DNA from: a virus | Direction: 5' to 3' (one strand) | DNA: 25,863 bases | IMG/VR virus record: IMGVR_UViG_3300032285_001212 | Span: 1-25,863 of that record | Part shown: piece by piece, positions 1 to 25,863 of the stretch | Layout of the letters: every line of letters starts with the position of its first letter | How positions within the stretch are numbered: the stretch's first letter is position 1 | Position numbers and translations under genes: made by a program | Notes under the pieces: generated by a model | Database searches by the model: none | What the model was told of the DNA's origin: nothing | Seen by the model: only the letters and a program-made list of their open reading frames with translations

Positions 1-91
1 AGGATACCTTGTAATCGTAGGAAGGAAGGCCAATCATCACCTTCCGACCTGCTAAATTATAAGCACCCTCTGATTTTGCTAGTTCGGTCAT
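1..91 (-). CDS. N-terminal fragment of an unidentified phage protein, possibly glycosyltransferase-like
   Basis: An open frame starts with ATG at 91 and runs off the left edge, so only the first 30 residues are visible. They begin MTELAKSEGAYNLAGRKVMI and continue with GLPSYDYKVS. The stretch KVMIGLPSYDYKV resembles the first strand and loop of phage proteins annotated as family 2-like glycosyltransferases (pattern hydrophobic-G-x-P-x-Y-D-x-K-V). This rests on about ten residues and is weak. The start lies 4 bases after the stop of the upstream gene, so the two are probably cotranscribed. There is only a modest GGAT upstream as a ribosome binding site, so translational coupling is likely. Confidence 0.5.
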   Translation of the reverse strand, partial: MTELAKSEGAYNLAGRKVMIGLPSYDYKVS

Positions 92-94
92 TTT

Positions 95-601
95 TTATCC
101 GTATTGAATAGTCTGGTAGTTAATATTGGTTACTACAACATAAATACCATTTTCTGCCAAAATACCTTCTCCAGAAAAAATTGCTTGGAACGGCTGTACT
201 GCTGTTCCTGTGTTGTAACTAGTTAAAAATTTACCAATTGAATATACACAAGCGGTACCGCCAGCAATTGTTCCAGTATTAAGATCTGTAATACTAAAAG
301 TATCAGCAGTTAAAACAGTAATTGTGTAAGTTCCAGCAACCGCAGCAATCCCAGAAGCGGCAGCATAAGTTATGCCAATAGCTTGTCCAGTAGCTAAACC
401 ATGTGCTGTTTTTGTAACTGTTACTGTATATCCAGAACGAGCATAAGTAGCTGATACTGGGGCAGTAATGGTATCAAATAAATCAATACTGCCAGCCGTA
501 CCAGTGCCAAGATAAACTAAATTTTTAAGACGAACACGACCAGATACTGCTAAACCTGAACCGCTAAAATGCGTGCCTTTTACGTCATATTGCATTGTCA
601 T
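95..601 (-). CDS. Phage structural protein with an inserted HGL-x-x-G (FCCH-like) beta domain
   Basis: A 168-residue protein rich in Gly, Thr, Ala and Val, as expected of beta-sheet virion proteins. The ATG at 601 has GGAG seven bases upstream. Residues about 52-115 (from SATYARSGYTVTVTKTAHGL to GTIAGGT) match the small beta unit recurring in phage tail and baseplate proteins, with pattern H-G-L-x-x-G-Q, then G-T-Y-T-I-T, then A-D-T-F-S-I. That unit is often annotated as ubiquitin-activating-enzyme FCCH-like. It seems inserted into a shorter protein, because the flanks (residues 1-50 and 118-168) read as one continuous small fold. It lies after the capsid genes and is probably a head-surface, head-tail or tail component. 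Exact role unknown. Confidence 0.75.
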   Translation of the reverse strand: MTMQYDVKGTHFSGSGLAVSGRVRLKNLVYLGTGTAGSIDLFDTITAPVSATYARSGYTVTVTKTAHGLATGQAIGITYAAASGIAAVAGTYTITVLTADTFSITDLNTGTIAGGTACVYSIGKFLTSYNTGTAVQPFQAIFSGEGILAENGIYVVVTNINYQTIQYG

Positions 602-625
602 AATTAATCTCCAAAAATGTTAAGT

Positions 626-647
626 GGGCTAGGGAAAGCCCTAACCC
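626..647 (-). terminator. Hairpin between two structural genes, possible weak terminator or attenuator
   Basis: The arms GGGCTAGGG (626-634) and CCCTAACCC (639-647) pair over 9 positions with one G-U wobble and a 4-base loop. It lies in the 52-base gap between the stop at 654 and the start at 601. On the minus strand the nearest T-run (five T) begins about nine bases after the stem, too far for a strong intrinsic terminator. It may tune expression of the downstream gene or protect the 3' end of the upstream message. Confidence 0.4.
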
Positions 648-653
648 GCCAGA

Positions 654-1124
654 TTAATTATTAAATGTTGACTGAAATTGGCTACCATCAGAATTACGAA
701 CAACATATGCAATAACCAAAGTAGATGCACCTGATGTAGATGTACCAGCTAATGTAGCGGTAATAATTGCATCAGTTGTACCAACGTTATTAACAAACGG
801 TGCGCCAGTAGTAGCAATAGTAAATGCTGAAACTCCTGCTGCTGATGGGCTTGTTAAAGCAGAAGTAATGGTTGTAGAGCCACTAGATAAGGTAATCGTT
901 GGACTTGTACCGCCAGCATAACCAGTAGTAGTAATCAACTGAATGCTAGTAATCAAAGAACCAGCTGGTAATGTGAATACGTTTGTTGCGCCATCAGCAA
1001 AGCCTAAAGTAGCTTGTTGAGAAACGATTGAGCAACCTGTGTTGCGGATTGAACCAGCAGTTGTGCCAGTAGTGTTTTTAACGGTACCTAATAGCCAAGG
1101 ACCTAAGTGTGTAGCGAAACCCAT
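654..1124 (-). CDS. Beta-rich virion protein, probable decoration or fibre-type protein
   Basis: A 156-residue protein beginning MGFATHLGPWLLGTVKNTTG. It is dominated by Gly, Ser, Thr, Ala and Ile, with alternating hydrophobic residues typical of beta-sandwich virion proteins. ATG at 1124 is preceded by AGGAGA at good spacing. Proteins with this opening are common in environmental phages next to capsid genes; I infer a surface or head-completion role from position and composition, not from a recognised domain. It lies beyond the strong terminator after the capsid gene and has its own promoter candidate and structured leader, so its expression is separated from the capsid operon, as expected for a product needed in a different amount. 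No signal peptide, membrane segment or cysteine cluster is visible apart from one Cys near residue 31. Confidence 0.75.
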   Translation of the reverse strand: MGFATHLGPWLLGTVKNTTGTTAGSIRNTGCSIVSQQATLGFADGATNVFTLPAGSLITSIQLITTTGYAGGTSPTITLSSGSTTITSALTSPSAAGVSAFTIATTGAPFVNNVGTTDAIITATLAGTSTSGASTLVIAYVVRNSDGSQFQSTFNN

Positions 1125-1150
1125 GTGGATTCTCCTATATACAAGTTAAA

Positions 1151-1205
1151 CCTATTAATCGGTATATCGTCTGCTGGGGCAGTTTAATAGGCTGGTATCA
1201 CCCAG
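1151..1205 (-). other. Structured 5' leader of the 654-1124 gene
   Basis: In the 177-base gap between the capsid terminator and the next start there are nested inverted repeats. CCTATTAA (1151-1158) pairs with TTAATAGG (1184-1191) and encloses CTGC/GCAG (1171-1174 and 1179-1182); CTGG/CCAG (1192-1195 and 1202-1205) forms a neighbouring hairpin. All lie between the promoter candidate and the ribosome binding site, so they would sit in the 5' untranslated RNA. Possible roles are stabilising an abundant structural message or tuning translation. Confidence 0.45.
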
Positions 1206-1213
1206 ATATCCAT

Positions 1214-1241
1214 ATCTTACTACTATTTTAAATATATGCAA
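1214..1241 (-). promoter_or_regulatory. Candidate sigma70-type promoter for the downstream virion gene pair
   Basis: Read on the minus strand, TTGCAT (1241-1236) and TAAGAT (1219-1214) are 16 bases apart. They lie just after the capsid terminator and upstream of the gene starting at 1124. The match to consensus is moderate, but a promoter is expected here because the terminator would otherwise silence the downstream genes. Confidence 0.4.
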
Positions 1242-1245
1242 GCAA

Positions 1246-1278
1246 ATAAAAAGAAAAACCCCGCTTTTTGGGCGGGGT
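1246..1278 (-). terminator. Strong intrinsic terminator after the major capsid gene
   Basis: On the minus strand a perfect 7-base-pair stem, ACCCCGC (1278-1272) with GCGGGGT (1264-1258), closes a 7-base loop and runs into TTTTCTTTTTATTT. It begins 24 bases after the capsid stop codon. This is the end of the packaging and head operon. Confidence 0.9.
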
Positions 1279-1301
1279 CTTCCGTGATGCAAAGGTGCTG
1301 A

Positions 1302-2216
1302 TTAAGCGCCTTGTGAACCCCACATACCTAGTGGATCAGACCAACCAAAGCTATAACGCTCACGAGACTTGTAACGTACGTTACCAGTATCGAAATCACC
1401 GTCCATGCTGTTGCTCAAAGGAGTACGAACGAAATGCTTCATACCGTTTGGAACATCAGTTGTCAGGAAGTAACTATTTGGATCTGTCAAGAAGTTGTTA
1501 ACTGTGTAACCTTCTGAGATAGAACCATTGTTTACGATAGCGTTGATATCATTGTCGGTTGTGCCAACACGCAGTTGAGTTTCGAGCAAGCGAGTTGCAA
1601 CGAACTGTAACTGTGGAGGAACAATCAACTTCTTAGGTTTAGCAGCAATCAACAAACCACGCTCATCTGTCCATTGAGCGATTTGAATAACGGCAGCTTC
1701 CAAGGAAGTTTCGTTCAAATCAGCCATTGTGGACTGAGTATTGCTGTTTGTGCCGCCAGAAACCAATGGATGGTTAGTAGCAAACAATGGAACGCCATCA
1801 CCGCCATAATATTGGGCAGAGTTAGTGAAACCGTTGTTTAGGACGGCAGCGGCTTTAACCTGTTTGGTGTAAGCCATAGCACGAGCCAAAGCCTTTGTAT
1901 AGCGAGCTGACAAAGAATCGTAGAGGTTGTCTTCGATTGCTTCTTCAGTCAAGCTAAAGCCAAGGGCGATAGTTTCGTGGTTGTAGCGAGCTGTAAATGC
2001 CTCTTGAGCATTGTCATAACGGATGGCAGAGCCTTCGTTTTTGACAGGTGCTGCTGAGAAGCCAGACAACTTAGTTTCTTCTTCGAACGAACGCTCAGAG
2101 GTCTCTGTTTCATAGATCTCTTTGTGTTGTTCACCATAGCGAGCATACTCAAGTCCAAACAAAGCGTTCAAACCAGGGAGCAACTCTTTCAGTAGTTGTG
2201 CACGAGAAATAGCCAT
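1302..2216 (-). CDS. Major capsid protein (Mu gpT-like family)
   Basis: A 304-residue protein starting MAISRAQLLKELLPGLNALF. Length, position after scaffold and decoration genes, and motifs fit the major head subunit of the Mu gpT-like group, which adopts the HK97 fold. Helical N-terminal residues (about 1-45) are followed by the E-loop-like part, then the core with ALGFSLTEEAIEDNLYDSL, the NGFTNSAQYYGGDGVPLFA segment near residues 125-145, FATNHPL, and KPKKLIVPPQL. The C-terminal end (YSFGWSDPLGMWGSQGA) is typical of the group. AAGGAG precedes the start. It forms the icosahedral shell with the scaffold product and is the last gene before a strong terminator, as befits the most abundant late product. 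Confidence 0.88.
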   Translation of the reverse strand: MAISRAQLLKELLPGLNALFGLEYARYGEQHKEIYETETSERSFEEETKLSGFSAAPVKNEGSAIRYDNAQEAFTARYNHETIALGFSLTEEAIEDNLYDSLSARYTKALARAMAYTKQVKAAAVLNNGFTNSAQYYGGDGVPLFATNHPLVSGGTNSNTQSTMADLNETSLEAAVIQIAQWTDERGLLIAAKPKKLIVPPQLQFVATRLLETQLRVGTTDNDINAIVNNGSISEGYTVNNFLTDPNSYFLTTDVPNGMKHFVRTPLSNSMDGDFDTGNVRYKSRERYSFGWSDPLGMWGSQGA

Positions 2217-2227
2217 TTAATTGCTCC

Positions 2228-2842
2228 TTAAGCAGCTGTTGCTACAGCAGAACCGCTGTAGTAAGTGTGGACACCAAAGTTAAATTTAACAATAACTTCA
2301 GTAAAAGAACCCGATGCATTAACTGTTTCTGGAACGCCAGCTACGATACGGATAGGTAATGCTGAACCCGAACCTGTAGTTGCTGAAATAGATGCTAAAG
2401 AGTCGCCTGTTGTTGTGCTACCAGTAGTCAAAATTAAAGCTGAGTTTTGACCAATAGCTGCTTGTGTTACACCAGAAATTGTTGATGCGCCAGCAGCAGT
2501 TACGGCAACTTTAAACAAAGCATCTGGATCATCCAATACAAAAGCTTGGATATCAGTAGCGTTTGTTGTCGCTGGGTAATACTGTTGTTGCAACAATTGC
2601 TTGGTTGTTGGGTTTGTGAACTGACAACCCAAGAAAATACCAACTGCATCGGTTGCGGTAGCTGTGGTTGAAACTTTGCTTAGTGTACCGCCTGTATTTA
2701 AACGTACGACATCACCGTAGAAAATCGATGTGCCAGAGTTTTGGGCGATAGGGAACAAGCGAGTAGAACCAGCAAATACCTGACCACCGATCAAATTGAT
2801 CGGCTGAAACCCATAAGGGCCTGCTACGGTAGGATAAGCCAT
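2228..2842 (-). CDS. Capsid-associated, decoration-type protein upstream of the capsid gene
   Basis: A 204-residue protein starting MAYPTVAGPYGFQPINLIGG. It is rich in Thr, Ala, Ser, Gly and Val and predicted to be mostly beta. Proteins with this opening and a F-x-G-D-V-V-x-L strand (here FYGDVVRLN) occur immediately before the major capsid gene in many environmental phages and are thought to be head decoration or minor head proteins. An AGGAG precedes the ATG at 2842; the 11-base gap to the capsid start indicates cotranscription. No catalytic motif is visible. Decoration by trimers on the capsid surface is an inference from synteny and composition. Confidence 0.7.
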   Translation of the reverse strand: MAYPTVAGPYGFQPINLIGGQVFAGSTRLFPIAQNSGTSIFYGDVVRLNTGGTLSKVSTTATATDAVGIFLGCQFTNPTTKQLLQQQYYPATTNATDIQAFVLDDPDALFKVAVTAAGASTISGVTQAAIGQNSALILTTGSTTTGDSLASISATTGSGSALPIRIVAGVPETVNASGSFTEVIVKFNFGVHTYYSGSAVATAA

Positions 2843-2864
2843 TTAGAACTCCTAAATTAAAAAA

Positions 2865-3311
2865 TTAACCTTTGCCAAATGAACTCGAAGACTTCTTCTC
2901 CGCAAAGAGAGGTGCCCTTGGGTCGCTTTGACGCATGAAATTATTGTCTACAGCCTCTGTCTGAGCTTCGGTTTGTTTAGCATAAAAAGCATTACGCTGG
3001 TCCACGAACTCTTCTGGAGTTTTGCAAAGCAATAACCCGCCAATCTCAATGTTGTCCTTAAAGCGACTATTGGGATCAACTAACAGTTGCATATCTGGTT
3101 GCTCCTCTACTGGTACAGGCTCCCACTTTTCTCTCAGTTTTGCTGAAAGATTGCGTGGATCTGCTGCACCCAATGTTGAAACACGAACCCAATGGTACTT
3201 ATATCCAGGCATTTTTACAGGCTCTGGAAGTAACTCAGCTGGCGCCCACTGCTGAAAGCGTTCAGTTGATGCACGGGTTTCTACTTCACGAGTAATTCTT
3301 TTTTCAGCCAT
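2865..3311 (-). CDS. Conserved head-module protein of unknown function
   Basis: A 148-residue charged protein starting MAEKRITREVETRASTERFQ. It has a central conserved-looking segment with GYKYHWVRVSTLGAADPRN around residues 36-55 and a low-complexity C-terminus ending KKSSSSFGKG. It sits between scaffold and decoration genes, one base after the scaffold stop, with its ribosome binding site GGAGG inside the scaffold gene, so the two are translated together. The disordered ends and position suggest an assembly factor or internal head protein. I do not recognise a named domain. Confidence 0.7.
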   Translation of the reverse strand: MAEKRITREVETRASTERFQQWAPAELLPEPVKMPGYKYHWVRVSTLGAADPRNLSAKLREKWEPVPVEEQPDMQLLVDPNSRFKDNIEIGGLLLCKTPEEFVDQRNAFYAKQTEAQTEAVDNNFMRQSDPRAPLFAEKKSSSSFGKG

Positions 3312-3312
3312 T

Positions 3313-4269
3313 TTAGGCCTCCATTTTTAAAAGTTCACGAGCATATTGCTCAGGCGTTAAACCTAACTTCTTGGATATTGCTAACTGGGAAGTATTAAGT
3401 TTTATCTTTTTCGAAGATGTACTACGGCTTGCCGGGGCAACTACTGTGCTCGGTTTCGTCCGAGGAGAACTCTTTTCTTCGTCTACTGCTGGTTCCTCGA
3501 AGTTTTCGGGGAATCTTTTGCGCATAGTTTCGTCTATTCGCTTGTAATACTCGTCAGTCGTAGCATAAGCCATACCGTTTTGCTTTACGAGTTTTTCGTG
3601 TAACCCTAAAGCTAAACTAGTCATCTCATCATCCTGACCAAACCAAGGATTTCGTTCCTGCCATACGCTGGCTTTTTGGTCACGGACAACAGGCTTTTCT
3701 GACTGTTGTGGTATTTGTACATCATTTTCCTGCTCTTGTAAAGCCTTGCGTTGATTTAAATTTTGAGTAGCATCAAATGCTCTATCCAATTTAATCTTAG
3801 CGGAGGTCATTTTTTCTTGAGCTTCGACTAATTTATCGGCATCTCCAGACTCATAAGCATCTCGATATTCCTTCTTAGCCATTACTAATTCTTGCTCTGC
3901 ATTAGTTTTAAATGAATCTACAGCCATTGTTTCAGATGAATTAACACGCCCTTTTAAGGTTTTGTTTTCTTCATACAGTTTCTTGGCTATATCAATAGCT
4001 TCTTGACGTTCACGGTCAGCCGCTTCTTTGGCTCTACGTTCATCGTGATAAATCTTCCTAAAGCCATCAATCTTTTTCTTGGCTTCTGCGGAATACTCAT
4101 CTAATTCGTCTTTTTCCATTTCCTCCACAAACTCAGGCTCAGAGGGTTTACGCCCTTTATCCTGGGGAGGAGTGTCATCTTCTACTTCAATTTCAAAGTT
4201 ATCAGAATCTTCGGTGTTTTCGAGTACCTTAGTTTCTGGTGCTTCATCGGGAAACTTATAGTTTTCCAT
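3313..4269 (-). CDS. Capsid scaffolding protein (predicted)
   Basis: A 318-residue, highly charged, mostly helical protein. The first 75 residues are strongly acidic (EIEVEDDTPPQDKGRKP and following). Residues about 60-180 form a long heptad-like coiled coil rich in Ala, Glu and Lys. The last 35 residues are basic and helical (KKIKLNTSQLAISKKLGL near residue 286, then the end YARELLKMEA). An acidic coiled-coil body with a basic helical C-terminus that docks on the capsid subunit is the classic scaffold design. Position between portal and capsid genes supports it. Sequence similarity alone would not prove it, since scaffolds diverge quickly. No protease domain is visible here, so the scaffold may leave the prohead intact or be cut by a product outside the window. 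Confidence 0.75.
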   Translation of the reverse strand: MENYKFPDEAPETKVLENTEDSDNFEIEVEDDTPPQDKGRKPSEPEFVEEMEKDELDEYSAEAKKKIDGFRKIYHDERRAKEAADRERQEAIDIAKKLYEENKTLKGRVNSSETMAVDSFKTNAEQELVMAKKEYRDAYESGDADKLVEAQEKMTSAKIKLDRAFDATQNLNQRKALQEQENDVQIPQQSEKPVVRDQKASVWQERNPWFGQDDEMTSLALGLHEKLVKQNGMAYATTDEYYKRIDETMRKRFPENFEEPAVDEEKSSPRTKPSTVVAPASRSTSSKKIKLNTSQLAISKKLGLTPEQYARELLKMEA

Positions 4270-4290
4270 TCGTATACTCCTTATTTTCGT

Positions 4291-4695
4291 TTACTTGCGT
4301 TTAATGCCACGGGGATCGTCCACTACAGCCTCAACCGTATCATCATTAATGATGCGGAATTCACGGCCATGTATTACTAAACGGCTACCAGCATATGGTT
4401 TTACAAGGATAAAATCACCCTTTTTACACCATGGGCCACTCGGGAACCTAGACTTATCTGCATAGCAATCTGGGCCTAGTTCTACTACAAACAACACAGT
4501 TGTCAGCGTTTCTTCAATTCGGACAGTTTCGTCTGCCTTTAAGATACCGCTTTCAAACTCTTTTTCCTGCTCTGGAATAGCGCAAAGGATGCGATAGCCA
4601 GAAGGTTTAGGAAGTTGTGTTGCCTTTTCTTCATTTGACTTATCAAGCAGTTGCGTTAAATCTACTGCCTTATCTAAGTCGATTTGATTACTCAT
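4291..4695 (-). CDS. Phage GroES-like co-chaperonin
   Basis: A 134-residue protein with a Cpn10-type core at about residues 29-126. PKPSGYRILCAIPE matches the first strands; EFESGILKADETV (46-58) is in the place of the mobile loop, with GIL as the GroEL-contacting tripeptide; VLFVVELGPDCYADKS corresponds to the V-x-x-x-G-x-G region; KKGDFILVKPYAG (91-103) matches G-D-x-V-L-F-x-x-Y-A-G; REFRIINDDTVEAVV (111-125) is the closing strand. A 28-residue N-terminal extension and a basic tail are additional. Like T4 gp31, it would replace host GroES on GroEL and enlarge the folding chamber, here probably for the capsid or portal protein. It overlaps the upstream gene by 8 bases and lies between portal and scaffold. 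Confidence 0.82.
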   Translation of the reverse strand: MSNQIDLDKAVDLTQLLDKSNEEKATQLPKPSGYRILCAIPEQEKEFESGILKADETVRIEETLTTVLFVVELGPDCYADKSRFPSGPWCKKGDFILVKPYAGSRLVIHGREFRIINDDTVEAVVDDPRGIKRK

Positions 4696-4876
4696 CCGAG
4701 TTCTCCATTCTGTCTTTGAGGTCTAATACGTAACCACGGGCGATCAGCAGACCTCGAATCTCACCGCACGTTTTTTTGTATTCCTCGAATTTTTCGTAGT
4801 TTCCGAGGATTACGGCTTCTTTAAGCTGGGCTATCTTGTCGTCAAGCTGCTTAACTAATACTTCAAGTTCGGTCAT
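4688..4876 (-). CDS. Short coiled-coil protein between portal and co-chaperonin
   Basis: A 62-residue protein starting MTELEVLVKQLDDKIAQLKE, predicted to be two helices of coiled-coil type with the hydrophobic spacing L-x-x-L-x-x-K-I-x-x-L. Its start overlaps the portal stop by ATGA and its end overlaps the co-chaperonin start by 8 bases, so the three genes are translationally coupled. Conservation of such tight packing argues that it is real. Function unknown; an adaptor in head assembly is possible. Confidence 0.7.
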   Translation of the reverse strand: MTELEVLVKQLDDKIAQLKEAVILGNYEKFEEYKKTCGEIRGLLIARGYVLDLKDRMENSDE

Positions 4877-7392
4877 TCCTTACCTTTCTTGTTATTTTTA
4901 GCGTTCATTCCTACGGCTACTAGTTGGGAAACTAGTTGGCCTTTTTGAACGTCAATCTGATCCTTCATGTGTGCCATATCTACGCCAAGCTTGGTGCCGT
5001 CATATTCAGTCTTGCGATCTGCGGAATCCCTATCTTTGGCAATCGTAGCTCCAAGGCGGGTTCCTTCAATCTCCAAGGTTCCCTCAACACGCTGGCGGTC
5101 GATAGCCAACTGCTCTGCCTTAAGCTGGGCATCCACTTGATCTTTAGCGGCTTTACGCTGTTGCTCTTGCGCTTTGATCTGAAGCTCTTGCATCTGCATT
5201 TGCACGATAGGATCTTGAGCTTGCTGTTGAGCCTGTTGTTGGGCGGCTTGAGCTTGATTCTGCGCAAGCAACTGGGTAGAAGCTTGAGCCACCAGACGAG
5301 AAATTTGAATTTCGTAATCTTCTGGGATAGCCTCATCGTCATCCTCTTTGATGGATGGCAATGGTGCGCCAAGTTGTTGCTCAATCATTATGCGGTACTT
5401 GAATCCATAGTGCTGGGCAATATGAGCCTGCATTGCTGCGGTCATTTGGTTTGCTAAAGGATTCTGACCAATAATGGCTGCGGTCAAAGGATCTTGCAAG
5501 AAGTTCTGGTGAGCCGTAATGTGGGCATCTTGGTCTTGGTAGACAAATGCTTTTACAGGCTTTCCAGAAATGATGTTCATATTCTCGGTGATTGGATCTT
5601 GTGGTTTCTGATCATCTTCCAATGGAACCAGCTTTTGAGCGTTGGTAATTCCCAACACTTCTAGCATTTGGCGGTGCAGATGTGGAAGGTTATAAATCTG
5701 AGGAGCTTGTTGAGCTAACTGTAAAACAGCCTGATACTGAACAATCTTCTGTGCCATTGTCGCGGCATTGGGATCAGATACTGGAATTACAGTAACTAAG
5801 TCATAGTCAGATTGCTTTGCTCTTGGGCTACCTTCAACTGGCTCATAAGTGTATTCATCTGGGGTATAGTCACGGATGATCTCTTTCAGAAGCTTTAATT
5901 CCTGCTTCATTGAGTAATGGATACGGGATTGCACCGCAGACATTACTTTAAGAGTTCTTTCCAAGATAGCTAGCGTAGTTCCAACTGGGGAGTTAGCAGA
6001 CATATCAGAGATCTTCATATCTCCAGCTGAGGCAAATCTGCGACCTTCTTCTACGATGGTTCCAAGCAAACTATAAAGGACTTGGCTAGGCTCCTTGTAC
6101 GGGAGTGGCATTAGGTTGTCTTTAAGGACTCCAGATGGAACATCAACATCCCTAAATTCGCCTGGTGCTATCGGAGTGTCATCCCCTTTAATTCGCAGAC
6201 CACGAGTCTTAAATCCTCCTGGCAAATTCGATAATGTGCCTGCATCCACGAGCTGCCTGATGAGAGATGTTCCTGATTTAGCAAAAGCCCCCACAAGATG
6301 AATGAGACCAAAACAGTAAAAGCCAAAGCCCGGAACATACCCATAATGTACGAAATGATTACGTTTTTGCTTTGTTTCATCTTCTGGTCTCCAATTTCTA
6401 CGAATAGACAGAATAGTTGAAGTGCCTTTTTCAATGGTCACTACATAGGGAAGTGCAATCCCTGTTAATTCTCCGTCTTCGTCTTTATCTTCATAACCTT
6501 CTAAATCGAGGTCAACGTGCATTTCAAGAAGCTTATAACGGTCATCCGAACTAGCACGGAAGCCCATCTTTTCAGCAATCTTCTTCTCTACTTCATCCAA
6601 TGCACCGCTTGGTTCTTCTAACTCTACATCACGGTAAAAGCCAGCATACTGTAAACGCTTAACTTCATTCTCAGTCTTACGCATTACATGGGTAACACGA
6701 GGTGATGACTCTAAAGAAGAAGCTCCATAAGGAACAACAATGTCTTCCGCAGGGATAAACATGGATACTTGGCGGTTTAGAGAAGGGTCAAAGTACACCT
6801 TTTTAAATGCGTTTCCTGATAGACCTAATCCCCAAATCATGCGCTCATGCTCTGGGCGGTATTCAGTCATTACATCTGTCAGCTGGTAGTTCATGTCATC
6901 TTGGACACGGGTCGCAGCTTCTTTCTTCTCTTGGGTCTCCTTGCCGATGATCTGCGTTTTAACAGGGCCAGCAGCTGGAAACGTCTCCATGATTGTCTCT
7001 GCTTGAAACTTAACAAGCGCTTCAGATAGCAACGGATGATAGACACCGCAAGCTCCTTCCCATGGTTCAGAGCGTTCTTCAATCTTCATGCCTAGTAGCT
7101 CTAATCCGTCTACGTAGGTTTGAATCCAATCTTTACGGGAAGAAATGTCTTCCTCAAAATCGCCAGTTAAATCTCCAGCCAATTCAGCTAAAACACCTTC
7201 CGAGATGTATTCGGCTAAGTTACAGTCAAAGTCTTCATCTGACTCTTCTTCTGGTTCAATTTCAATCTCCATGCCATCAATCCCGATACGGACTGATTCT
7301 GGATCTTCAATCTCGATCTCGATTGGTTCTTCGTTTTCTGCTAAAGAATCCAATCCTACAGGAGCTTGGTAAAGTGATTTTTCAATGGACAT
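4873..7392 (-). CDS. Portal protein
   Basis: An 839-residue protein directly downstream of the large terminase gene (8-base gap), the usual position and size of a large podovirus- or P22-like portal. The N-terminal 60 residues are extremely acidic. The core (about 80-650) has the alternating helix and strand pattern of portals, with WGLGLSGNAFKKVYFDP near residues 187-203 and IPAEDIVVPYGASSLESSPR shortly after, both characteristic of this group. The C-terminal part (about 700-839) is a glutamine- and alanine-rich coiled coil (QNQAQAAQQQAQQQAQDP), comparable to the barrel helix of P22-like portals. Twelve copies would form the ring at one capsid vertex through which the terminase pumps DNA. 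Confidence 0.88.
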   Translation of the reverse strand: MSIEKSLYQAPVGLDSLAENEEPIEIEIEDPESVRIGIDGMEIEIEPEEESDEDFDCNLAEYISEGVLAELAGDLTGDFEEDISSRKDWIQTYVDGLELLGMKIEERSEPWEGACGVYHPLLSEALVKFQAETIMETFPAAGPVKTQIIGKETQEKKEAATRVQDDMNYQLTDVMTEYRPEHERMIWGLGLSGNAFKKVYFDPSLNRQVSMFIPAEDIVVPYGASSLESSPRVTHVMRKTENEVKRLQYAGFYRDVELEEPSGALDEVEKKIAEKMGFRASSDDRYKLLEMHVDLDLEGYEDKDEDGELTGIALPYVVTIEKGTSTILSIRRNWRPEDETKQKRNHFVHYGYVPGFGFYCFGLIHLVGAFAKSGTSLIRQLVDAGTLSNLPGGFKTRGLRIKGDDTPIAPGEFRDVDVPSGVLKDNLMPLPYKEPSQVLYSLLGTIVEEGRRFASAGDMKISDMSANSPVGTTLAILERTLKVMSAVQSRIHYSMKQELKLLKEIIRDYTPDEYTYEPVEGSPRAKQSDYDLVTVIPVSDPNAATMAQKIVQYQAVLQLAQQAPQIYNLPHLHRQMLEVLGITNAQKLVPLEDDQKPQDPITENMNIISGKPVKAFVYQDQDAHITAHQNFLQDPLTAAIIGQNPLANQMTAAMQAHIAQHYGFKYRIMIEQQLGAPLPSIKEDDDEAIPEDYEIQISRLVAQASTQLLAQNQAQAAQQQAQQQAQDPIVQMQMQELQIKAQEQQRKAAKDQVDAQLKAEQLAIDRQRVEGTLEIEGTRLGATIAKDRDSADRKTEYDGTKLGVDMAHMKDQIDVQKGQLVSQLVAVGMNAKNNKKGKE

Positions 7393-7400
7393 AATATTTC

Positions 7401-8888
7401 CTAGTAGTATGCTGCTTTGCGTCTAAATGTTACAGGTTCATCAGCTTCATCACTTGGTAGTTGAATAAAGCCGCCTTTTCTAAATCTAATTAAAGCTTGA
7501 GTGCTTGAGTCAACCAAGTCATCGTGTTCTGAATTTGGGAAAGCAGCCATCTCTTCCATGACTTCATCAGCCCATCTACGAGAAGGCGCCCAGACTTTGC
7601 CAGACGAAAAAAGATCCGTCACAGAATTCATACGTGCTATCTTATCATTACCCCTCGTTGGAGTAAACTCTGACACAGGAATTCCCATTCTTCTTAATTC
7701 AAAAATTAAAGGACTTCCAGCGGCTTTTGCTTCCACAACAAACGCATCTGGCTCCCATTCTTTATACATCTCAAGGGCTTTAGCTTTTAATTCTGGGAAC
7801 TCTAATCGTTCTTTGTGAGCGTCTAACAAAATAATGTTTGGATCATCAGGATTTTCATTTAAATAAAAAACTCCCCAAGTCGTACACGCAGAATAGTCTG
7901 AGCGTTCGCTCTTAGTAAACGCAGTATCCCATGATTGAATCACAAAGTCACATTTAGGTGGTGTTTCATCTTCCCAAATCCTCCACCATTCACGCTTAAC
8001 CATCGCTCCAGCCTCAGATGTAGGAGACTGCATATACTGAGCGTTCCATTTGGAGACAGGAAGTTCATTTTTAAGGGCTAAAAGCTCCTTAATCGGCCAG
8101 AATTCAGGCCATAATGAGTTACCAGAGGGCAAAATAGCAGGAAATTCAATGACATCCCACTCTTCTCCGTCTCTTTCGATGGAACTTTTGAGGATTTTTC
8201 CCACTAAATCCCGTTTTGACCACCGAGTCATGATAATTACAATCGCTCCTCCAGGTTGGAGACGCTGCCTTGGGCCTGATGAGTACCATTCGAACACTTT
8301 GTCGTAAACTTCGGGATTCGTAGCTGCAATTGCAGCTTCTTGTTCAGAGTGCGGGTCGTCAATAATGAGCAAATCCGCACCTTTACCAGTAACAGTACCG
8401 CCAACACCAATAGCAAAATACTCACCATCACCGCTAGTGGACCAACGACCAGCAGCCTTGCTGTCAGATCTAAGGCTGACATTGGGGAATATCTTTGCAT
8501 ATTGATCACTTCCTACTAAGTTACGGACTTTACGACCAAAGCCTACCGCCAACTCCGCAGTATTGGAGGTTTGGATAATCTTTTTATTGGGAAACTTCCC
8601 TAGGAACCATGCTGGTAGCAAGAAGGAGGCAAACTCTGACTTCGTGTGGCGTGGTGGCATATTCACTATAAGCCGTTTACATTTGCCAGAGGCTATCTCT
8701 TCAAACTTCTTTGCCATGACCTTATGATGCCTGCCGTCAATAAAGCCGGGCCACATGGTATGGGCAAACTTAATAAAGTCTTCCTGCGCGGCTTCCCGAT
8801 CCAGCGAGGCGATATACTCCTCCGCCACCTCCAAGAAGGCTGCCTGTTCGGTCGGGTCGAGGGAATCGATAATCTTTTCGAGATCCAT
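7401..8888 (-). CDS. terL: Terminase large subunit
   Basis: A 495-residue packaging motor with ATPase and nuclease domains. Counting from the ATG at 8888, the Walker A segment NMPPRHTKS is at 76-84, Walker B LLIIDD at 173-178, the MTRWSKRDLVGKI coupling segment at 220-232, and the RNase H-like nuclease has SWDTA (Asp321), VVEAKAAGSPLI (Glu386) and HDDLVDSS (Asp456/457). The frame stays open to 8957, but the start at 8888 overlaps the previous stop as TAATG, so the shorter form is preferred. It binds the portal, translocates DNA by ATP hydrolysis and cuts concatemers. All key residues are present. Confidence 0.95.
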   Translation of the reverse strand: MDLEKIIDSLDPTEQAAFLEVAEEYIASLDREAAQEDFIKFAHTMWPGFIDGRHHKVMAKKFEEIASGKCKRLIVNMPPRHTKSEFASFLLPAWFLGKFPNKKIIQTSNTAELAVGFGRKVRNLVGSDQYAKIFPNVSLRSDSKAAGRWSTSGDGEYFAIGVGGTVTGKGADLLIIDDPHSEQEAAIAATNPEVYDKVFEWYSSGPRQRLQPGGAIVIIMTRWSKRDLVGKILKSSIERDGEEWDVIEFPAILPSGNSLWPEFWPIKELLALKNELPVSKWNAQYMQSPTSEAGAMVKREWWRIWEDETPPKCDFVIQSWDTAFTKSERSDYSACTTWGVFYLNENPDDPNIILLDAHKERLEFPELKAKALEMYKEWEPDAFVVEAKAAGSPLIFELRRMGIPVSEFTPTRGNDKIARMNSVTDLFSSGKVWAPSRRWADEVMEEMAAFPNSEHDDLVDSSTQALIRFRKGGFIQLPSDEADEPVTFRRKAAYY

Positions 8889-9112
8889 TAATCGATGTCC
8901 CTCATTCTCAGACCCACAGGGCGTATGGATCTTGCCTTGCGTGGAGTCATTCTGCAATGCCCATGTTCACATAGGAGTTTGTAGATGCGGTGGATATTTG
9001 CCCGCCCCCTGTCACCAGTATGCTTCATCACATCATCTATGGAGGGCGCAAACCCGTACATTCTCCACCATTCATCTATGATCTTATATACGATTGCCTG
9101 CTTAGGAGTCAT
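8888..9112 (-). CDS. Small winged-helix protein resembling the LexA DNA-binding domain
   Basis: A 74-residue protein whose fold pattern follows the LexA N-terminal domain: MTPKQAIVYKIIDEWWRMYG for helix 1, FAPSIDDVMKHTGDRGRANI (21-40) for the helix-turn-helix, HRIYKLLCEHG for the recognition helix end, and a wing with CRMTPRKARSIRP. The S24 protease and dimerisation domain of LexA is absent. An earlier in-frame ATG exists at 9127, but ATG at 9112 overlaps the previous stop as ATGA and is preferred. It ends one base into the terminase gene. It could act as a small repressor or a packaging-site binding protein. The window also contains an SOS-box-like sequence, but a link is only a suggestion. 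Confidence 0.75.
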   Translation of the reverse strand: MTPKQAIVYKIIDEWWRMYGFAPSIDDVMKHTGDRGRANIHRIYKLLCEHGHCRMTPRKARSIRPVGLRMRDID

Positions 9113-9291
9113 AGCCCTATCTCCCAATGTTTGTCATCTTTCATTCTAGCAATCGCCTGCTCCGTCAATATCTCCGAAGAAGCCCGCATTCCGTTTATCT
9201 GCTGGATAGTCAGTTTACGCTCTAACACTAACCTATTAAGGAGATCAGACACCTTCCTAATGTCTTTCTCTATATCACTTAGATCTCTCAT
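9109..9291 (-). CDS. Short helical protein in the terminase operon
   Basis: A 60-residue protein starting MRDLSDIEKDIRKVSDLLNR, predicted to be a helical hairpin or coiled coil. The frame could start at GTG 9294, but ATG at 9291 follows GAGGA at about 5 bases. It overlaps the 37-residue gene upstream by 17 bases and the winged-helix gene downstream by 4 (ATGA). I do not recognise a family. Tight overlap with both neighbours is the main evidence that it is expressed. Confidence 0.6.
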   Translation of the reverse strand: MRDLSDIEKDIRKVSDLLNRLVLERKLTIQQINGMRASSEILTEQAIARMKDDKHWEIGL

Positions 9292-9388
9292 CACAATCCT
9301 CTATAAAAGCTCTGATAAACCCAAATAGGATACAACCTACGATATAGGCTCCCACAATCATCCCAATAACAAAATCCGCTAAATTCAT
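9275..9388 (-). CDS. 37-residue single-pass membrane protein
   Basis: A short frame with ATG at 9388 and TGA at 9277-9275, encoding MNLADFVIGMIVGAYIVGCI and then LFGFIRAFIEDCDERSK. Residues about 5-28 are one uninterrupted hydrophobic helix, followed by a charged tail. The ribosome binding site would be the G-rich stretch before the start. It fills the gap between small terminase and the next gene and overlaps that gene by 17 bases, as its operon neighbours do. It could be a small holin-like or membrane-anchoring protein, but size alone does not decide. The membrane segment is seen directly; the role is not known. Confidence 0.55.
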   Translation of the reverse strand: MNLADFVIGMIVGAYIVGCILFGFIRAFIEDCDERSK

Positions 9389-9410
9389 AAAAATATACCC
9401 CCCACCCCTT

Positions 9411-10172
9411 TTATTTAGAAACACTAAGGGGGGGTGTTTCTATATTTGACCCCTCCTCATTGGATTCTATCTCCAAACCGTTAGAAGATAGCAATTGTTT
9501 GTGTGGAATAGTATGCAGTATAGACGGGTCAACGCCAGGCAAATTTGGGGGGATGGGAGTGGGTGGGCCTGCCTCCAGGGGCTGCGTTGCGATATTTTTT
9601 TCTAGGTCGGATTTTTCTTGATTGATTTCATCCAGTAATGAATTGATCTCGCTATCTACTGTCCTTTTCTGATCTCCAATAGCACTCTTTAACTTAGCCA
9701 GTAGATCAGCCTTAGCACTAGCCGAGTCTTTAATAGTCCTGATCTCTTTACGTTCCACAAAGACTCCCAACTCAGCGACAGAGCCGAGAGCTTTAAGAGC
9801 AGAGATCCTCTCACTAGCCTTAGACTCAGGGTTTAGGGCTTCAGAATGTAGCTGAGAGATAACGATAGCCTTCAACTGTTTAGCAGAATAGGATTTCTGA
9901 AACTCAATAGCCCTCTTTTGGGCTTCCACTTCTAGGGCAATTCTAGGATCTTTATTCATCTTATTGACCTCGACTCCGATTGATTTGGGATTAGCCTTAG
10001 ATTGATACGCTTCTCTATAGGCTTTATTAAATGGAGAACCACCAGCGACACGCTTGCAATAGTCTCTCTGCTTAGTAGTTAAGGATCTCCCCTTTACGTG
10101 AAGGATCTCTTCTACTGGAGTTGATGCGATCTGCTCTCTGATCTGCTTCCTAGTGAGTCTCTTTAATTGCAT
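9411..10172 (-). CDS. terS: Terminase small subunit (predicted)
   Basis: A 253-residue protein at the head of the packaging operon. Residues 31-56 (LTTKQRDYCKRVAGGSPFNK then AYREAY) match the N-terminal helix-turn-helix of small terminases, which carries an L-T-x-K-Q-x-x-F/Y-C start and an A-Y-x-x-A-Y end. Residues 85-165 are helical and suit the oligomerisation core. The tail (about 198-253) is proline-rich and disordered and would contact the large subunit. It would bind the packaging start site as a ring and hand DNA to the large subunit. ATG at 10172 has only a weak AAGG upstream. The 3' end of the gene carries a perfect hairpin and the tail contains a G-rich run on the other strand. Confidence 0.8.
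   Translation of the reverse strand: MQLKRLTRKQIREQIASTPVEEILHVKGRSLTTKQRDYCKRVAGGSPFNKAYREAYQSKANPKSIGVEVNKMNKDPRIALEVEAQKRAIEFQKSYSAKQLKAIVISQLHSEALNPESKASERISALKALGSVAELGVFVERKEIRTIKDSASAKADLLAKLKSAIGDQKRTVDSEINSLLDEINQEKSDLEKNIATQPLEAGPPTPIPPNLPGVDPSILHTIPHKQLLSSNGLEIESNEEGSNIETPPLSVSK
9416..9442 (-). other. Perfect stem-loop across the end of the small terminase gene
   Basis: TAGAAACAC (9416-9424) and GTGTTTCTA (9434-9442) are perfect 9-base arms around a 9-base spacer made of TAA and six G. It covers codons near the end of the small terminase gene and precedes the start of the 37-residue gene by about 28 bases. There is no T-run after it on the minus strand, so it is more likely an attenuator, an RNA-stability element or a translation-control hairpin than a terminator. 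Confidence 0.6.
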
Positions 10173-10277
10173 AGTGAATACCTTATGAACATTTGACGCA
10201 GTATAGGGATTTCTTAGATCTCTGCAATCCTTCCAGTAAACCTGATCTGCTTACTGGTGATCTTCTCTTACTGGATC
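10084..10277. repeat. Cluster of eight GATCT sites at the start of the small terminase gene
   Basis: Eight GATC sites lie at 10084, 10104, 10128, 10140, 10217, 10244, 10259 and 10274, and every one is followed by T on the plus strand. Within it, CTGATCTGCTT recurs as part of a 19-base direct repeat (10138-10156 and 10242-10260, 17 of 19 identical), and CTTACTGG occurs twice (10249-10256 and 10266-10273). The cluster spans the first 30 codons of the gene and its leader. The P1 pac site is a known precedent for GATC-containing repeats in a small terminase gene. No long frame on either strand explains it. Confidence 0.5.
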
Positions 10278-10535
10278 TCTTACTTACTTCCCTATTGTTT
10301 ATCCATAACTGGATGCAGTAAGCAAACATCACCGCCAATTTTGGTAGATCAACCAATCGACCAGAGCAGAGACAAAGCACACCCCCACAACTCGCTTGAC
10401 ACACTGATAAACAACCATCAGAGCCTTATAAACACTAGAAAAAAATCACTAGGTGCTTGCAGTAAAATTATTTTTGAAGAAAAAAAGACCCGATTTACCC
10501 CGACTTTTTATCTCCCAGACTCCAAACGATAGACG
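10278..10535. other. Upstream part of the terminase leader, no supported gene
   Basis: The rest of the gap between the small terminase start and the terminator at 10536. The only frames (73 residues on minus, 91 on plus) have no good ribosome binding site and unnatural composition. It should hold the promoter of the packaging operon, but I could not identify convincing -35 and -10 boxes. A single DnaA-box-like TTATCCATA lies at about 10299-10307, and CACTAG occurs twice, separated by an A-run, near 10433-10452. Confidence 0.4.
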
Positions 10536-10561
10536 AAAAAAAACCCCTACGAATAGGGGTT
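10536..10561 (-). terminator. Intrinsic terminator with UUCG tetraloop closing the amidoligase operon
   Basis: AACCCCTA (10542-10549) and TAGGGGTT (10554-10561) form an 8-base-pair stem. Read on the minus strand the loop is TTCG, an especially stable tetraloop, and the stem runs directly into six further T (10541-10536). It lies 27 bases after the stop of the last gene of the operon at 10589. Confidence 0.92.
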
Positions 10562-10588
10562 AAAAACCGCATAGGAGACGATTTTTAT

Positions 10589-10858
10589 TTAAAGCCTAGT
10601 TGTCCCTGACTGACGATAGATCCGCATCCTGACATTCGCCCAGTCATTACTTAAGGGCTTTTTATATCCATAAGCACTATCCAGCTTTTTACAAACCCTT
10701 TGCCAAAACTGCTGGAGTCTGACTTCTGAATATCCAGCGATCCGAGCCTGATTCAAGAAATCAGCCTTGACATTGAGATAATCCGAGTAATCCAAACCAG
10801 CGAGCCGATTGTGCAAACTGGATAGATCATATTCAAATGCAATCTTTCTATATGCCAT
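10589..10858 (-). CDS. 89-residue partner protein in the amidoligase operon
   Basis: Predicted helical protein starting MAYRKIAFEYDLSSLHNRLA, third gene of the operon. The frame extends to 10900, but ATG at 10858 has GAGGGG seven bases upstream and overlaps the amidotransferase gene by 11 bases, so this start is chosen. Residues about 40-70 (ARIAGYSEVRLQQFWQRVCK) look like a helix-turn-helix or helical-bundle segment. I do not recognise a family. Cotranscription with a ligase and its ammonia-supplying partner makes it a candidate substrate, carrier or accessory subunit, but nothing in its sequence, such as a terminal Gly-Gly or Gln, proves this. Confidence 0.65.
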   Translation of the reverse strand: MAYRKIAFEYDLSSLHNRLAGLDYSDYLNVKADFLNQARIAGYSEVRLQQFWQRVCKKLDSAYGYKKPLSNDWANVRMRIYRQSGTTRL

Positions 10859-11861
10859 TTTCGATCCCCTCATACTTACCCAAGTAAGGGAAACATTCAC
10901 GAGCCACTTTGTAATCCGTCATAACCTGATTAAACCAATCGATAGGTAATTGCTGATCTATCACCTGATCTATTACATCTAAGAAACCCTCAAGCCCGAA
11001 CTCATCTACAAAATCGAGAGCTTGACCGACTGTTATTCCATGAGTGAAACCCATATAGTCTAGATCATCAAGATTTGACTCGACCACAGACTCGATATCC
11101 TTCTCAGGATTTTTATAGATCCCATAAGAACCGACATCAATACCATAGGATTTTTGATAACTTACATAATCATCATCCCATAGATGATAAGAACTATAGC
11201 TATTCTTATAACTGGATCTTAATTCGGGGATCTCTTTAGCTTGCTTTTTTGCCTTTTTAGCGTTGACCTTGTTTTTACCAGCCGAACTACTGGCATCCCA
11301 AGCATAAGTATTGGAGAGCCATAGCCCAGCCCAGTAAACCCCAGCCGACTCATTTATGACCACTTGCCGACCTTCATTGTCCATTAGCACGAACTTATTT
11401 GATCCGCCAATATGATCCGCCACAAGAGCCTTAAATGCTGGATGAAATGCGAAATCGGGATTCCCTGAGAGCATAGGTTTAAGGTAATCGTTGATATAGT
11501 GCCAAGTATCCGATAGCTTCTCATTCGCTTTATTACCAGTTGATAAAATCCCATTGTGCATGAGCCACAAATCGATCCCATGCTCCGCCCGATTGAGAAC
11601 CTCATAAGGATGACAGTTGATTAAATCAATAGCACCATGAGTCCGCATCCGCAAATGGAAAGCACAATCTCGACCTTGAATATCAGAACGATAAAACTGG
11701 ATAAAATCCTTCGCAGATTTTGGAATGATTTTCTTAATGACTAAATCGCCATTGTTGGAGAACATAACCCCGACACCATCCGAATTGTAGTCATAGAAAT
11801 TTTCTAGCCAAGCATCTGAGAGAATAGGGGAAGAACTGGATTGAGTAACGAGTAAGCACAT
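10848..11861 (-). CDS. Class II glutamine amidotransferase (N-terminal cysteine glutaminase)
   Basis: A 337-residue protein starting MCLLVTQ, so Cys2 becomes the N-terminal nucleophile once Met is removed. Landmarks of the Ntn-fold glutaminase follow in order: SDGVGVMF (27-34), HLRMRTHG (69-76) with the glutamine-binding Arg, INCHPYE (81-87), LMHNGIL (100-106) with the Asn-Gly oxyanion hole, and SDTWH (117-121). It would release ammonia from glutamine for the ligase encoded two bases upstream. Residues about 200-245 are a Tyr, Ser and Asp-rich low-complexity stretch; 255-337 form an extra acidic helical domain not needed for glutaminase activity, possibly for docking the ligase. All catalytic residues I can check are present. 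Confidence 0.85.
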   Translation of the reverse strand: MCLLVTQSSSSPILSDAWLENFYDYNSDGVGVMFSNNGDLVIKKIIPKSAKDFIQFYRSDIQGRDCAFHLRMRTHGAIDLINCHPYEVLNRAEHGIDLWLMHNGILSTGNKANEKLSDTWHYINDYLKPMLSGNPDFAFHPAFKALVADHIGGSNKFVLMDNEGRQVVINESAGVYWAGLWLSNTYAWDASSSAGKNKVNAKKAKKQAKEIPELRSSYKNSYSSYHLWDDDYVSYQKSYGIDVGSYGIYKNPEKDIESVVESNLDDLDYMGFTHGITVGQALDFVDEFGLEGFLDVIDQVIDQQLPIDWFNQVMTDYKVARECFPYLGKYEGIENGI

Positions 11862-11863
11862 AA

Positions 11864-13171
11864 TTAAGCGACCTTTTTAAGTTGATTAGGGGATTGAGTA
11901 GGAAATGCAACGACTGTATTTTTTTCGGGTAAATCGAACCCTTTAGCCTTCAGATAAGCCCTGAGATTTTTGGTATCCGCCCGATTCTCATTCGCACAAA
12001 TGAATTTTAAAAAATAGTCAGTTGTGAGATTTTTAGTGCTGGATTGACGAGTGAAAAACCATGTTGCATAGGTAAATTCTAAGCACGACATTATCGTGCT
12101 ATATACCAGCGAACCCTTAAAAAGACGGAACTCAACAGTATTCGTATTTTTAAAATTAAGGGCTTCGTATCGATCCGCATTCAGACTTCTAAGCTGGGAT
12201 CTTTTAGTATCACATCCCCTTACTGCATCTTTTAGCCAGTAAGTATCATCCTTTTTATTTTTGATTTTTGCGTAATCGCTGGAGTCTCTTCTAGCTATAG
12301 CCTTAATCAATTTATGGTTTGCTTGGTCATTGATAAATAAGATCATTTTTGCACCATGCAAAGTAGTCATATCAGCCTTGCAAATATGAACGTGCAAACC
12401 GCAATTATCCGAGTCGTGAGAGATTGCACCCTTCAAACCACCCTCGGCAAAATACTGCAACTGCTCCGCATGAACATCCAGCCCAGTATAGGCAGTAACC
12501 ATCTCAAACCCATGATCTAGAGATCCGTCATTCTCACAGAGAGCATAAGTATGCCCTTGATAATCTCCGACATTTTCGAGCAATACCCCCGCCCGATCAT
12601 CACGACAATAAGAGTCTTTTATTTCCATCTCTAATTCAAGCCCTAAAAGGACTCTTGGTTTGCGATCATCATACCTACTGGGAATATGCCCTAGATTTTC
12701 AGAGCAAGTATGATACTCCCGAATATTTTGGTTTTCCTCTTCATCATCATCACGCACCCAATAATTATGACGATCCGAATAATGATAAGAATGATTTGCA
12801 CAAGACTCGCATACCGAATAATCGTCATAGCAGTTGTGTTCCTCATCTTGATGAAAAAGATTTTCGCAATCCTGACAATGGAAAAAATTATCTGAGAAAC
12901 GATCATCCATAAATGATGCCCAGCCTTGCCGACAATGGACATCCGAACGATTGATTAGATCCAATGCTTCGGAGACATCATCATCCCGAATACAGTCCCC
13001 CATAGCCCTACCGAAAGCCCAATATTGAGCCTTTGTATTTTTGCGATTCCAAGCATAAGCAAAACGATCAGAACGAAAAACACCTTTTAAATTAGCCCTG
13101 ATTTGATCCCTAAGATTAGAGATGGAATACGCATAAGCCCTACGATAAACAACTAGATTTTTTTGATCCAT
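11864..13171 (-). CDS. Amidoligase of glutamine-synthetase-like (COOH-NH2 ligase) fold with putative zinc ribbon
   Basis: A 435-residue protein. The catalytic part (about 172-375) shows the marks of the phage and bacterial amidoligase family: LLGLELEMEI (175-184) with metal-binding glutamates, DGSLDHGFEMVT (215-226), GLHVHI (258-263), RYEALNF (334-340) and TVEFRLFKGSL (345-355). N-terminal to it, Cys99/Cys102 and Cys121/Cys124 form two C-x-x-C knuckles of a likely zinc ribbon. The frame begins at 13204, but codons 1-11 contain an AGGAG site nine bases before ATG 13171, so the shorter start is chosen. It should join a carboxylate and an amine using ATP, with ammonia from the adjacent glutaminase. 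Substrate unknown; peptide, protein or cell-wall modification are the family precedents. Confidence 0.8.
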   Translation of the reverse strand: MDQKNLVVYRRAYAYSISNLRDQIRANLKGVFRSDRFAYAWNRKNTKAQYWAFGRAMGDCIRDDDVSEALDLINRSDVHCRQGWASFMDDRFSDNFFHCQDCENLFHQDEEHNCYDDYSVCESCANHSYHYSDRHNYWVRDDDEEENQNIREYHTCSENLGHIPSRYDDRKPRVLLGLELEMEIKDSYCRDDRAGVLLENVGDYQGHTYALCENDGSLDHGFEMVTAYTGLDVHAEQLQYFAEGGLKGAISHDSDNCGLHVHICKADMTTLHGAKMILFINDQANHKLIKAIARRDSSDYAKIKNKKDDTYWLKDAVRGCDTKRSQLRSLNADRYEALNFKNTNTVEFRLFKGSLVYSTIMSCLEFTYATWFFTRQSSTKNLTTDYFLKFICANENRADTKNLRAYLKAKGFDLPEKNTVVAFPTQSPNQLKKVA

Positions 13172-13210
13172 TTTTGCAAATCTCCTATATATTGCAAAGG
13201 GCAAAATTAC

Positions 13211-13246
13211 CCTATTGCAAATATAACATTAAAACAATTTAGTCAA
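13211..13246 (-). promoter_or_regulatory. Promoter candidate of the amidoligase operon
   Basis: On the minus strand TTGACT (13246-13241) is followed after 15 bases by TATATT (13225-13220), which is preceded by TG as in extended -10 promoters. It would start transcription about 40 bases before the AGGAG and ATG at 13171. The -35 box is one arm of a palindrome, so a repressor bound there would block it. The word TTTGCAATA occurs twice between -10 and ribosome binding site. Confidence 0.55.
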
Positions 13247-13260
13247 CAATACTTGACTAA
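13239..13260. promoter_or_regulatory. Operator-like palindrome in the divergent control region
   Basis: TTAGTCAA (13239-13246) and TTGACTAA (13253-13260) are perfect 8-base arms separated by CAATAC. One arm is the -35 box of the minus promoter. The spacing suits a dimeric helix-turn-helix regulator. The other arm reads TTGACT on the plus strand, but I found no matching -10 box for it. Confidence 0.6.
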
Positions 13261-13399
13261 TTTATAGGGTTAATGCAACCTTGTTTTACATAAGATATAT
13301 TCGAGGATTCAAATAAAAAAAGGAGAACCCGACTAAATTACTCAACTATTATTATTTTCTAAACAATATGGCACAATCTAAAAAGTATTGTGTTTTATC

Positions 13400-13424
13400 C
13401 CCGATCTAGGTCGGGCTTGTTTTT
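13400..13424 (+). terminator. Short hairpin with T-run in the plus-operon leader, possible attenuator
   Basis: CCCGA and TCGGG (13400-13404 and 13411-13415) form a short GC-rich stem around TCTAGG, followed by CTTGTTTTT. On the plus strand this resembles a weak intrinsic terminator in the leader of the operon starting at 13565. Its right arm overlaps the first copy of the repeat array, so it may simply be part of that array. Confidence 0.35.
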
Positions 13425-13539
13425 GGGTCAGGCTTGCTGGCCCTGGCGGAGCTTTGCCAAAATTTGTAACAACCGAAGGAGGGTCAGGCTTGTAATTGGG
13501 TCAGGCTTAGGAAGGTCAGGCTTGCAAGAGTCAGGCTTA
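13409..13539. repeat. Six iteron-like direct repeats, consensus GGTCAGGCTTG
   Basis: Copies start at 13409 (GGTCGGGCTTG), 13426, 13482, 13499, 13514 and 13529; the core GTCAGGCTT is exact in five and differs by one base in the first. Spacing is 17, 56, 17, 15 and 15 bases. They are direct repeats just upstream of the start of the plus-strand operon and downstream of the divergent promoter region. Such arrays are typical of replication origins (iterons) or of binding sites for a multimeric regulator. The frame through them on the plus strand has no acceptable start and is not regarded as a gene. Confidence 0.7.
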
Positions 13540-13564
13540 TTTTATTTTTTTAACAGAGGAAATT

Positions 13565-13819
13565 ATGCAAAAAGACTATACAAAATTTTGGACTGATATT
13601 GCCAAAAAACAATTACTCAATCGAAAGATTGTGGATGTTCGCTATTTGACCGATGAAGAAATAGAGGGACTTGGATGGGATGAGAAAGCTATCGTGATGA
13701 TTTTAGACGATGGCAACATGATCTATCCAAGTTCTGATGATGAGGGAAATAGTGCTGGTGCTTTATTTACCTGTAATTCCGATCAACCAACCTTACCAGT
13801 ATTAAGGAGCTATTTATGA
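13565..13819 (+). CDS. Conserved small acidic phage protein
   Basis: An 84-residue protein starting MQKDYTKFWTDIAKKQLLNR. It carries the pattern of a phage family with R-K-I-V-D-V-R-Y-L-T-x-E-E, then a G-W segment, L-D-D-G, D-D-E-G-N (SSDDEGNSAGALF) and a Pro-x-Leu end. The function of that family is unknown; it usually sits in runs of small early or accessory genes, as here. ATG at 13565 follows the site AACAGAGGAAA, which recurs exactly before the recombination operon at 22726. First gene of the plus-strand block. Confidence 0.75.
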   Translation: MQKDYTKFWTDIAKKQLLNRKIVDVRYLTDEEIEGLGWDEKAIVMILDDGNMIYPSSDDEGNSAGALFTCNSDQPTLPVLRSYL

Positions 13820-14163
13820 AAAATGCTATCGACTTATCAAACTTTTACGGAACAGAAAAATACCATAAGACTTTTTTATTTAATCCTAGACTCAAGCATA
13901 CGGATGGGGTGCAATACTTTGCCGAACAAGCTGGAGCATTTTGGCTATTGGATATCATCGCCACCGAGATTTACCCATTTACCAGCCAGCATGATTTCCT
14001 TGCCATCACTATGACTGTGAATGATAAAAAGGCAAAGCTGGTAATTGATGATGGAAATGATAACTGGATCTATCAAAAGAATATCGAGTTTACCGATTGC
14101 CCTGATGGTGAGTATCGCTTTTGGCTTACTGGTGATGTTCTTATGCTTCCTTCGGAGTATTAA
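13816..14163 (+). CDS. DUF6876-like protein
   Basis: A 115-residue protein. The segments LSNFYGTEKYHKT (near residue 7), TDGVQYFAEQAGAFWLLDII (29-48), VNDKKAKLVIDDGND, the TDCPDGEYRFWL segment and the terminal VLMLPSEY match the pattern of the DUF6876 family, found in phages and mobile elements. Function unknown. It overlaps the upstream stop by ATGA. The family assignment is from recall of conserved motifs, not a search. Confidence 0.75.
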   Translation: MKNAIDLSNFYGTEKYHKTFLFNPRLKHTDGVQYFAEQAGAFWLLDIIATEIYPFTSQHDFLAITMTVNDKKAKLVIDDGNDNWIYQKNIEFTDCPDGEYRFWLTGDVLMLPSEY

Positions 14164-14165
14164 TC

Positions 14166-14504
14166 ATGCCTAAATTTCAAATACAAACACGCTTTTATGA
14201 AGATCAATGGGAATGTCCTGAAGAGTTCCCGACCATCTATAAATCCTATCAAGAGGCTCAGGATGAGTTGGATGAGTTTGTCAAAGAATGTCAGGATTCG
14301 GTTTCTCTTGGTTATCTTGATGACTTCAATCCTAGGGATTGGAGAATTTTTGAGATTGCAGAAACAACGCTGGAGAATGCAATTTGGTTTTTGGCTGATG
14401 CTTTTGCTTTACTTGAAAACCATCAAGAAACCCAAGCGGTTCGGGATGCTATGACTCTTATGGATCAGGCTTTACAAATACTGGAGAAAAAAAATGTGGG
14501 ATAA
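14166..14504 (+). CDS. Small acidic phage protein, unknown function
   Basis: A 112-residue protein starting MPKFQIQTRFYEDQWECPEE. The N-terminal half has features of a short beta-alpha module found in many phage accessory proteins (strand, then a helix with EAQDELDEFVKECQDSV, then a DWRIFEI strand). The C-terminal third (TLENAIWFLADAFALLENHQ and on) is an additional amphipathic helical region. Overlaps the next gene by 11 bases. No catalytic motif. Confidence 0.65.
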   Translation: MPKFQIQTRFYEDQWECPEEFPTIYKSYQEAQDELDEFVKECQDSVSLGYLDDFNPRDWRIFEIAETTLENAIWFLADAFALLENHQETQAVRDAMTLMDQALQILEKKNVG

Positions 14505-14709
14505 CACTAAAGAATTTGAATGCTTTTGGGGTTATGGCTATGTCAAGCCTGAAGAGAAGTCTCGCCTTGAATACCATAAGCTTGACTTCTTTACCGAAGC
14601 AAATGGTTATGAATTCTTGGACTTTAAGGAGATCAATAGCCTTGATGTTGGGGACACTTGCAACATGGCACAAGCCACTAATGAACATTGGATAAGGAGA
14701 ATGAAGTGA
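14494..14709 (+). CDS. Small phage protein with DFFTEANGY motif
   Basis: A 71-residue protein. The stretch KLDFFTEANGYEFLDFKEIN followed by L-D-V-G-D and an HWIRRMK end corresponds to a recurring C-terminal module of small phage proteins (pattern D-F-F-T-E-x-N-G-Y, L-x-x-G-E/D, H-x-x-x-R). Function unknown. Starts inside the previous gene and ends overlapping the next by 4 bases. Confidence 0.65.
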   Translation: MWDNTKEFECFWGYGYVKPEEKSRLEYHKLDFFTEANGYEFLDFKEINSLDVGDTCNMAQATNEHWIRRMK

Positions 14710-14882
14710 AACAAAAAAAACGCATTACAGAAAGCCAAGTTGAATCTTGGATTGGTGGCGATAACCTTTCAGTTGACCACCTGATCGGATTGCTAACCGA
14801 GTTGGCAAATGGGGAATATACGATCCCTGAATTTCGTATGGATGTTTTGGAATTTGCGGATGAGGTGGATGAATATGCCTGA
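14706..14882 (+). CDS. Small phage protein starting with GTG
   Basis: A 58-residue protein. The frame is open from TTG 14688, but GTG at 14706 has AAGGAG seven bases upstream and overlaps the previous stop as GTGA, so GTG is chosen. The LTELANGEYTIPEFRMDVLE part is an Leu-x-x-x-Leu-Ala-Asn-Gly-Glu-Tyr motif seen in many short phage proteins. Function unknown. Confidence 0.65.
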   Translation: MKQKKRITESQVESWIGGDNLSVDHLIGLLTELANGEYTIPEFRMDVLEFADEVDEYA

Positions 14883-15048
14883 TATCGAAAAGATGACCAG
14901 CGATGAATGGCTGGCATACAGAAGGCAAAAGGTGGAGGATCTCTATGCCAAAGGTGGAGAACTCAAGCCTAGCCATGATTGCAAGACTTGTGATGCAGAC
15001 AATGATTATGTTTGCTTTGACCATGAATTACTACAAACTGGAGAATAA
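14875..15048 (+). CDS. 57-residue protein with a Cys-x-x-Cys motif
   Basis: Starts MPDIEKMTSDEWLAYRRQKV. The frame extends upstream to 14809, but only the ATG at 14875 fits the local pattern of short overlaps (8 bases with the previous gene), and the earlier residues are an out-of-frame reading of that gene. HDCKTCDADNDYVCFDHE (38-55) contains C-x-x-C, a third Cys and two His, which could bind a metal ion. Function unknown. Confidence 0.6.
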   Translation: MPDIEKMTSDEWLAYRRQKVEDLYAKGGELKPSHDCKTCDADNDYVCFDHELLQTGE

Positions 15049-15050
15049 CT

Positions 15051-15569
15051 ATGCCTAATTGGTGCTTTAATCGTTTAACTGTCGATACTACTACCGACAA
15101 TGGAAAGAAACTGGCTAAGGCTTTCGAGCCGAAGTATAAGAGTGAGGATGGGACAAGCGAGTTTGAGTTGTATGCTCAACCCATGCAAGATCTTATGCCA
15201 TGCCCTCAAGAATTGTTGGATACGGATGCCATTTTTTCAAAAGAACCTAATGAAAAGCAATTAGCCAATAAAAAGAAATACGGATTTTCTGATTGGTATG
15301 GATGGCGAGTTTCTAACTGGGGGACAAAATGGGATGCAAGAGTCGTAGAGTATGACGACCATAATCCCGAGCAAACCTATGTCATGTTTGATACGGCTTG
15401 GAGTCCGCCTGAGAACTTTTTTAGGATCTTTGCCCTATTGCATTCTGATGCTTATTTCAGAAATGAATATGACGAAGAAGGGATGGGTTTTGAGGGCTAT
15501 TGCGAGAACAGTAAAGCCGAAGGCTATGTTTCCGAATCTTGGGATTTAAATAACGGAGAAGAAGAATGA
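15051..15569 (+). CDS. Api92-like protein with ferredoxin-like fold
   Basis: A 172-residue protein starting MPNWCFNRLTVD. The M-P-N-W-C-x-N-x-L start, the L-M-P-C-P-Q-E-L segment, DWYGWRVSNWGTKWDARVVE (near residue 82-101), TAWSPPENFF (115-124) and the E-E-G-x-G-F-E-G end are hallmarks of the Api92-like family found across phages and plasmids. The ferredoxin-like fold is known for the family; the function is not established. It is the longest gene of this cluster of small genes. Confidence 0.82.
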   Translation: MPNWCFNRLTVDTTTDNGKKLAKAFEPKYKSEDGTSEFELYAQPMQDLMPCPQELLDTDAIFSKEPNEKQLANKKKYGFSDWYGWRVSNWGTKWDARVVEYDDHNPEQTYVMFDTAWSPPENFFRIFALLHSDAYFRNEYDEEGMGFEGYCENSKAEGYVSESWDLNNGEEE

Positions 15570-15736
15570 AAAAAGAATGGGGGGATTTTGCCCCGACAAC
15601 AAAAGAGTTACCAATGGATGTCATCGAGCATTTTGCAAAAGTTTGCGAAGTGCCGATGTCACAAAACTTGGTATGGTTTGCTCAGTCTATTTGGACAGAG
15701 TGCAACATGGACAAAACTTTGGAGGAGACAGAATGA
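15566..15736 (+). CDS. 56-residue protein between Api92-like gene and next gene
   Basis: ATG at 15566 overlaps the previous stop (ATGA), and its own TGA at 15734-15736 overlaps the next start (ATGA at 15733). The sequence begins MKKEWGDFAPTTKELPMDVI and ends NMDKTLEETE. GGAGAAGAAG upstream serves as ribosome binding site. Exact overlaps on both sides support it. Function unknown; no membrane segment or metal motif. Confidence 0.6.
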   Translation: MKKEWGDFAPTTKELPMDVIEHFAKVCEVPMSQNLVWFAQSIWTECNMDKTLEETE

Positions 15737-16221
15737 AAGCCAATACTTTTGACTTAGACACGATGTCTTTTGAGTTTGATGGGGTAGCCATACAGAATCC
15801 TACTTGTAGCCCTGATGGGCGATTTACAGTCGATCCTAAAGGGTATGGCTTCTATGTTGAGCATACTGGTGGTGGATGCACTTGTTGGGTTAAGAAGTTG
15901 GAAAATGGCTATCTAGTAATGACTGATGGCGATCTTAGCCATGAACTCGGGGAGTGTGGAAAAGAGTTTCTGATGTGCTATTACGATGGCGATACAGAGC
16001 ATTACGAAGAAGGGGAATGGGGTAATCGAGTTGCTTGCTCCAATATGTTTGTGGGAGTTATTCCCGAAGATCACCGCACCGAAGAGGGCGGAGTCGTTGA
16101 CTATTTAACCTTAACCAAGGTCATCAACGGAGTCTATGACAAGTGCGATATCTTTATTGACAAGCATCAGGCTTTGGCTTTGGTAGATTTATTTAAAACT
16201 ATTGATTTAGCAAATACTTAA
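15733..16221 (+). CDS. Phage protein of unknown function
   Basis: A 162-residue protein starting MKANTFDLDTMSFEFDGVAI. The frame is open from 15577, but ATG at 15733 has GGAGGAG upstream and an ATGA overlap, whereas the earlier part is another reading of the 56-residue gene. Composition is acidic, with GGGCTCWVKKLENGYLVMTD (56-75) followed by a Gly, Glu and Tyr-rich middle and a helical C-terminus (QALALVDLFKTIDL). Several cysteines are scattered without a clear C-x-x-C pair. I do not recognise a domain. Confidence 0.7.
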   Translation: MKANTFDLDTMSFEFDGVAIQNPTCSPDGRFTVDPKGYGFYVEHTGGGCTCWVKKLENGYLVMTDGDLSHELGECGKEFLMCYYDGDTEHYEEGEWGNRVACSNMFVGVIPEDHRTEEGGVVDYLTLTKVINGVYDKCDIFIDKHQALALVDLFKTIDLANT

Positions 16222-16231
16222 GGAGAAAACT

Positions 16232-16675
16232 ATGGGCTTAGATATGTATTTATCAGCAAAACGCTATTTGTGGAAAATGAAAGAAGAAGAGCAAGAGATT
16301 GCTCAAAAAGTTGCCGACTCAGTTGGCACGAATGGTATGAGAGTTAAGGAAATTACTTGCGAGGCTATGTATTGGAGAAAGGCTAACGCTATCCATTACT
16401 GGTTCGTTCAGAACGTGCAGAATGGCGATGATGATTGTCGGGAATACTATGTGCCACGAACTAAGTTAAAAAGCTTGCTAGGGGTCTGTAAAGAGGTTTT
16501 AGACGATCCCAGTAAAGCTGATGACCTTTTGCCACCAGCCGAAGGATTCTTTTTTGGATCTACCCAAATAGATGATTGGTATTGGGATGATCTTAAAGAA
16601 ACCATTGGCACGATTGACCGATTGCTAGTTAATACCACTGATGAATGGGAGTTTTACTATGCCAGCTCTTGGTGA
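16232..16675 (+). CDS. GLDMYL-family phage protein
   Basis: A 147-residue protein. M-G-L-D-M-Y-L at the start, YWRKANAIHYWFVQNVQNG (47-65), a Leu-rich segment with C-x-x-V-L, LLPPAEGFFFGST (98-110), WYWDDLKETI and a terminal F-Y-Y-A-S-S-W define a family widespread in phages of proteobacteria. Its function is not known; some databases label it phosphoglycerate kinase, which is not credible for this size and has no sequence support here. An AGGAG precedes the start. Confidence 0.78.
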   Translation: MGLDMYLSAKRYLWKMKEEEQEIAQKVADSVGTNGMRVKEITCEAMYWRKANAIHYWFVQNVQNGDDDCREYYVPRTKLKSLLGVCKEVLDDPSKADDLLPPAEGFFFGSTQIDDWYWDDLKETIGTIDRLLVNTTDEWEFYYASSW

Positions 16676-16865
16676 TCGTTTTAAAAGGGATAGGATTCGC
16701 CTTAGAGAATTAAATGAATCTATTGAACTGATGGAGGCTCGGAAAGCATTAGAACTTCCACCAGTAATTGCCATTTTGGAGAAGAACATCATTTATTGCC
16801 GAACAAAGCGAAATGACATTCTTCAAAACATGATCCATGACGGATATAAAGGGGAAGGCTTATGA
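16659..16865 (+). CDS. Small helical protein ending convergently with the Toprim gene
   Basis: A 68-residue charged helical protein starting MPALGDRFKRDRIRLRELNE. The frame begins at 16641, but ATG at 16659 has GGGAG at about nine bases and a shorter overlap, so I use it; the other start cannot be excluded. Its stop overlaps the stop of the opposite-strand Toprim gene (TTATGA), with no terminator between. Function unknown. Confidence 0.55.
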   Translation: MPALGDRFKRDRIRLRELNESIELMEARKALELPPVIAILEKNIIYCRTKRNDILQNMIHDGYKGEGL

Positions 16866-17702
16866 GTCAAGATGATTTAATTTGTTCAATTCTTTTTGGA
16901 TTGTTGGTTGTGCTTTTATGTTTTTCACAAGATTTGCTAATGCTTTCCCTGCAATATCTGCACCTACCCTCAGTTCATAATCATTAAAATCCTCGCCCTG
17001 ATTTGGAGAAATCCAATAGGGGCGGGCGATTTGCTTTGATACCTTGATTCCAATAGCATCATGATCAGCCACCAATACCGAGTCAGGGTAAGTCTTTGCC
17101 ATTTCTGATAGATTGCCAGCCGAGAAACAAACCACGATCTTATAGCGTGTTCTGATGGCTTTTAATGCCCTTCTTATGGACAATGCAGTCGCATAACCTT
17201 CACAAAGGATTACAGGCCCTTTGTTATCAAAGATTGCCGAGGCTTTCTTGGTTCTCTGTCCGCTTAAAAACTTCTTATTCCCTTCCGCATCAATCAATTG
17301 ACATCCAACAAGGTCGCCATCAATCCGCATGGGGATCACCAATAACTCATTCCATACCCATCCTGATTCGCCTGGAAACCCTTTTTTCGCCAAGTAAGGG
17401 TGAGGCTTCATTGTGGAATTTCCAAGGATGTATGCTGCCTTACCGCTTGCCTTGTTTTGTTTATCGGCTACATCAATTACGACTTTTGGTTTGCGTCTAA
17501 CAAATGAAGGGTCATGCTTGCCCTTAAAAGAAACAGGCTTCTCATGGATAGCCCAGTTCTGGACTGCTCCTGAGTTGCCGTCATAGATATATGAGCCGTT
17601 CTTTTTGTTTGGTTTGTCAGTTGTTGAAACTCTTGTCCATCTATCGTGAACAAGGCTATCAATAATAAGACCATGCCGTTCTGCAAATTCTTGGAAGCTC
17701 AT
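16860..17702 (-). CDS. Toprim-domain protein, likely phage primase-type
   Basis: A 280-residue protein with a Toprim fold in its C-terminal half. VILCEGYATALSIRRAL (164-180) carries the catalytic Glu168, and VADHDAIG (211-218) the D-x-D pair Asp213/Asp215; GEDFNDYEL (236-244) follows as in phage primase-like proteins. The first 60 residues (with RVSTTDKPNKKNGSYIYDGN) are a variant of the N-terminal domain that in related proteins precedes Toprim; a canonical CHC2 zinc finger is absent. There is no helicase domain. It is the last gene of a minus-strand operon with ParB-like, helicase and methyltransferase genes. Priming or another Toprim nucleotidyl reaction is likely. Confidence 0.75.
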   Translation of the reverse strand: MSFQEFAERHGLIIDSLVHDRWTRVSTTDKPNKKNGSYIYDGNSGAVQNWAIHEKPVSFKGKHDPSFVRRKPKVVIDVADKQNKASGKAAYILGNSTMKPHPYLAKKGFPGESGWVWNELLVIPMRIDGDLVGCQLIDAEGNKKFLSGQRTKKASAIFDNKGPVILCEGYATALSIRRALKAIRTRYKIVVCFSAGNLSEMAKTYPDSVLVADHDAIGIKVSKQIARPYWISPNQGEDFNDYELRVGADIAGKALANLVKNIKAQPTIQKELNKLNHLDS

Positions 17703-17917
17703 TTCTCTTGTGCCTTTCTTAGTATTGCTCTAGCAAAATCGTTGTAATTAAAAGTCCATAAATTTCGCTTGTCCCAGTCAAAGCTATTCTCATAAAGCTG
17801 TTTTATTTCCTCATCTGTTAGTGTCTTTAATTGTGGTGAACAAGTATGAATAGAATCCCCTGTAACTCTTTTGCCACAATCTAAACACGCAGTCCACGCT
17901 ACTGGTTCATTGTTCAT
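17699..17917 (-). CDS. 72-residue protein with a cysteine knuckle and LTDEEI module
   Basis: Starts MNNEPVAWTACLDCGKRVTG. ATG at 17917 overlaps the methyltransferase stop (ATGA) and has AGAGGA nine bases upstream; the stop overlaps the Toprim start (ATGA). C-L-D-C and C-S-P, with H25 near, look like a small zinc knuckle. The C-terminal part (LTDEEIKQLYENS to AILRKAQEK) matches the end of the plus-strand protein at 23595-23888 (LTDKEIKNIW to EIIKKAQEK), a module common in phage proteins. Function unknown. Confidence 0.65.
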   Translation of the reverse strand: MNNEPVAWTACLDCGKRVTGDSIHTCSPQLKTLTDEEIKQLYENSFDWDKRNLWTFNYNDFARAILRKAQEK

Positions 17918-19173
17918 AACAATCCATCCTCTACTTGTTGAATTCTTTGTCCAATCCAGTTCATGCAAGGGACTGCCATAGAGTTTCCCATAGCTTTATA
18001 TCGAAGACTATCGGGAGATTCACTCTTGCCTCTCCATGGGATATTGGTGTAGTCATCTGGGAATCCTTGCAGTCTTTCACACTCAATTGGGGTAAGCCTT
18101 CTAACTGCCAGTTGATTAGCAATAAAAGTCTGAGCATGATGGCTTTGAACCGAAGGTCGGAGTGCTTGGAGGGCAGGGGTTACTTCTAACTCAGTAGCGC
18201 TAAAGGTATTAGCTTTGGCATCTTCTCGAATGGAATACGCAACCCCCTGAGTAGAAGCACGATCAAGGGTATACATTACCCCATCATCACTCCAACCTTT
18301 GCCGTTCTGTGCTTTAGCTCTGCCTGATACATCCTGAATAGCAATAGGAACATTACCTCCGCCAGTTCCCCAGCGAGATGTAACAGTCTGACAAATATCG
18401 CCCATTTCTTTTACTCTAGAATCTGCTGGATGTGTCTCATACACAACAAGATCAGTAAACTGTTTGTAATCACGGGCTTTGACTGTGCTTGCCAATGGCT
18501 CATCTCCATATTGAGAATGGCTTTGACGATTAAAGGTTTCTATTCTTGATTGATTGTTGTTTCGAGCGCTTCTTGTAGAATTGGAGGAAGAATCTTTCCT
18601 CTTGTTTCTGCTCGTCTCAAGATGCCTTGACAAGCAGTCTTGCTCAAAAAGTGCTTTTGCTGGACGTTCCCAGTTTCCAAGATATCCGACAACAAAGACT
18701 CTCCGCCTCCGCTGAGGGGTGCCTCGGAAATATTGAGCGTCAAGCACTCGGTATGCGAACCCATACCCGAGTTCAGCCACCGCCCCGAGGAAGGAACCAA
18801 AATCCCGTCCTCCGTTTGAACTGAGCACACCGGGGACGTTTTCCCAAACAAACCATTTGGGTTTGTAGTGATCAAGAATTCCAGTATAGACAAGGGAGAG
18901 GTTTCCTCTTGGGTCTGCAAGTCCTTGCCTGAGTCCTGCAACGGAGAACGCTTGGCACGGTGTTCCTCCAACGAGTAAATCCAATCCTTCTGTTCCAATT
19001 TTCCACTCCTTATATTTAGTCATATCACCGAAGTTGGTGATGTCTGGGTAATGATGTTGCAATACTGCAGATGGGAACGGTTCTATCTCTGCATAACCGA
19101 CCGCTTTCCATCCAAGAGGATGCCACGCAACTGTCGCGGCTTCCACTCCACTACATACTGATAAGTAATTCAT
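17914..19173 (-). CDS. DNA (cytosine-5) methyltransferase
   Basis: A 419-residue enzyme that moves a methyl group from S-adenosylmethionine to C5 of cytosine. Ordered motifs: I LSVCSGVEAATVAW (4-17), IV GGTPCQAFSVAG with nucleophile Cys73, VI WENVPG (110-115), VIII PQRRRRVFVVGYL, IX RRLTPIECERLQGFPDD, X YKAMGNSMAVPCMNWIG. The region between VIII and IX (about 185-355) is the target-recognition part and is long. No restriction enzyme gene adjoins it, so it is an orphan, likely protecting phage DNA or altering regulation. Both neighbours overlap it by ATGA. Confidence 0.93.
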   Translation of the reverse strand: MNYLSVCSGVEAATVAWHPLGWKAVGYAEIEPFPSAVLQHHYPDITNFGDMTKYKEWKIGTEGLDLLVGGTPCQAFSVAGLRQGLADPRGNLSLVYTGILDHYKPKWFVWENVPGVLSSNGGRDFGSFLGAVAELGYGFAYRVLDAQYFRGTPQRRRRVFVVGYLGNWERPAKALFEQDCLSRHLETSRNKRKDSSSNSTRSARNNNQSRIETFNRQSHSQYGDEPLASTVKARDYKQFTDLVVYETHPADSRVKEMGDICQTVTSRWGTGGGNVPIAIQDVSGRAKAQNGKGWSDDGVMYTLDRASTQGVAYSIREDAKANTFSATELEVTPALQALRPSVQSHHAQTFIANQLAVRRLTPIECERLQGFPDDYTNIPWRGKSESPDSLRYKAMGNSMAVPCMNWIGQRIQQVEDGLL

Positions 19174-19343
19174 CTGTGTTTCCTCATGGTTAATCTAATT
19201 TCATCCTTCTCTGGATGTTCTTCTAACTTCGCTTTTGCCTTCTCAATTCCCCATCTTTTTCTATATCCTCGAAACCAATCTGCTAAATATTCCATTCGTT
19301 CTTGTGGGGTGTTTACTTTAAATTTTCTCCACGGATCTCTCAT
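19170..19343 (-). CDS. 57-residue basic helical protein between helicase and methyltransferase
   Basis: Starts MRDPWRKFKVNTPQERMEYL and continues with ADWFRGYRKRWG; strongly basic with a Trp-rich first half. Its ATG at 19343 overlaps the helicase stop (ATGA), and its TGA overlaps the methyltransferase start (ATGA). The double exact overlap, as in neighbouring genes, is good evidence for a real gene. Basic and aromatic residues fit nucleic acid contact or a helicase accessory role, but I know no named family. Confidence 0.6.
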   Translation of the reverse strand: MRDPWRKFKVNTPQERMEYLADWFRGYRKRWGIEKAKAKLEEHPEKDEIRLTMRKHR

Positions 19344-20818
19344 GCGACCTGCTTCGCTTTAGATTTTGAATACGCTATAAGCCTGTTCTTTATCCAGCCC
19401 ATAGTCTTGGCTGATGTTGGTGCTGGTTCAACACGGATGCCATTCGGATATACAGCAAACTTTTCCTTATATTTCATGGCAGCCCAACCATCCTTGTAGC
19501 CTTTCATTTGACCGTAATACATCAGTTCTGCATAGAACTTTTTATTGTCAATTTGTAGCTTACGATTGGCTTCTGCAAGTTCTTGAAGTTCGCCTGGCAG
19601 GGTCAGTATTTGAGCTACTGGTCTGATATAACCGCACTCAGAACAAGCGTTGTTTACTGGTATCCATAAAGCTTTACACCGTGGACAAGTAGCGTCTTTC
19701 TTTTCTCTTTCGGTAGGTTCTTTTTTAGCCTTCTCACCTTCCTTCTCAAGCGTCTTAACACCAACCGTATAAAGCTTATCCCAATCGCTACGGAAACGTA
19801 AGAAGTTTCCAGAGTGATCTAACCAAAGACCAAACTCTTTTCCTTCGTGTGGGCGCATAACCCTACCCATTTGTTGAACATGGGAAGAAAATGATTTAGA
19901 GAATGGTCGTGCAGATACCCCAATCATGACATCGGTAACATCAAATCCTCGAGTCAAAATGTCAGTAGCAATCAAGCCGTGAATGGTAGTGTCGGGCTTT
20001 GAGAAATCCTCAATCGTCATCCTCTTAAAGTCGTCATCTTCTTTGTATGAAATAGACTCAAAACGATAACCAGCTTCAGCAAATCCTTTAACTAAATCCC
20101 TGCCATGATCTACTCCCGAACAGAACACAATTGTCTTTCGTGGCTCACCAAATACTTCATGGGTTTTCTTAATCCATTCGTTAACTACATCGCCAGTAAT
20201 TGCCATACCTCGCTTAGATACTTCGTCAGCTGACCACTCACCAGCAACCTTCTTTGCTCCTGTCATGTCAATCTCTTTGGCTACGAATACCTTCAATGGA
20301 ACAAGCCAACCCTTCTCAACTAAATCTCCAGTAGGAGTTGCTCCAACAACATGGGTATAAATATCGCCAAGCCCTTTTGTAAATGGGGTAGCGGTCAATC
20401 CAATAACTCTGATCTGTGGGTTTTCTTTTAGGAATTCGACAGTCTTTCTGCGCATGATATGACACTCGTCAATGATGACAAGATCAATATCAGGAAATGA
20501 CTTTCTTCTTTCTAGCGTTTGTGCAGAACAAACTTGGATGCGTTCTTCTGGTCGGTATCTCCAATGACCAGACTGCATTACTCCATGTTCAATTCCATAT
20601 TTAGATAATCTTGCGCTGGTTTGATCGCAGAGGACGATGCGGTCGACAATCATGGCCGCCTTCTTGTATCCTTGGGATACTCTCCTCATAATCTCCATCG
20701 CAACTTCGGTCTTACCGAAGCCTGTGGATGCGTAAAGAAGCTGACGGATATGTCCGTTCTTAAATCCTTCTTTTAGCTGATCCACAACCTCTTGCTGATG
20801 TGGGCGTAACTCTAACAA
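19340..20818 (-). CDS. SF2 DNA or RNA helicase with C-terminal zinc ribbon
   Basis: A 492-residue helicase. Motif I is ASTGFGKTEVA (30-40), Ia AAMIVDRIVL, II IIDECH (115-120), III GLTATPF (140-146). The second RecA domain has IVFCSG, a LIATDILTRGFD segment and VI QQMGRVMRPHEG. After it a charged linker leads to CPRCKALWIPVNNACSECGY, four Cys of a zinc ribbon, and a basic tail. Start: TTG at 20818, with AGGAG five bases upstream and no better start. The 3' end overlaps the next gene by ATGA. It would unwind DNA in replication or recombination, as for UvsW- or D10-like phage helicases. Confidence 0.9.
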   Translation of the reverse strand: MLELRPHQQEVVDQLKEGFKNGHIRQLLYASTGFGKTEVAMEIMRRVSQGYKKAAMIVDRIVLCDQTSARLSKYGIEHGVMQSGHWRYRPEERIQVCSAQTLERRKSFPDIDLVIIDECHIMRRKTVEFLKENPQIRVIGLTATPFTKGLGDIYTHVVGATPTGDLVEKGWLVPLKVFVAKEIDMTGAKKVAGEWSADEVSKRGMAITGDVVNEWIKKTHEVFGEPRKTIVFCSGVDHGRDLVKGFAEAGYRFESISYKEDDDFKRMTIEDFSKPDTTIHGLIATDILTRGFDVTDVMIGVSARPFSKSFSSHVQQMGRVMRPHEGKEFGLWLDHSGNFLRFRSDWDKLYTVGVKTLEKEGEKAKKEPTEREKKDATCPRCKALWIPVNNACSECGYIRPVAQILTLPGELQELAEANRKLQIDNKKFYAELMYYGQMKGYKDGWAAMKYKEKFAVYPNGIRVEPAPTSAKTMGWIKNRLIAYSKSKAKQVA

Positions 20819-20931
20819 TTTTTCTCCTTTACTATCAAGAAACCGCTTGATGTCGGGTGGGGAAGACAGTCTTTTTAGTCGTTCGTCTTCGAGTACTTGA
20901 GCTGAATAGTGTCAGCCCTCCCCATAAACTT
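20819..20931 (-). other. Gap before the helicase with an open in-frame extension
   Basis: The helicase frame stays open upstream of its TTG start for about 30 codons, reading like protein (AQVLEDERLKRLSSPPDIKR), but contains no ATG, GTG or TTG. A 16-codon frame from ATG at 20917, just after the ParB stop, runs in a different frame. No terminator hairpin was found. Confidence 0.35.
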
Positions 20932-21741
20932 TTACTTCTGTGCTTGTTTTTTCCAGTAATTCACTTGCTTGATCAACTCAGCATTTTTGATTTGGTAGGA
21001 ATCACGAGAAGCAGTTAAACCTTTAACTTGTGCTTCTAAACTTTTAATCAATGCTCGTTGCTCTTCGATGATTTGGCTTGCCTTTTTCTTATCTTCTTCA
21101 GTTCCTTCCATCAACTTAACTGCAAGTTTGGCTTCCAACTCTTCATTCTTTTCAGCAATAGCTTTGAACTCAGTAGCCATCTCCTCCAACTTGTCTTCTT
21201 TTTCATCAAAAACATATTCAGGAACTGGATTATCCTCTAACTTGCGACCAATCTTGCTAGTGTCCATTTTGTATTCTGTATCGCCACGCTTGATTGTTCT
21301 AAATTCTGGATTAGATTCTGGATCAAGAGCTTTGCGTAATTTTCCAACAAACACATCGGAAACTCCACAATACTTTGCAATTTCCATGTTACTTAACTCT
21401 GACCATTCCATATCATCAAGCAAAGTCATAACGCATTTGCGTTTGTCTTCATTTGATCTACGTAATCCGTGAATTCCATTTGCACCAACAGAATAAAGAA
21501 TTGCATCTCTGCGAGTACCGTCTTTTATATCCGCTTCAATGTCCGCAAAGCCAGCTTGCTTATGGGCAAAATAGCGATGCCAGCCATCAGCTAAATGGTA
21601 TGTTGTGCCATCGTAAAACACGGTAACTGGTGGCATCTTCTCACCATTACGAATTACCTCTGTGTATTCTGCTATGACTTGGTTATTAATTTCAGCCCGT
21701 GATTGTAGGCCGCCGTCTACTTTGATTTCTGTTAATTTCAT
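20932..21741 (-). CDS. ParB-like domain protein with helix-turn-helix and coiled coil
   Basis: A 269-residue protein. Residues about 1-90 are a ParB/Srx-like domain: DGGLQSRAEIN (9-19), MPPVTVFYDGTTYHLADGWH (36-55) with GWHR in place of the usual G-E-H-R, then DIKDGTRRDAILYSVGANG. Residues 117-137 (LSNMEIAKYCGVSDVFVGKL) form a helix-turn-helix. Residues about 180-265 are a long coiled coil. Chromosomal ParB binds CTP; the altered box makes CTP binding uncertain. In phages such proteins act in regulation, partitioning-like or replication roles. GAGGA precedes the ATG. It is first in the operon with helicase, methyltransferase and Toprim genes. Confidence 0.8.
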   Translation of the reverse strand: MKLTEIKVDGGLQSRAEINNQVIAEYTEVIRNGEKMPPVTVFYDGTTYHLADGWHRYFAHKQAGFADIEADIKDGTRRDAILYSVGANGIHGLRRSNEDKRKCVMTLLDDMEWSELSNMEIAKYCGVSDVFVGKLRKALDPESNPEFRTIKRGDTEYKMDTSKIGRKLEDNPVPEYVFDEKEDKLEEMATEFKAIAEKNEELEAKLAVKLMEGTEEDKKKASQIIEEQRALIKSLEAQVKGLTASRDSYQIKNAELIKQVNYWKKQAQK

Positions 21742-22008
21742 GGATTCCTCTTTTTTAATATTTTAATTTACTACAAAAACATTACTATTGGTATTAATAC
21801 TTATGAAACTGTCATTACCCATTTGGTGGACGCACTCCGCCCTAGCAGTGCGCCTTTAACCGTTACCCTTATTGGAGCCACAGCACTCGCCAGTCGTTTG
21901 TAGAATCGGCACTAGCTTCGCCACCGATATTGCGCTATTACATCTACTTCCCCAGTAACGCTTGTATTTATCTCGCTGGTGTTTCTCCTGCCGTCCAAGA
22001 TAAACCTT
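21742..22008. other. Non-coding leader of the ParB-like gene with stable hairpins
   Basis: No acceptable gene on either strand. It is more GC-rich than its flanks and contains hairpins that pair best as minus-strand RNA: an 8-base-pair stem 21829-21836 with 21847-21854 (arms CGCACT/AGTGCG extended by a wobble), and ATCGG/CCGAT at 21905-21928 with an inner GC-GAA-GC. The last part before ATG 21741 is AT-rich and holds GAGGA. It is either the 5' leader of the ParB-like message or a second RNA. Confidence 0.45.
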
Positions 22009-22133
22009 AAAACAAAAAGGGCTTTAGGGGTAGTTCTGTGCTGAAACGGCTTAGAAAAATACCCTCACGTAACTTTCCTAAACCCACAAAACTACCTCTA
22101 AAGCCCAATAACTCCGAGTGTTTCAGTCCTCAG
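22009..22133 (-). ncRNA. Candidate small structured RNA with pseudoknot
   Basis: On the minus strand a promoter candidate (22139-22167) precedes about 125 bases without a gene, ending in a long stem followed by TTTTTGTTTT. The stem pairs 22090-22106 (AACTACCTCTAAAGCCC) with 22019-22035 (GGGCTTTAGGGGTAGTT) over 17 positions with one mismatch, continued by CACA/TGTG. CTGAG/CTCGG form a 5' hairpin whose loop holds CTGAAAC (complement of 22120-22126), able to pair with GTTTCAG (complement of 22041-22047) inside the long hairpin. This kissing or pseudoknot arrangement is unlikely by chance. I do not recognise a known family. The opposite strand could also fold, but lacks a comparable promoter and terminator. 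Confidence 0.5.
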
Positions 22134-22138
22134 TTAAA

Positions 22139-22167
22139 ACTATACACTATAAATTTTTTTTGTGCAA
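22139..22167 (-). promoter_or_regulatory. Promoter candidate of the small RNA and ParB-like gene
   Basis: Read on minus, TTGCAC (22167-22162) and TATAGT (22144-22139) are 17 bases apart, with an A8 run in the spacer. The -10 box differs from consensus by one base; the -35 box matches at three of six. It overlaps the T-run of the upstream terminator. Confidence 0.45.
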
Positions 22168-22203
22168 ATAAAAAAATGGGTGGCTAAAAGGAGAAAGCCA
22201 CCC
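22165..22203 (-). terminator. Intrinsic terminator after the resolvase gene
   Basis: GGGTGGCT (22178-22185) and AGCCACCC (22196-22203) are perfect 8-base arms with a 10-base loop; on the minus strand they lead into ATTTTTTTATTT. It should end transcripts of the resolvase gene (stop at 22283) before the small RNA region. Confidence 0.85.
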
Positions 22204-22240
22204 GAACAGAGGAAATGCAAAGTGAAACATGATTATTATA

Positions 22241-22256
22241 CTGTATAAATGTACAG
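22241..22256. promoter_or_regulatory. SOS (LexA) box-like sequence
   Basis: CTGTATAAATGTACAG matches the CTGT-N8-ACAG consensus of LexA boxes in gamma- and many betaproteobacteria; its arms CTGTA/TACAG are perfect. A perfect TATAAT lies directly beside it on the minus strand (22240-22235). It is upstream of the terminator and of the small RNA region. Confidence 0.5.
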
Positions 22257-22259
22257 CCT

Positions 22260-22280
22260 ATCTTCAAATCGTTTGAAGAT
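22260..22280. promoter_or_regulatory. Perfect 21-base palindrome next to the resolvase stop
   Basis: ATCTTCAAA (22260-22268) and TTTGAAGAT (22272-22280) are perfect 9-base arms around TCG. It starts 4 bases from the SOS-like box and ends 2 bases before the resolvase stop codon. No T-run follows on either strand, so an operator is more likely than a terminator. Confidence 0.5.
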
Positions 22281-22282
22281 GT

Positions 22283-22612
22283 TTATTTCAATTCTATTTT
22301 TACCATTCCACCTACATCTTTTGTTTTTTCTACGGTGATTTTGGTAAAACATCTGTCATCAATGTTCAATGCCATAGCCATACCATCCAAGCCAGCCTTC
22401 ATGCTAGCAAGCAAGTTGTCTAAATCATAATGTCTTTTGCTAGGCGGAATAAAAGTAAGGTGCATCTCTGAATACTCCTTCTCTGGAAGGTTTTGTTCCT
22501 TCGTCAAATAAAAACAAACTTCCTTGTATTCTTTTACTGCCTTGGCTTTTGTAGCCCAATGGGATTTAACATTTGGCTTCAACGGAGATGGCGGCCATGG
22601 GAAAGTTAACAT
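22283..22612 (-). CDS. rusA: RusA-like Holliday junction resolvase
   Basis: A 109-residue endonuclease of the RusA family, the usual size. It starts MLTFPWPPSPLKPNVKSHWA with the proline-rich PWPPSP of the family, followed by FIPPSKRHYDLDNLLASMKA (54-73) carrying Asp63, Asp65 and Lys72, then LDGMAMALNIDDRCF (75-89) with Asp85/86. These correspond to the acidic and lysine residues that bind metal and cut in Escherichia coli RusA. It would resolve four-way junctions made by the ERF recombination system encoded divergently beside it, and trim branched DNA before packaging. Confidence 0.88.
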   Translation of the reverse strand: MLTFPWPPSPLKPNVKSHWATKAKAVKEYKEVCFYLTKEQNLPEKEYSEMHLTFIPPSKRHYDLDNLLASMKAGLDGMAMALNIDDRCFTKITVEKTKDVGGMVKIELK

Positions 22613-22634
22613 TAGGGTTTTCCTTATTTAAAAA

Positions 22635-22668
22635 ATATTTGCAATACTTGATACACAATTTATATAAT
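22635..22668 (+). promoter_or_regulatory. Promoter candidate of the recombination operon
   Basis: TTGCAA (22639-22644) and an exact TATAAT (22663-22668) are 18 bases apart in the AT-rich gap between the divergent resolvase and nuclease genes. An inverted repeat ACAAT/ATTGT (22655-22659 and 22671-22675) surrounds the -10 box. The words ATATTTGCAATA and CAATACTTGA also occur at the amidoligase promoter. Confidence 0.6.
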
Positions 22669-22725
22669 CTATTGTATAGTTATAAAAAACAGCAGTCAAA
22701 ATAAATCAACTCAACAGAGGAAAAC

Positions 22726-23598
22726 ATGATAATTACCAATAAACACGGGCTTCCCCAGGCATTTGTCAATGCTGTCGAATACCCAACATATACCAAGGGC
22801 GCTGCTCATATGTCGGTTACTGAACTACTCAATAGCCCACAAATTGTGCAACTTAAAGCTAAATATTTTAAACAAATTGAGGTTGATGCATCTGAAATGA
22901 CGTGGGCGGTTTTTGGGACTGCGGTTCATCATATTCTAGAGCAAAACAAAGGTGCTGGCGATATCGTAGAACAAAGGCTTCATGCTGACATTGATGGCTG
23001 GCATATATCAGGCGCCATTGACCAACAAGTTGTCACTAAAGATGGCATTGAAATTGGGGACTATAAAACCACTAGTGTATGGGCTGTCATGAACGACAAA
23101 CCAGAGTGGGAACAACAATTAAACATTTACGCATGGTTGGTAGAAACTGTTAAAAAAACCCCTGTATCAAAATTAAAAATCATGGCACTACTGAAAGATT
23201 GGAGTCCTAGAGAAGCTGAGACAAGGCAGAACTACCCACCAATTGATTTTGTTACCATCGATATCCCATTGTGGGACTACGACAAGCGTGAAGCCTTTAT
23301 TCGGGAACGCATACACCTTCATAGTGAAGGGTTATTTGCTACCGATACAAATGCTCCATTACCAGAATGCACTCCAGCAGAATGTTGGGAAAAGCCTACT
23401 ACTTATGCCATCAAAAAAGAAGGTGGAGTTCGGGCTAAATCTGTGCATCAAACCCTTAATGATGCTGAAATAGCTTTGCAGGAAGCTGGCAAAAATTACA
23501 TCCTTGAAGTTCGTGAAGGTGAAAGAACTCGTTGTGCCAAATACTGCCAAGTTGCTCCTTGGTGTCAACAATATAAGACTTACTTGGAGAAAAAATGA
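22726..23598 (+). CDS. PD-(D/E)XK exonuclease-like protein with C-terminal cysteine cluster
   Basis: A 290-residue nuclease of the RecB/Cas4-like clan. GTAVHHILEQ (64-73) carries His68; HISGAIDQQV (93-102) Asp99; EIGDYKTT (109-116) the Asp112-x-Lys114 pair; and QQLNIYAWLVE the Q-motif. Near the end, ERTRCAKYCQVAPWCQQYK has C-x3-C-x5-C, and an upstream Cys in PECTPAECWEKPTTYA may complete an iron-sulfur site as in AddB- or Cas4-type nucleases. In phages it pairs with an annealing protein, here ERF three kilobases downstream, to resect DNA ends. ATG at 22726 follows AACAGAGGAAA. Confidence 0.87.
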   Translation: MIITNKHGLPQAFVNAVEYPTYTKGAAHMSVTELLNSPQIVQLKAKYFKQIEVDASEMTWAVFGTAVHHILEQNKGAGDIVEQRLHADIDGWHISGAIDQQVVTKDGIEIGDYKTTSVWAVMNDKPEWEQQLNIYAWLVETVKKTPVSKLKIMALLKDWSPREAETRQNYPPIDFVTIDIPLWDYDKREAFIRERIHLHSEGLFATDTNAPLPECTPAECWEKPTTYAIKKEGGVRAKSVHQTLNDAEIALQEAGKNYILEVREGERTRCAKYCQVAPWCQQYKTYLEKK

Positions 23599-23888
23599 AC
23601 GCAACTGAACTGGTTGACAAGTTAGACAAATATAACAAAGACGGTATGCCTGTGTTGGTCATAAGCCAAGCAGTTGATATGTTACGCCAGCAACAAGCTC
23701 AAATAGAAACAATGAAAAACCCTATTATGCAAGCAATAGCACAGGCTTTTGACCCAGCAAAGACGCTAACAGATAAAGAAATAAAAAATATATGGTGTGA
23801 AGTTTATAACTTTAAGGACTATGACTGTCTAACAGAACTTGACTACAAATTTTGCAGAGAAATCATTAAAAAGGCACAAGAGAAATGA
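23595..23888 (+). CDS. Small protein with coiled-coil start and LTDKEI module
   Basis: A 97-residue protein starting MNATELVDKLDKYNKDGMPV. The N-terminal part is a predicted helix with LVISQAVDMLRQQQAQIETM; the C-terminal part (LTDKEIKNIWCEVYNF to EIIKKAQEK) is the same module as in the 72-residue protein at 17699-17917. Overlaps the nuclease gene by ATGA and the next gene by 4 bases. Function unknown. Confidence 0.65.
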   Translation: MNATELVDKLDKYNKDGMPVLVISQAVDMLRQQQAQIETMKNPIMQAIAQAFDPAKTLTDKEIKNIWCEVYNFKDYDCLTELDYKFCREIIKKAQEK

Positions 23889-24235
23889 AACCAATCAGAA
23901 TTGAAAGATCATTTAATGGTCCCATGGCATCTGTTAATTATTGTTTTCCAATTAATGCTAGAAAAGATGCCAAAAACAAATGGCTTGACAATAGAATTCT
24001 TTATCTTGGAAACATTAGCGGATATAAACGCATCTTAACCCATGTGTATTTGAAAACAATGCAAGGCAAAAAGTTTTTTTTAATGGATGCCATAACTGGT
24101 ACTTTGTATAGACGGAATGATGGAAGATGCCTTACATCTGACAATCTTTGTTTGATTAGTTTTACAAAAGAACATGGTTTAAATAAGAGGCTTTTAAATA
24201 TGAAAGTAGTTGACTACGTGGGGAATTTAGAATGA
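23885..24235 (+). CDS. Basic protein of unknown function
   Basis: A 116-residue basic protein starting MKPIRIERSFNGPMASVNYC. It has a Lys- and Arg-rich profile, predicted beta content in the middle (ILYLGNISGYKRILTHVYLK) and a short C-terminal YVGNLE. Start and end overlap the flanking genes by 4 bases. A base- and codon-use shift toward A and T is apparent compared with the nuclease. I do not recognise a domain. Confidence 0.6.
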   Translation: MKPIRIERSFNGPMASVNYCFPINARKDAKNKWLDNRILYLGNISGYKRILTHVYLKTMQGKKFFLMDAITGTLYRRNDGRCLTSDNLCLISFTKEHGLNKRLLNMKVVDYVGNLE

Positions 24236-24435
24236 ATTATATGGACACAATTCTCAAGGCAATTGAGAAAGGTAGCATTCAAACTGGCGGTCTTTTATTT
24301 CCAGAGGTGGCTCACGACTCTTGGTGTGCTATGCACAAGGACGAGCCATGCAATTGCGATCCAGAAGTATCGGTAGAAACGGAGGAGGGGCTGATCATTC
24401 TGAATAAAGATGGAAGTATTAAAACAAAGATTTAA
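24232..24435 (+). CDS. Small protein with a His-Cys motif
   Basis: A 67-residue protein. EVAHDSWCAMHKDEPCNCDP (25-44) carries two His and three Cys, and matches a pattern seen in small phage proteins (H-D-x-W-C, then C-N-C-D-P-E); it could bind zinc. ATG at 24232 overlaps the previous stop (ATGA); an alternative ATG is three codons on. Function unknown. Confidence 0.65.
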   Translation: MNYMDTILKAIEKGSIQTGGLLFPEVAHDSWCAMHKDEPCNCDPEVSVETEEGLIILNKDGSIKTKI

Positions 24436-24444
24436 GGGGTATTT

Positions 24445-24696
24445 ATGGCAACAAGGAGAAAAAAATTGGTAAAACCAATATCAGCAGGAAACATTCCATT
24501 TGACAATGGCAAAGTCAAAATGGGTATTTATTATCAAAAGCCAAAGTATGTGGAATACGATAGGGATATGTTGAATTTACAGACTTACCTTATTGGTGAT
24601 CCAGTTAAATTAAAGAGGAATTATTACATTACTAGAGCATTTGAATTACTAGGAGTATTTATTTTGTTAATTATTTTATTAAAGGGAAATCCATGA
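24445..24696 (+). CDS. Small protein with C-terminal membrane helix
   Basis: An 83-residue protein with a basic N-terminus (MATRRKKLVKPISAGNIPFD), a middle segment GKVKMGIYYQKPKYVEYDRD conserved in a phage family, and a C-terminal helix AFELLGVFILLIILLKGNP that should anchor it in the inner membrane with the N-terminus in the cytoplasm. AAGGGG precedes the start. It overlaps the next gene by 4 bases. Function unknown. Confidence 0.65.
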   Translation: MATRRKKLVKPISAGNIPFDNGKVKMGIYYQKPKYVEYDRDMLNLQTYLIGDPVKLKRNYYITRAFELLGVFILLIILLKGNP

Positions 24697-24860
24697 AAAC
24701 AAGACAAGAATTAATTTTAGATTTTATGTTGGCATTGTCAGCCAATGGAGGTGTGTATAAAGATTGGGAAAAAAATATAGAAACTTTTGGAGACTTTTCA
24801 GAAAATATACAAATGTTGGCAGAAGAGTTAGCGGATAACTATTTAAAGGAACAAGCATGA
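24693..24860 (+). CDS. 55-residue protein directly upstream of ERF
   Basis: ATG at 24693 overlaps the previous stop (ATGA) and its own TGA overlaps the ERF start (ATGA). It begins MKTRQELILDFMLALSANGG and ends LAEELADNYLKEQA; helical, acidic. GGG upstream could serve as ribosome binding site. A short frame of this type before ERF-like genes is common in phages. Possible accessory factor, function unproven. Confidence 0.6.
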   Translation: MKTRQELILDFMLALSANGGVYKDWEKNIETFGDFSENIQMLAEELADNYLKEQA

Positions 24861-25534
24861 ACGTATATAAAAAGCTACAAGAAGCACGAGTGATGCTTCA
24901 TAACACTCAACTTAACAAGTCGGGAAAAAACAAGTTTGCCAATTTTAATTACTTTGAGTTGGGGGACTTTATCCCACAAGTAACCGATATCTTTAATAAG
25001 GTCGGTCTTTGCGGAGTTGTATCATTTACGGCTGATACCGCCTATTTGACAGTCCATGAAGTTGAGGGAGATGGGTTCATTACCTTTACATCCCCATTGG
25101 TCTATGCCAGCGTAGAAAAGACTCAGCCCATTCAAAATCTTGGTTCCACACACACCTACTTGCGGCGCTACCTCTGGCTGATGTGTATGGAGATTACAGA
25201 AAATGACGTGGTTGACTCTGTTGAGCCTAAAGCACCAGTTAAATATGAGCCACCTAAGCCTGCTCCCATTAAGGTAGAACCCAAAAAACCAGCCCCAACG
25301 ACTGGCCCATGGAGTTTATCTGTTGCCGACACAGAAGACGTGGCTGCATGGATGGAGTCTTTGAAGGCAGGGGTAGATGTTTTATTGCAAGTAGCAACGC
25401 ATCCTGATGATGTAGCCAACATTTTCAAGACAAACCGAGTGATCTTTGACAAAGCCAAAGAAATGGACGAAAAAGGATACGCTCAAATTATGGCAAGTTT
25501 TTCAGCAACCAAAAAATCTTTAACTAAGGCATAA
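24857..25534 (+). CDS. erf: ERF-family single-strand annealing protein
   Basis: A 225-residue protein. KLQEARVMLHNTQLNKSGKN (6-25), FNYFELGDFIPQVTDIF (30-46), GVVSFTADTAYLTVHEVEG, IQNLGSTHTYLRRYLWLMCM (92-111) and EITEND form the ERF core, with the typical G-x-x-x-T-Y-x-R-R-Y. Residues 123-150 are a Pro-Lys linker and 151-225 an acidic helical C-terminal domain. It binds single-stranded DNA and anneals complementary strands in recombination-dependent replication, with the nuclease gene upstream in the same operon and RusA divergently placed. ATGA overlap with the previous gene. Confidence 0.9.
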   Translation: MNVYKKLQEARVMLHNTQLNKSGKNKFANFNYFELGDFIPQVTDIFNKVGLCGVVSFTADTAYLTVHEVEGDGFITFTSPLVYASVEKTQPIQNLGSTHTYLRRYLWLMCMEITENDVVDSVEPKAPVKYEPPKPAPIKVEPKKPAPTTGPWSLSVADTEDVAAWMESLKAGVDVLLQVATHPDDVANIFKTNRVIFDKAKEMDEKGYAQIMASFSATKKSLTKA

Positions 25535-25536
25535 AA

Positions 25537-25812
25537 ATGGAATATTTAAATACTGGTGGTTTATTTGTATCAACTATTCGTAAGACTGAAAAGTCTCCTG
25601 ATTACTTTGGACAGATCAAAGTGGATCGTAGCTATCTTAAATTCCTCATGGAAAGCACCGATGCTGATGGCATTGAAATTAAATTGGGTGGCTGGAAAAA
25701 AGAATCTAAAACTGGCAACCGTTTTATTTCTTTATCCGTGGATACTTATGTTAAGCCTGATCAAGCTAAACCACAACCAACCGAAGCTCCAAAGGATGAG
25801 TGGGAAATCTAA
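25537..25812 (+). CDS. Small protein of the recombination operon, unknown function
   Basis: A 91-residue protein starting MEYLNTGGLFVSTIRKTEKS. The pattern G-G-L-F, K-S-P-D-Y-F-G-Q-I, I-E-I-K-L-G-G-W-K-K and N-R-F-I-S-L-S-V recurs in small phage proteins beside annealing proteins; the predicted beta barrel-like content and acidic end (PKDEWEI) recall single-strand binding proteins, but no OB-fold signature is certain. ATG starts two bases after the ERF stop. Confidence 0.65.
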   Translation: MEYLNTGGLFVSTIRKTEKSPDYFGQIKVDRSYLKFLMESTDADGIEIKLGGWKKESKTGNRFISLSVDTYVKPDQAKPQPTEAPKDEWEI

Positions 25813-25863
25813 TGGAAACTAGTCAATTTGAAGCTAGAAAAATAGCCTTAAAGCAGACTAAAG
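25812..25863 (+). CDS. N-terminal fragment of a small phage protein
   Basis: ATG at 25812 overlaps the previous stop as TAATG and the frame runs off the right edge. The 17 visible residues, METSQFEARKIALKQTK, match the opening of a phage protein family (pattern F-E-A-R-K-I-A-L-K-Q) often found next to recombination genes. Function unknown. It confirms that the operon continues past the window. Confidence 0.55.
   Translation, partial: METSQFEARKIALKQTK

Follow-up and report, generated by a model that had tools for sequence, protein, structure and literature searches.

An amidoligase-glutaminase gene pair shared by phages and integrative elements of Polynucleobacter

Introduction

Why would a phage carry an amidoligase next to a glutaminase, and how many genes make up the system? 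These questions were raised by a linear virus record of 25,863 bases (hereafter the window, that is, the whole 25.9-kb fragment analyzed), in which three minus-strand ORFs follow each other in the order amidoligase, glutaminase and a third gene encoding an 89-aa protein. A first-pass annotation had read them as one operon that would make an amide on some target with ammonia taken from glutamine, and had proposed the third protein as substrate or carrier. Here, the conservation, the genomic surroundings and the predicted structures of the three products were analyzed.

Results

Layout of the operon and its surroundings

The ORF calls agreed with the annotated arrangement, in which the amidoligase and glutaminase genes are separated by a gap of 2 bases (Table 1). 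The third ORF overlaps the 3' end of the glutaminase gene by 11 bases and is probably translationally coupled to it; GGAGA, AAGG and GAGGGG, read directly, lie 5' of the amidoligase, glutaminase and third-gene starts, respectively. The shared terminator placed behind the third gene was recovered as a terminator-like hairpin followed by a T-run. By contrast, the single promoter postulated for the whole operon could not be established, since 17 of 100 shuffles gave an equal match to the promoter pattern and a standard promoter scan reported none at that position. Gene layout and motifs were confirmed, and the promoter is a possible one. An imperfect inverted repeat just upstream of the amidoligase start, the core of which is kept in six aligned relatives, is a possible operator or leader hairpin; folding of the leader was weak (z = -1.9).

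Beyond the operon, the minus strand probably encodes a small terminase subunit, to judge from weak matches; the large terminase subunit that follows is clear, and after it come a portal protein and then a capsid-type gene. Neither an integrase nor a lysis gene was found among the ORFs scanned in the fragment. A GroES-like co-chaperonin gene lies among the head genes, and a C-5 cytosine DNA methyltransferase gene among the replication genes. Five direct repeats (0.19 expected by chance), located before divergent plus-strand genes, occupy a matching position in L002/L011, L004/L012, L005, L006/L014, L010 and L013, and constitute a candidate operator, origin or RNA element. The window also encodes a member of an sRNA family, Betaproteobacteria-1 RNA, carried here by a phage and absent from ten related loci. 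This RNA, together with the Polynucleobacter and OM43 carriers of the pair described below, hints at a betaproteobacterial host, whereas the terminase relatives of the window phage, which infect Pelagibacter and gammaproteobacteria, point elsewhere.

Table 1. Positions of features in the window (bases), in the two enzymes (residues) and in Polynucleobacter loci (locus:bases)
Feature	Position	Strand	Details
Amidoligase ORF	ATG 13171 to stop 11864	-	435 aa
Glutaminase ORF	ATG 11861 to 10848	-	337 aa, Met-Cys start
Third ORF	ATG 10858 to 10589	-	89 aa
Terminator-like intrinsic hairpin closing the operon	10561-10542	-	AACCCCTATTCGTAGGGGTT then TTTTTT
Possible promoter of the pair	13246-13220	-	TTGACT-N15-TATATT, consensus match only
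Conserved imperfect inverted repeat	13185-13217	-	TTGCAAAGGGCAAAATTACCCTATTGCAA, directly upstream of amidoligase start
Direct repeats	13424-13538		five copies of GTCAGGCTT
GroES-like co-chaperonin gene	4291-4695
C-5 cytosine DNA methyltransferase gene	17914-19173
Betaproteobacteria-1 RNA	21885-22005	-	Rfam RF02932, 93 bits
Amidoligase, N-terminal helical part			Cys cluster C99-x2-C102 / C121-x2-C124
Amidoligase, catalytic domain	about residues 166-414
Amidoligase motifs			GxExE (G177, E179, E181), ExDGS (E213, D215), GFE (E223), SH (S251, H252), CGxH (H260), RR (R294, R295), RxE (R334, E336), ExR (E347, R349)
Glutaminase motifs			Met1-Cys2; R71; T74-H75-G76; H102-N103-G104; S117-D118-T119; S183-N184
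Glutaminase, linker	residues 216-253		disordered
Glutaminase, C-terminal tail	residues 256-323		helical
416-aa protein gene	L072:7683-8933		between pair and HicAB
SIR2-HerA and AIPR gene	L073:7467-10456; L074; L085:9034-10746		Polynucleobacter integrative elements
Nucleotidyltransferase-like gene and membrane partner	L085:2727-4264		CBASS-like by eye only

Both enzymes keep their active sites

The amidoligase scored 26.9 bits with Pfam Amidoligase_2 (PF12224), above the cut-off of 22 (29.3 bits for its Polynucleobacter homologue), and matched phrog_16683 (E 2e-21). In the predicted structure (pLDDT 84.9), residues 166-414 matched the GS fold with Z about 9.5-11.5 and rmsd 3.2-4.4 over 164-222 residues. 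Structural neighbours included YbdK (1r8g, Z 11.4), glutamate-cysteine ligase (2gwc, 10.7), glutamine synthetases (9.5-11) and gamma-glutamylmethylamide synthetase. The likeness to YbdK-type carboxylate-amine ligases, glutamate-cysteine ligase and glutamine synthetase (Z 10-11.5) concerns the catalytic-domain fold, at 7-16% identity; by contrast to them, the window enzyme has an N-terminal domain of its own with a Cys cluster, and none of those three is known to have a dedicated glutaminase partner. Members of the close family have cysteines 99, 102, 121 and 124, which distant lineages retain only in part, and this region may bind zinc. As the annotation had claimed, the active-site motifs are intact: G177, E179, E181, E213, D215, E223, H260, R294, R295, R334, E336, E347 and R349 were invariant in 33 aligned amidoligases, and a search of the alignments for loss of the metal-binding glutamates found none lost. 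By sequence and model, the protein is a GS-fold member of Amidoligase_2, predicted to form amides in an ATP-dependent manner.

The glutaminase scored 18.1 bits with GATase_4 (PF13230), below the cut-off of 23, and is accordingly not filed as a curated member of that Pfam family. Its motifs are nevertheless complete: C2, R71, T74, H75, G76, H102, N103, G104, S117, D118, T119, S183 and N184 were invariant in 33 aligned glutaminases, most of this set, Cys2 included, is kept in distant phage relatives, and all 47 full-length copies listed start with Met-Cys, in line with the intact active site first proposed. Residues 2-215 of the model (pLDDT 82.1) matched GlmS (Z 10.7), EgtC (10.3) and PurF (9.6). 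Motifs and modelled fold hence assign the protein to the class II glutamine amidotransferases despite the sub-cut-off GATase_4 score, probably as a glutaminase subunit. No solved structure close in sequence to either enzyme was found, and no PADLOC model matched the two window proteins.

The pair is the conserved unit

Scans of IMG/VR found the amidoligase in 9 loci and the glutaminase in 55. The amidoligase gene lies directly in front in every glutaminase locus that has upstream DNA, amounting to 48 of 52 distinct loci; in L051, L052, L063 and L065 the contig begins inside the glutaminase gene, so that the amidoligase is cut off. The next commonest neighbour of the pair occurred in 14 of the 52, and the recurrent neighbours with known function were mostly terminase, portal and replication genes; no wall, lysis or metabolic gene recurred beside the pair. 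Loss of linkage in relatives had been looked for, and linkage was found. Distance matrices of the two enzymes were correlated over 30 close loci with r = 0.91 (best of 2000 permutations, 0.23), a value that joint inheritance as one cassette would give, that cannot tell co-evolution from joint inheritance and that is no proof of physical contact. Both enzymes are under purifying selection (dN/dS 0.08-0.14). The amidoligase-glutaminase pair is therefore the unit, with obligate adjacency, and the two genes very probably form one enzyme.

The pair travels in phages and in Polynucleobacter integrative elements

The pair occurs widely among freshwater phages. Annotated carriers include Marvin and related mycobacteriophages, the OM43 phages MEP401/402, Acinetobacter phage vB_AciJM_313 and a podovirus of environmental origin. 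Its phages have large terminases of at least two families, indicating that the pair moves between lineages. Among bacteria the pair is rare: 3 of 186 Polynucleobacter genomes carried it, and it was absent from a sample of about 800 genomes of the order and phylum to which this genus belongs. A contig scan gave distant copies in Azoarcus, Candidimonas, Oxalobacteraceae, Burkholderiaceae and Mucilaginibacter assemblies; for plasmid carriage, there was one weak match only.

Each of the three Polynucleobacter pairs is found beside a tyrosine integrase gene; the element around it also encodes a relaxase and a conjugation coupling protein, and no phage structural genes were recognized near the pair. 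In a quick tree these copies fell inside the phage-borne family. Between two elements the DNA of the pair region is 92-94% identical and the backbones about 71%; the pair region being far above the backbone level, a recent exchange of the pair as one cassette is probable. Such cargo, beside SIR2-HerA or HicAB, is new here. In two of the three elements SIR2 and HerA are next to the pair (PADLOC E 7e-85 and 1e-183), and in the third a 416-aa gene and then HicA/HicB. The defence-gene neighbourhood is suggestive only: L073 and L074 are near-identical, leaving about two independent cases, and cargo near integrases is often defence-related for any gene.

Three side observations concern these loci (Table 1). 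The 416-aa protein, with no Pfam or PADLOC match, is a possible defence candidate. SIR2-HerA is accompanied by an AIPR gene in the elements of L073, L074 and L085. L085 also holds a nucleotidyltransferase-like gene with a membrane partner, which has no Pfam match and resembles CBASS by eye only.

An activity that mainly drains glutamine and ATP, aborting infection or inhibiting growth with no specific product, would suit the company of SIR2-HerA or HicAB in these elements, and both activities could be wasteful if uncoupled. Obligate pairing and correlated divergence instead suggest a coupled synthetase, and we regard a drain as most improbable. Elements lacking recognized phage structural genes carry the pair, which makes a phage or virion protein unlikely as the only substrate. 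Of the three targets offered by the annotation (host wall, phage protein or small molecule), a purely phage-protein target was thereby weakened. The integrative-element context favours modification of a host component to the benefit of the resident element.

The third gene is lineage-specific

The only relative of the 89-aa protein was encoded in L065, in the same place behind the glutaminase gene, and is 79% identical. The gene is under purifying selection (dN/dS = 0.21), and its product gave no Pfam match and no significant PHROG match. The three closest relatives (L011, L003 and L012) have no homologue behind the glutaminase gene. When all loci are taken together, the genes that come first downstream sort into about 30 unrelated clusters or lie only beyond a gap. 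The third gene is real but lineage-specific. As a conserved component of the system it was rejected, given its presence in a single other locus and the variation of the downstream genes, and for the same reason the part of general substrate or carrier once assigned to it was not upheld.

This bears on the proposal that the pair modifies the 89-aa protein or a virion protein of the phage, as in ribosomal peptide or structural-protein modification. The shared operon and the overlap with the glutaminase gene speak for it. Against it stand the near-absence of the gene elsewhere, the change of the next gene between lineages and the pairs in elements with no recognized structural genes. A glutaminase partner, moreover, implies ammonia as the nucleophile, which argues against protein-protein crosslinking, a reaction that needs an amine side chain. 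Such a substrate is very improbable.

Discussion

The pair is of a known kind, reportedly predicted by Iyer and colleagues, and the phage precedent invoked for it was found. In Marvin (gp105/gp106) and in MEP401/MEP402, a homologous amidoligase (phrog_16683/phrog_22302) directly precedes a homologous glutaminase (phrog_25883) on the same strand, with the gene order and catalytic residues of the window pair. These pairs differ in identity (about 20-30%), phage lineage and gene surroundings, and the amidoligase of Marvin is extended by a long additional C-terminal stretch. PMC5498523 and PMC10580990, citing Iyer and colleagues, describe a larger phage cassette, predicted to modify peptidoglycan and thereby block superinfection. 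This cassette (phiEco32, LUZ24, tf, UFV-P2, PSA-HP1 and Stenotrophomonas phage StenR_269) likewise combines Amidoligase_2 with a class II glutaminase, but adds ATP-grasp, gamma-glutamyl cyclotransferase and further ligase genes. A single-sequence search with StenR_269 queries found none of these additional members in any ORF of the pair loci, and family scans run on the ORFs of the window and on the recurrent neighbours showed none either. The pair is a minimal form of the predicted cassette.

Bacteria themselves use a scheme that is alike in principle, the two genes of MurT/GatD serving an ATP-driven amidation with glutamine as the ammonia source. MurT is Mur-ligase-like and GatD a class I-type glutaminase, with folds unrelated to those of the window pair, so that the comparison is an analogy only. 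Glutamine-dependent amidation of stem-peptide carboxylates by this host system is established (PMC3267633).

It is possible, if somewhat unlikely, that the pair amidates a peptidoglycan stem-peptide carboxylate (D-Glu or meso-diaminopimelate), with effects on receptors, lysins or infection by rival phages. The prediction published for the larger cassette and the host precedent both support such a target. Occurrence in mycobacterial and proteobacterial phages would suit a bacteria-wide substrate, and the pair is carried by integrative elements too; yet the other cassette members are absent near the pairs, and no wall gene recurs there. About as likely as this literature-predicted modification, and thus itself rather unlikely, is amidation of a small-molecule metabolite, either in auxiliary metabolism or to make a signalling or inhibitory amide. 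YbdK, glutamate-cysteine ligase and gamma-glutamylmethylamide synthetase, among the structural neighbours, act on small molecules, although these are fold-level matches at 7-16% identity and no metabolic gene recurs beside the pair.

On balance, the pair probably encodes a two-subunit, glutamine-dependent amide synthetase on a mobile cassette, whose target would most likely be a host component and whose activity would benefit the resident element. At Cys2, the glutaminase would set ammonia free from glutamine; using ATP and metal ions, the GS-fold amidoligase would activate a carboxylate and join the ammonia to it as a primary carboxamide. With a class II glutaminase beside a carboxylate-activating ligase, this product, already put forward in the first-pass annotation, is the simplest and best reading. 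The pair behaves as a self-contained cassette, exchanged horizontally, that belongs to phages and to one or more families of integrative elements in bacteria. Its target may be a carboxylate of a peptidoglycan precursor or else a small metabolite, and amidation could, for instance, render the cell less suitable for competitors. Of the original interpretation, the enzymes, their linkage and motifs and the phage precedent have been retained; a general role of the third protein as substrate or carrier is not supported, and a phage protein is unlikely to be the only target.

More tentatively, and with considerable doubt, the amide synthetase may serve an exclusion or defence system common to phages and integrative elements, in which an amidated host component would stop competing phages from infecting or from completing infection, a two-gene cassette sitting beside SIR2-HerA and similar systems. 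Phage amidoligase-glutaminase pairs have been catalogued for about 15 years, with a role that, in the literature cited here, has so far been a prediction. The present survey reduces the system to two genes, and the small third protein drops out as a general substrate. Carriage by integrative elements beside defence genes points to a benefit for the host, and the idea of exclusion by amidation becomes testable.
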